A stretch of DNA of 64,000 nt, taken from Bacteroides sp. (lineage in GTDB: Bacteria; Bacillota; Clostridia; Lachnospirales; Lachnospiraceae). Of this stretch, positions 1 through 64,000 are shown piece by piece; the first letter of the stretch is position 1; the number at the start of each line of letters is the position of its first letter. The notes beneath the pieces were generated by a model. The model was not told the origin of the DNA, did not search any database, and worked only from the letters and a program-made list of their open reading frames with translations. The translations under genes were made by a program, and so were the position numbers. The stretch spans positions 62,001 through 126,000 of the forward strand of contig JAMPBO010000003.1 of NCBI GenBank assembly GCA_023666705.1. Direction: 5' to 3'.

Positions 1-2
1 CA

Positions 3-116
3 TCTGACGGCGAGTATAGGGACATCGCTCACCCTATTAACTCGGAGACAAGAGAGAAGATACAGTCACTCATATTGGAGAAGTATGAGGAGTCTGCTTC
101 TGAGCCGGAGGAATAA
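3..116 (+). CDS. spoVG: SpoVG, C-terminal end (partial)
   Basis: Reading frame 3 is open from the window edge to the TAA at 114-116 and encodes the last 37 residues of a protein. It contains [18 protein letters not shown], nearly identical to the conserved C-terminal half of SpoVG (B. subtilis has [18 protein letters not shown]). SpoVG is a small RNA/DNA-binding regulator linked to septation, sporulation and capsule control in Firmicutes. The tail ends in an acidic stretch (SASEPEE). The N-terminal part lies outside the window. A strong terminator follows, so it is not co-transcribed with hprK. Confidence 0.93.
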
Positions 117-128
117 TAGCATTAGAGT

Positions 129-195
129 GGGTTGTCGCACAATTCGGCAGTCACGCGGCAAAAGTGTGGCTGCCAAATTGTGCGATAACCTTTTT
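129..195 (+). terminator. Rho-independent terminator after spoVG
   Basis: A long inverted repeat (left arm GGTTGTCGCACAATT, right arm AATTGTGCGATAACC, extended inward by GGCAG/CTGCC) is followed by TTTTT at 191-195. It separates spoVG from hprK. Confidence 0.9.
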
Positions 196-241
196 CGCTT
201 TATAAGAAAATTTTGACAGGAAACATTGTGGAGGCTTAAAT

Positions 242-1186
242 ATGGAGGAAGAATACAGCGTAACAGTGACCGAGCTCATAGAAAAAATGAAGCTGATTAA
301 CCATACACCGGATATTGATACTGACAAGATATTGATAAAGGATCCGAACATGAATCGTCCGGCAGTCCAGCTTGCGGGATTTTTCGAGCATTTTGATGCG
401 GCACGTATCCAAATATGTGGAAATGTTGAGTATGCATACATTGAAAATGTACATACCGAGCAAGAAAACAGGGATATACTTGTCAAGCTTTTTGCTTACA
501 AAATACCGTGTCTTATTTTTTGCAGGGGCATAATACCTTTTGATTATATTATAGAGGAAGGAAAAAAACATGGTATACCGATTTTAACGGACCGGTGTGA
601 GACGACATCGGAGTTTGTCCATGAGGTAGTAAAATGGCTTCATGTCAGGCTTGCACCAAGAATTTCCATTCATGCGGTTTTGGTGGATGTGTATGGCGAA
701 GGTGTACTGATTATGGGAGACAGTGGTATCGGAAAAAGTGAGGCGGCACTTGAGCTTATCAGAAGAGGACACCGTCTTGTATCCGATGATGTTGTTGAAA
801 TCAAAAAGGTGAGTGACGAGACACTTGTAGGCTCAGCACCTGATATTACCAGACATTTTATTGAATTGCGGGGTATCGGAATTATAGATGTCAAGACAAT
901 GTTTGGTGTAGAGTGTGTAAAGGATACACATACAATCGATCTGGTCATCAATCTGGAGGAATGGAACAAAGAAGCAAATTATGACAGAATGGGGTTGGAG
1001 GACCAGTACACGGAGTTTCTTGGAAATAAGGTTGTAAGCCATTCCATACCGATACGGCCTGGAAGAAACATTGCAGTTATTGTTGAGTCGGCTGCTGTAA
1101 ATCACAGGCAGAAGAAGATGGGATATAATGCTGCACAGGAGCTTTACAACAGGGTGACACAAAATATTGCTAAAAATTCAAAATAA
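242..1186 (+). CDS. hprK: HPr kinase/phosphorylase HprK
   Basis: Bifunctional enzyme that phosphorylates Ser46 of HPr/Crh and removes the phosphate, setting CcpA-dependent carbon catabolite control in the cytoplasm. The 314-residue length is normal. The Walker A loop GDSGIGKS lies near residues 159-166 and the HprK signature ELRGIGIIDV near 208-217. The start is set by GGAGG about 10 bp upstream. It heads a run of same-strand genes (glcK, murB, rapZ, whiA, crh). Its likely substrate Crh is encoded at the far end of that run. Confidence 0.97.
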   Translation: MEEEYSVTVTELIEKMKLINHTPDIDTDKILIKDPNMNRPAVQLAGFFEHFDAARIQICGNVEYAYIENVHTEQENRDILVKLFAYKIPCLIFCRGIIPFDYIIEEGKKHGIPILTDRCETTSEFVHEVVKWLHVRLAPRISIHAVLVDVYGEGVLIMGDSGIGKSEAALELIRRGHRLVSDDVVEIKKVSDETLVGSAPDITRHFIELRGIGIIDVKTMFGVECVKDTHTIDLVINLEEWNKEANYDRMGLEDQYTEFLGNKVVSHSIPIRPGRNIAVIVESAAVNHRQKKMGYNAAQELYNRVTQNIAKNSK

Positions 1187-1205
1187 CAATTAGGAGGATT
1201 ATAAG

Positions 1206-2144
1206 ATGGCAAACTATGTATTTGGTGTAGATATTGGCGGAACAACGGTAAAGATTGGATTGTTTACCGTAGACGGTGTTCTTACAGACAAATGGGAGAT
1301 AACGACAAGGGTTGACGAAGGCGGAAAATATATTTTGGGAGATATCGCTTCTTCCATAGAGGACAAGCTTGCAGAAAAGGATATATCAAAGGCTGACGTT
1401 GCAGGTATCGGTATGGGTGTTCCGGGACCGGTCAAGGAGGATGGAACGGTATTAAAGTGCGTAAACCTTGGATGGGGCATTTTCAATGTTGCGGAGGAAC
1501 TGTCAAGTATTACCAGTCTTCCCGTTAAGGCAGGAAATGATGCAAATATGGCTGCACTTGGCGAGATGTGGCAGGGGGGTGGCAAAGGTTATACCAACAT
1601 TGTCATGGTTACGCTTGGTACAGGTGTCGGTGGTGGTATTATCATAAACGGTAAAATGCTTTCCGGTGTAAACGGTGCAGGCGGCGAAATCGGACATATT
1701 CAGGTTAATGAGGATGAGTCTGAGGTTTGTGGCTGCGGACGCAAAGGATGTCTGGAGCAATATACATCTGCAACCGGTATCGTAAGATCTGCAAACATAG
1801 CATTAAATAATACGGAAAAACCGTCAAGCCTTAGAAATTTGCAGTATGTCTCATCAAAGGAGATTTTTGACGCAGCACAAAGCGGTGATGAGCTTGCAGC
1901 ACAGCTTGTTGAAAACCACGGCAAATGTCTCGGTAAGGCATTGGCACAGATTGCATGTGTTGTTGACCCTGAGGTATTTGTTATCGGCGGCGGAGTTTCA
2001 AAGGCAGGAACCATCATAACGGATACCGTTGAAAAATATTTTCAGGAGTACGCATTCCATGCATGCAAAAAAACACAGTTTACATTGGCAAAGCTTGGAA
2101 ATGATGCGGGAATGTACGGCGGAGCATGTGCAATTCTCGGTTGA
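1206..2144 (+). CDS. glcK: ROK family glucokinase
   Basis: Predicted ATP-dependent glucokinase of the ROK family, making glucose-6-phosphate. Visible are the N-terminal phosphate loop DIGGTTVKIG (near residue 9), the sugar site GNDANMAALGE, and the Cys-rich zinc motif CGCGRKGCLEQY near residues 175-186 that defines ROK kinases. The 312-residue length is typical. TAGGAGG precedes the ATG. It lies 19 bp after hprK, pairing carbon sensing with glucose phosphorylation. Exact sugar specificity is inferred from family and context. Confidence 0.93.
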   Translation: MANYVFGVDIGGTTVKIGLFTVDGVLTDKWEITTRVDEGGKYILGDIASSIEDKLAEKDISKADVAGIGMGVPGPVKEDGTVLKCVNLGWGIFNVAEELSSITSLPVKAGNDANMAALGEMWQGGGKGYTNIVMVTLGTGVGGGIIINGKMLSGVNGAGGEIGHIQVNEDESEVCGCGRKGCLEQYTSATGIVRSANIALNNTEKPSSLRNLQYVSSKEIFDAAQSGDELAAQLVENHGKCLGKALAQIACVVDPEVFVIGGGVSKAGTIITDTVEKYFQEYAFHACKKTQFTLAKLGNDAGMYGGACAILG

Positions 2145-2204
2145 AATTGTTAAAATAAACGAAGCACGGGCATTAAAAAACGTAAAATTCTACATTTTGT
2201 CACA

Positions 2205-2233
2205 TTGAATTAACAGAACCGATAATGTATTAT
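2205..2233 (+). promoter_or_regulatory. Sigma-A-type promoter for murB-rapZ-whiA-crh
   Basis: TTGAAT (2205-2210), 17-bp spacer, TATTAT (2228-2233). The -10 falls inside the loop of the terminator hairpin of the upstream operon, so terminator and promoter are superimposed. Confidence 0.6.
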
Positions 2234-2268
2234 AGTAGATACTGTGGGCATTATCGGTTCTGTTTTTT
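2212..2268 (+). terminator. Terminator after glcK
   Basis: AACAGAACCGATAATG pairs with CATTATCGGTTCTGTT, and TTTTTT follows (to 2268). The hairpin loop carries the promoter -10 for murB. Confidence 0.85.
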
Positions 2269-2310
2269 ATGTCTGCAAATATATATTATATAAATGAGTT
2301 GGGGTATTTT

Positions 2311-3192
2311 ATGCAGGACAGCATATTTGATTATATTGATTATATGGAAAATGAACCACTTTCAAAGCATACTACTTTTCGTATTGGTGGATGTGCAAGC
2401 TATTATTTTAAGCCCAAGAATCCGAAAGAAATATATGACATAATTACACATTGTAAAAAAGAAAAAATCAGATATTATGTGCTTGGAAACGGAAGCAATG
2501 TGCTGTTTTCGGATGACGGTTTTGACGGTATCATAATAGAAATATACAGCGGTATGCGTGAAATCCGGATAGAGGATGACAAAATATATGCAGATGCAGG
2601 TGCACTTTTGTCCAAGCTTGCCGCAACAGCAAGGGACAATGGACTTACGGGATTGGAGTTTGCATCGGGAATCCCAGGCACGCTTGGCGGAGGAATTGTC
2701 ATGAATGCAGGAGCATATGGCGGTGAAATGAAAGATATTGTTGAGTATGTTGATATTATGGAGCAGGATGGGCATATTAAAAAATACTTATGTGAGGATA
2801 TGAAATTTGGATACAGAACCAGCATCGCAACGGATGGAAGGATTGTCACGGGTGCCATGTTAAAGCTTGAACATGGCAGCAAACAGGCAATATCAGATAA
2901 AATGGAAGAATTAAAAAAAGCAAGAACAACCAAGCAGCCGCTTGAGTATCCAAGTGCAGGTTCAACCTTTAAAAGACCTGTGGAATATTTTGCCGGAAAG
3001 CTGATTGAGGACGCAGGGCTTAAGGGATACCGTGTGGGAAATGCAATGGTATCGGAAAAGCATTGTGGCTTTGTGATAAATTGTGGCGGTGCAGAAAGCA
3101 GTGATGTATGCAAGGTTATCCGTGACGTAAGTGATACTGTTTTTGAAAAATTTGGGGTACGGTTGGAGCCGGAGGTAAAAATTGTAAAATGA
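2311..3192 (+). CDS. murB: UDP-N-acetylenolpyruvoylglucosamine reductase MurB
   Basis: FAD-dependent reductase that completes UDP-MurNAc synthesis for peptidoglycan. Visible motifs are KHTTFRIGG near the N-terminus, GNGSNVLFSD, the FAD loop GIPGTLGGGIVMNAGAYGG, and YPSAGSTFKRP with the catalytic Ser. An upstream in-frame ATG exists at 2269, but it abuts the terminator T-tract and has no ribosome binding site. The ATG at 2311 has GGGG 6 bp upstream and gives a 293-residue protein of normal size, so it was chosen. It overlaps rapZ by 4 bp, implying translational coupling. Confidence 0.95.
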   Translation: MQDSIFDYIDYMENEPLSKHTTFRIGGCASYYFKPKNPKEIYDIITHCKKEKIRYYVLGNGSNVLFSDDGFDGIIIEIYSGMREIRIEDDKIYADAGALLSKLAATARDNGLTGLEFASGIPGTLGGGIVMNAGAYGGEMKDIVEYVDIMEQDGHIKKYLCEDMKFGYRTSIATDGRIVTGAMLKLEHGSKQAISDKMEELKKARTTKQPLEYPSAGSTFKRPVEYFAGKLIEDAGLKGYRVGNAMVSEKHCGFVINCGGAESSDVCKVIRDVSDTVFEKFGVRLEPEVKIVK

Positions 3193-4064
3193 GATTTGTT
3201 ATAGTTACGGGCATGAGTGGAGCAGGTAAGTCAACTGCGTTAAAGACCCTTGAGGATGCAGGCTTTTTCTGTGTGGATAATCTTCCAGTTATGCTGATTG
3301 AAAAATTTGCGGATATTGCACATGATGATAAGCTTGAGGTTGACAATGTGGCAATCGGTGTGGACATAAGAAGCGGTGAGGCATTAGGACAGCTATCCCT
3401 TTGTCTTGAGGAACTGAAACGTCACAACTACAACTACGAGATATTGTTTTTGGATGCGGATGAGAGAACGCTTGTAAAGCGTTATAAGGAGACGAGAAGG
3501 AGTCATCCCCTCTCCAAGGGCGGCAGAATAAATGAGGGCATTGTAAGGGAGCGGGAAAAAATAGAGTTTTTAAAGCACAAGGCAGATTATATTATTGATA
3601 CCACCTCACTTTTGACCAGAGAGCTTAAGGCAGAAATGGAAAAGATATTCGTGAGGGGAGAAGCGTACAATAATATTATCTTGACGGTAATGTCCTTTGG
3701 ATTTAAATATGGCATACCGAGAGACTCAGATTTGGTGTTTGACGTAAGATTTTTGCCGAATCCTTATTATGATTTGGAGTTAAGACCGCTGACGGGAAAC
3801 GATGAGAAAGTTGTAAAAGTTGTCAGTGGTTGTGAGGAATATCATATGTTCATGGATAAGCTTTACGACATGATTAAATATTTGCTGCCGCATTACAAGA
3901 AAGAGGGTAAGAACCAGCTTGTTGTCTCATTGGGATGTACAGGTGGGAAGCACAGGTCGGTAACGGTTGCAAATGAGCTTTATGCAAGACTTTCTGATTT
4001 GCCGGATACCGTCAGAATATATCACAGGGATATCGCAAAGGATAAAATTGTAAAAGGGGAGTAG
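3189..4064 (+). CDS. rapZ: RNase adapter / nucleotide-binding protein RapZ (YvcJ)
   Basis: P-loop protein of the RapZ/YvcJ family. In E. coli RapZ guides RNase E to GlmZ sRNA; in Bacillus YvcJ binds and hydrolyses GTP, and its role is less clear. Visible are Walker [13 protein letters not shown] near residues 8-19, VDNLPV, and the C-terminal region with [12 protein letters not shown] typical of the family. The length of 291 residues is normal. It sits between murB and whiA as in many Firmicutes; the usual gluconeogenesis factor gene (yvcK) is absent between rapZ and whiA. Confidence 0.95.
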
Positions 4065-4068
4065 TACC

Positions 4069-4908
4069 ATGTCTTTTTCATCGCAGGTTAAGGCGGAGCT
4101 TTACCAGCACATAAGCAGCTCAAGGCATTGCCGTCTTGCAGAGCTTGGAGCACTTGTTACCATGTCTGCCGGAAAAAACGAAGAAAAAAACGGTCATGGT
4201 GACAACGTAAAGTTGGGAGATAAAATAAAAAAACTGGAACGCCTGCTTGAGTTGGATGCAAATTCTGAGGCAGGCAGACAGGCTTTGAAGCTGAAAGAGC
4301 AGAATAAGGTTCTGGTGGCGGACCACATGTTGATTGAGCGGAGCTGCTGTAAGCAGGCATTTATGAGAGGTGCATTTCTCGCCTCTGGCTCGGTGACGGA
4401 TCCGAATAAGGGATACCACCTTGAGATTGTATGTGAAAATGAACCGTGTGCAGAGCTTGTGACGTATATAATGGATGGCTTTGACCTTGACCCAAAGCAG
4501 GTTATACGAAAAAAATACAAGGTTGTGTATATTAAGGACGGCTCAATGATTGTGGATTTTCTCAATATCATAGGTGCCCATAATGCTCTTATGAGCATGG
4601 AAAACGTGCGGATACTGAAGGATATGAGAAATTCAGTAAACAGGCGGGTAAACTGCGAGACAGCAAACATCAATAAGACAGTCAGTGCAGCGGTCAGACA
4701 GATTGAAGATATCCAGTTTATTGAGGCGGCAAGAGGACTTAAATTTCTGCCTGATAATCTAAGACAAATAGCTGAATTACGGCTGGAGGAGCCGGAGCTT
4801 CCACTAAAGGAGCTTGGAGAAATGTTAAATCCACCGATAGGCAAGTCGGGTGTGAATCATAGATTAAGAAAAATAAGTGAGATAGCTAGTGGGCTAAGGA
4901 GGAAATGA
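4069..4908 (+). CDS. whiA: WhiA-family DNA-binding protein with a shortened N-terminal domain
   Basis: WhiA is a DNA-binding protein with an N-terminal LAGLIDADG-like region and a C-terminal helix-turn-helix; it affects cell division and chromosome organisation. The C-terminal part is well conserved ([18 protein letters not shown], then [15 protein letters not shown] near residue 260). The N-terminus starts normally ([11 protein letters not shown]), and [17 protein letters not shown] is present. Between them (about residues 33-90) the usual first LAGLIDADG subdomain is replaced by a short Lys/Glu-rich stretch. The protein is 279 residues against about 310 usually. The reading frame is intact. 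Start 5 bp after rapZ. Confidence 0.9.
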
Positions 4909-4909
4909 T

Positions 4910-5173
4910 ATGATTAACAAGACAGTCAGGGTAAACTTTTCTGCGGATGCAGAGGCAAGACCGGTTGCCATGCTGGTACAGATTGCAAGCCAGTTTGAGA
5001 GCAAAATATTTATCGTGGAAAATGCTAAGAAAATAAACGCAAAAAGCATTATGGGCATGATGAGTATGGGCTTTGGCAGAGGTGAGGAGCTTACCGTTGA
5101 GGCTGAGGGTACTGACGAAGAAAAGGCAATTGATACAATTGTAAATTATATTGAGTCAGGTAGCCTTGCATAA
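4910..5173 (+). CDS. crh: Crh-type HPr paralogue (Glu15, Ser46)
   Basis: 87-residue HPr-fold protein. The HPr active-site motif is normally LHARP with His15; here the sequence is DAEARP and residue 15 is Glu, so it cannot carry the PTS phosphoryl group. The HprK target region is intact: KKINAKSIMGMMSMG with Ser at exactly position 46. This is the Crh pattern (Gln15 in B. subtilis), and the position after rapZ-whiA matches the Bacillus crh locus. Predicted role: once phosphorylated on Ser46 by HprK, it acts as a CcpA co-regulator. It starts 1 bp after the whiA stop. Confidence 0.88.
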   Translation: MINKTVRVNFSADAEARPVAMLVQIASQFESKIFIVENAKKINAKSIMGMMSMGFGRGEELTVEAEGTDEEKAIDTIVNYIESGSLA

Positions 5174-5194
5174 GAAAAACCTTTGTGGTAAAAT
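5166..5194 (+). promoter_or_regulatory. Candidate promoter for the TPR/Sel1 gene
   Basis: TTGCAT (5166-5171), 17-bp spacer, TAAAAT (5189-5194), 42 bp before the ATG at 5237. The -35 overlaps the crh stop codon. Confidence 0.45.
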
Positions 5195-5236
5195 ACATTT
5201 TAGGGTGTTTAATGTTGCTACGAAGGAGGATAGCAA

Positions 5237-7957
5237 ATGGGAAAGCTTAGCAAGTTTTTTGGTAAGATTCCGTTCCTTTCTGGAATAGGAGGCAAGAAAA
5301 AATCTAACAAGAGTAACGTTGAGCTTCAGTACGATAAGGCTATAAATCTGATGGAAAATGGAAACCACGAGGAAGCGGTTGAGATATTTGAAAAAATAGT
5401 CGATATCGCCATTGTGGATGGTCAGTATAAGTCTTTTGGTGTTGATGCTCTGAAGATAATGGGAGAGTTATATGAGACAGGCAGATACAGCAACTGTCTT
5501 GTTGAGGTGGACATAAACAAGGCGTGCCTGTACTACGAGAAGTATACCAAGCTTAACAAAGATGGGGACATGATTTACAAGCTTGCAAAGATGTTGCTTG
5601 ATATACAAAACTTTTCAAAGGCAATTACATTTTTTGAGAAGGCGACGGAGTGCGGAATCAAGGCTGCATACATGAACCTGGGAAGCATTTACGAGAACGG
5701 CTTAAACCGGATTGACCAGTATGGAAACAAGAGTGATTTTGTTGTTCCTGTTGATTACGACAAGGCAATGATGTGGTACAAGAGACTGGCAGACATGGGA
5801 GACACGAAGGCGGCATCTGCATATGAGAGAGTGGAGTATGCAAGCCAGCACACGGACAGCTTAGAGTTTGAGGAGAAGGATAAGCTGTACACGGAGATTG
5901 CCGAGGCAAGACGTGCAAAGGGCAAGGAGCCGCGTTACAAGGCAATTGAGGCATCCAGACTCCAGTACCAGTATACATATGTTCACAATCAGGTGGATGG
6001 ATATATCCACAAGCTTCCGAAGGACTGGGTAAAGACCATCAATGAGGAAACGGATGAGGAATACTATGCTCCAAGCCTTACGTATAAGGATTTTGCAATG
6101 TATGTGTCATATGACAGTATACCGAGGGATTCCAAGAAAACCCTTGAAAATTACCTAAGGTACTGCAATGATGCATTTGATGAGGAGCTTCAGCTTAAGG
6201 CATATATCACAGAGTATGCAGATGGTGTATGTACAACCTTTTACCATAAGGAAATGGAAAAGGGAATTGTTACATTTGCATTTTATCAGGGCAAGCGGCT
6301 TGCATGTATGAAGTTCGTATGTGCAACAATGGAGATTATTGAGCAGTATGAGGAGATTATTTTTGAGACTGCAAACTCCTTTGCATTTGTTGACCCGACG
6401 CTTGCCAGTGAACAAAGCTTAAACAGAAAAGAAAACCAGTATTACAGTGAGGCGGTTTACTGCTATTACCTTGAGGATTATGAGGGAGCCATGGCGGCAG
6501 CAAAGCAGGCACTTAAGCTGGGAAGCATCAAGGCAAGTTATCTGTTGATTGAGCTTTATTATGACGATGATTCGCCATATAAGGATATAGAAAAGACCAT
6601 AAGTTATGCAAAGCAGTTGTTTGATGCGACAAAGGACCCTGACCTTGCATTCCTGCTTGGAAATATACACGATCAGCAGCTTAAGGATTACATGAAGGCA
6701 CTGAACTGGTATGAGCATGCACATAGGCTTGGTCACAAGAGAGTTGCATTTTACCTTGGAAGATTTTACTATTATGGTGTGTTGAGGACGAAGAGAGACG
6801 GTGTCAAGGCACTGGAATATTTCAAGGAGGCAGCAGCAAACGGAATTCTTGAGGCGGAAGCATATATTAAGGATATAGAGGAATTAAAGGGAGAAGACCT
6901 GCAAAGCAGTGTTGAAAAGTGGGAGAGGGCCGTTGAGGCAGGAAGCGGTGCAACCGCTCTTAAGATTGCACTTTACAAACAAAGTCAGGTATTTTATATC
7001 GCAAATTCCTATGAAATTGAAAAAGCTTTTAATGAAGCACTTGGGCTTGGAAGTTATCAGGCGGCATATGAGCTTGGTAAGATTTACCAGATTCAGGAAA
7101 ATGACGAGAACTACAGAGGTGAGATTAGGAGTCTCAAGTACTTTGAACGGGCATACGACAATGGCTATGACGGCTTTGACAAGGATAATCTGTTCAAGGT
7201 GATTGAGTACAAGTCAGGGAAGGCGGAGAGTGATGCTGAGAGAGTACAACTCTATCTCCAAAGTGCAAAAATGGGTTATGTGCCTGCCATCGACATATTG
7301 ACAGAGCTTGTTCCGTCTACGACGGAGGACATTAAAAAGCTTTACTATGAGCTTATTGAAATAGCAGAGACAGGTGACGATTCCGCAATCATATGCATGA
7401 ACAAGCTGGAGAAAAAGTACAATGACCTTGTTATCAAGGAGCCTGAGGAGGGCGAAAAGATTATAGATAACAAATTCTTCCGGCTGTGTGTTCCAAAGGA
7501 GTGTACGGCAGTTATCAATGATGAGGGCGGTACAATCAAGTTCGCAGATTCGGTAGTCGAGTTTGCAGTTGCAGAGCTTCCTGTGACAGCAGAGGATGAG
7601 GAGAGTTACCTTAAAATTTACAAGCTTATTCTTTCTGAGTATCTGCCTGATGAAAATGCAGAGATTATAATTGCCAACTCACGTATGATTGGTTCGGGTA
7701 TGCGGGATACAAAGAATAATGTACATTCCTACAGTATTCTTCTGATAAGTTCAAAGAACCAGTACTTGTTCAAGCTAAGTTCAAGAGACAGGCGTGAAAT
7801 GATGCAGTTTAAGGATAAGGTTCTTCTGATAGCCAAATCACTGGTTGAGACTGGTGAGATTTATGTGGCAACAGAGGGAGCAAAGAAGAATATCGGACTT
7901 TCATTCCTGTTACGCTCGAATGAAAGCGGGTTCTTATCCATCGGTAAAATGGATTAA
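5237..7957 (+). CDS. Large TPR/Sel1-repeat protein, function unknown
   Basis: 906 residues. A basic N-terminus (about residues 1-25) is followed by TPR/Sel1-like helical repeats, e.g. ALNWYEHAHRLGHKRVAFYLG and ALEYFKEAAANGILEAEAY. Two non-repeat globular segments are present, one after the first repeat block (near residues 250-380) and one at the C-terminus (about 735-880). No signal peptide or transmembrane segment is evident, so a cytoplasmic scaffold is likely. GGAGG precedes the ATG. It lies between the crh operon and the FMN riboswitch. I do not recognise a named family beyond the repeats and assign no function. Confidence 0.8.
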   Translation: MGKLSKFFGKIPFLSGIGGKKKSNKSNVELQYDKAINLMENGNHEEAVEIFEKIVDIAIVDGQYKSFGVDALKIMGELYETGRYSNCLVEVDINKACLYYEKYTKLNKDGDMIYKLAKMLLDIQNFSKAITFFEKATECGIKAAYMNLGSIYENGLNRIDQYGNKSDFVVPVDYDKAMMWYKRLADMGDTKAASAYERVEYASQHTDSLEFEEKDKLYTEIAEARRAKGKEPRYKAIEASRLQYQYTYVHNQVDGYIHKLPKDWVKTINEETDEEYYAPSLTYKDFAMYVSYDSIPRDSKKTLENYLRYCNDAFDEELQLKAYITEYADGVCTTFYHKEMEKGIVTFAFYQGKRLACMKFVCATMEIIEQYEEIIFETANSFAFVDPTLASEQSLNRKENQYYSEAVYCYYLEDYEGAMAAAKQALKLGSIKASYLLIELYYDDDSPYKDIEKTISYAKQLFDATKDPDLAFLLGNIHDQQLKDYMKALNWYEHAHRLGHKRVAFYLGRFYYYGVLRTKRDGVKALEYFKEAAANGILEAEAYIKDIEELKGEDLQSSVEKWERAVEAGSGATALKIALYKQSQVFYIANSYEIEKAFNEALGLGSYQAAYELGKIYQIQENDENYRGEIRSLKYFERAYDNGYDGFDKDNLFKVIEYKSGKAESDAERVQLYLQSAKMGYVPAIDILTELVPSTTEDIKKLYYELIEIAETGDDSAIICMNKLEKKYNDLVIKEPEEGEKIIDNKFFRLCVPKECTAVINDEGGTIKFADSVVEFAVAELPVTAEDEESYLKIYKLILSEYLPDENAEIIIANSRMIGSGMRDTKNNVHSYSILLISSKNQYLFKLSSRDRREMMQFKDKVLLIAKSLVETGEIYVATEGAKKNIGLSFLLRSNESGFLSIGKMD

Positions 7958-7972
7958 AACAATTAAACAGAT

Positions 7973-8092
7973 ACTTCGGGGCAGGGTGAAATTCCCGACC
8001 GGCGGTGTGTGCATTTGCATGAGCCCGCGAGCCTTATGGCAGATTCGGTGTGATTCCGAAGCCGACAGTACAGTCTGGATGGAAGAAGAATG
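7973..8092 (+). ncRNA. FMN riboswitch (RFN element)
   Basis: The conserved RFN blocks are visible in order: CTTCGGGGCAGGGTGAAATT, CCCGACCGGCGGT, AGCCCGCGAGC, GATTCGGTGTGATTCCGAAGCC, GACAGT, and AGTCTGGATG...GAAGAAG. It begins 15 bp after the TPR gene and precedes a terminator and ribD. FMN binding is expected to favour the terminator and shut off the rib operon. Confidence 0.97.
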
Positions 8093-8141
8093 GTTGATAT
8101 CATATCACGTATTGTTTATGTGATAGGTTTTTTGGCTAAGT

Positions 8142-8174
8142 AAAAACAGCTCCGAAGCTTGGGGCTGTTTTTAT
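8142..8174 (+). terminator. Expression-platform terminator of the FMN riboswitch
   Basis: AAAAACAGCTCC pairs with GGGGCTGTTTTT, followed by ATTT, between the aptamer and ribD. A weaker hairpin (TATCAC/GTGATA then GGTTTTTT, about 8104-8132) lies just upstream and may be part of the switch. Confidence 0.85.
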
Positions 8175-8221
8175 TTGGCTGACAGGAACAGTCTGCCAAT
8201 ATATAAAAAGGGAGCAATGTC

Positions 8222-9322
8222 ATGTTTGAAGAAAAATATATGCAAATGGCGATAGAGCTGGCAAAGAAGGGAAAGGGAGCAGTGAATCCCAATCCTCTTG
8301 TGGGTGCTGTCATAGTGAAAGAGGGTAAAATCATAGGACAGGGATATCACGCAAGGTATGGAGAGCTTCATGCAGAGAGAGCTGCATTTTCAAATTTGAC
8401 AGAGGACGCAGAGGGAGCAGAGCTGTATGTCACATTGGAGCCGTGCTGTCATTTTGGAAAGCAGCCTCCGTGTGTACATGCCATTGCGGAGCATAAAATT
8501 GCACATGTTTATGTGGGCTCGGATGACCCAAATGAAAAGGTTGCAGGAAAGGGAATACAGTATTTAAGGGAACATGGCGTAGAGGTAGATACGCATATGC
8601 TAAAGGAGCAGTGTGACGAGCTGAATCAGGTGTTTTTTCACTATATTACGACAAAAAGACCATATGTTGCCATGAAATATGCAATGACTCTTGACGGCAA
8701 AATTGCAACCTACAACAAAGAAAGTAAATGGATTACATGTAAGGCTTCAAGGATGCGTGTTGCAGAAAGCAGAAATGAATACATGGGAATTATGGCAGGA
8801 ATCGGTACGGTGCTTGCCGACAATCCAATGCTTACGTGCAGGATAGAGGGCGGAAGAAACCCTATCAGAATCATTTGTGACAGTAATTTGAGAATTCCCA
8901 TTGACTGTAATATTGTAAATTCTGCGAGGGATGTACAGACTATAGTTGCCATTGCAAATCCTGACTGCCGGGATGAACAATTAAGTGTAAAAATGGAGAT
9001 ACTTAAAAATAAAGGTGTTGAAATTTTGGAGGCAGGCGGAGAAGATAAAAAAATTGACTTGAGGCTGCTTACGGGATTGCTTGGAGAAAGAGGCATCGAC
9101 GGAATTTTGCTGGAGGGTGGCGGAACCTTAAATTATAGTGCCATACAGGCAGATATTGTCAATGAAATACAGGCGTATATTGCACCGAAAATATTTGGCG
9201 GTAAGGATGCTCTAAGTCCTGTTGAGGGTCAGGGAGTAAAATCGCCTGCACTTGCAGGTACCTTTTGCTTAAAGAAAGTGGAACGGATAGAGGATGATAT
9301 CCTTTTAACATACAGAAAGTAA
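8222..9322 (+). CDS. ribD: Bifunctional riboflavin deaminase/reductase RibD
   Basis: Converts the first GTP-derived pyrimidine of riboflavin synthesis by deamination and ribosyl reduction. The N-terminal deaminase domain shows the zinc motifs HAERAAF (near residue 49) and PCCHFGKQPPC (near 76). The C-terminal RibD reductase domain starts at RPYVAMKYAMTLDGKIAT (near 147). 366 residues is normal. AAGGGAGC precedes the ATG. It is the first gene of the riboswitch-controlled operon. Confidence 0.97.
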   Translation: MFEEKYMQMAIELAKKGKGAVNPNPLVGAVIVKEGKIIGQGYHARYGELHAERAAFSNLTEDAEGAELYVTLEPCCHFGKQPPCVHAIAEHKIAHVYVGSDDPNEKVAGKGIQYLREHGVEVDTHMLKEQCDELNQVFFHYITTKRPYVAMKYAMTLDGKIATYNKESKWITCKASRMRVAESRNEYMGIMAGIGTVLADNPMLTCRIEGGRNPIRIICDSNLRIPIDCNIVNSARDVQTIVAIANPDCRDEQLSVKMEILKNKGVEILEAGGEDKKIDLRLLTGLLGERGIDGILLEGGGTLNYSAIQADIVNEIQAYIAPKIFGGKDALSPVEGQGVKSPALAGTFCLKKVERIEDDILLTYRK

Positions 9323-9338
9323 GAAAAGAGGAAATGAA

Positions 9339-9992
9339 ATGTTTACGGGAATTGTTGAGGAAGTTGGTGTTATCAGGGCGATTGATAAGGGTGCAAAATC
9401 AGAGCGGCTTACAATCTGTGGTGATGTTGTCACAAAGGATACACATGTAGGAGACAGCATAGCCGTGAATGGAATTTGTCTGACGGTTACGTCAATTAAC
9501 GGAAATTGTTTTACCGCAGATGTGATGGCGGAGACCATGAGAAGAACGTCCCTTAGTGTGCTTGCCCCCAAGGGCAGGGTAAATCTGGAACGGGCGATGG
9601 CATTAAACGGAAGATTTGGCGGACATATCGTTTCGGGACATATTGACGGAACAGGAACAATCGGTAGGCTTGAGAGAGAGGATAATGCTGTTTGGATTAC
9701 CATTCATACGACAGAAAACATACTAAGATATATCATCGAAAAAGGGTCAATTGCCATAGATGGAGTGAGCCTTACCGTGGCATATGTGGACGATAAATGT
9801 TTTCAGGTATCGGTGATTCCCCATACGGCGGCAAAGACCACACTGCTTACAAAAAAGCAGGGGGATGTGGTAAATCTGGAAAATGACGTTATAGGAAAAT
9901 ATGTGGAAAAGCTGATGCCCCATGGAAAAGCTGGCAGCAGGGAAAAAACGTCAATAAGTGAAGCGTTTTTGATGGAAAACGGATTTATGTAA
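9339..9992 (+). CDS. ribE: Riboflavin synthase alpha subunit RibE
   Basis: Dismutates two lumazine molecules to riboflavin. It has the hallmark N-terminus [10 protein letters not shown] and two lumazine-binding repeats: [13 protein letters not shown] in the first and [12 protein letters not shown] in the second. 217 residues is the standard length. GAGGAAATG precedes the start. It lies 16 bp after ribD. Confidence 0.97.
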
Positions 9993-10017
9993 TACGGATA
10001 AGAAGGAGGAATATAGC

Positions 10018-11214
10018 ATGGAATTTAACTCCATTGAGGAAATTGTTGAAGACTTGAAACAGGGGAAAATAGTCGTTATACTGGATGACGAAAACAGGGA
10101 AAATGAGGGCGACGTTATTTGTGCCGCACAGTTTGCAACCACGGAAAATGTAAACTTTATGGCATCCTATGCAAAGGGACTCATCTGTATGCCGATGGCG
10201 GCAGAATATACAGACAGGCTGCATCTTCCACAAATGTGCATCACGAATACAGATAACCACTGTACGGCATTTTCCGTATCAGTGGACCATGTAGACACTA
10301 CAACGGGTATCTCCGCATACGAGAGAGGCTACACGGCAAGAAAATTTGTTGACGACGATGCAAAGCCTGAGGATTTCAGACGCCCCGGTCATATGTTTCC
10401 ATTGGAGGCAAAGCCGGGAGGCGTCATAGAGCGTCAGGGACATACGGAGGCTACGGTGGATCTGATGAAGCTTGCAGGCTTAAAGCCTGTGGGACTTTGC
10501 TGTGAGATTATGCGTGACGATGGAAATATGGCAAGACTTGATGATTTAACGGAATTTGCAAGAAAGCATCAGCTTAAAATATCCACAGTGGAAAAGCTGA
10601 TACAATACCGAAAAGAACACGAGGTATTTGTGGAATGTGTTGCAAAGGCAAAAATGCCGACGCGATATGGCGAATTTACAATACACGGATATGTAAACAA
10701 GCTAAATGGGGAACATCATGTTGCACTTGTAAAGGGAGACATAACAGACGGTGAGCCTGTTTTATGCCGTGTCCATTCCGAATGTCTTACGGGTGACGCC
10801 CTTGGGTCTGCACGCTGTGACTGTGGACAGCAGTATGATGCGGCAATGAAAATGATTGCCAAGGAAGGCAGAGGTGTACTTCTTTATATGAGGCAGGAAG
10901 GCAGGGGAATCGGTCTGATTAATAAAATACGTGCCTATGAGCTTCAGGATAAGGGCAGGGATACGGTTGAGGCAAATATTGAGCTGGGGTTCCCTGAGGA
11001 TGCAAGGGATTACACGATTGGAACACAGATTTTGGTGGATCTTGGAATCAAGAAGCTTCGGCTTATGACCAACAATCCACTAAAGGTTTATGGGTTGGCA
11101 GGGTACAATTTGGAGATTACGGAGCGGGTTCCCATTCAAATGGAGCCAAGCGAATATGACATGTTTTATTTGAAGACAAAAAAAGAAAAAATGGGTCATA
11201 TTCTTGATTTATAA
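10018..11214 (+). CDS. ribBA: RibBA: DHBP synthase / GTP cyclohydrolase II
   Basis: Fusion enzyme that feeds both precursors of riboflavin. The N-terminal DHBP synthase domain (about residues 1-200) has [10 protein letters not shown]. The C-terminal GTP cyclohydrolase II domain (about 205-398) has the zinc cysteines in [18 protein letters not shown] and the RQEGRGIGL motif. 398 residues is normal. AAGGAGG precedes the ATG. The gene order D-E-BA-H is the same as in the Bacillus rib operon. Confidence 0.97.
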
Positions 11215-11256
11215 TAACAATAAAATTAAAATAAACAGGTAACAGGAGGATATAAC

Positions 11257-11718
11257 ATGAAAACATTAGAAGGAAAGTTAGTTGCAAATGGAGCGAAGAT
11301 TGGAATCGTAGCGGCAAGATTCAATGAGTTTATTGTCTCAAAGCTGATAAGCGGTGCAGTGGATGGACTGGTCAGGCATGACGTGAACGAGGACGATATC
11401 ACACTTGCATGGGTGCCGGGAGCATTTGAGATACCGGTTGCGGCAAAGAAGATGGCGGAATCAGGAAAGTACGATGCGGTGATATGCTTAGGAACGGTAA
11501 TCAGAGGTGCAACAACCCATTATGACTATGTGTGCAATGAGGTATCGAAGGGGATTGCATCCGTTTCATTATCCATAGGGGTGCCTGTCCTGTTTGGGAT
11601 TGTGACAACGGAAAACATAGAGCAGGCAATCGAGCGGGCTGGTACAAAGGCTGGAAATAAGGGCTATGATTGTGCACTCTCCGCACTTGAAATGATAAAT
11701 CTTATGAAGCAGATGTAA
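11257..11718 (+). CDS. ribH: 6,7-dimethyl-8-ribityllumazine synthase RibH
   Basis: Condenses the RibBA- and RibD-derived precursors to lumazine. Motifs: [10 protein letters not shown] near the N-terminus, WVPGAFEIP, and [10 protein letters not shown] with the catalytic His. 153 residues is standard. ACAGGAGG precedes the ATG. Last biosynthetic gene of the operon. The next ORF starts 24 bp later with no terminator in between, so read-through transcription is likely. Confidence 0.97.
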
Positions 11719-11742
11719 GAAAACGGATAAAAGGGGCGGCTT

Positions 11743-13539
11743 ATGAATGACAGAAAATTAAAACAATTAAATATACTGGTTATGCTGGCAGTAGCTGTCG
11801 GCATAATATTTATTGGACTGTTTGTGTTTGTATTTCGGCCTGCCGGACAAAAGAAAATAGCAGCTGATGCACTTCAGGATTTTAATGATGGATGGCTGCT
11901 TAGAAATTATCGTGGAGAGTCTGACAAATTTCTTGATTTGCCTACGAAGATTAAGGCAGACAGCGAGGAGGTCATTGTGATTGTCCACGAGGCACCGTAT
12001 AACGTAAATGGCAACAGCGTGTTGGTTATGGACACAAAATTTCAAAACATGCTTGTGACCATCAATGATGAAAAGGTATATTCAAACGGTGTGTTAAATG
12101 ACCAAAAGCTTATGGAAAATGCAGTTCCGTGCATGAACATGATTGACATAGGCACTGCAATGCCGGGAGACCTTATCACCATATACCTTGTCTCCGCATA
12201 TGATAAATACAGTGGGGAAATCGGAAGTATCAGCATTGGCACTAAGGGGGATGTTGTTGCAGCTGTTATAAAGGAAAACAGTGTCAGCTTTATATTTGCC
12301 GCACTTTTGATAATCGTAAGCATCATCCTAATCATCTCTGTATGCTTTATGAAAAACATAAATGTAGATAAGCGGAGGGCACTTTACGGATTTGGATTTA
12401 TTTTCTCGGTGGCACTTTGGAGCATAACTGCAAATCCAATTCTGCAACTTATCACCTCCAATACATTTGGCATTTACATGGCGAACATGGTGATTTTGCT
12501 GATTATGCCAATTTTATATATCATGCATCAAAGGTGCTTTGTCATCAAGAGAAGGTATGGAAGAATCTTTGAGATTGGTATTTATATATTTGCAATCAAT
12601 ATGCTGATAGGCGTGGTGTTCCAGATGCTCCATGTATGTGATTTTGCAACTTATATCATTTTCACCAAAATATTCATTGTCATAGGGCTATTGCTGCTTT
12701 CGGGCATCATGTATCTGGCTGCCGACACATACGGGGACAAAACGATATACAGCAATCTCTGTGCAAACATGGTGCTTACTGTGGCTGCCCTTGTTGAGGC
12801 ACTGTTGTCCTGCTTTAAATTTTATATTCCGTATGACGGTGTCGTGCTTACTGTCGGGGTTTATATCTTTATGGTTTTGCTTGTAATATCGGTGGAAAAG
12901 GGAATTATAAAAGAAATGAATTATACCACGGAGCTGAAGCAGGATAATATAGAAAAAGAAAAAAAGCGGGCATTAAAAAACATCAACACAAAATTTGTTT
13001 ACAGCACCTTAAATATTGCAGTCAACGATTTAAAGTCGCGTGATATGGAGAACAGCAGGCTCATATATGATACATCTGTGTATTTAAAATATAACATTAT
13101 GGCATCGGTAGAACAAAAAATGGTTCCATTTTCACAGGAAATGGAGTATATTAAATCGTATCTTGGTATGCAGCGTAAAAGAAATGAGTCGCTTGATATC
13201 GTTGTTGAGGACAAGGTTGTTGATTTTCAGGTTCCGTTTAATACGGTTGAGCCGTTGGTTGAAAATGCAGTCGTAAACGGTTCCTTAAGGTCTGATTTGG
13301 GAGGACGGATTGTAGTGCGGAGCTATGAGAGACTGGACTGCTTTGCGATACAGATTGTCGATAACGGTAAGGGAATCGGACCGGATAAACGCTTTGAGGG
13401 CAAATACACATACAAGTCAATTAAGAAAAGGCTGAAAAGCATGTGTGGTGCTGTTATAGAGATAAAAAATAAGCCTGATAAGGGAACAATCGTTACCGTC
13501 AAAGTTCCAAAGAAGGGCTACGTTGTAAAGGAGAATTAA
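11743..13539 (+). CDS. 7-TM LytS-like sensor kinase homologue lacking the phospho-acceptor His
   Basis: 598 residues. One N-terminal membrane helix (about 10-32), an extracellular domain (about 35-180), about seven helices (182-400), then a coiled linker and a GHKL ATPase domain. Families of this type carry PHFLFNTLN with the phosphorylated His; here it reads NTKFVYSTLNIAV, with Lys where the His should be. The ATP-binding boxes are present (PLVENAVVNG near residue 505 and IVDNGKGIG near 540). It may be a pseudokinase or allosteric sensor. It follows ribH by 24 bp, and a DUF1189 gene follows it by 2 bp. No response regulator is adjacent. Confidence 0.75.
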   Translation: MNDRKLKQLNILVMLAVAVGIIFIGLFVFVFRPAGQKKIAADALQDFNDGWLLRNYRGESDKFLDLPTKIKADSEEVIVIVHEAPYNVNGNSVLVMDTKFQNMLVTINDEKVYSNGVLNDQKLMENAVPCMNMIDIGTAMPGDLITIYLVSAYDKYSGEIGSISIGTKGDVVAAVIKENSVSFIFAALLIIVSIILIISVCFMKNINVDKRRALYGFGFIFSVALWSITANPILQLITSNTFGIYMANMVILLIMPILYIMHQRCFVIKRRYGRIFEIGIYIFAINMLIGVVFQMLHVCDFATYIIFTKIFIVIGLLLLSGIMYLAADTYGDKTIYSNLCANMVLTVAALVEALLSCFKFYIPYDGVVLTVGVYIFMVLLVISVEKGIIKEMNYTTELKQDNIEKEKKRALKNINTKFVYSTLNIAVNDLKSRDMENSRLIYDTSVYLKYNIMASVEQKMVPFSQEMEYIKSYLGMQRKRNESLDIVVEDKVVDFQVPFNTVEPLVENAVVNGSLRSDLGGRIVVRSYERLDCFAIQIVDNGKGIGPDKRFEGKYTYKSIKKRLKSMCGAVIEIKNKPDKGTIVTVKVPKKGYVVKEN

Positions 13540-13541
13540 CA

Positions 13542-14315
13542 TTGACACTTTCAGAACAAATCGTATATGCAATGTTTAAACCATCACGGTATCAGGATAT
13601 GATTAAGCTAAAAACCAAACGGGCAGTTTTGTTTATTGTTGTCCTGATGCTTGTGCTTGGCATCGTTACGTTTGCAGTGCCGACAGGCGCATATATAACC
13701 GGCTTTGGCGGCTTTGAAAAGCTGTTTACACAAAAGATGGGAGCGATTAGCTATAAGGACAGTACATTAACGATAGACAGACCATTTGAAATGGTGATAA
13801 GCAACGCACATATACTGATTGATACGGAAACAGAAACGGTTACGGATGATAAAATGAATAAGGATGGGGCATATTTTGCAATCGGTGCAAAAAGTGTGCG
13901 TCTGTCCATTGTATCTGACAGACAGGTTTCCGATTACAAGACGCTTTCGTTGAACGGATTGCTGCCTGACGGGCTGGATAACAATATGCTGGTTGATTAC
14001 ATTCCGGGCATATATGTATATCTTGTCATCATATTTTTATCAACGTGCTTCGGCTTTTTTATCAAATACGGCTTTTTGGCACTTGTGTTCAGTATTTGTA
14101 TAAATTCGATGAATAAGCGTATGGAGCTTGGGCTGACCTACGGGCAGGTATTTATGCTGTGCTTTTATGGGCAGACACTCGGCATGATACTTGTAAACTT
14201 TAATGCGGCAATCGGGCTGCTGCCTTCCATTGTGGTAAGCCTGATTGGCATATTTATTTCAATTCACATGATAACACTTTCAGTTGCCCTCATTCATCAG
14301 GGAAAGCAGGTCTGA
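13542..14315 (+). CDS. DUF1189-family membrane protein
   Basis: 257 residues with membrane helices near 28-48 and several between about 155 and 250, and an extracellular loop between. The N-terminus (AMFKPSRYQDMIKLKTKRAV) and the layout match DUF1189 membrane proteins, whose function is unknown. The start is TTG at 13542, supported by AAGGAG 8 bp upstream. It is tightly linked to the kinase-like gene before it, suggesting a joint membrane function. Its 3' end overlaps the convergent CYTH gene by 36 bp. Confidence 0.7.
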   Translation: MTLSEQIVYAMFKPSRYQDMIKLKTKRAVLFIVVLMLVLGIVTFAVPTGAYITGFGGFEKLFTQKMGAISYKDSTLTIDRPFEMVISNAHILIDTETETVTDDKMNKDGAYFAIGAKSVRLSIVSDRQVSDYKTLSLNGLLPDGLDNNMLVDYIPGIYVYLVIIFLSTCFGFFIKYGFLALVFSICINSMNKRMELGLTYGQVFMLCFYGQTLGMILVNFNAAIGLLPSIVVSLIGIFISIHMITLSVALIHQGKQV

Positions 14316-14807
14316 GCGTTCCGGCTCGGACATGGTACTTAGTATACTGTTGTGAAAACGTTCATCAAATGTGACCTCTCTGCCAATATAATCAGGGGGG
14401 TTATATTTTTTTGCGGCAGCTTCATCCGGGAATTCGATTTCGCCCATAACAAGCCCCTGAAATAAGCCATCGAAAATATCAAGCTCCAGCGTCAAATTAT
14501 GTTCCAGCGGTATTTCATACCGGTTTTTGGAAATAATAGTTCCTGACACCTTTTTGGCAAGGCTGTCAAAGGAGCTTTCATCTATTTCAAGCTCAAATTC
14601 CTGACGGGACAGCATCCCATCACCCTTTACAGTGAGAATAAGCTTTTGCCCAAGCAGGTGATCTGCCTGATAGGTAAGCTTTTTTCTGATGCGGATTACG
14701 GGACGTGTGCATACATATCCTTGTTCAATGTGGTGGTGAATATAATCATCAAGCCTGTCAGGAAGACGGGTGATTAAGTATTTTTTTTCTATTTCCATAT
14801 TATTCAT
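14280..14807 (-). CDS. CYTH domain protein (triphosphate tunnel enzyme)
   Basis: 175 residues, starting MNNMEIEKKYLI, which contains the ExExK motif of the CYTH/TTM superfamily. Alternating charged strands follow (RPVIRIRKKL, KLILTVKGDG, QEFELEI, LTLELDIFDG, MGEIEFPDE), the pattern of an eight-stranded tunnel. Family members hydrolyse inorganic tripolyphosphate or other organic triphosphates; the substrate cannot be read here. It is one of few minus-strand genes and converges on the DUF1189 gene with a 36-bp overlap. Confidence 0.85.
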   Translation of the reverse strand: MNNMEIEKKYLITRLPDRLDDYIHHHIEQGYVCTRPVIRIRKKLTYQADHLLGQKLILTVKGDGMLSRQEFELEIDESSFDSLAKKVSGTIISKNRYEIPLEHNLTLELDIFDGLFQGLVMGEIEFPDEAAAKKYNPPDYIGREVTFDERFHNSILSTMSEPERSDLLSLMNEGN

Positions 14808-14846
14808 CTGGGTAAGCTCCTTTCACTTTTTGTGTGCCAGAGATGA

Positions 14847-14895
14847 GCATAACGCAAGTGTGCCTTGCGGTGATTTGTCTATATTGTACAACGAG
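14847..14895. repeat. MITE fragment (one end)
   Basis: The stretch from TAACGCAAGTGTGCCTTGCG to TATTGTACAACG matches, in reverse complement, the left arm of the full MITE at 36411-36660. The other end is missing. The gene-free gap 14808-15065 otherwise holds only the DJ-1 promoter. Confidence 0.6.
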
Positions 14896-14948
14896 CGTTT
14901 GCAAAAGTAGTGTTTTACTCATGGCTGTTTTGGATGTCACAAATGATT

Positions 14949-14977
14949 TTGACATAAATTGGTTTATGATATATTAT
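14949..14977 (+). promoter_or_regulatory. Promoter for the DJ-1/PfpI gene and murF
   Basis: TTGACA (14949-14954), 17-bp spacer, TATTAT (14972-14977), about 90 bp before the start codon. Confidence 0.7.
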
Positions 14978-15065
14978 ATACAATATAAAAATACATATAA
15001 AGACAATTTTTATTGAATCGGAAAATTTGTTTTCCAATATTTAAAATTTTTTATGGAGGATTGCT

Positions 15066-15620
15066 ATGAGCAGGGTTAATGTTTTTTTTGCAACAGGATA
15101 TGAAGAGGTTGAGGCACTTACGGTTGTTGATCTGCTAAGAAGGGCAGGCATTGAGACCGATATGGTTTCCGTGACAGGGAATTTGAATGTGACAAGCTCA
15201 CATAATGTTACGGTAAAGATGGACAAGCTGTTTGAGGATGTGGATGATAGTGCAGATATGATTGTGCTTCCGGGCGGCGTTCCGGGAACACCGAATCTCA
15301 AGGCACATAAAGAACTTGCCGGGCTGATAAGAAGATATCATGATGCAGGCAAATACATTGCCGCAATCTGTGCAGCACCTACCGTATATGGAGAAATGGG
15401 ACTTCTTGAAGGAAAGAATGCAACCTGTTATCCGGGTATGGAGGATGGACTTCTAGGAGCAAACAAGCTTACGGACAAGGTTGTTATCGATGGAACCATA
15501 ATTACAAGCAGAGGGCTTGGAACTGCAATTGATTTCGGGCTTGCACTTGTAGGACTTTTAAAGGGTTCAGGAACAGCGGAAGAATTGGCGAGTAAAATAG
15601 TATATACAGTTAAATGCTAA
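15066..15620 (+). CDS. DJ-1/PfpI family protein
   Basis: 184-residue protein of the DJ-1/ThiJ/PfpI superfamily. It starts RVNVFFATGYEEVEALT, has VLPGGVPGTPNL, and carries the nucleophile elbow IAAICAAPTVYGE with Cys near residue 101. Members act as glyoxalase-like deglycases, chaperones or have unknown roles; the Cys and upstream Glu (GYEE) are present, so an active thiol is likely. TGGAGG precedes the ATG. It is followed 19 bp later by murF. Confidence 0.88.
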   Translation: MSRVNVFFATGYEEVEALTVVDLLRRAGIETDMVSVTGNLNVTSSHNVTVKMDKLFEDVDDSADMIVLPGGVPGTPNLKAHKELAGLIRRYHDAGKYIAAICAAPTVYGEMGLLEGKNATCYPGMEDGLLGANKLTDKVVIDGTIITSRGLGTAIDFGLALVGLLKGSGTAEELASKIVYTVKC

Positions 15621-15639
15621 TAGATATAAGGAGTATGAC

Positions 15640-17004
15640 GTGTATAATATAAAGGTTAAGGATATATTGGAGGCAACGGGCGGAAAGCTTCTTGCCGGGG
15701 ATGAAAATGTTGAGATAAAGGATGTCTGCATAGACTCAAGAGAGGTAAAGGAAGGGGATTTGTTCGTACCGATTGTAGGAGAGCGTATCGATGCCCACAG
15801 ATTTATCGAGAGTGCAATGGAGACATGTGCGGCAACGTTAACACAGCGTCACAGTGTGGTTGTTATTTCTGATAAGCCATACATTCAGGTTACGGATACA
15901 CTTAAGGCATTACAGGACATTGGTGCATACATAAGAAACAGACTTGACATTCCGATTGTGGGAGTTACAGGCAGCGTGGGAAAGACTACCACAAGAGAAA
16001 TGATATCCACAGCACTGGCAGGCTGTGTTGACGTGTACCAGACAATGGGAAATTACAACTCGCAGGTGGGAGTGCCAGTCACAATAGCAAGAGCGACAAA
16101 ATCGGCACAGGTGGCTGTTTTGGAGATGGGAATGAGCGAGGTGGGAGAGATGAGCAATCTCTCACGTATTGTGAGACCTGACATATGTGTCATTACCGTT
16201 ATCGGGGTTGCCCATATTGAACATTTAAAAACGCAGGAAAATATTCGCAGGGAAAAGCTTGCAATCACGGAATATATGAACAAAAATGGTGTATTGTTCT
16301 TAAATGGTGACGACCCGCTTTTGATGGAGCTTAAGGGAAAGACGGATATTAAAACCTGCTATTATGGTTTATCCGGACAGTGTGAGTATCGTGCGGAAAA
16401 TGTCCACATGGAAAATTATAAGATAAAATATGATTATGTTCATGGAAATGTTCGTGTACCTGTAATATTAAATGCACTTGGGAAGCATAATGTAAGTAAC
16501 TCGTTGGTTGGAATGGCAATTGCTGATTATATGGGACTGTCGCTTACTGATGCGGCAAAAGGCTTTGAGAGTTTTTCGGGAATCAGGCAGAAGCTGATAT
16601 CAATTCCAGGCAAATATACAATCATTGATGACACCTATAATGCAAGCCCTGATTCCATGAAGGCAAGTATCAATGTTCTTGCGGATATGGATAATCATGG
16701 CAAAAAAATAGCAGTGTTAGGTGACATGTTTGAGCTTGGGGAAAACAGTGAAAAATATCATTATGATGTAGGGCTGTTTCTTGCGGATAAGCCAATTGAT
16801 GAGCTGGTAGTTGTGGGCGAGATGTCACAGTCCATAAAGCAGGCGGTGGAGGATGCAGGTTCGCCGATAAAATGTTATTCTTTTAAGGATAACGGTGAGG
16901 TGGCACTTTACCTTATGACAGTTATGATGCCTGATGATGTGGTTCTTATTAAAGGATCAAACGGCATGAAACTGAATGAAATTGTCAGCAATATGAGAGG
17001 GTAA
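15640..17004 (+). CDS. murF: UDP-MurNAc-tripeptide--D-Ala-D-Ala ligase MurF
   Basis: Adds D-Ala-D-Ala to the peptidoglycan precursor in the cytoplasm. Mur ligase ATP loop GVTGSVGKTTTREM near residues 108-121; NGDDPLL and the C-terminal DDTYNASPDSMK motif of MurF are visible. 454 residues is normal. The start is GTG at 15640 with AAGGAG 6-7 bp upstream; the nearby ATG is out of frame and closes after five codons. Confidence 0.95.
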   Translation: MYNIKVKDILEATGGKLLAGDENVEIKDVCIDSREVKEGDLFVPIVGERIDAHRFIESAMETCAATLTQRHSVVVISDKPYIQVTDTLKALQDIGAYIRNRLDIPIVGVTGSVGKTTTREMISTALAGCVDVYQTMGNYNSQVGVPVTIARATKSAQVAVLEMGMSEVGEMSNLSRIVRPDICVITVIGVAHIEHLKTQENIRREKLAITEYMNKNGVLFLNGDDPLLMELKGKTDIKTCYYGLSGQCEYRAENVHMENYKIKYDYVHGNVRVPVILNALGKHNVSNSLVGMAIADYMGLSLTDAAKGFESFSGIRQKLISIPGKYTIIDDTYNASPDSMKASINVLADMDNHGKKIAVLGDMFELGENSEKYHYDVGLFLADKPIDELVVVGEMSQSIKQAVEDAGSPIKCYSFKDNGEVALYLMTVMMPDDVVLIKGSNGMKLNEIVSNMRG

Positions 17005-17025
17005 CCAAAAAATTTAAAATGAATA

Positions 17026-17054
17026 TTGACAGTGATTTTTAACTGTGTTATATT
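17026..17054 (+). promoter_or_regulatory. Promoter for reverse rubrerythrin
   Basis: TTGACA (17026-17031), 17-bp spacer, TATATT (17049-17054). A Fur/PerR-like palindrome lies about 15 bp downstream, over the expected early transcribed region. Confidence 0.75.
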
Positions 17055-17069
17055 TGTTTTTGGATAAAT

Positions 17070-17088
17070 AATAATGATTATCATTATT
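17070..17088. promoter_or_regulatory. Fur/PerR-type operator
   Basis: AATAATGATTATCATTATT is a 19-bp palindrome matching the Fur consensus GATAATGATAATCATTATC at 16 of 19 positions. It fits the shorter PerR consensus less well. Its location just after the promoter suits metal- or peroxide-responsive repression. Confidence 0.7.
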
Positions 17089-17122
17089 AAAATAAAACAA
17101 GTGTGTGAAAGGAGAAAGTAAT

Positions 17123-17662
17123 ATGAAGTTTGTATGTGGAGTATGTGGGTATGTTCACGAGGGAGACACTGTACCTGAATTTTGTCCTGTATGTAAGGCA
17201 CCTGCTTCTAAGTTTAGTGCACAGGATGGAGATTTGTCATGGGCAGCAGAGCATGTTGTAGGTGTTGCAAAGGGAGTAAGTGAAGATATCGTTGCAGATT
17301 TAAGAAGCAATTTCGAGGGCGAGTGCTCAGAGGTTGGTATGTATCTTGCAATGGCAAGAGTTGCATACAGAGAAGGATACCCTGAAGTCGGCATGTACTA
17401 TGAGAAAGCTGCGTATGAAGAAGCAGAGCATGCAGCTAAGTTTGCAGAACTCCTTGGTGAAGTTGTTACAGACAGCACAAAGAAAAATCTTGAGCTTAGA
17501 GTTGCTGCTGAGAACGGAGCAACTGCAGGAAAGGTTGATCTTGCAAAGAGAGCAAAGGCTGCAAATCTTGACGCAATCCATGATACTGTTCACGAGATGG
17601 CTCGTGATGAGGCGAGACATGGAAAAGCATTTGAGGGACTTCTTAAGAGGTACTTTGGTTAA
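17123..17662 (+). CDS. Reverse rubrerythrin
   Basis: Non-haem iron peroxidase that detoxifies H2O2/O2 in anaerobes. The rubredoxin-type Fe(Cys)4 domain is at the N-terminus ([10 protein letters not shown] and FCPVCKAP, residues 3-30), ahead of the ferritin-like di-iron domain ([30 protein letters not shown]). This order is the reverse of classical rubrerythrin. 179 residues. The ATG at 17123 follows AAAGGAG; an upstream in-frame GTG at 17105 includes the ribosome binding site and was rejected. The promoter carries a Fur/PerR-like box, consistent with oxidative-stress induction. Confidence 0.93.
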
Positions 17663-17681
17663 GCTGTAAGGAATGCAATGA

Positions 17682-17709
17682 GGGGCTGTCGCAAACGATA
17701 GCCCTTTTT
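17682..17709 (+). terminator. Terminator after reverse rubrerythrin
   Basis: GGGCTGTCG, loop CAAA, CGATAGCCC, then TTTTTA. Confidence 0.88.
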
Positions 17710-17710
17710 A

Positions 17711-17801
17711 TTACTTTATAGGAAATTCCTTTGAATTTCCTATAGGCATGCTCCTTACGGAGCCTGCTAATATTCGAACTACAGCGTCATAGACGCTGTA
17801 T
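17711..17801 (+). repeat. Three-hairpin repeat element, copy A
   Basis: Begins TTACTTTATAGGAAATTCC directly behind the terminator T-tract. Three successive hairpins: ATAGGAAATTC/GAATTTCCTAT, GCTCC/GGAGC, ACAGCGTC/GACGCTGT, joined by conserved linkers CTGCTAA and TTCGAACT. The first hairpin and linkers match copy B at 20631; stems two and three differ in sequence but keep pairing. The remaining gap to 17968 is AT-rich with a 16-bp palindrome at 17921. Confidence 0.75.
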
Positions 17802-17920
17802 CCTCGTAAAATATCAACTTATTTTTGTTGTGGTTTTCCATATTGTCGTAAAATAAAAATTTTTATTTTGATGTAAAAATGATATGCTTTTTTCATGTGG
17901 GCATGTGAAATAATAAAAAC

Positions 17921-17938
17921 TTAGGCAATTGCCTAAAT
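17921..17938. repeat. Minimal MITE remnant (fused ends)
   Basis: TTAGGCAATTGCCTAA is a perfect 16-bp palindrome equal to the two outer ends of the MITE family (AGGCAATT...AATTGCCT) joined with nothing between. It lies 31 bp before the lipoprotein start. Confidence 0.5.
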
Positions 17939-17968
17939 AACAAAAACCTGCAGAAGGGAGAATTTCAT

Positions 17969-19186
17969 ATGAGAAAGCAATATATCAAGAAAAGCCTTGT
18001 GCTTTTATGCTTGGCAACGGCAATTGTGACAGGCGGCTGTGGCAAGGAAAAGGAAAGGGAAACGACAGAAAAGCAAACCACAGAAAGCCAGAGGGAGACA
18101 ACGGAGGCGAAAAAAACAGAAGAAACAACCGAACGCGAGGAGGAGACAACCACAGAAGAAACGGTGCATAGAAAGAGCTTGGACGTTATTGAGTTGAAGG
18201 CGTATTCTGAAAATCGTGATGGAGAAGATACTATTTCCAGTCATATTAAGGATATTACATATGCAGAAGGTCTCCTCATCGTTTTGTCGGATGATGGGCA
18301 TCTGTATTCGTATTTTACCGACAGCGGATTTGGTTATAAGATACATGACTGGGGTAAGCCTGGCTGGGATATGAAAAATATTGAGAGGGTGAACGTCACT
18401 ACATCCGATTATGACGGAGAGAACGGGCAGTTCATTGTGATAGAGGGTAATCAATATTATTATGTTGAATTAGAGCACGGTGAAATTGTTTATAATATCG
18501 AGGGGGTTTTGCTTGAGGGGCAGGAAATCGCAGATATCCGTTTCAGTGGTATTGGATTTGAGGTATATTGTGCGGACGGAAGCTGGTATGACGTCTTGCC
18601 TGACAAGGAGCATGATACAGCAGAGCCTCCATACAGCGATTATATTGATTCCGCAAGCTTCTGGTACTATTCTACAGCCGAAGAACCTGATATTACTTTC
18701 CCTGAGGGGCTTAACTTGTTAGACAGTGCAGGTTCTTACTATTTACTTTCTGACGGAAAGCTTTATTGGGAGAGTTTTATGGATGCTCCTATACAAGATA
18801 TTGCTGATTACACCTTTACAAAATTATATACCGTCGGAGATGATTGTGGCTGTATGGGGTTGACGGATACAAATGAGCTGCTGTTTATGTATAGACGTAA
18901 TAATACCAAAGACAATACCCTTGAGACGCTTTATACCATTGCACTGCCGGAATCTGAAATTTTTGATGTACGATATAACAATGGCTTGAGAGAAATTTTG
19001 ATTATCAAAACCGCTGATGGTTATTATAGATGTACGCCGGATTTGTATTCGCATGTTAAGGATAGCCTGGCTCTTGAGCCTGACGAAGATTTGAATGCAC
19101 TGACCGAAGATGTCATTGCCATTCGGCATGGATATGTCCTGCTCGATGACGGGTATGTATATGAGCTGCCAGGTTGGGTCTTTTAG
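17969..19186 (+). CDS. Lipoprotein with Thr/Glu-rich linker, function unknown
   Basis: 405 residues. A lipoprotein signal peptide ends in the lipobox VTGGC (Cys near residue 25), followed by a low-complexity Glu/Thr/Lys linker to about residue 68 that would span the cell wall. The remaining ~335 residues are strand-rich with repeated aspartate/glycine turns (LSDDGHLYSY, LSDGKLYWES, LLDDGYVYEL), suggesting a beta-propeller-like fold (inference). AAGGGAG precedes the ATG. A DUF3137 gene follows after 34 bp. No recognised family. Confidence 0.75.
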   Translation: MRKQYIKKSLVLLCLATAIVTGGCGKEKERETTEKQTTESQRETTEAKKTEETTEREEETTTEETVHRKSLDVIELKAYSENRDGEDTISSHIKDITYAEGLLIVLSDDGHLYSYFTDSGFGYKIHDWGKPGWDMKNIERVNVTTSDYDGENGQFIVIEGNQYYYVELEHGEIVYNIEGVLLEGQEIADIRFSGIGFEVYCADGSWYDVLPDKEHDTAEPPYSDYIDSASFWYYSTAEEPDITFPEGLNLLDSAGSYYLLSDGKLYWESFMDAPIQDIADYTFTKLYTVGDDCGCMGLTDTNELLFMYRRNNTKDNTLETLYTIALPESEIFDVRYNNGLREILIIKTADGYYRCTPDLYSHVKDSLALEPDEDLNALTEDVIAIRHGYVLLDDGYVYELPGWVF

Positions 19187-19220
19187 CGTAAAAATGCAGT
19201 TTTAATGTGGGAGGAATGAC

Positions 19221-20177
19221 ATGAATCAAAAGTTTGAAGGAAATAAGAGTGACCGGGAGATTGTATCTGTCATATCCAGCCGACAGAGACTTTTAAAATT
19301 GCTGAATATCGTGTTAGTGATAGATATTTTAAGTATATTTATTTGTCCAATATGCGGATTTATGATTTGGGAGAGAAATCCTGTTAGGGGAATAACATTT
19401 GTGGCACTCGCAGCAGTGTTTGTGCTGCTGTGTGTATTTTTGGGCAAGAGTACCAGAAAACTGGAAGCGAAGATAAAAGAGCTTACAGGACAATATATTG
19501 TAAAGGATGTGCTTGCCGAGAAAATTGACATCGTTGAGTATTCTCCGAACCGATATATCAATGAAAACTTTGTAAAGAACTGTGCAATCCTTCCGGATTA
19601 TAACGAGATACATGGCTCTGATTACATATCAGGCAGCTACAGAGGCAGAAAATTTATATACTGTGATCTGCTTTTGGAATGGGAATCCGAAGACAGCGAT
19701 GGCGACACAACAACCACAACACTGTTCCAAGGACATCTTATGAAAATGGAGTTAGGAAAAAATATCGGAGGATTTGTACGAATCAGAGAGAGAAAAAATC
19801 CACGCAAAAGTAACGGTTTTTTGGCAAATGTGCTTGGAGTGGGTGCTTCGCATGACAGTATAGAGACTGAGAATGTGAAATTCAACAATCAGTTTAAAAT
19901 AAAGACCTCAGATGACCAATTGGCATTTTATATTTTGACGCCGCAGTTTATGGAAAGCGTTATGCGGCTTGACGAACTGGCAGATGGATATACGAATATA
20001 GAATTTCGTGATACATCAGTTGTTGTAACTTTGAATACGGGCAGGGATTCATTTGAAGTTAAAAAAACACTCGGAAGTAAGAGACTGCTTGAAAAGTATC
20101 GGCAGAGCTTCAGGGAGGAGCTGGAGGTGCTTCTTGGAGTGTTTGATGAAATACTTACCAAAGATAATTTGTTTTAA
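19221..20177 (+). CDS. DUF3137-type membrane protein
   Basis: 318 residues with two membrane helices at about 32-52 and 58-78, then a cytoplasmic domain. The stretch ILPDYNEIHGSDYISGSYRG followed by CDLLLEWESED and LFQGHLMKMELGK resembles DUF3137 proteins, of unknown function. GGGAGG precedes the ATG. It is probably in an operon with the preceding lipoprotein and is followed by a terminator at 20265. Confidence 0.75.
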   Translation: MNQKFEGNKSDREIVSVISSRQRLLKLLNIVLVIDILSIFICPICGFMIWERNPVRGITFVALAAVFVLLCVFLGKSTRKLEAKIKELTGQYIVKDVLAEKIDIVEYSPNRYINENFVKNCAILPDYNEIHGSDYISGSYRGRKFIYCDLLLEWESEDSDGDTTTTTLFQGHLMKMELGKNIGGFVRIRERKNPRKSNGFLANVLGVGASHDSIETENVKFNNQFKIKTSDDQLAFYILTPQFMESVMRLDELADGYTNIEFRDTSVVVTLNTGRDSFEVKKTLGSKRLLEKYRQSFREELEVLLGVFDEILTKDNLF

Positions 20178-20264
20178 GAGAAAGTAACCCTTAAGACAGA
20201 AAATGAAGAAGTAACGAATATTCAGGGTATTATTTGGGATAGACGTTAGGGAAAGTGAACTGTT

Positions 20265-20304
20265 CAGAGCCTTTTGAATGTTTTTGAAAGGCTCTGTTTG
20301 CTTT
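20265..20304 (+). terminator. Terminator after the DUF3137 gene
   Basis: CAGAGCCTTTT pairs with GAAAGGCTCTG, followed by a short, interrupted T-tract (TTTGCTTT). Confidence 0.7.
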
Positions 20305-20396
20305 ACTTATTTATTGTAAGTAATGGATTTTTTGTATAATTGAAGTGTGGCAGTAACAGAGACAATCCGTAAAAAAATACAAAAATGAAAAAATAG

Positions 20397-20425
20397 TTGA
20401 CAATTGAAGTCGCAGGTGATATGAT
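20397..20425 (+). promoter_or_regulatory. Promoter of the cysteine leader peptide-metNIQ operon
   Basis: TTGACA (20397-20402), 17-bp spacer, TATGAT (20420-20425). It is followed 14 bp later by the shared cysteine-regulon operator. Confidence 0.85.
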
Positions 20426-20439
20426 GTGCAACATAAACA

Positions 20440-20467
20440 TATTAAACCCATTATATTAATAGGAATA
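20440..20467. promoter_or_regulatory. Shared operator, site A (metNIQ)
   Basis: 28-bp site: TATTAAACC, an 11-bp AT-rich middle, TAGGAATA. The same frame occurs at 25443 (cysK) and 28373 (iscS), each 14-15 bp after a -10. Likely target of the linked Rrf2 regulator at 26665 (inference). Confidence 0.65.
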
Positions 20468-20484
20468 TAGAAAGGAGAAAGCAT

Positions 20485-20580
20485 ATGAAAAGAACAAATT
20501 TATTCATGACAATGTACATGTGTTGTTGCAGGACTGTAAAAGTAAATACAGTTCCCTTTTCGTATGCACATTGTACGTAA
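20485..20580 (+). CDS. Cysteine-rich leader peptide (31 aa)
   Basis: A 31-codon ORF that ends just before the attenuator. AAAGGAG lies 7-8 bp before the ATG, a strong site for so short an ORF. The peptide carries three consecutive Cys codons (TGT TGT TGC, 20521-20529; residues 13-15 in MYMCCCRTV) and a fourth Cys at residue 30. The coding region can fold: ACTGTA/TACAGT sits inside ACAATGT (20509) / ACATTGT (20568). AACCG (20579) can pair with CGGTT (20599), which is part of the terminator stem. This is the architecture of a leader peptide that senses charged tRNA-Cys: ribosome stalling at the Cys run would allow read-through into metNIQ. Confidence 0.75.
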   Translation: MKRTNLFMTMYMCCCRTVKVNTVPFSYAHCT

Positions 20581-20597
20581 CCGATAACGCTGAATAT

Positions 20598-20632
20598 GCG
20601 GTTGCCATTTGTGTCATGGCAGCCGCTTTTTT
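20598..20632 (+). terminator. Attenuator terminator upstream of metN
   Basis: GCGGTTGCCAT, 7-nt loop, ATGGCAGCCGC, TTTTTT. It lies 17 bp after the leader-peptide stop and before the first transport gene. Confidence 0.9.
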
Positions 20633-20730
20633 ACTTTATAGGAAATTCCTCTGAATTTCCTATAGGCAGGATTAAAAATCCTGCTAAGATACGAACTGCA
20701 GTGCCAAAGGCACTTTGTTCTTTTATAGGA
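20631..20730 (+). repeat. Three-hairpin repeat element, copy B
   Basis: Starts TTACTTTATAGGAAATTCC inside the attenuator T-tract. Hairpins: ATAGGAAATTC/GAATTTCCTAT, GCAGGATT/AATCCTGC, AGTGCC/GGCACT, with the CTGCTAAGAT-CGAACTGC linker. It fills most of the space between the attenuator and metN. Confidence 0.75.
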
Positions 20731-20744
20731 AAAGAGGTGAGCAA

Positions 20745-21782
20745 ATGCCGGAGATTGAACTTTTACATATCAGCAAATCCTTTCAGACAAAGGAGGGAAG
20801 CGTTCAGGCATTAAAGGATGTGAATTTATCCATAGAGACAGGAGACATATATGGCATTATCGGTATGTCGGGTGCAGGTAAAAGCACATTGGTACGATGT
20901 ATGAATTATTTGGAAATTCCATCGGAGGGCGTAGTGAAGCTTCAGGGTGAGGAGCTTGCAAAATTATCGGATAGACAGCTTAGAAAGAAAAGGGAAAAGG
21001 CAGGAATGATATTTCAGCATTTCAATCTGCTGATGCAAAAGAATGTGCTTAGCAATATTTGCTTTCCACTGTTAATTCAGGGTACATCCAAAGGTGATTC
21101 AGAAAAACGGGCAATGGAGCTGTTGGAGATGGTTGGCATGACGGATAAGGCAAAGGCATTCCCATCACAACTGTCAGGCGGGCAAAAGCAGAGAGTTGCA
21201 ATCGCAAGGGCACTTGCCAGCGAACCAAAGATTTTACTTTGTGATGAGGCAACCAGTGCATTAGACCCACAAACAACATCCGCCATCTTAGAGCTGCTGA
21301 AAAAGATAAACCGCGAACTGGGAATTACAATCGTTGTAATTACGCATCAGATGTCAGTTGTGCGGCAGATTTGCAACAAGGTTGCTATTATGAAGGAAGG
21401 GCAGATTGTTGAAACGGGCAACACACTTGATATTTTCAGTCATCCGAAGTCTGAGGTTGCAAGGGAGCTGCTTCGGACGGATGTAGATGTTCAGGCAGAG
21501 AAAAAAGTGCTTTGGGAAGTAGATAATATCAAAGGCGGAAGCAGACTAAGAATTGTATATTCTGCAAATTCCGCATTTGAGCCTGTAATTGCAAATATGA
21601 TACTCAAATTTAATGAGCCCGTAAACATACTGAAGGCAGCTACAAGAAATGTAGGTGGTGTGGCAAAGGGTGAAATGATATTGGAGCTTTTAAAAACATC
21701 AGAGAAGAAAAATGAAATGATAACTTATCTGAAGGAGCGGAATATAGAAATAGAGGAGCTTGACGGAAGGGAGGAAGTGTAG
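20745..21782 (+). CDS. metN: Methionine/cysteine-type ABC transporter ATPase MetN
   Basis: ATP-binding subunit of a MetNIQ-type importer for methionine or related sulfur compounds. Walker [10 protein letters not shown], signature LSGGQKQRVAIARAL and Walker B ILLCDEATSALDP are intact. The C-terminal ~75 residues (from LRIVYSAN) are the NIL regulatory domain found in MetN. The ATG at 20745 follows AGAGGTGAG; an upstream ATG at 20715 reads through the repeat element and was rejected. 345 residues. Control by Cys attenuation plus the operator suggests that cysteine/cystine-related compounds are the substrate (inference). Confidence 0.93.
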   Translation: MPEIELLHISKSFQTKEGSVQALKDVNLSIETGDIYGIIGMSGAGKSTLVRCMNYLEIPSEGVVKLQGEELAKLSDRQLRKKREKAGMIFQHFNLLMQKNVLSNICFPLLIQGTSKGDSEKRAMELLEMVGMTDKAKAFPSQLSGGQKQRVAIARALASEPKILLCDEATSALDPQTTSAILELLKKINRELGITIVVITHQMSVVRQICNKVAIMKEGQIVETGNTLDIFSHPKSEVARELLRTDVDVQAEKKVLWEVDNIKGGSRLRIVYSANSAFEPVIANMILKFNEPVNILKAATRNVGGVAKGEMILELLKTSEKKNEMITYLKERNIEIEELDGREEV

Positions 21783-22442
21783 ATGTGGACAGAACAAATC
21801 ATTTCCATGATAGGAAAGGGAATTTTGGAAACGCTCTATATGACCGTAGTATCGACAGGATTGGGTTATGCTTTTGGACTTCCCATGGGAGTGCTGCTCT
21901 GTATAACGGATAAGGATGGTTTGAAACCAAATCAGGTAGTATACAAAATATTGGACGTCATCGCAAATGTGGTGCGAAGCATACCATTTTTGATTTTACT
22001 GATTTTGTTAATACCATTTACCAGATTCCTTTTGGGAAAAAGCTATGGGTCTACGGCAACGATTGTGCCGCTGGTGGCTGCAGCTACACCCTTTATCGCC
22101 AGAATGGTGGAATCTTCTTTAAAGGAGGTGGACGCAGGCGTTGTGGAGGCTGCCAAATCAATGGGAGCAGGAACCTTTACCATTATTACGAAGGTTTTAC
22201 TGGTAGAGGGCAGAACCTCACTGATTACGGGAGTGACAATCGCAATTGGAACCATACTTGGCTACTCCGCCATGGCGGGAACAGTCGGAGGCGGCGGGCT
22301 TGGCGATATAGCAGTCCGCTATGGATATTATAGATATCAGACAGATATTATGCTTGTTACAGTTATTTTACTGGTCTTATTGGTGCAAATTTTTCAAACG
22401 GTTGGCATGTTCATCGCAAATCGTATGGATAAGCGTAGATAG
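21783..22442 (+). CDS. metI: ABC transporter permease MetI
   Basis: 219 residues, about five membrane helices, with the permease EAA motif (VEAAKSMGAGTFTIITKVLL) that contacts MetN. It starts 1 bp after metN ends, so it is translationally coupled. Membrane channel of the MetNIQ importer. Confidence 0.94.
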   Translation: MWTEQIISMIGKGILETLYMTVVSTGLGYAFGLPMGVLLCITDKDGLKPNQVVYKILDVIANVVRSIPFLILLILLIPFTRFLLGKSYGSTATIVPLVAAATPFIARMVESSLKEVDAGVVEAAKSMGAGTFTIITKVLLVEGRTSLITGVTIAIGTILGYSAMAGTVGGGGLGDIAVRYGYYRYQTDIMLVTVILLVLLVQIFQTVGMFIANRMDKRR

Positions 22443-22484
22443 GAACAGAGAATATAAAAAAATAAAAAAAAAGAGGAGAACAGT

Positions 22485-23306
22485 ATGAAAAAAATATGGA
22501 AGAAAATTTTAACAGTTTCACTTATTGGTGCACTATTGACGGGTGTGCTGGCAGGATGCGGAAAATCCGAGGATGACAAAAAAATCAAGATTGCAGCTTC
22601 CGCAACGCCGCATGCAGAGATTTTGGAGAAGGCAAAGCCGCTGCTAGAGGAGAAAGGGTATACATTGGAGATTACGGTTTTTGATGATTATGTTCAGCCG
22701 AACCTTGTTGTGGAAAGTGATGAGTTTGACGCAAATTACTTCCAGCATATTCCTTATTTGGATGATTTCAACAAGGAAAATGAAACCCATCTTGTTAATG
22801 CAGGCGGTATTCACTATGAGCCATTCGGTATTTATCCGGGAACAAAGAAAAGCTTAAGTGATATTGCAGACGGCGATACAATAGCCGTTCCAAATGATAC
22901 GACAAATGAGGCAAGAGCATTATTGCTCCTTCAGGATAATGGCATTATTACCTTGAAGGAGGGCGTGGGACTTGAGGCTACAGTAAATGATATTGTGGAA
23001 AATCCTCATAATGTCAAAATTGTGGAGCTTGAGGCGGCACAGGTAGCAAGAGTCGTTGACGAAACGTCTTATGTGGTGTTAAACGGTAACTATGCACTTG
23101 AAGCAGGCTTTTCCGTAAAGAAGGATGCTATTGCATATGAGCTGTCAGATTCGGAAGCAGCCCAAACCTATGTTAATGTAATTGCCGTAAAGGAGGGCAA
23201 CGAGAATGCTAAGAAAATCAAAGCATTAATTGAGGTATTAACATCCGATGACATTATGAATTATATTAATGAAACCTACGATGGGGCTGTTGTGCCATTC
23301 AAGTAA
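22485..23306 (+). CDS. metQ: MetQ/NlpA-family substrate-binding lipoprotein
   Basis: 273 residues. Signal peptide with lipobox LAGC (Cys near residue 26). The mature part has the NlpA family start KIKIAASATPHAEILEKA and the conserved FDANYFQHIPYLDDFN and HYEPFGIYPG stretches. It delivers the ligand to MetNI on the outer face of the membrane. AAAGAGGAG precedes the ATG. Confidence 0.94.
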   Translation: MKKIWKKILTVSLIGALLTGVLAGCGKSEDDKKIKIAASATPHAEILEKAKPLLEEKGYTLEITVFDDYVQPNLVVESDEFDANYFQHIPYLDDFNKENETHLVNAGGIHYEPFGIYPGTKKSLSDIADGDTIAVPNDTTNEARALLLLQDNGIITLKEGVGLEATVNDIVENPHNVKIVELEAAQVARVVDETSYVVLNGNYALEAGFSVKKDAIAYELSDSEAAQTYVNVIAVKEGNENAKKIKALIEVLTSDDIMNYINETYDGAVVPFK

Positions 23307-23341
23307 ACTATTTGTAAAAGGATATAAGAGGGTTATACATA

Positions 23342-24610
23342 ATGCTGCATATTGAATTTGATGCTGTAAAAGAGCGTATTTTGGAAGGATGCTTTGGACT
23401 GGAAAAGGAAAGCCTGAGGATAAAAAAAGATGGCACGTTATCCCACTCGCTGCATCCGTTTCCAAACGATACACATATCGTAAAGGATTTTTGTGAAAAT
23501 CAAACAGAAATTAATACGTCGGTGCATAACAGTGCAAAAGAAGCGATTGAGGAGTTGGAATTTCATAACAGGCGTATTTATGAAAGCTTAAAGGCACTTT
23601 CGGAAAGAGAGTACCTATGGCCATTTTCCAATCCGCCGTATATTCAAAATGAAAGTGATATACCTGTTGCAGTTTTTGAAGGCATCGAGGTGTCGAAAAC
23701 TGCATACAGGGAATACCTGTCCGCCAAATATGGAAAATACAAAATGACCTTTTCAGGTATTCACGTAAATTATTCATTTTCTGAGGAGCTGCTAAAAGCA
23801 GATTACGAACACCAGGAGGGGCTTGCTTATCAGGAATTTAAAAACACATTTTATCTGGAGCTTGCACAGAAACTGGCAATGTATGGATGGCTGCTTGTGG
23901 CAGTGACTGCGGCAAGTCCGGTTTTGGACAGCTCATTTGTGGAAAAAGGTATTTACGGTCAGGACGTATTTACAGGGATGGCGTCGGTCAGATGTGGAGA
24001 GATGGGATATTGGAATGAGTTTGCACCCATTTTCGATTACCGGGATATTTCCGCATATGCAGGCAGCATACAAAAATACGTGGATATGGGACTCTTGAAA
24101 GCCGCTTCGGAATTGTATTATCCGATACGGTTAAAGCCGAAGGGAGAAAATAATTTAGAGTCGCTATGTAAAAACGGTGTCAATCATATCGAGCTTAGAA
24201 TGTTTGATTTAAATCCGCTTGTAAGTACAGGCGTAGATGAAAGGGATATTATCTTTGCACAGCTTTTAATGGTTTGGCTTGCATCGACGCCCAATCAGCC
24301 GCTCAGTGAAAAAGACCAGATTCAGGCAGTGCAGAATTTCAAAAATGCAGCACGTTATGATTTAAAGACAGTCAATATATTGACGCCGAAGGGAGAAACA
24401 TATTCGGTCGCCGACGCAGCGTTAAAGGTAATCGGCATAATGAGAGAATTCTTTAATAGACTTTCATTAGATGTTGATGAAATCCTGCAGTTTGAGTATG
24501 AGAAATTCACGGATGCAGAAAACAGATATGCGTGGAAAATAAGAAAACAATTCGGAGGCGGATATGTGAAAAAGGGACTGGAGCTTGTAATGGAAAGGCA
24601 GGGAAAATAA
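23342..24610 (+). CDS. gshA: Glutamate--cysteine ligase (GshA type)
   Basis: 422 residues of the ATP-dependent glutamate-cysteine ligase family (type 1). It starts with GCFGLEKESLRI, followed by FCENQTEINTSVHNS, PYIQNE, SGIHVNYSFSEELL and the C-terminal NHIELRMFDLNPL, all typical. It would make gamma-glutamylcysteine. No glutathione synthase domain or gene is present. It sits between metQ and an EgtC-like amidohydrolase that starts at the next base, and lies in the cysteine-controlled region. The end product (gamma-Glu-Cys itself or a protected cysteine) is open. Confidence 0.88.
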   Translation: MLHIEFDAVKERILEGCFGLEKESLRIKKDGTLSHSLHPFPNDTHIVKDFCENQTEINTSVHNSAKEAIEELEFHNRRIYESLKALSEREYLWPFSNPPYIQNESDIPVAVFEGIEVSKTAYREYLSAKYGKYKMTFSGIHVNYSFSEELLKADYEHQEGLAYQEFKNTFYLELAQKLAMYGWLLVAVTAASPVLDSSFVEKGIYGQDVFTGMASVRCGEMGYWNEFAPIFDYRDISAYAGSIQKYVDMGLLKAASELYYPIRLKPKGENNLESLCKNGVNHIELRMFDLNPLVSTGVDERDIIFAQLLMVWLASTPNQPLSEKDQIQAVQNFKNAARYDLKTVNILTPKGETYSVADAALKVIGIMREFFNRLSLDVDEILQFEYEKFTDAENRYAWKIRKQFGGGYVKKGLELVMERQGK

Positions 24611-25381
24611 ATGTGTGAATTGTTTGGCGTAAGCTCCTGCAATAAGCTTGAATTAAATGATTTACTTCGGGAATTTTTTTCCCACAGCGTAAATCACCCG
24701 AATGGATGGGGAATGGCTTTCTTTTACGGAAATGCAGTGTCCTTGGAAAAACAGCCTGAAGCGGCTTACAAAAGCTCCTATCTGAAACAAAGGCTGCAAT
24801 TTAAGATAGAAGCGGATAACATGATAGCACATATAAGGCTTGCAACACGTGGAAATCTCAATTATGAAAACACGCATCCATTTGTAATGAGAGACAGCAG
24901 TAACAGGACATGGACATTGGCACATAATGGGACAATTTTTGATTGTGACCGATTGAACCCGTTTGTACACAGCCAGCAGGGGCAGACTGACAGCGAGAGA
25001 ATTTTGGCATATATGATAAGCCGGATGAATTTGGAGTATGAGAAGAAAAAAGAGCTGTCAGGAAAGGAACGGTTTGCCCTGATTGATGAAATCCTGGGCG
25101 AAATAGCTGCGGAAAACAAGGTAAATCTTTTGCTGTTTGATGGAGAATTTATGTATGCACATACAAATTATCAAAATAGCTTATACAGATGCCAAAGAAA
25201 TGATGCAGTTGTAATATCAACGGTTCCCCTTGATTACCATGAATGGGAGCCTATGCCGATGAATACGTTGGTTGCTTATCAGGATGGAAGACAGGTATAC
25301 GTGGGAACAAACCATAAAAATGAGTTTTTCGAAACGGAAGAAAAAATGCGGTTATTGTTTTTGGATTTTGCAAATTTATAA
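24611..25381 (+). CDS. Class II glutamine-amidotransferase-like hydrolase (EgtC/YafJ type)
   Basis: 256-residue N-terminal-nucleophile hydrolase. Cys2 (MCELFGVS) would be exposed after Met removal. Other active-site features: NHPNGWGMAFF, HIRLATRG, NTHPF and LAHNGTI. EgtC, the best-known relative, cleaves gamma-glutamyl amides in ergothioneine synthesis. No synthase or synthetase domain is attached, so a stand-alone gamma-glutamyl hydrolase is plausible. It begins directly after the gshA stop codon, pointing to a two-step gamma-glutamyl cycle (inference). No EgtB or EgtD gene is in the window. Confidence 0.82.
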   Translation: MCELFGVSSCNKLELNDLLREFFSHSVNHPNGWGMAFFYGNAVSLEKQPEAAYKSSYLKQRLQFKIEADNMIAHIRLATRGNLNYENTHPFVMRDSSNRTWTLAHNGTIFDCDRLNPFVHSQQGQTDSERILAYMISRMNLEYEKKKELSGKERFALIDEILGEIAAENKVNLLLFDGEFMYAHTNYQNSLYRCQRNDAVVISTVPLDYHEWEPMPMNTLVAYQDGRQVYVGTNHKNEFFETEEKMRLLFLDFANL

Positions 25382-25399
25382 CGAAAATCTGCAAAACGG

Positions 25400-25428
25400 T
25401 TGACAAGAGGAACGTGTATCATTATAAT
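25400..25428 (+). promoter_or_regulatory. Promoter of cysK
   Basis: TTGACA (25400-25405), 17-bp spacer, TATAAT (25423-25428): a perfect consensus, with the shared operator 14 bp downstream. Confidence 0.88.
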
Positions 25429-25442
25429 GTAACAGAATAACC

Positions 25443-25470
25443 TATAAATCCTATTTATAAAGTAGGTAAA
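25443..25470. promoter_or_regulatory. Shared operator, site B (cysK)
   Basis: TATAAATCC, 11-bp AT-rich middle, TAGGTAAA: same spacing as sites A and C. A weak MITE-end-like stretch (TGTACCTTGCAT...TTATTGTACAA, 25494-25526) follows in the leader. Confidence 0.6.
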
Positions 25471-25587
25471 TAATGACGTGGATATGACAAAAGTGTACCT
25501 TGCATGATTAGTCGTTATTGTACAATGGATGTCTAAGGAAGCAGAGCTTTGTTTATGGAAAAAAATTAAATTTAGGAGGTAAGTATT

Positions 25588-26526
25588 ATGAGTCAGATTA
25601 AAGAAAGCACATTGGAGTTAATTGGAGGAACTCCGATACTGAAATTAAACAGATATGCAAAGAAGGCGGGGGTTGTGGATGCTTCCATTCTTGCAAAATT
25701 GGAATATCTGAATCCTGCGGGCTCCGTAAAGGACCGTATTGCATTAGCAATGATTGAGGATGCGGAAAAGAAAGGCTTGTTAAAGGAAGGTGCTACGATT
25801 ATTGAGCCGACAAGCGGAAATACGGGAATTGGGCTTGCAGCGGTTGCGGCAGCAAAGGGATATCAGGCAATCCTGACATTACCTGATACCATGAGCGTGG
25901 AAAGAAGAAATCTTTTAAAGGCGTATGGTGCGAAACTTGTACTTACGGAGGGTGCTAAGGGAATGAAGGGAGCCATTGCCAAGGCTGAGGAGCTTTCTAA
26001 GGAAATTGATGGAGCAATAATCTTAGGTCAGTTTGTGAATCCTGCAAACCCTGCAATTCATAAGGAAACAACAGGACCGGAAATTTGGGAGCAGACAGAT
26101 GGAAAGGTTGATATTTTCGTTGCAGGTGTAGGAACAGGCGGAACTATCACAGGTGTAGGCGAATATTTAAAAGAAAAGAATCCGAATGTAAAAATTGTGG
26201 CAGTTGAGCCTGCAGGAAGCCCTGTTTTGTCAAAGGGTACGCCAGGTGCACATAAAATTCAGGGAATCGGTGCAGGCTTTGTGCCTGATGTACTGAATAC
26301 AAAGGTGTATGATGAAATTATCACAATCGAAAATGAGGATGCATTTGCAGAGGGCAGAGCGTTTGCCGTAAGCGAAGGAATTTTGGTCGGCATATCCTCC
26401 GGAGCGGCACTGAAAGCGGCAACGATTCTTGCGGGCAGACCTGAAAATAAGGGAAAGACAATTGTTGCATTGCTTCCTGACTCAGGAGACAGATATTTAT
26501 CTACACCATTGTTCAACAATAATTAA
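25588..26526 (+). CDS. cysK: Cysteine synthase A (O-acetylserine sulfhydrylase)
   Basis: PLP enzyme joining O-acetylserine and sulfide to cysteine. The PLP lysine motif [11 protein letters not shown] is near residue 42, PTSGNTGIG near 73, [10 protein letters not shown] near 180, and the C-terminal [12 protein letters not shown] is present. 312 residues, normal. TTAGGAGG precedes the ATG. It has its own consensus promoter and operator, and a terminator isolates it from the Rrf2 gene. Confidence 0.97.
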
Positions 26527-26546
26527 TCAAATCAAATGACTGCGTG

Positions 26547-26592
26547 AAAAACCATAGGCTTTGTTAAATGATTAACAAGCCTTTGGTTTTTT
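26547..26592 (+). terminator. Terminator after cysK
   Basis: AAAAACCATAGGCTTTGTTAA pairs across an ATGA loop with TTAACAAGCCTTTGGTTTTTT. Confidence 0.9.
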
Positions 26593-26664
26593 ATTGGAGC
26601 CTGTGGCAATTGACGGTATTGTCCGAATTTATATAGGCACATAGCTTATGGAAAAGGAGATTTT

Positions 26665-27102
26665 ATGAGGATATCGACAAGAGGAAAAAATGCAATAAAA
26701 CTGATGCTTGATTTGGCAATATACAACAATGGTGAACCTGTAAGATTGAAGGATATTGCCAAAAGACAACATATATCTGAAAAGTACCTGGAGCAAATTG
26801 TTGCAGTACTGCATAAGGCAGCACTGGTAAAAAGCATCAGGGGAGCACATGGAGGGTATGTCCTAAAATATAAGCCTGAAGAATACACGGTCGGACAAAT
26901 TTTAAAGACTGTGGAAGGGGATATGTCACCGACAGATTGTGTGGGAGAAAATGGAATTGCCTGTGAAAACAAGGGTACATGTGTCAGCTTTCGGTTGTGG
27001 GAAAAACTGGATATGGCTATCAATGAAGTATTGGAAGGAATTACATTGGGGGATATGCTGGAATGGCAAAATGAACTTTTAACTGACCAATATGTAATTT
27101 GA
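26665..27102 (+). CDS. Rrf2-family regulator with three cysteines (IscR/CymR-like)
   Basis: 145 residues. N-terminal winged helix typical of Rrf2 (RISTRGKNAIKLMLDLA; RLKDIAKRQHISEKYLEQI; IRGAHGGYVL). Cys92, Cys100 and Cys106 (C-x7-C-x5-C) are where IscR-type regulators bind an iron-sulfur cluster. The location between cysK and mnmA-iscS-iscU, and a shared operator at three sulfur promoters, make it the best candidate regulator of this region, acting like CymR (cysteine) or IscR (Fe-S) (inference). AAAAGGAG precedes the ATG. A TTGACG sequence at 26610 may belong to its promoter. Confidence 0.9.
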   Translation: MRISTRGKNAIKLMLDLAIYNNGEPVRLKDIAKRQHISEKYLEQIVAVLHKAALVKSIRGAHGGYVLKYKPEEYTVGQILKTVEGDMSPTDCVGENGIACENKGTCVSFRLWEKLDMAINEVLEGITLGDMLEWQNELLTDQYVI

Positions 27103-27140
27103 TATGCAGTATGTCTGGTGGAAAAGCTGCCGAGACAGAA

Positions 27141-27213
27141 GTCAGCCCATGAGTTTTCGATTTACAAAAGTAAATCGGAGCATATGCTGAAAGCAAATTT
27201 GGAATGGGCTGAC
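27141..27213 (+). repeat. CAGCCCAT/ATGGGCTG palindromic element, copy 1
   Basis: GTCAGCCCAT (27141-27150) pairs with ATGGGCTGAC (27204-27213). An inner hairpin GATTTAC/GTAAATC and the segment GAAAGCAAATTTGGA are enclosed. The right part is nearly identical to the element at 33481. It lies 24 bp before mnmA. Confidence 0.7.
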
Positions 27214-27237
27214 GTTCAATACTTGTGAGGTAAAGGA

Positions 27238-28317
27238 ATGAAGAATCAGAAAACAGTGGTTGTGGGTATGTCCGGTGGCGTGGATTCGTCCGTGGCTGCT
27301 TATTTATTAAAGGAGCAGGGCTATCATGTAATCGGCGTGACAATGCAGATTTGGCAGGATGAGGAGCAGCAAAGGCTGGAGCTGGAAGGTGGCTGTTGCG
27401 GGCTTAGTGCCGTTTGGGATGCAAGGAGAGTGGCAGATGTATTAAACATTCCACATTATGTGATGAATTTTAAGCATGAGTTTAAAACAAATGTCATTGA
27501 TTATTTTATACGGGAATATCAGGCTGGACGTACGCCAAATCCATGTATCGCCTGTAACAGATATGTAAAATGGGAATCGCTGCTGCAGCGAAGCATGGAA
27601 ATTGGGGCAGATTATATTGCAACAGGACATTATGCAAAAATACGTCAGCTGGAAAATGGACGCTATACAATCGAAAAATCGGTAACTGTCCAAAAGGATC
27701 AGAGCTATGCCTTGTATAATCTGACGCAGGAACAGCTTTCGAGGACCTTGATGCCCATAGGCGGGTATACAAAAGAGAAAGTACGGGAAATCGCAAATGA
27801 AATAGGGCTTTCCGTAGCACAAAAGCCGGACAGCATGGAGATATGCTTTGTGCCAGATGGCGATTACGCATCCTATATAGAGGAAACCACAGGCGTAAAA
27901 TCAGAGGCAGGTAATTTTGTAGATACACAGGGACGTGTACTAGGGACCCATCGTGGAATTATCCACTATACAGTCGGGCAGCGGAAAGGGCTCGGTTTGT
28001 CCCTCGGTTATCCTGCATTTGTGATTGAAATTAAGCCGCATACGAATGAAGTCGTAATTGGGAAATTAGAGGATAATTTGTCGGAAAAGGTGTATATATC
28101 CCAAGTAAATTATATGTCGGAGGCTGATTTATCAGAAAATAAAACCTACCTGGGGAAGATACGCTATAATCACAAGGGTGCAGAATGTACGGTGCGGCAG
28201 GTGGGACCTGATAAGTATGAATGTGTTTTTTCTAAGCCGCAGAGGGCAGTGACACCGGGACAGGCATTGGTATTATATGATGGGGACCTTGTAGCAGGCG
28301 GAGGGACAATCCTGTAA
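27238..28317 (+). CDS. mnmA: tRNA-specific 2-thiouridylase MnmA
   Basis: Installs the 2-thio group on U34 of tRNA-Lys/Glu/Gln using sulfur from a cysteine desulfurase. PP-loop GMSGGVDSSVAAYLL near residue 10, catalytic CXXC-type cysteines in NPCIACNRYVKW (near 100) and the second Cys in EICFVPDGDY (near 203). 359 residues is normal. TGAGGTAAAGGA precedes the ATG. The following iscS is the expected sulfur donor. Confidence 0.96.
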   Translation: MKNQKTVVVGMSGGVDSSVAAYLLKEQGYHVIGVTMQIWQDEEQQRLELEGGCCGLSAVWDARRVADVLNIPHYVMNFKHEFKTNVIDYFIREYQAGRTPNPCIACNRYVKWESLLQRSMEIGADYIATGHYAKIRQLENGRYTIEKSVTVQKDQSYALYNLTQEQLSRTLMPIGGYTKEKVREIANEIGLSVAQKPDSMEICFVPDGDYASYIEETTGVKSEAGNFVDTQGRVLGTHRGIIHYTVGQRKGLGLSLGYPAFVIEIKPHTNEVVIGKLEDNLSEKVYISQVNYMSEADLSENKTYLGKIRYNHKGAECTVRQVGPDKYECVFSKPQRAVTPGQALVLYDGDLVAGGGTIL

Positions 28318-28327
28318 AATTCGTCTA

Positions 28328-28357
28328 TTGACAGTTGTAATATGTTGGGGGTATAAT
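28328..28357 (+). promoter_or_regulatory. Promoter of iscS-iscU
   Basis: TTGACA (28328-28333), 18-bp spacer, TATAAT (28352-28357), with the shared operator 15 bp further on. Confidence 0.85.
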
Positions 28358-28372
28358 TACAACAATAAATCA

Positions 28373-28400
28373 TATTAAACCTATATATTAAATAGGAATA
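28373..28400. promoter_or_regulatory. Shared operator, site C (iscS)
   Basis: TATTAAACC, 11-bp AT-rich middle, TAGGAATA: both outer halves identical to site A. Confidence 0.65.
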
Positions 28401-28463
28401 ATGCACTACAAGTTTAAGTTAAATTTTGTAATAAAATATATGTTAGAAAGAAGGCATAACAGT

Positions 28464-29645
28464 ATGAATAAACTGATTTATCTGGATAATGCGGCAACCA
28501 CGCAGGTAAGTGAGGAGGTGTTAAATGAAATGCTTCCTTTTTTCAGGGAGATATACTCTAATCCGTCTGCTGTATATAGTTTTGCGGGAGAAGGGAAAAA
28601 AGCGGTTGACTATGCGAGAACACAGGCTGCAAAATTAATTGGGGCAAATGTGGAAGAAATTTATTTTACAGGTGGCGGCAGTGAGTCGGATAACTGGGCA
28701 TTAAAGGCGGCGGCAGAGGCGTATTCTTCAAGGGGAAAGCATATTATAACCAGCAAAATAGAACATCATGCCATTTTGCATACCTGTGAGTATTTAGAGA
28801 AGCAGGGATATGAAATTACCTGCCTTGATGTGGACGAAGACGGAAAAATATCGCTTACAGAGCTGGAAGCAGCCATCCGTCCGGATACTATTTTGATATC
28901 AATTATGACTGCGAATAATGAAATAGGAACAATAGAGCCAATTGCCGAAATTGGAAAAATTGCACATGAGCATGGTGTGTTGTTCCATACGGATGCGGTA
29001 CAGGCATATGGGCATATTTCAATCAATGTGAATGATATGAATATAGACATGCTTTCCGCAAGTGGTCATAAATTTAATGGACCAAAAGGCATTGGTATTC
29101 TTTATATTCGCAAGGGTGTAAAAATTCGTTCTTTTATTCATGGCGGAGCACAGGAACGAAGCAGGAGAGCAGGGACATTAAATGTTCCCGGCATTGTGGG
29201 CTTTGGTAAGGCGGCACAGCTTGCAGGAGAAAGGATGGAAGATAAGACAGAAAAGGAGATAACATTGCGTGATCACCTGATAGAACGGGTTTTATCAGAA
29301 ATACCATATACAAGATTGAATGGACATAGGACAGACAGGCTTCCCAATAATGCCAGCTTCTGTTTCCGATTCATTGAGGGTGAATCGTTGTTAATTTTAT
29401 TAGATCAATTGGGAATATGTGCCTCAAGCGGTTCTGCATGTACATCCGGTTCGCTGGATCCTTCCCATGTACTTCTTGCAATTGGACTTCAGCATGAGAT
29501 TGCACATGGCTCCCTGCGGATTAGCCTGTCAGAGGAAACCACGTTGGAGGAGATTGACTTTGTGGTGGAAGAAACAAAAAAAATCGTGGAAAGACTGCGT
29601 GGTATGTCTCCGTTATATGAAGATTTTATAAAGAACCAAGATTAA
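28464..29645 (+). CDS. iscS: Cysteine desulfurase IscS/NifS
   Basis: PLP enzyme releasing sulfur from cysteine for Fe-S clusters and tRNA thiolation. MNKLIYLDNAATTQVS at the start, PLP lysine in SASGHKFNGPKG (near residue 204), and the persulfide Cys in SSGSACTSGS (near 327). 393 residues. The ATG at 28464 has AAGAAGG upstream; an earlier in-frame ATG at 28401 has no ribosome binding site and lies right after the operator. It is followed by its scaffold partner. Confidence 0.96.
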   Translation: MNKLIYLDNAATTQVSEEVLNEMLPFFREIYSNPSAVYSFAGEGKKAVDYARTQAAKLIGANVEEIYFTGGGSESDNWALKAAAEAYSSRGKHIITSKIEHHAILHTCEYLEKQGYEITCLDVDEDGKISLTELEAAIRPDTILISIMTANNEIGTIEPIAEIGKIAHEHGVLFHTDAVQAYGHISINVNDMNIDMLSASGHKFNGPKGIGILYIRKGVKIRSFIHGGAQERSRRAGTLNVPGIVGFGKAAQLAGERMEDKTEKEITLRDHLIERVLSEIPYTRLNGHRTDRLPNNASFCFRFIEGESLLILLDQLGICASSGSACTSGSLDPSHVLLAIGLQHEIAHGSLRISLSEETTLEEIDFVVEETKKIVERLRGMSPLYEDFIKNQD

Positions 29646-29658
29646 AAAAGCATTTCAA

Positions 29659-29744
29659 TAGGCAATTATGAAATGGCATATTATCGAAAAGTAGTTGTAT
29701 AATATAGACAATATCACAAGCAAGAATTTTGCAATTGCCTAAAT
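29659..29744. repeat. Short MITE copy between iscS and iscU
   Basis: Outer ends AGGCAATT (29660) and AATTGCCT (29733-29740). The inner sequence (TATTATCGAAAAGTAGTTGTA, then TAATATAGACAATATCAC) matches the right arm of the 36411 element in reverse complement. It is flanked by the 10-bp direct repeat GCATTTCAAT (29650-29659 and 29745-29754). Confidence 0.7.
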
Positions 29745-29775
29745 GCATTTCAATGAAAGAAGGAGAAAGTGTAAA

Positions 29776-30213
29776 ATGTATAGTGAAAAAGTAATGGACC
29801 ATTTTAATAATCCAAGAAATGTAGGCGAAATAGAAAATCCCAGTGGAGTCGGTACAGTCGGAAATGCAAAATGCGGTGATATTATGCGTATGTATTTTGA
29901 TATAGACGACGAGGGTATAATTCAGGATGTTAAGTTCAAGACGTTTGGATGCGGTGCAGCAGTGGCAACAAGCAGTATGGCAACAGAGCTGGTAAAAGGA
30001 AAAACCATTCAGGAAGCATTGGAGGTTACAAATAAAGCTGTAATGGAAGCGTTGGATGGACTTCCGCCCGTGAAGGTACATTGCTCCTTGCTGGCGGAAG
30101 AAGCAATCCATGCGGCATTGTGGGATTATGCACAGAAAAACCATATTGTAATTGAAGGCTTGGAGGAGCCGGTAAATGATATCGCCGAGAAAGTGGAAGA
30201 GGAGGAATACTGA
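29776..30213 (+). CDS. iscU: Iron-sulfur cluster scaffold IscU/NifU (N-terminal type)
   Basis: 145 residues. Three conserved ligand cysteines are visible in NAKCGDIM, TFGCGAAVA and VHCSLLAEEAI, with the accompanying Asp after the first. MYSEKVMDHFNNPRNVG is the standard N-terminus. AGAAGGAG precedes the ATG at 29776; the earlier ATG at 29743 falls in the MITE edge. It assembles Fe-S clusters from IscS-derived sulfur. An acidic tail (EKVEEEEY) ends the protein. Confidence 0.95.
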   Translation: MYSEKVMDHFNNPRNVGEIENPSGVGTVGNAKCGDIMRMYFDIDDEGIIQDVKFKTFGCGAAVATSSMATELVKGKTIQEALEVTNKAVMEALDGLPPVKVHCSLLAEEAIHAALWDYAQKNHIVIEGLEEPVNDIAEKVEEEEY

Positions 30214-30388
30214 TATGGGAAATAATAGTAAAGCAAGGGACTTTATCCCTTGACATAAAAAAATGGCTATCTTAAAATATTGATTGAATACAGTGATGAG
30301 TAAAATGCACGATTTCCAAAACTTAGTTGTACAACGGAAGTTCACAAAAGTAATGTTTTGCTTATGGCTATTGATTGGAGGATATAAA

Positions 30389-30691
30389 ATGGTAAAGCAT
30401 GTTATTTTATGGAAGCTTAAGGAGACCCTTAATGGAGATGAAAAGAAAAAGATACTGAATGATATGAAAAAGAATTTGGAAGGACTGAAAGGAAAAATCC
30501 AAGGTCTTGAGGATATTAAAATTATAATTAATCCGTTAGGGTCGTCAAATGCAGACGTTATGCTTGACAGCGTTCTTGTGGATGCGGAGGCACTTGCGGG
30601 ATATCAAAGTCATCCTGAACATGTAAATGTTGCAAATACGTATGTAAGACCGTTTACGGAAATCAGACTGTGTATGGATTACGAGGTATAG
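30389..30691 (+). CDS. Dabb-type (stress-responsive A/B barrel) protein
   Basis: 100 residues. VKHVILWKLKE at the start and SNADVMLDSVLVDAEALAGYQSH / HPEHVNV further on match Dabb dimeric alpha/beta-barrel proteins, a family with mixed and mostly unknown functions. GGAGG lies 8 bp before the ATG at 30389. The preceding gap (30214-30388) contains a hairpin CAAGGGA/TCCCTTG and a MITE-like end (TTGTACAACGGAAG). Confidence 0.88.
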   Translation: MVKHVILWKLKETLNGDEKKKILNDMKKNLEGLKGKIQGLEDIKIIINPLGSSNADVMLDSVLVDAEALAGYQSHPEHVNVANTYVRPFTEIRLCMDYEV

Positions 30692-30784
30692 CGGCAGGCG
30701 GCATACCGGTACTTCAATACGGTACTTTTAAAGCATGAAATTGAAAATATAAAGAGATACAAAGAAGATATTGGCGGTAGAGAT

Positions 30785-32164
30785 ATGAATAAGAACGATA
30801 AAGAGGCGGCAAGTGCCGCACATTACGATAAGATGGTAAATACCCCTGTGGCAAAGCTTGTTACAAGACTTGCAATACCAACGATTATCAGTATGATGGT
30901 CACTACCATCTACAGCATGGCGGATACTTATTTTGTTGGTAAGCTGGGAAATAGTGCAAGCGGTGCCGTAGGTGTGGTTTTTGGGCTTATGGCAATCAAT
31001 CAGGCACTTGGATTTATGTTTGGTCACGGTGCGGGAAGTATTGTTGCAAGACGGCTTGGGGATAAGGATGCAGACAGTGCAACAAAATATGCATCCGTAA
31101 GTTTCTTTGCTGCCATTATCGCAGGTATTGCAGTAACCATTTTGGGACTTTGCTTTATAACGCCGCTTATGAAGGTGCTTGGAAGCACGGACACAATTCT
31201 TCCCTATGCAAAGGATTATGGGAAATATATTTTGATGGCGGCACCTGTGTCCATGGGCAGCTTTGTTCTTAATAACATTTTGAGGTATGAAGGGAAAGCC
31301 TATCTGTCCATGATAGGGTTGACGCTTGGCGGAATTATCAATATTGCACTTGACCCAATCTGTATATTCATATTTGACCTTGGAATCGCAGGGGCAGGTA
31401 TATCGACGGCGGTATCCCAATGTGTCAGCTTTCTCATACTTTTAAGTATGTTCTTAAGGGGAAAAACACAGAGCAGGCTTAGCTTAAGCCTTGCATGTGC
31501 CAATGTTGGGATGGTTGTTCTTGTTATGAAAACAGGCTTCCCAAGCCTTTTAAGGCAGGGACTTACCAGTATTTCCACAATGGTTTTAAACGGTATGGCA
31601 GGAAACTACGGCGATGAGGCAGTGGCAGCCATGTCAATTGTAAACAGAATATGCTTCTTTATATTTGCAGTCGGACTGGGAATCGGACAGGGCTTTCAGC
31701 CTGTTGCTGCATTTAACTATGGTGCAGGCAAATATGAAAGGGTAAAAAAGGCATTTTATTTTACATGGGTATCATCGGAGGTAATACTTGGCATCCTTGC
31801 AATAATAGGAATTATTTTGTCGGGAAATCTTGTCGGTATTTTCAGGGATGACCAGACAGTAATCGAAATCGGCACGGTGGCACTCCGGTATCAGATGCTG
31901 GCATTGTTTATACAACCTGTATCTATATGTACATCCATGCTGTTTCAGAGCATTGGTGAAAATAAAAAGGCGTCCTATGTATCGATGCTGAGGAGTGGTG
32001 TGTGCTTTATACCGATTTTGATTTTATTCAGCTACTGGTTTCAATTGTTTGGAATACAGATTGCACAGCCTGTTGCGGACGTGTTTACATTTGTGCTGAC
32101 TATGCCGCTGGGGCTTTCTTATATTCATAAGCTGGGGAAAGTGGAAGATAAAAATAACTCCTAA
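30785..32164 (+). CDS. MATE family efflux transporter
   Basis: 459 residues, about 12 membrane helices. Na+/H+-coupled multidrug or metabolite exporter family. The N-terminus PVAKLVTRLAIPTIISMMV and the repeated halves (TYFVGKLGNSASGAVGV; GFQPVAAFNYGAGKYERVK) are typical MATE motifs. The ribosome binding site is weak (GCGGTAGAG). Substrate unknown. A 12-bp perfect inverted repeat overlaps its stop codon. Confidence 0.93.
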   Translation: MNKNDKEAASAAHYDKMVNTPVAKLVTRLAIPTIISMMVTTIYSMADTYFVGKLGNSASGAVGVVFGLMAINQALGFMFGHGAGSIVARRLGDKDADSATKYASVSFFAAIIAGIAVTILGLCFITPLMKVLGSTDTILPYAKDYGKYILMAAPVSMGSFVLNNILRYEGKAYLSMIGLTLGGIINIALDPICIFIFDLGIAGAGISTAVSQCVSFLILLSMFLRGKTQSRLSLSLACANVGMVVLVMKTGFPSLLRQGLTSISTMVLNGMAGNYGDEAVAAMSIVNRICFFIFAVGLGIGQGFQPVAAFNYGAGKYERVKKAFYFTWVSSEVILGILAIIGIILSGNLVGIFRDDQTVIEIGTVALRYQMLALFIQPVSICTSMLFQSIGENKKASYVSMLRSGVCFIPILILFSYWFQLFGIQIAQPVADVFTFVLTMPLGLSYIHKLGKVEDKNNS

Positions 32165-32200
32165 GCTGCTGAGTATCTGGTATTTTTTGCTTAGGAGTTA
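32155..32200. terminator. Convergent-gene inverted repeat
   Basis: TAACTCCTAAGC and GCTTAGGAGTTA form a perfect 12-bp stem with a 22-nt loop between the convergent MATE and nfo genes. The T-run is in the loop rather than after the stem, so it is only a possible bidirectional terminator. Confidence 0.5.
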
Positions 32201-32208
32201 TCATAGTA

Positions 32209-33114
32209 TTATGCATGTTCTTTCAATATTTCATTTATCAGTTCAGGATTAAATACACCTGTTCGAATCATTTCTATCTCCTGCTTATATGGCGGATATG
32301 ATTTTTTTGCATCCATCGGGTCTTTTACATATGGGGTTTCAAGGATTTTTGGAACATCCTCAAAATCTTTACATGTAATAACCTTCATAAGTGCATCAAA
32401 GCCTATTGTTCCAAAGCCAATATTTTCGTGCCTGTCCTTTGCCGCACCGGGAGCATTTTTGCTGTCGTTTATGTGGAACACGGCAATCTGGTCTTTTCCG
32501 ATTACCTTGTCGAACTGCTCCATTACACCGTCAAAATCATGTATGATGTCATATCCGGCATCACTGGTGTGGCATGTGTCAAAGCAAACACGGAGTTTGT
32601 CGTTGTGTACCACACCGTCATAAATCATGGCAAGCTCATCAAAGCTTCTTCCAAGCTCGCTTCCTTTGCCTGCCATTGTTTCAAGGGCAACATACACGTC
32701 CGTATCGTTACTTAACACCGCATTTAACCCCTTTACTACCTGGGCAATTCCTGCAGGAACACCTGCAGAAACATGGGAGCCTGGATGTAAAACCAATACC
32801 TTTGAGCCCATTGCCCTTGTCCGCTTAAGCTCTACCGCAAGAAATTCCATGGCAATCCTGTAAGTCTCATCCTTAACCGTGTTGGCAAGATTTATGATAT
32901 AAGGGGCATGTACAATGAATTCCTCAAGCCCGTTTTCCTTCATCAGTGCCCACGCTTCATTCACCTTAAGCTCTGACACATCCTTCCGCCTCGTGTTTTG
33001 CGGTGCACCCGTATAAAGCATAAATGTGTTTGCACCATAGCTAAGTGCCTCCCTGACCGAGCCAAGCATCATATCCTTCCCACCCATACTAACATGACTT
33101 CCGATTTTAAGCAT
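32209..33114 (-). CDS. nfo: Deoxyribonuclease IV (AP endonuclease Nfo)
   Basis: Cleaves DNA at abasic sites in base-excision repair. TIM-barrel with three-metal site; visible are [12 protein letters not shown] at the start, [43 protein letters not shown] and FHINDSKN. 301 residues. The ATG at 33114 is preceded on its strand by AAAAAGGAG; an upstream ATG at 33135 would include that site and was rejected. Confidence 0.95.
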
Positions 33115-33324
33115 ATCGTAATCTCCTTTTTCCATTCGCTGAATTTTTTATATATTCTCCAAATAAAGCTGATAAAATTTTCTATAAATGATTTGAATAT
33201 TATATCATTAACTGAAGTTCTTTTTCAATAAAATTCCCCATTTGCCAAATCATGGAATACCGGTTTTCTTCTTAAAGAGAGAATTGTAGTGTCAAAAGTA
33301 AATGTTCTTAATTTGGCAGTGACA

Positions 33325-33353
33325 TTGTATAATTTTATGGTTTATGTTATACT
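33325..33353 (+). promoter_or_regulatory. Candidate promoter of the AEC transporter
   Basis: TTGTAT (33325-33330), 17-bp spacer, TATACT (33348-33353). The leader of about 180 nt contains the palindromic element at 33448. The rest of the gap 33115-33541 is AT-rich with nothing else recognised. Confidence 0.45.
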
Positions 33354-33447
33354 TTGCAGATAGAAAGTTGACTGAAAAAAACATGATAATACATATATAA
33401 AATCCGGTTAATTTTTGATTTCATCTTAAATATAACAAAAGAACTGT

Positions 33448-33527
33448 GTCAAGTTTTCTATGAAAACTTGACATGTAGCGTCAGCCCATTTGCTGAAAGC
33501 AAATTTGGAATGGGCTGATGTTTAAAG
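33448..33527 (+). repeat. CAGCCCAT/ATGGGCTG palindromic element, copy 2
   Basis: First hairpin GTCAAGTTTTC/GAAAACTTGAC (perfect, 33448-33472), linker ATGTAGCG, second hairpin TCAGCCCAT/ATGGGCTGA enclosing TTTGCT/AGCAAA. It ends 15 bp before the transporter start. Confidence 0.75.
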
Positions 33528-33541
33528 AAAAGGGGTATGAT

Positions 33542-34468
33542 ATGGCAAGAGCACTTGTACCGGTTATTGTACTGATTTTTGTTGGTGTTTTTCTGAATAA
33601 AATACAGTTTGTATCGAAGGATACCATAGCAGGAATGAAAAGCATTGCTTCCAATGTATTTTTACCTGTGGTTATTTTTAATGCACTCGCAACGGCAAGC
33701 TTCAGCAGGGATGCAATTTTTATTTTCTGCCTTACCATGTTTGTACTTGTAGCAGGCTTTGGCATCGGCTTTGGAACAAAAAAACTTTACAAAAAGGAAT
33801 ACTCGGATTATATACCATATGTCACGACAACCTTTGAGGGCGGAATGTTCGGATATGCACTTGCGGAGGTGCTCGTGGGAACAGAAAACCTGTATCACAT
33901 TGCGACAATTGATTTGGCAGGTGCAATATTTGGATTTACCATTTGGATTACCATGATTGAAAGGTATGCAGGCAGGTCAGAGAGTAGTGGGGAAAAGAAA
34001 AGCCTCATAAAAAGTATGCTTACCACCCCAACACTGATAGCGGCGGTTACGGGGCTGATATGCGGGGTGTCAGGGCTTGGCACCATGCTGGTAAATTCAA
34101 AGGCAGGGGATGCTTATGGTGGGTTAGTTGATATGCTTTCCGCACCGCTTACGCCCGTAATCCTCATAAGCTTAGGATATGGCATGAATATATCAAAGGA
34201 AACAATCAAGGATGCGTTGCTGATTATTATACAAAGAGTGCTGGTAATCGGAGTAACCTTTTTGCTGGCGTTCCTCATTTTTGGCAGTTTCATTACATTT
34301 ACAAGAGCACTTACCTTGTCCATGATTTTATATTTCATGCTGCCACCAAGCTTTCTTCTTTCCGTTTACGTCAAAGGAGAAAAAAGTCAGGATGTCATAT
34401 CCTGCGTTTTGTCGCTTTACATCATTATTACACTTGCGGTTTTTTGTGTTCTTTTGGCAATAAACTAA
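33542..34468 (+). CDS. AEC family (auxin-efflux-carrier-like) transporter
   Basis: 308 residues, about ten membrane helices in two inverted halves. The N-terminus ARALVPVIVLIFVGVFLNK and the helix-break motifs (NVFLPVVIFNALA; LTPVILISLGYGM) fit the AEC/BASS-like permeases that move organic acids or amino-acid-like solutes. Substrate unknown. The ATG at 33542 has AAAGGGG upstream; an ATG at 33518 lies in the repeat element. Confidence 0.88.
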   Translation: MARALVPVIVLIFVGVFLNKIQFVSKDTIAGMKSIASNVFLPVVIFNALATASFSRDAIFIFCLTMFVLVAGFGIGFGTKKLYKKEYSDYIPYVTTTFEGGMFGYALAEVLVGTENLYHIATIDLAGAIFGFTIWITMIERYAGRSESSGEKKSLIKSMLTTPTLIAAVTGLICGVSGLGTMLVNSKAGDAYGGLVDMLSAPLTPVILISLGYGMNISKETIKDALLIIIQRVLVIGVTFLLAFLIFGSFITFTRALTLSMILYFMLPPSFLLSVYVKGEKSQDVISCVLSLYIIITLAVFCVLLAIN

Positions 34469-34571
34469 TGTAATGGTTGACAAGGTGTAGTATAATGCTT
34501 TTGGAAAGAAAAAAAGGGTTAAAATAGAATTGACAGATTATGAATTTCAACAGGAAAGGAAAGATTTTAAA

Positions 34572-35402
34572 ATGGACATGCTTAGTCTTCAAAAAACTGC
34601 AAACGAAATCCGCAAGGGAATCGTTACTTCCGTTCACAGTGCAAAATCCGGACATCCGGGCGGTTCACTGTCAGCGGCAGATATTTTTGCTTATTTATAT
34701 TTTGAGGAAATGAATGTGGACCCTGCAAATCCAAAGGATGAAAACAGAGACCGCTTTGTGCTCTCAAAGGGACATACGGCTCCTGGTTATTATTCGGCAC
34801 TTGCCCTCAAGGGCTTTTTCCCTAAGGAGGAGCTTAAGAATTTAAGACATGTGGGAGCCATACTTCAGGGGCACCCTGACATGAAGCATATTCCGGGTGT
34901 GGATATGTCATCAGGCTCATTGGGACAGGGACTTTCCACGGCAGTTGGCATGGCACTTGCCGCCAAAATGGGAGGTAAGTCTTACAGAACGTATTGTCTT
35001 TGCGGTGACGGTGAGATACAGGAAGGACAGATATGGGAAGCAGCCATGTTTGCAGGACACAGAAAATTGGATAATCTTCTTGTGATAGTGGATAATAATA
35101 ATCTTCAGATAGATGGAACCGTTGAGGATGTATGTTCTCCATATCCGCTTGACGAAAAATTTAAGGCGTTCAATTTCCATGTGATAACCATAAATGGAAA
35201 TGATTTTAATGAGATTGACAAGGCATTTAAGGAAGCAAAAAAAACAAAGGGTATGCCTACGGCAATTATCGCAAACACGGTAAAAGGAAAAGGTGTATCA
35301 TTTATGGAAAATCAGGCTGGCTGGCATGGAAAGGCAACAAATGAGGAGGAGTACACACAGGCGATGGAAGAGCTTGGAAAGGCAGGTGACGCATTATGTT
35401 AG
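34572..35402 (+). CDS. Transketolase, N-terminal subunit
   Basis: 276 residues with the thiamine-diphosphate half of transketolase: SAKSGHPGGSLSAADI near residue 25, SKGHTAPGYYSAL, and the ThDP/Mg motif CGDGEIQEGQIWEA near 145. Split two-gene transketolases are common in clostridia and archaea. The ATG at 34572 has AGGAAAGGA about 12 bp upstream; a TTG at 34530 would add 14 residues without support. Its end overlaps the C-terminal subunit gene by 7 bp. Confidence 0.94.
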   Translation: MDMLSLQKTANEIRKGIVTSVHSAKSGHPGGSLSAADIFAYLYFEEMNVDPANPKDENRDRFVLSKGHTAPGYYSALALKGFFPKEELKNLRHVGAILQGHPDMKHIPGVDMSSGSLGQGLSTAVGMALAAKMGGKSYRTYCLCGDGEIQEGQIWEAAMFAGHRKLDNLLVIVDNNNLQIDGTVEDVCSPYPLDEKFKAFNFHVITINGNDFNEIDKAFKEAKKTKGMPTAIIANTVKGKGVSFMENQAGWHGKATNEEEYTQAMEELGKAGDALC

Positions 35403-36331
35403 GAGATAAGATAGCAACCAGGGACAGCTATGGAAATGCGTTAGTCGAGCTTGGAAAAGAACATGACAATCTTGTCGTTTTGGATGCTGACCTTGCGGCG
35501 GCAACAAAGACGGGAATTTTTAAAAAGGCATTTCCGGACAGACATATTGACTGCGGCATTGCCGAGGCAAATATGGCAGGCATCGCAGCAGGAATGTCAA
35601 CCTGCGGATATGTACCATTTATGAGTTCATTTGCAATGTTTGCGGCAGGCAGGGCATTTGAGCAGGTGAGAAACTCCATCTGCTATCCGCATCTGAACGT
35701 AAAAATAGGAGCAACCCATGCAGGTATTTCTGTAGGTGAGGATGGAGCAACCCATCAATGTAACGAGGATATCTCACTTATGAGAACGATTCCGGGTATG
35801 GTTGTCATAAACCCATGTGATGATGTTGAGGCACGTGCGGCTGTAAAGGCGGTATATGAGTATGAGGGACCATGCTATTTAAGATTTGGCAGGCTTGCGG
35901 TTCCTGTTATCAACGATGAGGCTTCATACAAGTTTGAAATCGGAAAAGGAGTAGAGCTTAGAAAAGGTAAGGATATAACAATTATTGCAACGGGACTTTG
36001 TGTGTCTGAGTCACTTGCGGCGGCAGAACAGCTTGCTGCTGATGGAATTGACGCTCAGGTTATCAATATTCATACAATAAAGCCGATAGATGAAAAGCTG
36101 GTTGTCGAGGCTGCAAAAGCTACAGGGCGGGTATTTACCGTAGAGGAGCACTCCATAATCGGAGGGCTTGGAAGTGCGGTGGCTGAGGTACTTTCCGGAC
36201 AGTGCCCGACAAGGCTTACAAGGATTGGTGTAAAGGATACGTTTGGTGAGTCAGGACCTGCACTTGAATTACTTCAGAAGTACGGGCTTGACGCTGAGGG
36301 AATTTACAGGCAGATAAAAGAAAACCTGTAA
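35396..36331 (+). CDS. Transketolase, C-terminal subunit
   Basis: 311 residues forming the second half of the enzyme, with the pyrimidine-binding domain (CGIAEANMAGIAAGMSTCG, GVGED-type GISVGEDGATHQ) and the C-terminal transketolase domain. With the preceding gene it interconverts pentose-phosphate pathway sugars. Overlap of 7 bp ensures coupled translation. A terminator follows. Confidence 0.94.
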   Translation: MLGDKIATRDSYGNALVELGKEHDNLVVLDADLAAATKTGIFKKAFPDRHIDCGIAEANMAGIAAGMSTCGYVPFMSSFAMFAAGRAFEQVRNSICYPHLNVKIGATHAGISVGEDGATHQCNEDISLMRTIPGMVVINPCDDVEARAAVKAVYEYEGPCYLRFGRLAVPVINDEASYKFEIGKGVELRKGKDITIIATGLCVSESLAAAEQLAADGIDAQVINIHTIKPIDEKLVVEAAKATGRVFTVEEHSIIGGLGSAVAEVLSGQCPTRLTRIGVKDTFGESGPALELLQKYGLDAEGIYRQIKENL

Positions 36332-36350
36332 CTCTTAACCATATGAATAT

Positions 36351-36397
36351 AAAAAGGAGACTCGTTGGAAAACTGTATTTTGAGGGTCTCCTTTTTA
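36351..36397 (+). terminator. Terminator after transketolase
   Basis: AAAAAGGAGAC pairs with GTCTCCTTTTT. Confidence 0.88.
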
Positions 36398-36410
36398 AAT
36401 TTATAATAAT

Positions 36411-36660
36411 AAGCAATTGTGAAATTCTGTCTTTTGAAAACGTCCGTTGTACAATATAGACAAATCACCACAAGGCACACTTTCGTTATGTGTCGCACGT
36501 AACGGTACATAAAATGCCATTGTCCTCAGGACTCCGTCTGCTCCGCAGCCACCTCAGGACATACCTCGCTAAGTACCGACGGCTCCACAATGCCTTGTTT
36601 GTGATATTGTCTATATTATACAACTACTTTTCGATAATATTACATTTCGCAATTACCTAT
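36411..36660. mobile_element. Full-length MITE-like element (about 250 bp)
   Basis: Imperfect terminal inverted repeats of about 65 bp: left AAGCAATTGTGAAATT...TTGTACAATATAGACAAATC, right ATTGTCTATATTATACAA...ATTTCGCAATTACCTAT. Internal parts are also palindromic. Flanked by near-identical 10-mers TTATAATAAT (36401-36410) and TTGTAATAAT (36661-36670), a possible target duplication. No coding capacity. Core inner repeat 36437-36623. Confidence 0.75.
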
Positions 36661-36694
36661 TTGTAATAATGCAAATTAAATTACTGATGCTCAG

Positions 36695-36833
36695 TTGTAC
36701 AATACAGAGGATATCATAAGCAGGTACTTTGGAGCCGTCGGTACTTAGGTGACGTATTTTGTCACCTTATGTACCGCTACGTGCGACAAGTAGCGAAAGC
36801 GTGCCTTGCGTTGATATCGTCTGTATTGTACAA
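36695..36833. mobile_element. Second MITE-like element, opposite orientation
   Basis: Inner repeats TTGTACAATACAGA (36695) and TCTGTATTGTACAA (ending 36833). Its left half (GGAGCCGTCGGTACTTAG) is the reverse complement of the right half of the preceding element, and its right half matches that element's left. A private hairpin GGTGACGTATTTTGTCACC replaces the middle. It ends 35 bp before the next gene. Confidence 0.7.
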
Positions 36834-36868
36834 CGTTCGTTGCGATTACATATGAAAGGAAAAATAAT

Positions 36869-37495
36869 ATGCTTTACGATAAGGATATCCGTGAACCTCT
36901 GTTTGAGTATTTGGAGGAACACTTTGGCAGAGTTCGTATACTGGAAGAAAAGAATATGGGAAAATCAAGGGCAGATGTGGTTATGATAACCGAGAATGCA
37001 TTTGTGGGAATTGAGATAAAAAGTGATGCGGATACATATGCAAGGCTTGACCGGCAGGTGAAGGACTACGATACATTTTTTGATTATAACATCGTGGCGG
37101 TAGGCTCAAAGCATGCCCATCATATTGTGGAGCATGTTCCGGAGTGGTGGGGAATCATTACAATAGATGAGATGGAGGACGGAGCCGATTTTTACATGCT
37201 GCGGCAGATGCAGCAGGCACCGAAGGCGGATTTAAAAAGGCAGCTTACTTTTATGTGGAGACCTGAGCTGGCACATATTCAGGAACTGAATGCCATGCCC
37301 AAGTATAAGGACAAAAGCAAGCAATTTGTGATAGATAAAATATATGAAAGAATTGAGCCTGATATCCTTAAGGTTCAAATGTGCAATGAGCTGTTTGAAC
37401 GTGACTATAATTCCATTGCGGAACGTATCAACCAGTACCGCATTGAAAACGGACAAAAGGCAAGACGAAAACGGAAGAAGTGGAAAAAAAGATAG
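36869..37495 (+). CDS. sce7726-family protein (PD-(D/E)XK nuclease-like)
   Basis: 208 residues. The N-terminal part has RADVVMITENAFVGIEIKSD, i.e. an Asp followed by an E-x-K, the core of PD-(D/E)XK nucleases; then ARLDRQVKDYDTFFDY and VPEWWGIITI, characteristic of the sce7726 family. A positively charged tail (KARRKRKKWKKR) may bind nucleic acid. Function unknown; members are often found in accessory regions. AAAGGA precedes the ATG. Two MITEs lie immediately upstream and a terminator downstream. Confidence 0.78.
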   Translation: MLYDKDIREPLFEYLEEHFGRVRILEEKNMGKSRADVVMITENAFVGIEIKSDADTYARLDRQVKDYDTFFDYNIVAVGSKHAHHIVEHVPEWWGIITIDEMEDGADFYMLRQMQQAPKADLKRQLTFMWRPELAHIQELNAMPKYKDKSKQFVIDKIYERIEPDILKVQMCNELFERDYNSIAERINQYRIENGQKARRKRKKWKKR

Positions 37496-37563
37496 GTGCT
37501 AATATATGAATACACTGAAAAAATAGTTTGGAGATAAAGCTTGTGAAAACGGCATAAAATAAG

Positions 37564-37613
37564 GAATTCCATGATTCGTGGAGCAGATTCTACGAAGCAT
37601 GAATTGTGTTTTT
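37564..37613 (+). terminator. Likely terminator after the sce7726-type gene
   Basis: GAATTCCATGATTCGTGG pairs imperfectly with TCTACGAAGCATGAATT, followed by GTGTTTTT. Confidence 0.6.
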
Positions 37614-37656
37614 CCCATACATATTGTATTCTGCAGTCTGAAAGGAGGATTTTGTG

Positions 37657-38472
37657 ATGGATCAGGTTAAAATTGGTAAATTTATAGCCGAGATGCGGAA
37701 GGAACAAAAACTTACCCAGAAGCAGCTTGCCGATAAGCTGGATATCAGCGACAGAACCATATCGAAGTGGGAATGTGGCAAGGGTATGCCTGATGTTGGA
37801 CTGATGATACCTCTTTGTGAGGAAATCAAAATAAATGTCAATGAGCTTTTATCAGGCGAGCGGCTTCCTGAGGATCATTATTCAAGGAGGGCAGAAGAAA
37901 ATATGATACGTCTAATTGAGGAAAACGAAAACAAGAAAAAGAAAGAAAGCGTGTATGCCATTACATATGGCTTTGCCATATTTATGGTGATTGCCATGCT
38001 GGCAGTCTCGCTGGTGACGCATGGACTTTCCATCGTTTATTACCTTGATTTTCCTACTCTGATTTTTATCACGGTAATACTGGTTATGTTTTTACTTGCA
38101 GCAGGGTTATTTAAGGATTTTTTTCATGCATTTGTACTGGCATTCAAAAAGGAACAGCACGGACAGGTTGATGTATACGAACGGGCGGAGAATGCTGTCT
38201 GGCTTGCTATTAAATCACTCGTATTTGGCGGTTTGGTAACATTTTTGTTTTATTTTGTTTTTGTGCTTCATGATTTGGGCAATACCATTTCCATAGGCTC
38301 TGACGTTGCTGTTGCTGCATTAAGTCTGCTTTACGGTATTTTCCTTGCAACGCTGCTTTTGCCGGTTAGAGTCAGGCTTCGGGTGAAAATAAGTGAGCTA
38401 AATGCCCGTAAAAGATATTGTACTGATCAGGACATGGAGGCAAAATGTGAAGAAGAACATGAAGAAAGCTGA
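37657..38472 (+). CDS. XRE-family regulator with C-terminal membrane domain
   Basis: 271 residues. N-terminal helix-turn-helix (KIGKFIAEMRKEQKLTQKQL, KLDISDRTISKWECGKGMPD), then about four membrane helices (near residues 105-125, 128-150, 185-210, 220-245). Such membrane-tethered XRE proteins are common in clostridia; target genes are unknown. AAAGGAGG lies before GTGATG; the ATG was chosen. It precedes the glnA promoter. Confidence 0.85.
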   Translation: MDQVKIGKFIAEMRKEQKLTQKQLADKLDISDRTISKWECGKGMPDVGLMIPLCEEIKINVNELLSGERLPEDHYSRRAEENMIRLIEENENKKKKESVYAITYGFAIFMVIAMLAVSLVTHGLSIVYYLDFPTLIFITVILVMFLLAAGLFKDFFHAFVLAFKKEQHGQVDVYERAENAVWLAIKSLVFGGLVTFLFYFVFVLHDLGNTISIGSDVAVAALSLLYGIFLATLLLPVRVRLRVKISELNARKRYCTDQDMEAKCEEEHEES

Positions 38473-38496
38473 ATTAAAATTTTTTAAAAAAAGGGA

Positions 38497-38524
38497 TTGA
38501 CAACCGAAAATTTAGGTGTATAAT
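38497..38524 (+). promoter_or_regulatory. Promoter of glnA
   Basis: TTGACA (38497-38502), 16-bp spacer, TATAAT (38519-38524). The transcript would begin just before the leader terminator. Confidence 0.82.
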
Positions 38525-38540
38525 TCCTTGTATAAAAGCA

Positions 38541-38581
38541 AAGGCGCTTTAGAGGGTATCACTCTAAGGCGCTATTTTTTT
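38541..38581 (+). terminator. Leader terminator (attenuator) of glnA
   Basis: GCGCTTTAGAG, loop GGTATCA, CTCTAAGGCGC, then TATTTTTTT, lying between the glnA promoter and its start codon. A terminator here means expression needs read-through, so antitermination control is expected. No antiterminator gene is adjacent. Confidence 0.78.
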
Positions 38582-38608
38582 GTTAAGGAATTAGGAAGGA
38601 GAATTGAT

Positions 38609-40708
38609 ATGACAAATGAAATACCTGAATTATATGGAAGTTTAGTTTTTAACGATAAGGTAATGAGAACGAAGCTGCCGAAGGATATGTATAAGGCTCT
38701 TAAAAAGACAATTGAAAACGGAACGCATTTGGAGCTCGATGTTGCAAACTCTGTTGCAGTTGCAATGAAGGAGTGGGCAGTTGAAAACGGAGCAACGCAT
38801 TATACACACTGGTTCCAGCCGATGACGGGCTTTACGGCAGAAAAGCATGACAGCTTTATCCAGCCGTCAGGTGATGGAGAGGTGATTATGGAATTTTCAG
38901 GTAAGGAGCTTGTAAAGGGTGAGCCTGATGCATCAAGCTTTCCGTCAGGCGGACTTCGTGCAACCTTTGAGGCAAGAGGTTACACGGCATGGGATCCTAC
39001 CTCACCTGCATTTATCAAGGACGGTACACTTTACATTCCGACAGCCTTCTGTGCATACGGAGGTCAGGCACTTGACAAAAAGACACCGCTCCTTCGTTCC
39101 ATGGAGGTGTTAAGTGAGAAGGCAGTCAAGATACTTCGTCTTCTCGGAAATGATACGGTAACAGGCGTATCAACAACAATAGGACCTGAGCAGGAGTATT
39201 TTCTTGTAGATAAGGAGCTTTATAATAAGAGAAAGGATCTTGTGTTCTGTGGCAGAACCTTGTTTGGTGCACCTGCTCCAAAAGGACAGGAGATGGAGGA
39301 TCATTACTTTGGTTCCATAAAGCCTAGAATTGCAGCATTCATGCATGACCTTGACAGGGAGCTTTGGAAGTATGGTATTCCTGCAAAGACAAAGCACAAT
39401 GAGGTAGCACCTGCACAGCATGAGATGGCACCAGTATTTGAAACGGCAAATGTTGCCGTAGACCATAACCAGCTTACGATGGATACCATGAAGAAAGTAG
39501 CGGAAAAACATGGACTGAAATGTCTTTTACATGAGAAGCCGTTTGAGGGAATTAACGGAAGCGGCAAGCATAATAACTGGTCTGTATCGACAAATGATGG
39601 TGTGAATCTTCTGAATCCGGGAAGAACACCTGCACAAAATATACAATTTTTAGTATTTCTTATGGCAGTTATAAAGGCGGTTGACGATTATTCTGATTTG
39701 ATGAGAATTGCGGCATCCTCAGCAGGTAATGATCACAGACTTGGTGGAAATGAGGCACCTCCTGCAATCATTTCAATTTTCCTTGGAGATGAGCTTACGG
39801 CAGTCCTTCAGTCAATTGAAAGTGATACATATTTTGGAAAGCAGGAAAAGGTTCAGCTTGAGACGGGGGCACATGTACTTCCTCATTTCTTTAAGGATAA
39901 TACAGATAGAAACCGTACATCACCGTTTGCATTTACGGGAAATAAATTTGAGTTCCGTATGCTTGGCTCATCGGCATCGGTTTCAAATCCGAATGTAATC
40001 CTGAATACTGCTGTTGCCGAAGCATTAGAGCAGTTCTACCATGAGCTTGAGGGAACGAAGCCTGAGGATATGGAGCATGCAGTGCATGAGCTTATCAAGC
40101 GTGCTATTAAAAAGCACAAGAAGGTTATATTTAACGGTAACGGATATACGGATGAGTGGATTAAGGAAGCAGAGGCAAGAGGCTTATATAATCTTCCGAC
40201 AACACCTGACTGCCTTCCTAAGTTTATTGAAGATAAAAATGTTGAGCTTTTCACAAAGCATGGCATCTTTACAAAGGAAGAAATCTTTGCAAGATATGAA
40301 ATTCTTCTTGAGAACTATGTTAAGACCATAGGAATAGAGGCACGTACAATGGCTGACATGCTTACAAAGGACTTTTTACCATCTGTCTCAATCTATGCCG
40401 GAACAATAGCCGCAAATGCAGCAGGTAAAAAGGCATTTATGCCGACACTTTCCATGTCTGCCGAGGAGGCACTTGTAAGCAAGCTTACGGATGCATACGA
40501 GTTTATTACCGAAAATGTTGCCCAGCTTAAGAAAGTAACGGAGGCAACACTTGCAATCGGGGATATGCAGGAGGCAGCAGATGCATGCAGAGACAAGGTT
40601 CTTCCTAAAATGGATGAGCTTGCAACACGTGCAAACGAAATTGAGGCACTGATTCCTGATGAGGTATTACCATATCCAACTTACGAAAAGCTTCTTTTCG
40701 ATATATAG
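38609..40708 (+). CDS. glnA: Glutamine synthetase type III
   Basis: 699 residues, much longer than GSI (about 470), as expected for GSIII. It makes glutamine from glutamate, ammonia and ATP. Visible are THYTHWFQPMTG, PTAFCAYGGQALDKKTPLLR, GPEQEYFLVDK, PAKTKHNEVAPAQHEMAP, GINGSGKHNNWS and SAGNDHRLGGNEAPPAI, all GSIII motifs. AGGAAGGAG precedes the ATG at 38609; the earlier ATG at 38516 is at the promoter. Next to purF and an ammonium channel, it forms a nitrogen-assimilation block. Confidence 0.96.
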   Translation: MTNEIPELYGSLVFNDKVMRTKLPKDMYKALKKTIENGTHLELDVANSVAVAMKEWAVENGATHYTHWFQPMTGFTAEKHDSFIQPSGDGEVIMEFSGKELVKGEPDASSFPSGGLRATFEARGYTAWDPTSPAFIKDGTLYIPTAFCAYGGQALDKKTPLLRSMEVLSEKAVKILRLLGNDTVTGVSTTIGPEQEYFLVDKELYNKRKDLVFCGRTLFGAPAPKGQEMEDHYFGSIKPRIAAFMHDLDRELWKYGIPAKTKHNEVAPAQHEMAPVFETANVAVDHNQLTMDTMKKVAEKHGLKCLLHEKPFEGINGSGKHNNWSVSTNDGVNLLNPGRTPAQNIQFLVFLMAVIKAVDDYSDLMRIAASSAGNDHRLGGNEAPPAIISIFLGDELTAVLQSIESDTYFGKQEKVQLETGAHVLPHFFKDNTDRNRTSPFAFTGNKFEFRMLGSSASVSNPNVILNTAVAEALEQFYHELEGTKPEDMEHAVHELIKRAIKKHKKVIFNGNGYTDEWIKEAEARGLYNLPTTPDCLPKFIEDKNVELFTKHGIFTKEEIFARYEILLENYVKTIGIEARTMADMLTKDFLPSVSIYAGTIAANAAGKKAFMPTLSMSAEEALVSKLTDAYEFITENVAQLKKVTEATLAIGDMQEAADACRDKVLPKMDELATRANEIEALIPDEVLPYPTYEKLLFDI

Positions 40709-40740
40709 TGAAAGAACCTTTTAGTTCTTTGGAGGACATT

Positions 40741-42126
40741 ATGGAACAGGATGAAAGGATAAAAGAGGCATGTGGCGTTTTTGGAATATATGATATTTCA
40801 GGCGATGATGTTACACAACGTATCTATTACGGATTATCGGCCCTGCAGCACAGGGGGCAGGAGTCCTGCGGTATTGCGGTTTCAGACACCAGCGGACCCA
40901 AGGGCAATGTCAATGTGCAAAGAGGCATGGGACTGGTAAGCGAGGTATTCCGGGAAAGCACAATGGCTTCCCTGAAAGGAAATATCGGTGTAGGTCATGT
41001 AAGGTACTCGACAACGGGCGAGACCACTTTAAATAACGCCCAACCTCTTGTTCTGAATTATATTAAGGGAACATTGGCACTGGCACACAACGGCAACCTA
41101 ATCAATACGGAGCAGCTTCGTGAGGAGCTTGCAATGACGGGAGCCATATTTCATACTACAACTGATTCGGAGGTCATTGCCTACCTGATTGCGAGACAGA
41201 GAGTTACAACGGATTCCGTGGAGGAGGCAATCGTTAAGACGGCAGAAAAAATCAAGGGAGCATACGGTTTGGTAATTGCAAGTCCGAGAAAGCTGATTGG
41301 CGTGAGGGACCCTTTGGGGTTAAAGCCTCTTTGTATCGGTAAAAAGGATGATGCATATATTATAACCTCTGAAAGCTGTGCACTGACTGCCATTGGTGCC
41401 TCATTTGTGAGGGACGTTCGTCCGGGAGAACTGGTGACGGTAACGAAAGAAGGAATCGCATCGGATACATCCCTGTGTCAGGAAAAACAGGCACACTGTA
41501 TTTTTGAATATATCTATTTTGCAAGACCAGACAGCCGGCTTGATGGCATTTCAGTCTATGATGCCAGACTTAAGGCAGGTGAGGCACTTGCAAAAGCATA
41601 TCCGGTTGATGCAGATGTTGTTGCAGGGGTTCCTGATTCAGGAATAGCAGCAGCACTTGGATATGCAAATGCATCAGGAATTCCTTATTGTCAGGCATTT
41701 TACAAAAACAGCTATGTAGGACGGACATTTATAAAACCCACACAAAAGGAGCGGGAAGCAGGCGTGAGAATGAAGCTGAGCGTCCTTGAGTCGGCGGTAA
41801 AAAATAAAAGCATTGTGCTTGTAGATGATTCAATTGTAAGGGGAACGACCATTGCCAATTTGATACATATGCTGAAGAAGGCAGGTGCAGATAAGGTACA
41901 TGTAAGAATATGCTCACCGCCGTTTCTTCACCCGTGTTACTTTGGTACGGATGTTCCGTCAAATAAACAACTGATTGCTTCCTCGCGTTCCGAGGAGGAA
42001 ATCAGACAGCTCATAGGAGCTGATACACTGGGTTATATGAAGGTTGAGGATTTGCAGACCATGGTGGGAGACCTGCCAATCTGCAGGGCATGCTTTGACA
42101 ACAATTACCCGATGGAAATAGAATAA
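40741..42126 (+). CDS. purF: Amidophosphoribosyltransferase PurF
   Basis: First committed step of purine synthesis, using glutamine. Short propeptide then the nucleophile Cys (EACGVFGIY, Cys11), RYSTTGETT, LAHNGNL, and the PRPP loop VLVDDSIVRGTT. 461 residues from the ATG at 40741, which has TTGGAGG 7 bp upstream. A GTG at 40708 overlaps the glnA stop but has no such site. Its use of glutamine fits the place between glnA and amtB. Confidence 0.95.
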   Translation: MEQDERIKEACGVFGIYDISGDDVTQRIYYGLSALQHRGQESCGIAVSDTSGPKGNVNVQRGMGLVSEVFRESTMASLKGNIGVGHVRYSTTGETTLNNAQPLVLNYIKGTLALAHNGNLINTEQLREELAMTGAIFHTTTDSEVIAYLIARQRVTTDSVEEAIVKTAEKIKGAYGLVIASPRKLIGVRDPLGLKPLCIGKKDDAYIITSESCALTAIGASFVRDVRPGELVTVTKEGIASDTSLCQEKQAHCIFEYIYFARPDSRLDGISVYDARLKAGEALAKAYPVDADVVAGVPDSGIAAALGYANASGIPYCQAFYKNSYVGRTFIKPTQKEREAGVRMKLSVLESAVKNKSIVLVDDSIVRGTTIANLIHMLKKAGADKVHVRICSPPFLHPCYFGTDVPSNKQLIASSRSEEEIRQLIGADTLGYMKVEDLQTMVGDLPICRACFDNNYPMEIE

Positions 42127-42137
42127 AGTTAATAAAG

Positions 42138-42196
42138 AAAGTGATGCAATGGGGCATATGATAAAGGTTGAAGACCCTGCTTGCATCACTTTTTTA
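42138..42196 (+). terminator. Hairpin-terminator between purF and amtB
   Basis: AAAGTGATGCAA pairs with TTGCATCACTTT, enclosing GGG/CCC, followed by TTTATTTT. It ends 20 bp before the amtB start; it may only terminate purF or may also attenuate amtB. Confidence 0.75.
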
Positions 42197-42216
42197 TTTT
42201 AAAGGAGGAGAAAATT

Positions 42217-44001
42217 ATGACAGAAGAAATTATGCAGTTTGTATCTGACAACATTTTCGGCGTCTGGTTTTTAATAGGTGCCGCATTAGTATTCTGGATG
42301 CAGGCAGGCTTTGCAATGGTGGAGACAGGTTTTACGCGGGCGAAAAATGCCGGTAATATTATTATGAAAAACCTGATGGACTTTTGTATTGGTACTGTGA
42401 TGTTCATCCTGATTGGTTTCAGTCTTTTGCTCGGTGAGGATCTGGCAGGACTGATTGGCAAGCCGGGCTTTGATATCTTTACGGCTTATGAGAGCTTTGA
42501 CTGGTCAAACTTTGTGTTTAACTTAGTGTTCTGTGCGACTACGGCAACCATTGTATCAGGTGCCATGGCAGAAAGAACCAAGTTTTTATCCTACTGTGTG
42601 TATTCAGCAGTGATTTCAGGTCTGATATATCCGATTGAAGCACACTGGGTATGGGGCGGCGGATGGCTTGCAGAAAGAGGCTTCCATGATTTTGCAGGGT
42701 CAACCTGTATCCACATGGTTGGTGGTGTCTGTGCATTGATTGGTGCAAAAATTCTTGGACCGCGTATCGGAAAGTTTAAAAAAGATAAGAGTGGCAAGGT
42801 AACAAAGGTAAATGCTTTTCCGGGACACAACCTCCCACTTGGAGCACTGGGCGTATTTATACTCTGGTTAGGCTGGTATGGTTTTAACGGAGCGGCAGCA
42901 GTATCCGTTGGTGAGCTTGGCTCCATATTTGTAACGACAACAATTGCTCCAGCAATTGCAACAGTAGTGTGTATGGTATTTACATGGGTGAAATATGGTA
43001 AGCCTGATGTTTCCATGTGTCTCAATGCATCACTTGCAGGTCTTGTGGCAATCACGGCATCCTGCGATGTGACGGACGCCCTCGGTTCCGTTATTATCGG
43101 AGCTGTGGCAGGTGTACTTGTCATATTTGGTGTATGGCTTTTGGACTACAAGCTTCATATCGATGACCCTGTCGGTGCGGTAGCAGTACATATGCTGAAC
43201 GGTATCTGGGGAACCATTGCAGTCGGTTTGTTTGCAACGGATACGGCACCGGCATTTGCAAGGGGATATGGTGATGGTAAGTTCTTTGGTGCAAACCAGA
43301 TTGTTGATAAAGGACTTTTTTACGGAGGCGGCTTTAAGCTGCTTGGTACACAGTTGATTGGTATGTTTGCGATTATTGCATTTACGGCTGTTGCAATTAC
43401 CATTACATTTTATTTAATCAAGCTTATATTTGGACTCCGTGTAAGTGAGGAGGAGGAAATCGTAGGTCTTGACGCTACAGAGCATGGTCTTCCATCTGCT
43501 TATGCAGGATTTTCACTCATGGATATTTCAAACATCATGGATGAAAATGAGAATACCGATTTAGGTGTTGAGGAATATGAAAATGCGTCTCCTGCCCAGA
43601 TTGATGCGGCAGTTAAGGTTGCACAGGCACCTGTGGCATCTGCAACGGGAATTTATAAGATTGTTATTGTTGCTAAGCTTTCAAGATATGAGAAGCTCCG
43701 TCGTGCCTTAAATGAGCTTGGTGTAACGGGTATGACCATGACACAGGTAATGGGATGTGGCATTCAGAAGGGTGCAGGAGAAATGTACCGTGGTGTTGAG
43801 CTTGATGCAACACTCCTTCCAAAGGTTAAGATTGAGGTTGTCGTAAGCAAAATACCTGTGGAGCAGGTAATTGAAACGGCAAAGAAGACACTCTACACAG
43901 GACATATTGGAGATGGAAAGATTTTCGTTTACAATGTGGAGCAGGTTGTCAAGGTCCGTACAGGTGAGACTGGCTTTGCAGCATTGCAGGATGTAGAGTA
44001 A
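42217..44001 (+). CDS. amtB: AmtB ammonium channel fused to a PII (GlnK) domain
   Basis: 594 residues. Residues 1-410 form an Amt channel (FWMQAGFAMVETGFTRAKN; EAHWVWGGGWL; CIHMVGG; VAVHMLNGIWGTIAVG, with the pore histidines). Residues about 480-594 form a complete PII domain (YKIVIVAKLSRYEKLRRAL; LLPKVKIEVVVS; GHIGDGKIFV). PII proteins normally gate Amt as separate subunits; here both are in one chain. In the T-loop, MYRGVELD has Leu where E. coli GlnK has the uridylylated Tyr51. AAAGGAGG precedes the ATG. A terminator follows. Confidence 0.95.
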   Translation: MTEEIMQFVSDNIFGVWFLIGAALVFWMQAGFAMVETGFTRAKNAGNIIMKNLMDFCIGTVMFILIGFSLLLGEDLAGLIGKPGFDIFTAYESFDWSNFVFNLVFCATTATIVSGAMAERTKFLSYCVYSAVISGLIYPIEAHWVWGGGWLAERGFHDFAGSTCIHMVGGVCALIGAKILGPRIGKFKKDKSGKVTKVNAFPGHNLPLGALGVFILWLGWYGFNGAAAVSVGELGSIFVTTTIAPAIATVVCMVFTWVKYGKPDVSMCLNASLAGLVAITASCDVTDALGSVIIGAVAGVLVIFGVWLLDYKLHIDDPVGAVAVHMLNGIWGTIAVGLFATDTAPAFARGYGDGKFFGANQIVDKGLFYGGGFKLLGTQLIGMFAIIAFTAVAITITFYLIKLIFGLRVSEEEEIVGLDATEHGLPSAYAGFSLMDISNIMDENENTDLGVEEYENASPAQIDAAVKVAQAPVASATGIYKIVIVAKLSRYEKLRRALNELGVTGMTMTQVMGCGIQKGAGEMYRGVELDATLLPKVKIEVVVSKIPVEQVIETAKKTLYTGHIGDGKIFVYNVEQVVKVRTGETGFAALQDVE

Positions 44002-44035
44002 GCAAATATGTAAAAAGGAATATTTGAAATAGAGT

Positions 44036-44079
44036 CCGCCGCACTAAGGAATACCTTGGTGTGGCGGGTTTTGCGTTTT
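44036..44079 (+). terminator. Terminator after amtB-glnK
   Basis: CCGCCGCACTAAGG, loop AATA, CCTTGGTGTGGCGG, then GTTTTGCGTTTT. Confidence 0.85.
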
Positions 44080-44163
44080 GCGGATTGGTTCTTTTCGGCT
44101 TGACATATGACGGCAAAGGATACAAAATGGAATAGATGATGTTTGGGCTGGAGGGCTTGGCAA

Positions 44164-44826
44164 ATGAGTAAGATAATGATTATAGATGATGATGTATATA
44201 TTGGAGATATGCTGAAAGAAGCATTAAGCAATGAGGGATACGAGACGGTGCAGGCATATTCAGGAACCGAGGCACTGCTTTTGCTGGAACGTCAAACGCC
44301 TGATGTTATTTTGCTTGACCTGATGCTGCCGGGCTTGTCAGGGGAGGCACTTTTACCTAAAATCGGAGCAGTGCCTGTTATTGTGGTAAGTGCCAAAATC
44401 GGTGTGGATGATAAGGTGGACATGCTTCTTGGCGGAGCGGCAGATTATATTACGAAGCCCTTTGAAATCAGGGAACTGTTGGCAAGGATAAAGGTACAGC
44501 TCAGAAAAAGCCGAAACGGTGTTACAGGGGACGTTCTGGCTGCAGGGGACGTTAGGCTGGATATGGGAAACCATGAGGTTAACGTTGCAGGAAACGTTGT
44601 CAAGCTAACAAAGACAGAGCATGCCATTTTAAAGCTGCTTATGCAAAATGAGGGAAATGCAATATCCAAGTCCATGATTTTGGATCGTATCAGTGAGGAT
44701 ACGCCTGATTGCACGGATTCCTCCTTAAAGCAGCACATAAGCAATTTGCGGAAAAAGCTTCGGGAGGTAAGTCCTAAGGAATATATAGAGGCTGTATGGG
44801 GAATTGGATTTCGTTTTAAGGGGTAA
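44164..44826 (+). CDS. OmpR-type response regulator
   Basis: 220 residues. Receiver domain with IIDDD acidic pocket and phospho-acceptor Asp in VILLDLMLPG (near residue 51), Lys in YITKPFE; C-terminal winged helix (LTKTEHAILKLL ... YIEAVWGIGFRFKG). GGAGGG 8 bp before the ATG at 44164. Partner kinase is probably the gene at 46689, with an ABC transporter between: an immunity/detoxification two-component module (inference). Confidence 0.92.
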   Translation: MSKIMIIDDDVYIGDMLKEALSNEGYETVQAYSGTEALLLLERQTPDVILLDLMLPGLSGEALLPKIGAVPVIVVSAKIGVDDKVDMLLGGAADYITKPFEIRELLARIKVQLRKSRNGVTGDVLAAGDVRLDMGNHEVNVAGNVVKLTKTEHAILKLLMQNEGNAISKSMILDRISEDTPDCTDSSLKQHISNLRKKLREVSPKEYIEAVWGIGFRFKG

Positions 44827-44828
44827 AT

Positions 44829-44869
44829 CTTTACGAAATCTTTACTCTTTTCTTGACCGCTTTCTTTAC
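44829..44869. promoter_or_regulatory. Direct repeats of CTTTAC upstream of the ABC genes
   Basis: CTTTAC at 44829 and 44840 (11-bp spacing, one helical turn) and again at 44864, around TTGACC (44853-44858). No good -10 at 17 bp. This suits an OmpR-type activator binding direct repeats beside a weak promoter. Confidence 0.45.
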
Positions 44870-44916
44870 TGTTTGGATGTAGAATACGGTTATTCCAACG
44901 GAAAGGAGTTATTTTT

Positions 44917-45831
44917 ATGGAATATTGTTTAGAGACAGACGGGCTTTGTAAGTATTACAGGGATTTTAAAGCGTTAGACGGGCTTAGCATGCATGTGCCC
45001 AAGGGTGCAATCTATGGCTTTGTAGGAAAAAACGGTGCAGGAAAGACGACATTAATCCGTTTGATTTGTGGTTTGCAGGAGCCAACACGGGGAAGTTATA
45101 CGCTGTACGGAAAAAAGAATACGGACACGGGTATTTTTGCAATGAGACGGAGAATGGGAGGCGTGGTTGAAACACCTTCCATTTACATGAATATGACAGC
45201 CAAGGAAAATCTCATGCAGCAGCACCGGATATTAGGGGTGCCATCCATGGAACAGATTGAAGAGCTGCTTACCCTTGTGGGGCTTGCAGACACAGGTGGC
45301 AAAAAGGTAAAACACTTTTCACTTGGAATGAAACAACGGCTTGGAATTGCGGTTGCACTTTGCGGCTCTCCCGATTTCCTTGTTTTGGATGAGCCTGTGA
45401 ACGGATTGGACCCACAGGGAATTGTGGAAATGCGGGAGCTTATCTTAAAGCTGAACCGGGAAAAACAGATAACGGTGTTAATTTCCAGCCATATTTTGGA
45501 CGAGCTTTCCAAGCTGGCAACCCATTATGGATTTATTGATAAGGGAAGGATTGTCAGGGAGATAAGTGCCTCTGAGCTGGAATCGAAATGCCGCAAGTGT
45601 AAGAGAGTTACGGTAACTGATGCGAAGCTGTTATGCAGTGTCATGGATGAAAGAAACATGGAGTATAGTATCATATCGGATACGGAGGCTGACATATATG
45701 GTCAAATTAGTGTGACGGAGCTTACAATGGCTCTTGCCAAGAAGAATTGTGATATTTTATCCATCACGGAACGAGGCGACAGTCTGGAAAAATATTATAT
45801 TAATCTGGTGGGAGGTGGCTACAATGAGTAA
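44917..45831 (+). CDS. ABC transporter ATPase (BcrA/lantibiotic-immunity type)
   Basis: 304 residues. Walker A GKNGAGKTTLIRL, signature HFSLGMKQRLGIA, Walker B FLVLDEPVNGLDPQG. The C-terminal ~80-residue extension is typical of bacitracin/lantibiotic protection ATPases (BcrA, LanF). It works with the permease gene overlapping its end. AACGGAAAGGAG precedes the ATG. Controlled most likely by the flanking two-component system. Confidence 0.9.
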   Translation: MEYCLETDGLCKYYRDFKALDGLSMHVPKGAIYGFVGKNGAGKTTLIRLICGLQEPTRGSYTLYGKKNTDTGIFAMRRRMGGVVETPSIYMNMTAKENLMQQHRILGVPSMEQIEELLTLVGLADTGGKKVKHFSLGMKQRLGIAVALCGSPDFLVLDEPVNGLDPQGIVEMRELILKLNREKQITVLISSHILDELSKLATHYGFIDKGRIVREISASELESKCRKCKRVTVTDAKLLCSVMDERNMEYSIISDTEADIYGQISVTELTMALAKKNCDILSITERGDSLEKYYINLVGGGYNE

Positions 45832-46678
45832 ATTGCTTTCCGCTGAACTTCACAGGCTGTTTAAAAGCAACTTATATAAAGTATATATGGCTGTTTCTGT
45901 GCTCGTTAGTGCCGTGCTTGTCATATCACGCTGGAGGGATGTAAGGCTAAATACATCAATATATGAAAATCTTCCTGTTGAGTACAGAAAAGCGGATGAT
46001 GTGATTTTTGTGGGTTCCCTGGTTTGTGTGTTCCTGATGGCGATTTTTACAGGCTTGTTTGTGGGGACAGAGTATTCAGACGGAACCATAAGAAATAAGC
46101 TGATTGTGGGGCATAAGAGGAGCAACATATATCTTTCTAAACTGGTTGTATGTATTACTGCAAATATTATGGTATATGTCTTAAGTGCAATGGTATCATG
46201 GGGGCTCGGAAGTCTTTTGCTTGGTGTGAATATGACGTTTGGGGAGTTTTTTGAAAGAACCGTTAAGCTCTTATTCCTTGTAATTGCCATGACAGCCCTG
46301 TTATTGCTTTTTGCCATGCTGATACAAAGTAAGGCTGCCGGAAGTGTAGCTTGTCTTGCCTTAATGATTGTGCTGATTGTTGCTTCCGTGTTTGTGCAGC
46401 AGAAATTAGATGCACCGGAATATTTTGACGATCTTGCGTATTATGATATGGACACGGGTGAGTACGTAAGGGAGGATAAACACGAAAAAAATCCTTATTA
46501 TGTTTCGGGGAAAAAACGTGCAGTATATGAATTTGTGAATGACTTTTTGCCAAGCGGGCAGTTGTTTCAGATTTGTGCCTTTAATCCGAAAAACAGTATA
46601 ATGCTCTATGATGGTATCATATTAATTGGAACCACCCTGGCAGGGGTAGTGATATTTAAGAAAAAGAATTTAAAGTAG
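45824..46678 (+). CDS. ABC-2 type permease
   Basis: 284 residues with about six membrane helices (ISRWRDV loop after the first; then near 65-85, 105-130, 150-175, 180-200, 260-280). Starts MSKLLSAELHRLFKSNLYKVY, as in ABC-2/LanE-type permeases. The ATG at 45824 overlaps the ATPase stop by 8 bp, with GGTGG upstream. Forms an exporter with the preceding ATPase. Confidence 0.85.
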   Translation: MSKLLSAELHRLFKSNLYKVYMAVSVLVSAVLVISRWRDVRLNTSIYENLPVEYRKADDVIFVGSLVCVFLMAIFTGLFVGTEYSDGTIRNKLIVGHKRSNIYLSKLVVCITANIMVYVLSAMVSWGLGSLLLGVNMTFGEFFERTVKLLFLVIAMTALLLLFAMLIQSKAAGSVACLALMIVLIVASVFVQQKLDAPEYFDDLAYYDMDTGEYVREDKHEKNPYYVSGKKRAVYEFVNDFLPSGQLFQICAFNPKNSIMLYDGIILIGTTLAGVVIFKKKNLK

Positions 46679-46688
46679 GGATGTTTGA

Positions 46689-47600
46689 ATGAATCAATGG
46701 TTGTGGGTACTGGTCGGCATTATGGCATTGACGATAGCTGCTCTTATTGTAAAAATTGAATTAATGCGAAAGTCAGCAAAGGAAATTGAAACTGCTTTTG
46801 CCGACAGGCTCATGACGGAAACAAATACGTTGATTGATGTTTCAGGTAACGACAGGTATATAAAAAGTCTGGCGGCATCTATCAATGTAGAGCTTAAAAA
46901 GCTGAGGAGCCAAAGACATAAGTTTTGCCAGGGAGATAAGGAGCTGAAAAATGCAGTCACCAATATCTCCCATGATTTAAGGACACCGCTTACCGCAATA
47001 TGCGGATATCTGGAGCTGCTCCGGCAGGAAGAAAAAAGTGAAAAGGCTGCGGTGTATTTATCCCACATAGAAAACAGGATTGAAAATTTAAAACAGCTTA
47101 CAGAGGAGCTGTTCCGCTACACGGTTATTCTTGCAACTGAAAATCTTGAAAAGGAAACAGTGGATGTGAAGGGTGTGTTAGAGGAATGTCTGCTTGGATT
47201 TTATGGGGCAATGGACGCAAGAGGTCTTACACCTGAAATCACCATTACGGATAAACAGGTGACAGGATGGTTAAACCGCTCTGCACTTGTAAGAATTTTT
47301 AACAATATTCTAACGAATGCACTGAAATACAGCGACGGTGACCTTAAGGTTTGTCTGGATGACAATGGAAGAATTTCCTTTTCCAATAAAGCTTTGGGTA
47401 TGGATGAGATACAGCTAGGAAGATTGTTTGACCGCTTCTTTACGGTTGAAACAACGCGGGAGGGGACAGGGCTTGGGCTTTCCATTGCAAAGACCCTTGT
47501 GGAGCAGATGGATGGAACTATAGGAGCAGAGTATAAGGGGCAGACATTATGTATCCATTTGGAGTTTCCGCAGGGGATTGTGGTTCGGGGAAAAAGTTAG
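46689..47600 (+). CDS. Sensor histidine kinase
   Basis: 303 residues. One N-terminal membrane helix (about 4-22), a short linker without a large sensor domain, HisKA box ISHDLRTPLTAICGYL (His near residue 97) and HATPase with N box FNNILTNALKYS and GTGLGLSIAKTLV. Such small kinases usually sense through their partner ABC transporter. It lies 10 bp after the permease. Partner regulator at 44164. Confidence 0.9.
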   Translation: MNQWLWVLVGIMALTIAALIVKIELMRKSAKEIETAFADRLMTETNTLIDVSGNDRYIKSLAASINVELKKLRSQRHKFCQGDKELKNAVTNISHDLRTPLTAICGYLELLRQEEKSEKAAVYLSHIENRIENLKQLTEELFRYTVILATENLEKETVDVKGVLEECLLGFYGAMDARGLTPEITITDKQVTGWLNRSALVRIFNNILTNALKYSDGDLKVCLDDNGRISFSNKALGMDEIQLGRLFDRFFTVETTREGTGLGLSIAKTLVEQMDGTIGAEYKGQTLCIHLEFPQGIVVRGKS

Positions 47601-47610
47601 TCGGGGCTAC

Positions 47611-47639
47611 TTGACAGGGATAAACAGAAGACATATAAT
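47611..47639 (+). promoter_or_regulatory. Promoter of the FtsX-type ABC operon 1
   Basis: TTGACA (47611-47616), 17-bp spacer, TATAAT (47634-47639): perfect consensus. Confidence 0.88.
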
Positions 47640-47645
47640 ACAGTC

Positions 47646-47667
47646 AGTTAGTTATAAACAACTAACT
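47646..47667. promoter_or_regulatory. AGTTAG/CTAACT operator, site 1
   Basis: AGTTAGTT-6 bp-AACTAACT inverted repeat starting 6 bp after the -10, a position that would block transcription. The same half sites occur after the promoter at 59924. Confidence 0.6.
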
Positions 47668-47683
47668 TACATTCAAAGAAAAT

Positions 47684-47739
47684 GTGTTGGGTTTTCTTTG
47701 GAAACTTAACATGCAGCATCATATGGATGATGTTCAAAG
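47684..47739 (+). repeat. Palindromic element, copy 3 (related to 33448)
   Basis: GTTGGGTTTTC/GAAACTTAAC, linker ATGCAG, then CATCAT/ATGATG and GTTCAAAGA. The order and the linkers match the 33448 element, with a much shorter second stem. It ends at the ribosome binding site. Confidence 0.55.
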
Positions 47740-47756
47740 AGGAGGAAGCTGTATCT

Positions 47757-48473
47757 ATGTCAGAGAAAGAAAAAAACTTTTTGGAGATTGTTGATTTAAA
47801 GAAGGGCTTTGGAAGTGGAGAGGCACGTCAGGAGGTTCTTCGTGGAATGAATTTTTCAGTTGCAAAGGGAGAATTCTGTGTGCTCCTCGGACCTTCCGGT
47901 TCCGGAAAATCTACATTACTTAATATTATCGGCGGGATAGATGGTGCCGATTCGGGATATATTTCCATCAATGGTGATAAGCTTAAGGATATGGACGAAA
48001 AAAGGCTTACCCAATATCGGAGAAAGCATTTAGGTTATGTATTTCAAATGTATAATCTCATTGGCAATTTGAATGTAAAAGAAAATATTGAGGTGGGAGC
48101 TTATCTGTCGGACGATCCACTGGATATTGATGAGCTGTTAAATACGCTTGGTCTTTATGACCACAGATATAAGCTGCCAAACCAGTTATCAGGAGGACAG
48201 CAGCAACGTGTTTCCATCGGGCGTGCAATTGTCAAAAATCCTGATATTTTACTTTGCGATGAGCCTACAGGTGCCCTTGATTATAATACTTCAAAGGAAA
48301 TATTGAAGCTGATTGAGGATGTCAATGAAAAATACGGAAATACAATCATCATGGTTACACATAACGAGGCAATCAAGCATATGGCAAATCATATAATCAA
48401 GCTTCGTGACGGTGTGGTTCGTCATAATAATATTAATGAAAACAAGATATCGGCTGCGGATTTGGAATGGTAA
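47757..48473 (+). CDS. ABC transporter ATPase (MacB/LolD-like)
   Basis: 238 residues. Walker [19 protein letters not shown]-loop YVFQMYNLI, signature [15 protein letters not shown], Walker [14 protein letters not shown]-loop VTHN. Pairs with FtsX-type permeases that push substrates or lipids outward by mechanotransmission. Start chosen at 47757 because GGAGG lies about 11 bp upstream; the ATGs further upstream read through the repeat element. 13 bp before the permease. Confidence 0.92.
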
Positions 48474-48486
48474 AGGAGTGACGGAC

Positions 48487-50817
48487 ATGGGAAGAAAAAT
48501 AAAAAATCCTTTAGAGAAGCGTGTTCCAAGAGAGCTTATTGGCGATTGGAGTAAATATCTTGTGGTGAGTCTGTTCCTGATTTTGACAATCGGGTTTGTG
48601 TCGGGCATGTATGTGGCAAACGGAAGCATGATGAAGGCTGCCGACGATGGAGTAACAGAATATAAAATGGAGGACGGACATTTTGAGCTTGGCAGGGAAG
48701 CCGGGGATGATTTGCTTGCTGCCATTGAGGGCGGTGAGGTTCCCGTCAGCCTCTATGAAAATTTTTACAGAAACGAGGAAGAGGACAATAATAACGATGG
48801 TACTGTTGACGGAACAGTAAGGGTATTTCCGGAAACGGAGGATATAAACCTTGCATGTCTTATGGAGGGCAGCTTTCCGGAAACTGAAAATGAAATATGC
48901 ATTGACCGTATGCATGCGGACAATTCGGATATCAGGGTAGGGGATACAATTACCGTAAGCGGTCAGAAGTACGAAATAACAGGTCTGATTGCATATGTAA
49001 ATTACGCAACCCTGCATGAAAAAAATACGGACATGATGTTTGACGCATTGAAATTTAATGTGGCAATGGTGACGGAGGCGGGCTTCAACCGTTTAAGTAA
49101 TGCGGTTCATTATTCCTACGCATGGAAGTACGAAAAAACACCTGCGGATGAGACGGAGGAAAAGAAGCGGTCCGATGATTTTTTGGAGCAGCTTGTTACG
49201 GAGGCGATGAAGCAGGGCGTAAGTATTGAGGATTATATTCCACGTTATGCAAATGCGGCATTCAATTTTGCAACGGATGATATGGGTTCTGATGAGGCAA
49301 TGGGAGGTGTGCTTCTTGATATCCTGATTGTTATTATCGCATTTATATTTGCGGTCACAATCAGCAATAAGATTGCACAGGAGTCAACAACTATTGGAAC
49401 ACTGCGTGCGTCGGGCTACAGCAAAGGAGAGTTAATCAGACATTATCTTTCCATGCCTGTAATTGTGACACTGATATCGGCGGTGGTTGGAAACATACTT
49501 GGATATACCTTATTTAAAAATGTAGTTGTTTCCATGTATTATAACAGCTATAGTCTGCCTGAATATAAAACGATCTGGAACCCTGAGGCGTTTTTCAAGA
49601 CAACGTTTATTCCGATTGTGCTGATGATTGTGGTCAATCTAATTGTAATTACAAAAATGCTGCAGCACACACCACTTCAATTCCTGCGTAAAGACCTGAA
49701 AAAGAAAAAGCGGAGCAAAGCAATGCGGCTTCCAAGATGGAAGTTCTTTAACCGCTTCCGTCTTAGAATTATGATTCAGAACATACCGAATTATTTCATT
49801 CTTTTTGTCGGAATCTTATTTATTATGGTATTGCTTGCAATGGCAGTCGGAATGCCTGCTACCCTCGATTACTATCAGGATAAGGCTGAGGATATGATGT
49901 TTGCAAAATACCAGTATGTGCTTAAGAGCTGTAAAACACCTGACGGTAACATTGTCAGTACGGAAAATGATGATGCGGAACAGTTTGCCATGTGTGCCCT
50001 GCTGAGAAAGGGAGAGAACATGGACGAGGAAATTTCGGTATATGGAGTTTCTGATGACAGCAAATACATAAGCATTGGCGGACTTGATTCCCTTGACGGC
50101 AATAAGGTGTATATTTCAACCTCATACAGTGAAAAATATAACGTTAAGGAAGGAGATACGATTCGTCTTGATGAAAAATACGAGGATAAGCAATATGAAT
50201 TTTATGTTGAAGGAATTTATGACAAATGCCTAAGCCAGAATCTTGCAGTTTTCATGCCAATCAATACATACCGCCATACGTTTGAAATTGAGGAGGATGA
50301 ATTTGTGGGCTATATGTCCAATACGGAAATCAGTGATATAGCAGAGGAAAATATAGCAACAGTCATCACGAAACGTGATGTTACAAAAATGTGTGACCAG
50401 CTCGACCATTCCATGGGAGCATACATGCAGTACTTTCAGGTTTTATGTACATTGCTGTCTGCAGTGCTGATTTATCTTTTGACGAAGATCATAATTGAGA
50501 AAAATGAAAATGCCATATCCATGACAAAAATTCTCGGCTATGAAAATAAAGAAATTGCAGGACTTTACATGTTTTCCACTACCATATGGGTTGTTGTTGC
50601 AAGCATTGCCAGTGTCTTTCTGGGAACGGCTATTATGAATCAGGCATGGAAGGTAATGATGGCAGACTTCAGCGGTTGGATTTCTTTCCACTTTGAGGCT
50701 GTGGGATATTTGAAAATGTTTACTTTTGTCCTTATCGGTTATCTGATTGTTATGATATTTGACTTTAAGAGAATCAAACGAATTCCGATGGATGAAGCAC
50801 TGAAAAATGTAGAGTAG
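48487..50817 (+). CDS. FtsX-type ABC permease
   Basis: 776 residues. One N-terminal helix, a large extracellular domain (about 50-280), three helices near 285-415, a second helix at about 440 and extracellular domain, and three C-terminal helices (after 650). This is the two-FtsX-domain layout of export or lipid/peptide-resistance permeases. AAAGGAGTG precedes the ATG at 48487. Partner of the preceding ATPase. Confidence 0.88.
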   Translation: MGRKIKNPLEKRVPRELIGDWSKYLVVSLFLILTIGFVSGMYVANGSMMKAADDGVTEYKMEDGHFELGREAGDDLLAAIEGGEVPVSLYENFYRNEEEDNNNDGTVDGTVRVFPETEDINLACLMEGSFPETENEICIDRMHADNSDIRVGDTITVSGQKYEITGLIAYVNYATLHEKNTDMMFDALKFNVAMVTEAGFNRLSNAVHYSYAWKYEKTPADETEEKKRSDDFLEQLVTEAMKQGVSIEDYIPRYANAAFNFATDDMGSDEAMGGVLLDILIVIIAFIFAVTISNKIAQESTTIGTLRASGYSKGELIRHYLSMPVIVTLISAVVGNILGYTLFKNVVVSMYYNSYSLPEYKTIWNPEAFFKTTFIPIVLMIVVNLIVITKMLQHTPLQFLRKDLKKKKRSKAMRLPRWKFFNRFRLRIMIQNIPNYFILFVGILFIMVLLAMAVGMPATLDYYQDKAEDMMFAKYQYVLKSCKTPDGNIVSTENDDAEQFAMCALLRKGENMDEEISVYGVSDDSKYISIGGLDSLDGNKVYISTSYSEKYNVKEGDTIRLDEKYEDKQYEFYVEGIYDKCLSQNLAVFMPINTYRHTFEIEEDEFVGYMSNTEISDIAEENIATVITKRDVTKMCDQLDHSMGAYMQYFQVLCTLLSAVLIYLLTKIIIEKNENAISMTKILGYENKEIAGLYMFSTTIWVVVASIASVFLGTAIMNQAWKVMMADFSGWISFHFEAVGYLKMFTFVLIGYLIVMIFDFKRIKRIPMDEALKNVE

Positions 50818-50820
50818 CAA

Positions 50821-50859
50821 AAAGGGGGCTGCCACAGTAAGGATTTAAGGCAGCCCTTG
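50821..50859 (-). terminator. Terminator of the minus-strand Rrf2 gene
   Basis: On the minus strand GGGCTGCC pairs with GGCAGCCC and CCTTTTTGC follows. It overlaps the last codons of the gene. Confidence 0.7.
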
Positions 50860-51258
50860 ATTGCCTGCCAAATCAGCTAAGGTAATTCCATAGAAGTAAT
50901 CGTGGGTTATTGCATTATATTTTTCCCACATGGCGATGGTAGGACAGTTATTTTTTCTGCCGCATGGTTCTGCATTTGGAAGCAGACATGCAACAGGGGC
51001 AAGCTGTTCACCTGCCGCTTCTAAAATTTCTCCTACCGTATACTCCGAGGGGTTGCGTGTCAGCTTATAGCCGCCGCCTTTGCCGCGGAGTCCTTTAATC
51101 AGCCTATTGTTTACCAGTGCCTTTATGATAATTTCCATGTATTTTTCAGAAATTCCCTGCCGCATGGAAATGTCCTTTAAGGGAACGTAGTTTTCCGAGT
51201 TATGGACAGATAAATCAATCATTAAGCGGAGTGCATATCTTCCTTTTGTTGAAATCAT
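50845..51258 (-). CDS. Rrf2-family regulator, second copy (IscR-like)
   Basis: 137 residues. Winged-helix start ISTKGRYALRLMIDLSVH and GLRGKGGGYKLTRNPSEYTV. Cys91, Cys99 and Cys105 have the same C-x7-C-x5-C spacing as the Rrf2 protein at 26665, so both may hold an Fe-S cluster. No strong ribosome binding site is seen next to the ATG. Adjacent genes are ABC and LysR genes rather than sulfur genes, so its targets are unclear. Confidence 0.88.
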   Translation of the reverse strand: MISTKGRYALRLMIDLSVHNSENYVPLKDISMRQGISEKYMEIIIKALVNNRLIKGLRGKGGGYKLTRNPSEYTVGEILEAAGEQLAPVACLLPNAEPCGRKNNCPTIAMWEKYNAITHDYFYGITLADLAGNQGLP

Positions 51259-51356
51259 AGTTTATACATAATCCGTTGTTCCTCGTTAAGAACAAGGGAT
51301 TTTTCTCCTTTCTCCCAAATCACATGGGGAGTGCCTCATAAATTGGTACAAAATTA

Positions 51357-51385
51357 AGTATATCAAATAAAATCAAAAAAAACAA
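51357..51385 (-). promoter_or_regulatory. Candidate promoter of the second Rrf2 gene
   Basis: On the minus strand TTGTTT, 17-bp spacer, TATACT, about 100 bp before the ATG. The rest of 51259-51469 is AT-rich with no other feature seen. Confidence 0.4.
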
Positions 51386-51469
51386 TACCGATAAACCCTA
51401 TGGACAATATATGAAAAAACATTTGACAAGCTTCAGGTCAGACCCCCAAAAAAAAATTTATTTTTGTTA

Positions 51470-52357
51470 TTATTTTGCTGAAAAAAGCGTTTGCAGTTTA
51501 GCAAGGAATAGCTCGGAAGCCTTGTCTAAAAGCTGATATTTTTTCCATACCACATTCAGCCTGGAGTTAAGCTTTGGTGACAGCGGTTTGAAGCATAAGC
51601 TACTGTTGCCTGTAGTATTAATGATACGGTTTAGGCATAAGGCATATCCCATGCCCTCATCTACCATGAGAGAACCGTTGAAAAGAAGACTATAGGTAGC
51701 AACAATGTCCAGTTCCTCAGGGTCTTTGTTCAGCCATTCAAATATGCCCTGTCCTTTTTTTACTGCCTGCCGCGAAATAATCAGCGGTTTATCATATAAA
51801 TCCTTGGGCGTAATCACATCTTTTTCTGATAATGGCATATCCCGCCGCATCAGAACGCCCCATTCATCTGCCGCAGGAATTTGAAGATAATTATATTCGG
51901 ACAAATCCGTAGGCTCAAATAGGACACCAAAGTCAAGAAGTCCTTTGTTTAGCTGTTCCTGCACATCTGTGGAGTCACCGCTGGAAATGTGCAGACGGAT
52001 GTTTGGATATTCCTGCTGCAGTTGTTTCGCTGCCCTTGCAAGCATACGTATTGTATCTGTTTCTCCTGCACCGATATATATGTTTCCACTTACGGTGTCG
52101 TCTGACAGGGTAATTTCATCTTCAGTTTTTTTGACTAACTGCATAATTTCTTCTGCCCGTTTTCTGAGAGTCATTCCTTCGTTTGTCAGCGTGATTTTAC
52201 GGTTGCCCCGTATAAAAAGCTGCTTGCCCAGCTCTTCCTCCAAATCCTTAAGCTGGCGGGAAAGGGTAGGCTGTGAAAGATGCAAATATTCGGCTGCACC
52301 GGAAACGCTCTGCTCCCTGACCACGGCAAGAAAATATTGTAATACCCGCAATTCCAT
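51470..52357 (-). CDS. LysR-family transcriptional regulator
   Basis: 295 residues. N-terminal winged helix MELRVLQYFLAVVREQSVSG and HLSQPTLSRQLKDLEEELG; C-terminal periplasmic-binding-like effector domain. AGGAGG lies before the ATG. It is divergent from the Ntn-hydrolase lipoprotein gene, the usual arrangement of a LysR regulator and its target (inference). Confidence 0.92.
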   Translation of the reverse strand: MELRVLQYFLAVVREQSVSGAAEYLHLSQPTLSRQLKDLEEELGKQLFIRGNRKITLTNEGMTLRKRAEEIMQLVKKTEDEITLSDDTVSGNIYIGAGETDTIRMLARAAKQLQQEYPNIRLHISSGDSTDVQEQLNKGLLDFGVLFEPTDLSEYNYLQIPAADEWGVLMRRDMPLSEKDVITPKDLYDKPLIISRQAVKKGQGIFEWLNKDPEELDIVATYSLLFNGSLMVDEGMGYALCLNRIINTTGNSSLCFKPLSPKLNSRLNVVWKKYQLLDKASELFLAKLQTLFSAK

Positions 52358-52376
52358 AAAATAATCCTCCTAAGTT

Positions 52377-52446
52377 GAACATCAGCCCATTCCCTAGCAG
52401 TTTCCTGTAAAACCTAAATTTGCTTTCCGCAAAGGAATAGATGCCG
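52377..52446 (-). repeat. Palindromic element, copy 4 (diverged)
   Basis: On the minus strand it reads GGAAAGCAAATTTAGG then GGGAATGGGCTGATGT, matching the GAAAGCAAATTTGGAATGGGCTGATGTT core of copies 1 and 2 with an insertion between. It ends 20 bp upstream of the LysR start. Confidence 0.55.
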
Positions 52447-52548
52447 CTTAACCTACACTATATCAAAACAAACTATAACTGTAAAGCATAGAACGGTATT
52501 TGATATAAGTATTTGTTATTATTTGATGTGTTTGCTACACTTTATTTA

Positions 52549-52562
52549 CAGGTAAATACCTG
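52549..52562. promoter_or_regulatory. Perfect palindrome upstream of the Ntn-hydrolase gene
   Basis: CAGGTAAATACCTG, 50 bp before the start codon, in the divergent LysR intergenic region. Possible operator; no direct evidence. Confidence 0.35.
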
Positions 52563-52612
52563 TTTGCTTTATGAATGAGAAGAAAACAGAGATTGATATG
52601 GGAGTGAAGATT

Positions 52613-53746
52613 ATGGGAAAAAAAGCATTTATTTTAGCCGCTATAATATTCATAATGTCTTTTGGCACATTTGGATGCGGTCGTACAGGTGATTTGGAAT
52701 CAATTTCAACGGAAAGCAGTGGAGTTAAGGAAGAAAATGATATTGTGAATCAGGAAGAGGATGATACATTGGCGGATGGAGGAATATTACAAATTACGGG
52801 TGGAGAGGTTGTACCACTCACAAATGGCTTGTCGGCAGTCGCATATGATGGGGATTATGGATTTGATGAATTTTTGCATGAGGGAGGAGCGTCCACGGAT
52901 GCGGAGGTAGTTTCCTTTCTATCTGAAAATGTACTTACAGGTGTATATGATATTTCTTTTGGGGAAATGTCATTTGGGTGCAGTACCATTTCCGTGAAGG
53001 ATGCGGATAACCATTCTTTGTTTGGCAGAAACTTTGACTGGAATACCTGTAATGCAATGATTGTACAAAGTAAACCAGAAAATGGATATGCTTCCATTTC
53101 CACTGTCAATACGGATTTTATAAGCATGAATGGAATTGAGTTATCTTCATTACCTGCGTATGTACAGGCAATTGTCTGCCTGTATGCACCGCTTGACGGT
53201 ATGAATGAAAAGGGGCTTGCAGTTTCCGTTAATATGATTCAGGATGTTTCCGCTATTTTCCAAAGCACAGATAAGCCGGATATTACGACGACAACGGCAA
53301 TTCGTCTACTGCTGAATCAGGCATCTGATGTGGATGAGGCAGTGGAGCTGCTTGGGCAGTATGACATGCATGCTTCCATGGGATATATGATGCATTTGGC
53401 ATTGGCAGACACCAGTGGACGAAGTGTTGTTGTGGAATATATCAATAATGAGATGGTTGTAACTGAGACAAAGGTTGTCACAAATTTTTATCTTGCAGCA
53501 GGAGAAAAAAATGGTATTGGAACGGCACAGTCCCATGAGCGGTATGATATTTTAATGAAAGCCTTGTCAGAGCATACCACAATGAGTATGGATGAGGTAT
53601 GTGTGGCTTTGGATAGTGTAAGTAAGGATAACTTCGGAGAATTTGAGTCCACTGAATGGAGTATTGTATTTAACCAAAGCACGGGTGAAGTCCACTATTA
53701 CCATCGGGAAAATTATAACGATAAATATACATTTAAAATAAAGTAG
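52613..53746 (+). CDS. Secreted Ntn-hydrolase lipoprotein (choloylglycine hydrolase/NAAA-like)
   Basis: 377 residues. Lipoprotein signal peptide with lipobox FGC near residue 22. After a ~100-residue acidic propeptide comes MSFGCSTISVKD and then HSLFGRNFDWN: the Cys nucleophile and the R-N-x-D-W motif of linear-amide C-N hydrolases (choloylglycine hydrolases, N-acylethanolamine and penicillin V acylases, acid ceramidase). Self-cleavage before that Cys would free the enzyme from the lipid anchor. The start at 52613 has GGGAGTG upstream; in-frame ATGs at 52571 and 52598 lack one. Substrate unknown; a bile-salt or acyl-amide is possible. Confidence 0.8.
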   Translation: MGKKAFILAAIIFIMSFGTFGCGRTGDLESISTESSGVKEENDIVNQEEDDTLADGGILQITGGEVVPLTNGLSAVAYDGDYGFDEFLHEGGASTDAEVVSFLSENVLTGVYDISFGEMSFGCSTISVKDADNHSLFGRNFDWNTCNAMIVQSKPENGYASISTVNTDFISMNGIELSSLPAYVQAIVCLYAPLDGMNEKGLAVSVNMIQDVSAIFQSTDKPDITTTTAIRLLLNQASDVDEAVELLGQYDMHASMGYMMHLALADTSGRSVVVEYINNEMVVTETKVVTNFYLAAGEKNGIGTAQSHERYDILMKALSEHTTMSMDEVCVALDSVSKDNFGEFESTEWSIVFNQSTGEVHYYHRENYNDKYTFKIK

Positions 53747-53760
53747 AGGGCGAAAAAACA

Positions 53761-53895
53761 ATGCGGCATTTGAAATTATTGTGGGTTTTATACACATTAA
53801 AAATATACGAACAGAACCCTTGGGCAGATTCAGAAATTACAGGAAGTAAACAGTTGATTATTAAGTGTGAGGAACAAATGGAGGCGGCAGGATGA
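53761..53895 (+). CDS. Small ORF (44 aa) coupled to the ABC operon
   Basis: 44 codons starting MRHLKLLWVLYTLKIYEQN and ending MEAAG, with a short hydrophobic start. Its TGA overlaps the ATG of the next gene (ATGA). Ribosome binding site weak (GAGGG about 10 bp upstream). It could be a coupling ORF or a remnant; no family recognised. Confidence 0.35.
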   Translation: MRHLKLLWVLYTLKIYEQNPWADSEITGSKQLIIKCEEQMEAAG

Positions 53896-54653
53896 AAAAA
53901 GAAATCCTTTGTGCAAAAAATCTATGCAAGACATTTCCACAGGGAGGACAGGAAACACAAATATTAAAGTCTATCTCTATGGAAATATATGAGAATGATT
54001 TCACGGTAATTATGGGTGCGTCAGGTGCGGGAAAGTCCACGCTTTTATATGCTTTAAGCGGTATGGATGACATTACATCAGGAACACTTACATTTCAGGG
54101 AAAGCGTATGGATGGGCTTTCTGAAAATAAGATGGCGACGCTGCGGGCGAATGCATTTGGATTTGTATTTCAACAGACGCATTTGGTCAGTAACCTTACG
54201 TTATTTGAAAATGTAGCAGTGGCAGGAGCCATGGGAAAGAATAGAAACGAAAGAGCAGTGCGGGAACGGGCACTTAAATTGCTGGCACAAATGCACGTAG
54301 ATAATGCAAAGGACAGGCTGCCGTCACAGGTATCAGGTGGGGAAGCACAGAGAGCCGCAATTGCCAGGGCAATGATGAATGAGCCACAGCTGATTTTTGC
54401 CGATGAGCCGACAGGTGCACTTAATAAGTCAAACAGTGAGGAAGTGCTTAATCTGTTGACAGAGCTTAGCGAAAATGGTCAGAGTATACTGATGGTAACC
54501 CATGATATCAAAGCGGCGATTCGGGCAAACCGTATTTTATATTTGGAGGATGGACAACTGCTGGATGAGCTGTCATTGCCCTCCTATTGCCATAAGGATG
54601 AAAAGGAAAGGGAAGCCAAGGTAAACAAGTGGCTTGCCTCTTTGCGGTGGTAA
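53892..54653 (+). CDS. ABC transporter ATPase (MacB/LolD-like), second
   Basis: 253 residues. Walker A MGASGAGKSTLLYALSG, signature VSGGEAQRAAIARAM, Walker B IFADEPTGALN (Asn replaces the usual Asp after the Walker B), H-loop VTHD. C-terminal extension rich in charged residues. The permease starts 11 bp later. GGAGGCGG lies before the ATG. Confidence 0.92.
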   Translation: MKKEILCAKNLCKTFPQGGQETQILKSISMEIYENDFTVIMGASGAGKSTLLYALSGMDDITSGTLTFQGKRMDGLSENKMATLRANAFGFVFQQTHLVSNLTLFENVAVAGAMGKNRNERAVRERALKLLAQMHVDNAKDRLPSQVSGGEAQRAAIARAMMNEPQLIFADEPTGALNKSNSEEVLNLLTELSENGQSILMVTHDIKAAIRANRILYLEDGQLLDELSLPSYCHKDEKEREAKVNKWLASLRW

Positions 54654-54664
54654 GGAGGGAGTTT

Positions 54665-57016
54665 ATGGAAGCAAAAATATTGTTAAAGGCAAATCTGAAA
54701 AAGCATAAGAATGGTCTTGTGGGGATTTTTGTTTTAATGCTACTATCTATGGCGGCACTTGGAACGGCATTGACGGTATGGACGAATTCGGACACATATG
54801 TCCAGGCAGAAATGGAACGGGCAGGTTTTGGAGCACTTACCATATGGGTTTCAGGGATACCTGGGCATTTAGATTTAGCTGCTGACATTGCGGCTTTACC
54901 TGAGATTGAGCAGACAGAGCTGCAGCCTCTGATTTATTCCAATTATACGGCAAATGAACAGGAGTCTGACAGTGAGGGACAGATGATTCTTTATCGCCCT
55001 GAGGAAAACCGATACCGTTTTTTTGAGGATGATTTATCCGGCTATGTGGAAAGTCCTGATAAAATTTCGGCAGGTGAAGTATATGTATCGCCGTCAATGG
55101 TATCTATGTTTGGCACACAAATCGGGGATGAAATTACATTTCCAATTGCACGTGCAGGCAAAAATCTTACACTTACGGTAAAGGGATTTTACGAGGATCC
55201 GTTTATGGGAAGCTCGATGATTGGCATGAAGGGGTTTCTCATAAGTGAAGCTGACAGAAATAAGGCACTATCTATTTTACAAAATGCAGGGATAGACGGA
55301 TTGGCACGGGATGGTGCCATGCTGCATATTTTCCCGAGGGAACAGACGGAGTGGACCGGATTGGAGCTAAACAGTCTGATTAACGGAAAAACAGCGGTCA
55401 ATCAATATTCTGAGGATGTTCATGATAAAAATGCCATTGCAGGCTTCATGGTAATTTTGCAGAATGCTTTTTGTGGGATTCTTCTTGCCTTTGCATTGGT
55501 TTTGCTGTTTGTCGTTCTGATAGTAATCGGACACAGCATCAGCAACACCGTTGAGGCTGATACAGTGAATATGGGGATTTTGAAAACGATTGGTTTCACA
55601 TCCTCTAAATTGCGTATGCTTCAGATTGTTCAGTATATGATTCCAATTTTGGCAGGGATGCTGTTGGGTTTGGTTGTTTCCATACCTTTAAGCGGGATTG
55701 TAGCGAATATGACGATTACAACAATCGGTATACGAATTCCTATGAATTTACCAATGGTGTGGATTGGACTGTTTTATATCCTGATTTTACTTGTCTTAAC
55801 GGGCTTTGTTGTTTTAAGGACAGGCAAAATCAGCAGGATTAAACCGATGCAGGCCATTCGCAGGGATGAGGAAAACGTGTATTTTCACCCTGAACGGACA
55901 ATCTCTGCATTTGGAAAAGGGCTGCATCTCCGGCTTGCATATCGGCAGCTGATTTCAGGAAAAAGATGGTATATCGGTGCACTTATGGTGGCAGCAGTGC
56001 TTGTGTTTTTCGCCTCACTCATAGGACGTATGGATGCATGGCTCGGTACTGACGGTAAGGGTATGATGGATGCCTTCAACCCTGCCGACCACGATATAGG
56101 AGTCCAGTCTTTCGGAAGTCTGACACATGATGAATTTGAAAATACGATTCGCCGATATTCTGACATTACGGATACATATATGTTGGCAATGCCATCTGTA
56201 GCTGTTAACGGAGTGAACTATACAGCAAATGTAATTGACCAGCCTGAACGGTTTCATCTGTTGAGAGGAAAACCGTGTAACGCTGAAAATGAAATTGTAC
56301 TGACGGAGTTTGTTGCAGAAAGCTTTGGTGTTTCAATCGGTGACACGGTAACGGTCAGAGGTGACAGTGGCAGTGGAGAATTTATTGTATCAGGTATTTA
56401 TTCCTGTGCAAATGACATGGGTGACAATGTGGGAATGAATCGTGCAGGTTATCTGAATATTGGACAGGATCATCCAAATCTCTGGTGCTGGCATTATTTC
56501 TTATCGGATACTTCCCAAAAATCAGCGATTACCAAGGCATTGGAGGATGCCTACGGAGGAGATGTCCATGTACATGAAAATACGTGGCCGGGACTGTTTG
56601 GGATTATTTCAGCCATGCATTTGCTGATGATAGTTATGTACGTTATGGTGGCGGTTTTTATACTGATTGTAACCGTGATGACAGGAAGTAAAATTCTTGT
56701 CGCAGAACAAAAAAATATGGGTATTTATAAAGTAATCGGCTTTCAGGTAAACCAGCTGCGGCTGACATTTGCACTGAGATTTGGAATGGTTGCCGTTATA
56801 GGGGCATTGATAGGAGTTATACTTGCTGCATGGTTGACAGATCCGATTGTATCTGCAGTTATGAAGCTTGCAGGAATCAGCAATTTTGCTTCGACACCCG
56901 GATGGGGAACGGTACTTCTTCCGGCAAGTGTTGTGGTAGTACTCTTTATTGTTTTTGCTTACATTGCATCAGGGAAAATAAAGAAAAGCAGATTGGCAAT
57001 ATTAACGGATGAATAA
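54665..57016 (+). CDS. FtsX-type ABC permease, second
   Basis: 783 residues. N-terminal helix (about 15-38), extracellular domain, three helices near 265-400, then helix near 445, second extracellular domain, and three C-terminal helices (about 650-780): two FtsX units. Starts MEAKILLKANLKKHKNGLV at 54665 with AAGGAGGG upstream. With the preceding ATPase it forms a MacB-like exporter; substrate unknown. Confidence 0.88.
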   Translation: MEAKILLKANLKKHKNGLVGIFVLMLLSMAALGTALTVWTNSDTYVQAEMERAGFGALTIWVSGIPGHLDLAADIAALPEIEQTELQPLIYSNYTANEQESDSEGQMILYRPEENRYRFFEDDLSGYVESPDKISAGEVYVSPSMVSMFGTQIGDEITFPIARAGKNLTLTVKGFYEDPFMGSSMIGMKGFLISEADRNKALSILQNAGIDGLARDGAMLHIFPREQTEWTGLELNSLINGKTAVNQYSEDVHDKNAIAGFMVILQNAFCGILLAFALVLLFVVLIVIGHSISNTVEADTVNMGILKTIGFTSSKLRMLQIVQYMIPILAGMLLGLVVSIPLSGIVANMTITTIGIRIPMNLPMVWIGLFYILILLVLTGFVVLRTGKISRIKPMQAIRRDEENVYFHPERTISAFGKGLHLRLAYRQLISGKRWYIGALMVAAVLVFFASLIGRMDAWLGTDGKGMMDAFNPADHDIGVQSFGSLTHDEFENTIRRYSDITDTYMLAMPSVAVNGVNYTANVIDQPERFHLLRGKPCNAENEIVLTEFVAESFGVSIGDTVTVRGDSGSGEFIVSGIYSCANDMGDNVGMNRAGYLNIGQDHPNLWCWHYFLSDTSQKSAITKALEDAYGGDVHVHENTWPGLFGIISAMHLLMIVMYVMVAVFILIVTVMTGSKILVAEQKNMGIYKVIGFQVNQLRLTFALRFGMVAVIGALIGVILAAWLTDPIVSAVMKLAGISNFASTPGWGTVLLPASVVVVLFIVFAYIASGKIKKSRLAILTDE

Positions 57017-57159
57017 ATATATGCCTTTTTGTTATAGTATGGTATTTATTATAGGTATTTGTTATATGGAGGGAAGTATCATATAATGAAAGCAGAGGTT
57101 AAACCAAAGTATTTTAAATTCAATATGTGCATCAAAACCTGCACAGGAAAGGAACAGAT

Positions 57160-57777
57160 ATGAAAAAAAATTCTATTGTATTTTATTTAATTTTATTGGT
57201 GGCACTCACATTAACAGGGTGCGGTAAGTCCGACAGCAGGCAAGGTCAAAGCGGGAGCAACATGCAGGTAACGGAAACTCAGGCTGCACAAAATAAGGAT
57301 AGTGAGCAGGAAAGTACGGATACCGCAACAGATGAAAATAAAAATTCTGACGCAGGCTCTGAGGAAATGGCTGAAATTGAGGTTTGCTTCGGAGATAACG
57401 GTGCACCTTTTATTTTGCATCTTTATAATAATGATACTGCCGCAGCGATTGAGAAGCATGTGGGAACGGCAAGCTGGAGACTTCCGATTTATCACTATGA
57501 TGATTATGAAAATTGGGAGGTTATGCAGTATTATGATGTTCCGGAAAGATATGAAATTCCGTCTAATCCTGAGACCATAACAAAGGAAAAGGCAGGCGAG
57601 GTTTATTACTCAGATCCAAACCGTATCGTCCTTTTCTTCGGAGACGCTGAGGTTACGGGTGAATACACCAAAGTAGGGTACTTTGATTATACGGAGGAGT
57701 TTAAGTCCGCTGTGGAAAATAATCCTGTGCTGGAGGGCTGGGGAAATAAAATTGTTTTAATTAAAAGTAAAAATTAA
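57160..57777 (+). CDS. Cyclophilin-like-fold lipoprotein 1
   Basis: 205 residues. Signal peptide with lipobox LTGC (Cys near residue 21), a Ser/Glu/Thr-rich linker, then a domain with ICFGD-like AEIEVCFGDNGAPFILHLY, NDTAAAIEKHV, and VYYSDPNRIVLFFGDAEVTG. This matches the cyclophilin-like fold family seen in gut bacteria (role unknown; not a peptidyl-prolyl isomerase by motif). AGGAAAGGA precedes the ATG at 57160. A paralogue lies at 58108. Confidence 0.78.
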   Translation: MKKNSIVFYLILLVALTLTGCGKSDSRQGQSGSNMQVTETQAAQNKDSEQESTDTATDENKNSDAGSEEMAEIEVCFGDNGAPFILHLYNNDTAAAIEKHVGTASWRLPIYHYDDYENWEVMQYYDVPERYEIPSNPETITKEKAGEVYYSDPNRIVLFFGDAEVTGEYTKVGYFDYTEEFKSAVENNPVLEGWGNKIVLIKSKN

Positions 57778-57806
57778 AATATGAAAGCGGAAAGAGATGT
57801 GTGATT

Positions 57807-58037
57807 ATGAACAATGAAAATGATATTATCCAAAATTTAAGGGATGCAGGCTGTGACGACGGTACCATTACAGCTTTTATGACTGATTTCAGGGAAGAAA
57901 GAATAACCGATGGACTGAAGCTGCTGGCAGTACACAGGCGTGCATTATTGGATGACCTTCATAAAGACCAAAAGCAGATTGACTGCCTCGATTATTTGGT
58001 TTATAACATTGAAAAAAATGAAAAGGTGAACGTATAG
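57807..58037 (+). CDS. Small helical protein, unknown (76 aa)
   Basis: 76 residues, mostly helical, with AGCDDGTITAFMTDF and KLLAVHRRALLDDLHKDQKQIDCLDYLVYNI. I recall similar small proteins as common in Firmicutes near redox/cupin genes, but assign no function. ATG at 57807 follows AAAGAGATG; a GTG at 57801 is in frame. It sits between the two cyclophilin-like lipoprotein genes. Confidence 0.7.
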   Translation: MNNENDIIQNLRDAGCDDGTITAFMTDFREERITDGLKLLAVHRRALLDDLHKDQKQIDCLDYLVYNIEKNEKVNV

Positions 58038-58107
58038 CGTAATACGGGAGGAGATATTATTACAAAGAATCAATGCTGTTGTGCATAAGGATGGAGGAGG
58101 TACCAAA

Positions 58108-58746
58108 ATGAAACGATTTATGTATGGAGTGCTTTTCGCTATGGCGTTACTGCTTGTTACTGCCTGCGGTGGGAAGAAAGAGGGAAATGCAGATGTTAAA
58201 CTGCAGGCTGACGAGGCAGCATTAGAGCAGCAACTGGCTGACCAAGCTGAGGAAACGATTGTATCAAGTGAGGATTTGCCCATGGATACAGAGACAGAAC
58301 AAGACGAAAGTACAGAATCCGTGACGGAATTAAAACAGGAAGCCGTGCAAACGAAGCCGCAGGAAAACAAAGAACAGGAGGATGAAGAAATGATGATAAA
58401 TATTCAGATCGGTGAGCATTTACTAACTGCAACACTAGAAAAAAATTCTTCGGCAGAAGCATTGCAGGAAATGCTTTCGAAAGGGGCTGTTACGATTGAA
58501 ATGAATGATTATGCAGGCATGGAAAAGGTTGGACAGCTGCCTGAAAGTCTGCCAAAAAATGATAAGCAAATCAATACGGATGCAGGTGATTTAATATTAT
58601 ATCAGGGAAATTCCTTTGTTATTTATTACGATACAAATTCATGGAGTCTGACCAGACTCGGTAAAATCAATGACGTAACCAAGAAAGAATTAAAAGAAAT
58701 TCTGGGAAGCGGGAGTGTAACCGCCGTGTTGTCCCTTCCCGAATAG
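58108..58746 (+). CDS. Cyclophilin-like-fold lipoprotein 2
   Basis: 212 residues. Lipobox VTAC (Cys near residue 17), acidic/Gln-rich linker to about 105, then MINIQIGEHLLTATLE, SSAEALQEML, GDLILYQGNSFVIYY and LTRLGKI, the same domain as the lipoprotein at 57160, shorter. GGAGGAGG precedes the ATG at 58108. Probably arose by duplication. Confidence 0.75.
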   Translation: MKRFMYGVLFAMALLLVTACGGKKEGNADVKLQADEAALEQQLADQAEETIVSSEDLPMDTETEQDESTESVTELKQEAVQTKPQENKEQEDEEMMINIQIGEHLLTATLEKNSSAEALQEMLSKGAVTIEMNDYAGMEKVGQLPESLPKNDKQINTDAGDLILYQGNSFVIYYDTNSWSLTRLGKINDVTKKELKEILGSGSVTAVLSLPE

Positions 58747-58830
58747 TGGGAACGAGATGGAAATTTAACTGGAAAACCAATATAAACAATGATAATATTA
58801 AATGAACAAAAGAAAGAGGAGGTAACAGAA

Positions 58831-59586
58831 ATGGCAGTAAAACAGACGGCAGGAAGAAATCAGTTAGGTGAATTTGCACCTAAGTTTGCACAGTTAAACG
58901 ATGATGTGCTTTTTGGGGAAGTTTGGAGCAGGGAGGATAAACTTTCCTTGCGTGACAGAAGTCTTGTCACAGTAGTAGCCTTAATGTCACAGGGGCTCAC
59001 GGATGAATCATTTCGGTACCATCTTATGTCGGCAAAGGCAAACGGCATTACAAAGGAGGAAATTGCAGAAATCGTCACACATGCTGCCTTTTATGCAGGC
59101 TGGCCGAAGGCATGGGCTGTATTTAGGATGGCGAAAGAGATATGGAATGAGGATGAGACTGCTGAGGACGCAAAAACAGCCCATGAAAATTCAATGCTGT
59201 TTCCAATCGGTCAGCCAAATGATGGATTTGCAAAATATTTTATCGGTCAGAGTTATCTGTCGCCTGTATCAACGGAGCAGGTTGGTATATTTAATGTAAC
59301 CTTCGAACCAAAATGCCGAAATAACTGGCATGTCCACAATGCAAAAAGCGGCGGCGGACAAATATTAGTCTGCATTGCAGGACGCGGCTACTATCAGGAA
59401 TGGGGCAAGGAGGCACAGGAGCTTCACCCTGGGGATGTTGTAAATATCCCTATAGGTGTAAAGCACTGGCACGGAGCAGCACCTGACAGCTGGTTTTCCC
59501 ATCTTGCCATTGAGGTTCCTGCCGAGGAAGGATCAAATGAGTGGATGGAGCCTGTGGACGATGAGGCTTACGGTAAGTTGAAATAA
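58831..59586 (+). CDS. Carboxymuconolactone decarboxylase-cupin fusion protein
   Basis: 251 residues. The N-terminal CMD-type domain (about 1-110) has DRSLVTVVALMSQG and EEIAEIVTHAAFYAGWPKAW, without the CxxC of AhpD peroxidase members. The C-terminal cupin (about 135-245) has WHVHNAKSGGGQILVCIAG and GDVVNIPIGVKHWHGA with the metal-binding His residues. Substrate unknown. AGAGGAGG precedes the ATG. The neighbouring cyclophilin-like lipoproteins suggest a shared, undefined role. Confidence 0.85.
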   Translation: MAVKQTAGRNQLGEFAPKFAQLNDDVLFGEVWSREDKLSLRDRSLVTVVALMSQGLTDESFRYHLMSAKANGITKEEIAEIVTHAAFYAGWPKAWAVFRMAKEIWNEDETAEDAKTAHENSMLFPIGQPNDGFAKYFIGQSYLSPVSTEQVGIFNVTFEPKCRNNWHVHNAKSGGGQILVCIAGRGYYQEWGKEAQELHPGDVVNIPIGVKHWHGAAPDSWFSHLAIEVPAEEGSNEWMEPVDDEAYGKLK

Positions 59587-59742
59587 AATGTTTTTCCCAT
59601 AAAATAACAAAGATTCTGTTAATTTAATTACGACTACGGGTATCGGTGATGATTCCAGAAAAGAAATAGTGTTATATGAAGAATAGTAAAAGATAATAAA
59701 ATAAAAGCAGGGTTATGACGCAAAAGTAATAATTGATTAATT

Positions 59743-59774
59743 AATCAGGGCTTCTCACGAAGCCCCGATTTTTT
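59743..59774 (+). terminator. Terminator upstream of repeat copy C
   Basis: AATCAGGGCTTC, loop TCAC, GAAGCCCCGATT, then TTTT. It lies about 155 bp after the CMD-cupin gene. Confidence 0.8.
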
Positions 59775-59780
59775 CTTTCT

Positions 59781-59871
59781 TATAAGGCAGGATTAAAAAT
59801 CCTGCTAGGATTCGCCCAAAGTGCCATTAAAGTTGTGGTAGCATAAAGAGTGCCGAAGGCACTTTGTTCTA
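59781..59871 (+). repeat. Three-hairpin repeat element, copy C (partial)
   Basis: Lacks the first hairpin. GCAGGATT/AATCCTGC and AGTGCC/GGCACT with CTTTGTTCT are as in copy B, with a 40-bp different stretch between. It again directly follows a terminator T-tract. Confidence 0.7.
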
Positions 59872-59923
59872 TGAGGCTGTCGGCGGACGAAGACCAAAAA
59901 CTTAAAAAAAACAGCAGTGCTTA

Positions 59924-59952
59924 TTGACAAAGTCAATTTAATATGCTATAAC
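59924..59952 (+). promoter_or_regulatory. Promoter of the ABC-2 operon
   Basis: TTGACA (59924-59929), 17-bp spacer, TATAAC (59947-59952), followed immediately by an inverted repeat. Confidence 0.8.
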
Positions 59953-59954
59953 GC

Positions 59955-59972
59955 AGTTAGTGATAGCTAACT
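59955..59972. promoter_or_regulatory. AGTTAG/CTAACT operator, site 2
   Basis: AGTTAGTGATAGCTAACT, starting 2 bp after the -10. Half sites match those at 47646, with a 6-bp rather than 10-bp spacing between the hexamers. Confidence 0.6.
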
Positions 59973-60026
59973 ATTGATGTACAGTGAACCAGTCATTGAT
60001 AACGCATAAGGAAAAGGAGAATTTAC

Positions 60027-60755
60027 ATGAATATTTTAGAAATCAGCAATTTGAAGAAAAACTATCATGATTTTACCGCAGTCAACGGGATAAGTCTTGC
60101 TGTTAAGGCTGGAGAAATTCACGGGATTTTAGGTCCGAATGGTGCAGGAAAATCAACCACGATGAACTGCATACTGGGTCTTCTTCCATATGAGGGGAAC
60201 ATTACCTTTGACGGTGGTAAAAGTATTCGGGAATGGAATAAAAATATAGGCTATGTTCCTCAGGATTTGGCAATTTACCCGGAACTTACGCCTACCGAAA
60301 ATATCAGGTTTTTTTGTGCCCTTTATGGGTTCAAGGGTGCGGAGTTGAAGGAGAGAGTAGCAAAGGCTTTGGATTTTGTAGGGCTTACCGATGTGAAGGA
60401 CAAAAAATCAGGTGAGTTTTCAGGTGGTATGAAACGAAGACTTAATATGGCATGTGGAATTGCACATTCGCCAAAGCTAATTATAATGGACGAGCCGACG
60501 GTTGGTATCGACCCACAGTCCAGAAACCGCATCATGGAAAATGTTAAGGAGCTGAACCGTCAGGGTGCAGCTATTATTTACACCACCCACTATATGCCTG
60601 AGGTTGAGGATATTTGCTCAAAAATTACGGTAATAGACCATGGAAATATTATTGCTGACGGAACAAAGGACGAAATTATGCACAAAGCAGGTATGAATGA
60701 CGCCTCTATGGAGCAGATATTCTTACAGCTTACAGGCACAGACCTCAGAGATTAA
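60027..60755 (+). CDS. ABC transporter ATPase (ABC-2 export type)
   Basis: 242 residues. Walker A LGPNGAGKSTTMNCILG, signature FSGGMKRRLNMACGIA, Walker B LIIMDEPTVGIDPQ, H-loop TTHYM. Typical of NatA/drug-export ATPases that pair with ABC-2 permeases. AAAAGGAG precedes the ATG. First gene of a three-gene operon. Confidence 0.93.
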   Translation: MNILEISNLKKNYHDFTAVNGISLAVKAGEIHGILGPNGAGKSTTMNCILGLLPYEGNITFDGGKSIREWNKNIGYVPQDLAIYPELTPTENIRFFCALYGFKGAELKERVAKALDFVGLTDVKDKKSGEFSGGMKRRLNMACGIAHSPKLIIMDEPTVGIDPQSRNRIMENVKELNRQGAAIIYTTHYMPEVEDICSKITVIDHGNIIADGTKDEIMHKAGMNDASMEQIFLQLTGTDLRD

Positions 60756-60765
60756 GGAGGATAAT

Positions 60766-61842
60766 ATGAGTGTAATTTTAAGGAAAGAGCTGAAAAAGTA
60801 TTTCAGCAACAGAGTAAATATACTGTTTCTTTTTATGCTGCCGATTATTTTTGTCACATTTTTCTCTTTTGCGTTGGAGAATTACATAAACAGCGATTAT
60901 GATACCTTTGAAGATGGAAAAATATTTTATTATGCGGAAAATGCCGATGCCGTACATATGGAAAAATTCAAGGATATATCAGGGAAAATAACTGCTTCCA
61001 CAGGCATTGCCTTCGAGGAAGTAAGTGACCTTGCAGCCGCCAAAACCAGCGTTGAGCAGAGTAAGGCATTTGCCGTAATCAACATAACTGCAGACGGCTT
61101 TGATTATTTCCGTTCGGAGTTTAATGAGCCTGTTGGAGGGGAAATTGCCCGCAGCATGTTTTTACAGTTATCTGACAGCTATAAGAACCCGGCAAACGAG
61201 GTTATGATAATTGAAAACAATATGAACATTAAAAAAACTACCTCAAAGATTTACTATACCTTTGCAGCGGCAGCATTTCTCATATTGTTTATGACATTTC
61301 TCACTGCAATGAGCATCATTGAGGAAAAGGAGCTTGGAACGGATATCCGCATCAAAATTTCAAGTGTGGGCAGGAGCGGTGTCCTGCTTGCAAAGGCACT
61401 TACCTCAATCTGTGGAGGAATAGCGGAGATTATAATTATATATCTCTACTCAAGCCTTGTGATTGGCGTTAAGTGGGGTGGAAATCTTCCTCTTATTTTC
61501 ACGGTGCTGCTGCTTTTGATAGTATTCTCAACATCCTTGGGAATCATGATTGGAACATTTTGCAAAAGCAAGACTGTTGCACAGGAAACCTCGCTGGTGA
61601 TAGGAATGATATGCGGTTATCTCGGCGGTTCCATTACGCCGGCGTATCTTATGGAAAATATGCCCGTTATGTGCTATATCATAAAGCTGAGTCCCCTTTA
61701 CTGGACAAATAAAGCACTAATCAGCCTATATAATGACATTGTTGACAAGAATACTGCTTACAGTTTAATTGTTCTTGCAGTGCTGTCATTTATCTGCATT
61801 GCAATTACGCTGAAAAAGAACAAGGAGGTGCGTCATGCTTAA
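60766..61842 (+). CDS. ABC-2 type permease A
   Basis: 358 residues. N-terminal helix (about 20-40), extracellular domain, then five helices from about 175 to the end. Starts MSVILRKELKKYFSNRVNIL, as in ABC-2/YhaP-type permeases. TTAAGGAGG precedes the ATG at 60766. It overlaps the next permease gene by 8 bp. Confidence 0.87.
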   Translation: MSVILRKELKKYFSNRVNILFLFMLPIIFVTFFSFALENYINSDYDTFEDGKIFYYAENADAVHMEKFKDISGKITASTGIAFEEVSDLAAAKTSVEQSKAFAVINITADGFDYFRSEFNEPVGGEIARSMFLQLSDSYKNPANEVMIIENNMNIKKTTSKIYYTFAAAAFLILFMTFLTAMSIIEEKELGTDIRIKISSVGRSGVLLAKALTSICGGIAEIIIIYLYSSLVIGVKWGGNLPLIFTVLLLLIVFSTSLGIMIGTFCKSKTVAQETSLVIGMICGYLGGSITPAYLMENMPVMCYIIKLSPLYWTNKALISLYNDIVDKNTAYSLIVLAVLSFICIAITLKKNKEVRHA

Positions 61843-62887
61843 TATTTTCAGGAATACATCAATCTATCTGCTGCGTGACAAGGAGTTTGTAAAGTTCATC
61901 ACGATTATGCCGACAATACTGTTTCTTTTAATGACGGTGCTCCTGCCATACTCTGATGAGCACAATATCGGTGTAGTGAATAATCTCGGCAGTGAAGGAG
62001 AGAAGTACATTTCCGCTCTTTCTGCGGTGGAGGGCTATCAGATTTTTGAATATGATGAAGATGAAATTCAGACGAAGCTTGTAGGCGGCAATGTTGAAAT
62101 GGCTGTCGTCCTGGATGAGGCGATTCTGATTACAACGCTTTCTGAAAGTGAAATATATGGCTCGGTTGAGCTGTTGCTGAAAAATGTAAGTGAAGGCAGC
62201 CCTGCATCGGAGGTCAGCCTTGCGTCAGAGGATGCATCGGAGGGAAGCTCTGTGTCCGAGGTCAGAATTAACGAAATTCCGAAAAAAACGCTTTCAGTAA
62301 AAAATATGCTTCCTTTTATGCTGTTTAAGACGCTGACGGCGTCCTCGCTGGTAGGTGCATTGCTCATTAACGAAAAGAAGAACCGTATCCGTGACAGAAT
62401 TCTTTTAAGCGGTGTCGGAACAGGAAAATATATCCTTGGTGTTTCAGGTGCGTACCTGTTTTTTTCCTGCCTCGGCTCAACAATATTCTTTTTCATTGCA
62501 CAAATCGCACGGTTTGATTTTGGCTTGAAAAATGATTTTGGATTTTTGCTTATGCTGTTTTTCACAAATCTGCTCAGTGTCAGCATTATGGTGTTTGCGT
62601 CTTCCATGCTGAAAAATGAGGACAGCCTGTGGATTGTAGGAAGTGCCGTTCTTATGCCGATGGGACTTTTGTCAGGCGTTTTGTTCCCTTATGACACAAT
62701 GCCAAAGGCTATGAAAATAGCAGCCAATTTCTGTCCGCAACGATGGATTGCGGCAGGCATAGAGCGTATGCAGCAGACAGGCAGCATTCTATCTGCTTAT
62801 CCCCAAATGCTTATGGTAATTGGTCTTACTGCAATCTTTATGGTCGGTGGGATTCTGATTTCGAAGCGGAATTTTGGGAAGGTGTAA
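61835..62887 (+). CDS. ABC-2 type permease B
   Basis: 350 residues, same architecture as the preceding permease, with a Ser/Glu-rich imperfect repeat (EGSPASEVSLASEDASEGSS) in the extracellular loop near residues 119-138. AAGGAGG precedes the ATG. The two permeases likely form a heterodimer with the ATPase. Confidence 0.86.
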   Translation: MLNIFRNTSIYLLRDKEFVKFITIMPTILFLLMTVLLPYSDEHNIGVVNNLGSEGEKYISALSAVEGYQIFEYDEDEIQTKLVGGNVEMAVVLDEAILITTLSESEIYGSVELLLKNVSEGSPASEVSLASEDASEGSSVSEVRINEIPKKTLSVKNMLPFMLFKTLTASSLVGALLINEKKNRIRDRILLSGVGTGKYILGVSGAYLFFSCLGSTIFFFIAQIARFDFGLKNDFGFLLMLFFTNLLSVSIMVFASSMLKNEDSLWIVGSAVLMPMGLLSGVLFPYDTMPKAMKIAANFCPQRWIAAGIERMQQTGSILSAYPQMLMVIGLTAIFMVGGILISKRNFGKV

Positions 62888-62906
62888 GCTGTCGGAACAG
62901 TATGGA

Positions 62907-62939
62907 ATCGGGACTTCGTTAGAAGTTCCGATATTTTTT
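62907..62939 (+). terminator. Terminator after the ABC-2 operon
   Basis: ATCGGGACTTC, loop GTTA, GAAGTTCCGAT, then ATTTTTT. Confidence 0.88.
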
Positions 62940-63038
62940 ATTCCCTAAAATCAGGCGTTTCATGCCAAATTCCAGAAATACATTTCAATTTTGCCGATAT
63001 AACAATTGAATACCTTTGCAGGATTTGAGGTGATAGAG

Positions 63039-63743
63039 TTGAATATCGCAGTTGTGGATGATGAAAAAGTAATCAGGGAGCAGATATGCCGCCTGATAAA
63101 AAAGCAGAAGCCTGACTGCCATTTGGAAGCTTATGCCGCAGGGACAGAGCTGCTTGCGTCAGAGAAAAGGTTTGACATTATTTTTCTTGATATACAGATG
63201 GATGGTGTGGATGGACTTGAAACAGCAAGGCGTTTGCGTCAGTTGCAGGATGTGTTTGTTTTGATATTTGTTACAGGCAACAGGGAGTATGTGTTTGATG
63301 CACTTGATTTATATGCGTTTCATTATCTGTTAAAGCCTGTTGAGGAAGAAAAATTCAAAGAGGTACTGGAACGGGCGGCAGAAGAGGTGCAAAAAAAGCA
63401 GGAAAAGCGGATGCTCTTTCTGAAAAAGAAAAACCTTACGCTTGACATGTCTCATATTCTTTATATTGAGAGCAGAGGAAAAAAGGTTGCAATTCATACG
63501 GATGGATTGAAAGGTATCATAGAAATTTATCTGACAATGGAGGAACTTGAGGGGCAGCTTGACGGTGACTTTTACCGTTGCCATCGGGGTTACATTGTGA
63601 ATATGGCTCACATCACAGAATATGATAATGACAGCATAACCGTTACAAACGGCGATCAGATTTATCTGACAAAGAAAAAGTACGGACATTTTGTAAAGAC
63701 ATACATGTGGTACTTACAGAATGGAGGGATATCGGGTGTATAA
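63039..63743 (+). CDS. LytTR-family response regulator
   Basis: 234 residues. Receiver domain with AVVDDEK pocket, phospho-acceptor Asp in IIFLDIQMDGVDG (near residue 54) and Lys in YLLKPV. The LytTR DNA-binding domain follows (ILYIESRGKKVAIH; FYRCHRGYIVNM), as in AgrA and VirR regulators. The start is TTG at 63039, supported by GAGGTGAT 6 bp upstream. Its 3' end overlaps a kinase gene by 8 bp. Confidence 0.9.
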   Translation: MNIAVVDDEKVIREQICRLIKKQKPDCHLEAYAAGTELLASEKRFDIIFLDIQMDGVDGLETARRLRQLQDVFVLIFVTGNREYVFDALDLYAFHYLLKPVEEEKFKEVLERAAEEVQKKQEKRMLFLKKKNLTLDMSHILYIESRGKKVAIHTDGLKGIIEIYLTMEELEGQLDGDFYRCHRGYIVNMAHITEYDNDSITVTNGDQIYLTKKKYGHFVKTYMWYLQNGGISGV

Positions 63744-64000
63744 TGCGGTTTGGCTGCTGTATTTGGTATTGGTTGTGTTTCAGGGATATTGTCTGCAATA
63801 CTTTCTTGGGAGTTTTTTGGAGCGAAGATGGAATGGCAGGTGGAGCAATCCTGCCCTGATTGTGCTTTATACGCTTGGAATTTATGGAATATCAGAGCTT
63901 GTATTTAACAATCAGAATGTGCCGGTAGACAGTGATGCAGTAAAGAAGCTGATATTGTCGCTTTGTCTTTTATCTGTGATTGCCGCATGCTTTTATCAGT
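63736..64000 (+). CDS. Membrane sensor protein, N-terminal part (partial)
   Basis: GTG start at 63736 overlaps the regulator stop by 8 bp, with GGAGG upstream. The open frame continues to the window end (88 codons). The translation starts VYNAVWLLYLVLVVFQGYCL and has three hydrophobic stretches, as in AgrC/GHKL sensor kinases. The kinase domain is outside the window. An overlapping ATG frame (63743) closes after 42 codons and was rejected. Confidence 0.75.
   Translation, partial: MYNAVWLLYLVLVVFQGYCLQYFLGSFLERRWNGRWSNPALIVLYTLGIYGISELVFNNQNVPVDSDAVKKLILSLCLLSVIAACFYQ

Follow-up and report, generated by a model that had tools for sequence, protein, structure and literature searches.

A probable cysteine leader-peptide attenuator upstream of metNIQ, and a wider set of Met/Cys-rich leaders in Lachnospiraceae

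In Firmicutes, cysteine and methionine genes are usually under the control of SAM riboswitches, T-boxes and CymR. Ahead of sulfur genes in Mycobacterium and other Actinobacteria, short upstream ORFs (uORFs) with Cys-codon runs have been described (PMC1262725, PMC4633059). These uORFs have no conserved terminator (PMC1262725), and those of M. smegmatis are said to act by translation attenuation (PMC13236596, citing Canestrari 2020). The motif uORFC-8-2, predicted to be an attenuator, combines tandem Cys codons with a terminator U-run and is described exclusively upstream of cysS in Rhodobacterales; its first stem contains the Cys codons, and no mention is made of a Met run (PMC8632094). Histidine leader peptides before hisZ/hisS* in Firmicutes are ordinary leader-peptide attenuators in Gram-positives where T-boxes are usual (PMC2965389). 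A literature search, with most subscription papers and preprints outside its reach, found no Cys/Met leader peptides described in Lachnospiraceae or before metNIQ.

Here, we analyse such a leader in a 64-kb stretch of DNA (the window). The sequence-only reading had proposed that a 31-codon ORF with three consecutive Cys codons lies between a promoter and a terminator upstream of metNIQ, and all of these parts could be located (Table 1). As in trp/his-type attenuators (for Actinobacteria, as far as described in PMC1262725), the leader ORF holds a run of regulatory codons, a terminator precedes the first gene and the antiterminator reaches the leader stop; here, however, the codons are for Cys and Met, the relatives are, judging by their record titles, Lachnospiraceae, the operon encodes an importer instead of a biosynthetic pathway, and the 1:2 hairpin is only a candidate. 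The ORF looks translated and sits behind a promoter, and the antiterminator, which is exclusive with the terminator, could be masked at the stop codon; its covariation support comes from the wider loci, the four rows from the closest relatives being not above shuffles. Compared by description only, uORFC-8-2 shares the tandem Cys codons and the terminator U-run, but the window leader precedes metNIQ instead of cysS, and its nearest named records are Clostridium sp., with others from Lachnospiraceae instead of Rhodobacterales. Unlike the mycobacterial polycysteine uORFs, it has a strong terminator, and it differs from the actinobacterial Cys uORFs in having a Shine-Dalgarno sequence and an intrinsic terminator opposed by a covarying antiterminator. 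The hisZ/hisS* leaders, as described, concern another amino acid and another gene.

Table 1. Features of the metNIQ leader and the genes behind it (positions in the window)
Feature	Position	Strand	Basis
Sigma-70-type promoter TTGACA-N17-TATGAT, TG ahead of second hexamer	20397..20425	+	11/12 consensus matches
Degenerate palindrome TTCCTA-N9-TAGGAA, candidate Rrf2/CymR-type operator	20445..20465	+	3 mismatches; putative function
Shine-Dalgarno AAAGGAG of leader ORF	20471..20477	+	sequence
Start-codon helix, 5' half, 12 pairs, would cover leader start codon	20481..20492	+	inverted repeat I3
Leader ORF, 31 codons, MKRTNLFMTMYMCCCRTVKVNTVPFSYAHCT; stop TAA 20578-20580	20485..20580	+	sequence and relatives
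Cys codons 13-15 (TGT TGT TGC), consecutive; proposed stall site	20521..20529	+	CCC present too in L002-L005
Start-codon helix, 3' half	20556..20567	+	partner of 20481-20492
Region 2 (GUAC + GUAACCG), antiterminator 5' half, overlaps leader stop codon	20573..20583	+	
Intrinsic terminator, stem 20598-20626, 11 pairs, T6 tail	20598..20632	+	-19.5 kcal/mol
Region 3, terminator 5' arm + loop	within 20598..20632	+	
metN, ABC transporter ATPase	20745..21782	+	TIGR02314 E 3e-110, below curated cut-off
metI, permease	21783..22442	+	NF008049 E 2e-63, above cut-off
metQ, substrate-binding lipoprotein	22485..23306	+	NF008285 E 1.4e-57, below cut-off
Glutamate-cysteine ligase-like gene (gshA-like), probably cotranscribed	23342..24610	+	NF002688 E 1e-78, below cut-off
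EgtC-like class II glutamine amidotransferase, probably last gene of unit	24611..25381	+	TIGR03442 E 7e-17, below curated cut-off

The leader ORF is the only one of the window's 173 short ORFs preceded by a Shine-Dalgarno sequence to contain a Cys-Cys-Cys (CCC) run. Markov-random 64-kb sequences contained 0.2 such ORFs on average, with one present in 6 of 30; because random sequences sometimes contain a CCC run, the run by itself is weak evidence. On the comparisons below, it is conservation rather than the run that lifts the leader above chance. The proposed pairing of AACCG with CGGTT is present at the leader stop, though slightly longer than claimed (GUAACCG 20577-20583 with CGGUUGC 20599-20605), and GUAC (20573-20576) can additionally pair with GUGU (20611-20614). 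The duplex between leader end and terminator arm in the window reaches p 0.045 against shuffles. Between 20434 and the terminator, the fold of the RNA has a z of -2.7 (2 of 200 shuffles are as good); up to metN, z is -5.7, much of which is owed to two further inverted repeats before metN (20637-20684). In the window sequence alone, 20509-20519 is 91% complementary to 20564-20574 (inverted repeat I7), a candidate 1:2 pause/protector hairpin. The gap between terminator and metN contains, in loci L001-L003, a segment of about 90 bases (20633-20720) with two perfect inverted repeats; L004 lacks it, and there the terminator T tract lies 30 bases before metN.

The leader peptide was searched in 195 relatives' genomes and found upstream of metN in five genus genomes (the window's own, G015, G001, G036 and G011). 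A MetQ match exists in 19 genus genomes, and its identity reaches 84% or more in exactly these five. Conservation of the Cys run had been named as a check on the sequence-only reading, and CCC is kept in all five. Peptide identity drops to 65-68% in the closest genomes while YMCCC is retained, and the second Cys codon shows a synonymous TGT/TGC change among relatives. A sixth match (L006 in G121, 50% identity, E 3.6e-4, CCC present) was dropped, as it is not beside metN, metI or metQ; the remaining matches of this single-peptide search had E 0.008 or worse, leaving only the five true leaders. By eye, L001 and L002 seem unrelated immediately upstream of the promoter, although their leaders and operons hardly differ, as though everything from promoter to operon had moved as a unit.

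As the leaders of L001 and L002 are identical, the locus alignment consists of four distinct leaders (L001, L003, L004 and L005). In these, the compensatory changes that had been asked for are seen in both alternative stems: the antiterminator is paired in 44/44 cells with one pair changed on both sides, yet 83/500 shuffles match its score with these four rows, and the terminator is paired in 43/43 cells with two pairs changed on both sides. The start-codon helix is paired in 48/48 cells with no pair changed on both sides; taken together with the terminator, its covariation score is reached by 29/500 shuffles. Sliding the antiterminator partner by one to three columns reduces pairing to 18-61%. 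In L004, the peptide stops three codons earlier, and the RNA pairing stays complete. With four rows and a shuffle control that is not exceeded, covariation at the locus is consistent with the switch but not conclusive.

To look beyond these close relatives, we scanned upstream of Met-importer operons for ORFs of 15-60 codons, preceded by a Shine-Dalgarno sequence, with at least 6 Met/Cys within 14 residues. The 114 loci scanned (54 found by MetQ in genome contigs and 60 regions from relatives, two sources sharing part of their loci, with duplicates retained) were reduced to 102 by leaving out 9 without a gene match and 3 with too little upstream sequence. A Met/Cys-rich leader ORF precedes 25 of these 102 operons, with a terminator detected after 24 of the 25; by this strict scan, the other 77 have no such leader. 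A looser scan of the 9 loci without a gene match and 7 misses added six more leaders with a terminator. Example leaders are MNQLKAMQMNMYMMNGMMMCRMSMCVKNRK, MTNTYTLQMNMMSLMCGMAMCGMIFCMEKF..., MRYKVSQSNNMNMMMCCGHMCGSMYMAYCCACYDT and MQIGTSGNFTAMMRMMCCSMVMCMTNGVC; many relatives' leaders contain more Met than Cys. Locus L161 (duplex p 0.28), which has 5 Met/Cys in 14 and was recognised only on visual inspection, stands outside the 25 and counts as a miss in the Fisher tests below, and a Cys-rich ORF at L123 was dropped, as by eye it looked like the end of a protein gene.

In the first set, the contig loci found by MetQ, 4/49 metN upstream regions passed the scan. Upstream regions of other long ORFs in the same loci passed in 14/360 cases, 11 of which are the first gene of a Met-importer operon, leaving 3, and mononucleotide-shuffled metN upstream regions passed in 0/2450. 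Not all regions without metN are true negatives: in several, the first gene is a fusion of a family-3 amino-acid substrate-binding protein (SBP) and MetQ. A pattern search found a TTGAC-type promoter in 22 of the 27 leader loci with enough upstream sequence.

Leader profiles were also searched against genomes. Profile A1, built from 12 leaders and run in six frames, gave 21 matches at E up to 0.05 in 397 family genomes, 18 of them just upstream of metN; without the nine seed genomes, 9 of 12 matches were at metN, and four of these nine were in congeners of the seeds. Profile A2 (19 leaders) gave 10 matches in 392 order genomes, nine at metN and one not, and 2 matches in 291 class genomes, both already-known family members. 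Profile A3, for a second subtype described below, gave 5 matches in 123 class genomes, one a family member, and nothing convincing outside the family; at the other four (L239-L242), the scan showed no Cys/Met-rich short ORF. In the genomes sampled, profile matches are thus confined to one family, taken to be Lachnospiraceae from the titles of its named members. In the MetQ-based set, a few leaders occur in records of Gemmiger (L063), Ruminococcus (L080), Clostridiales (L081) and Firmicutes CAG:176 (L079). In the window's own genome, profiles A1 and A2 found only the known leader, profile A3 found no second leader at E 0.01, and no Cys leader precedes the closest metY homologue (L236). A long perfect palindrome, AACCTAGTAT-N10-ATACTAGGTT, precedes the L236 gene.

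We tested duplex formation between the leader end and the terminator 5' arm with its loop at 28 loci, using 400 dinucleotide shuffles. Terminators were set by hand at five of them (L041, L118, L161, L162 and L194), where the automatic scan missed or misplaced them. The duplex reached p < 0.05 at 17 of the 28 loci and did not at 11, with loci inside one subclade not being independent. Combining ten subclades by Fisher's method gave p 8.8e-6 when the representatives were chosen with their values already known, and p 6.5e-4 when each subclade was represented by its worst member. Each leader end also paired better with its own partner than with swapped ones (permutation p 2e-4, nine representatives); across all 320 choices of ten representatives, the median p was 0.002 and the largest 0.014. 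Within the MNQ/CGM subtype alone, the same comparison gave p 0.035 (12 loci). In this subtype, the start of an RNA motif near UAUGGAUUGUG ranges, relative to the last base of the stop codon, from 19 bases upstream to 13 bases downstream. As it occurs in all three frames, and past the stop in 6/14 loci, this UAUGGAUUGUG-like motif is conserved at the RNA level. At L046, L049, L052 and L135, inspection by eye shows that a conserved UGUCAUGC-like segment in the later part of the leader is the complement of the bases between Shine-Dalgarno and start, which echoes the start-codon helix of the window leader.

A second, Cys-heavier subtype (consensus ...MCCMCMCRMLxSQA...) lies before the SBP/MetQ fusion genes. 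Here, the leader sequence CUCCC(A/G)GGCA pairs with the terminator arm UGCC(U/C)GGGAG. Alignment A4 covers 9 of the 11 loci of this subtype, leaving out L131 (bulge) and L124 (GTG start); it was assembled in the register of the proposed pairing and includes L047 on sight, the scans having found no terminator there. The pairing holds in 98.9% of 90 cells; changes on both sides affect six cells, which belong to two pairs. The share of paired cells, the number of changed cells and the covariation score were each above all 500 shuffles, whereas the count of pairs with both sides changed (140/500) and that of additional pair types (500/500) were not; slid registers pair at most 54%. For the competing 1:2 hairpin together with the terminator, 88.1% of cells are paired, which is not above shuffles. 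Some of the both-side changes fall within the ORF and alter the peptide (Ser-Gln-Ala vs Ser-Arg-Ala) with pairing kept. Across 16 loci of the second and other subtypes, the duplex test gave p < 0.05 at 9 and not at 7, and own pairs were better than swapped ones in both the 9 second-subtype loci (p 8e-4) and the other 7 (p 0.002). Relative to the last Met/Cys codon in the dense stretch, the pairing segment begins between 6 bases upstream and 13 bases downstream in 9/9 loci. This geometry, with pairing right after the Cys codons and not at the stop, is not explained by the simple model set out below.

In the 397 family genomes, profile A3 gave 33 matches in 29 genomes. We fetched 30 of these loci and judged 22 to have a leader and terminator (two being seeds); seven look like noise, and L209 is without a call. 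The next gene at the 22 loci is an SBP/MetQ fusion in seven (L206, L207, L208, L210, L211, L212 and L225), an O-acetylhomoserine sulfhydrylase in five (L216 scanned and above cut-off, the others by eye) and GST-like in two (L218 scanned). Single loci have a (2S)-3-sulfopropanediol dehydratase-like gene (partial, below cut-off), a similar SBP, metN, an amino-acid ABC permease, a putative cyclase, an HD domain gene, a DUF2292 gene and a contig end. An assignment of the fusions as cystine receptors was not borne out: the lysine/arginine/ornithine model scores best and the cystine model lower, both below cut-off. The fusion is perhaps a dual receptor.

Taken together, the leader very probably belongs to a transcription attenuator of the ribosome-mediated type, which would sense how much charged tRNA-Cys (and probably tRNA-Met) is available and control metNIQ and the genes behind it. 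This reading, already proposed from the single locus, is borne out by the conserved CCC run and the pairing at the locus, and much more strongly by the wider relatives. With ample cysteine, the ribosome would reach the stop codon and cover region 2, allowing the terminator to form and stop transcription. Under cysteine shortage, it would instead stall at the Cys codons, 43 bases short of region 2, and as these bases lie between them, region 2 would be left free. It could then pair with region 3 before the terminator 3' arm is made, giving read-through into metNIQ-gshA-egtC. Structure predictions fit this sequence of events: before the 3' arm is made, the region 2:3 pairing is the predicted fold (-10.9), and with region 2 masked or no ribosome at all, the predicted fold is the terminator, so that the default state would be off. 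Once the 3' arm exists, the terminator (-19.5) is favoured over the antiterminator (-4.6, evaluated as drawn) even with a stalled ribosome; because the terminator is far more stable, the switch would have to be kinetic. As many relatives' leaders are rich in both Met and Cys, methionine codons are probably sensed too.

The signal itself could also be mainly methionine, or general sulfur amino-acid supply, with the ribosome stalling at the Met codons of MTMYM and Cys being accessory. The same anatomy would serve: Met codons 8, 10 and 12 directly precede CCC, metNIQ is a methionine importer by homology, and Met outnumbers Cys in many of the relatives' leaders. Within the window's clade, however, CCC is invariant, whereas one Met codon is Ile in L004, and the second subtype is Cys-heavier and precedes sulfhydrylase and sulfonate-type genes besides importers; we hence regard a mainly methionine signal as rather unlikely. 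A functional small Cys/Met-rich peptide, for instance a metal- or thiol-binding one, with a terminator that merely divides two units, seems much harder to uphold. Its composition would suit metal binding, and some of the peptides are well conserved within subclades, but the leader-end RNA motif persists in every reading frame and past the stop codon, compensatory changes in the second subtype alter the peptide while pairing stays, and 24/25 leaders have a terminator between themselves and the importer gene; we consider this highly improbable. A ligand-binding riboswitch or T-box with a fortuitous ORF is hardly credible. SAM riboswitches (RF00162) and T-boxes (RF00230) likewise give RNA control of Met/Cys genes in Firmicutes and are frequent on their sulfur operons; among 40 Met-importer stretches used for comparison, Rfam found two of each. 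Neither the window leader nor 38 further leader loci (19 second-subtype and 19 others) have an Rfam match, however, and conservation of the leader ORF centres on the Cys/Met codons. The sole Rfam match in the window is an FMN riboswitch (RF00050, 116 bits) at 7968-8094.

Regulation could instead lie at the promoter alone, with a CymR-like Rrf2 repressor and a constitutive leader terminator. The palindrome TTCCTA-N9-TAGGAA occurs upstream of the leader start with at most 2 mismatches in 11/27 loci, several of which are close relatives, and an Rrf2-family regulator gene lies at 26665-27102, next to cysK. For this protein, the IscR and CymR models score about equally, both below cut-off, making it a candidate repressor for the palindromes. 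On the other hand, 16/27 loci are without a good palindrome, and a repressor alone leaves the conservation of leader peptide and antiterminator unexplained, so promoter control by itself appears improbable. A CymR-like repressor may nevertheless act in addition to the attenuator. A palindrome resembling those before metNIQ leaders, ATCCTATTTATAAAGTAGGTA (site 25448), is found in the cysK promoter region (25400-25468), and a further similar one at 28378-28398; the total count of palindrome matches across the whole window is not above chance.

The attenuator would probably act on more than the importer. A terminator scan of 23200-27300 found none, and cysK has its own consensus promoter at 25400 (12/12 matches); on these grounds, the transcription unit probably reaches the EgtC-like gene. 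That last gene had been taken for an amidohydrolase, but instead resembles EgtC-type glutamine amidotransferases (Table 1).

The distribution of leaders suggests that this switch is not peculiar to the metNIQ locus but one of a set on sulfur amino-acid genes, the same logic recurring, with different leader and RNA sequences, before relatives' sulfur-amino-acid operons. We think it likely, from sequence comparison, that Lachnospiraceae have a Cys/Met leader-peptide attenuation regulon, in which at least three dissimilar leader/RNA subtypes have converged on one switch, doing what T-boxes and SAM riboswitches do elsewhere, in some cases with a CymR-like operator. Besides methionine importers, such a regulon would likely take in the SBP/MetQ fusions (importers that may handle cystine and methionine), O-acetylhomoserine sulfhydrylase, a GST-like gene, a glycyl radical enzyme resembling sulfopropanediol dehydratase and further genes.

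If this is true, the Met/Cys attenuator family would be a new sensor class for sulfur amino acids, and would provide a sequence marker for transporters and sulfur-scavenging enzymes switched on under cysteine starvation. Many of the Lachnospiraceae records used here come, judging by their titles, from gut samples. The divergent switches would also let the minimum needed for attenuation be read from sequence, and the substrate range of MetNIQ-type importers would become testable via the amino acids that their leaders count.
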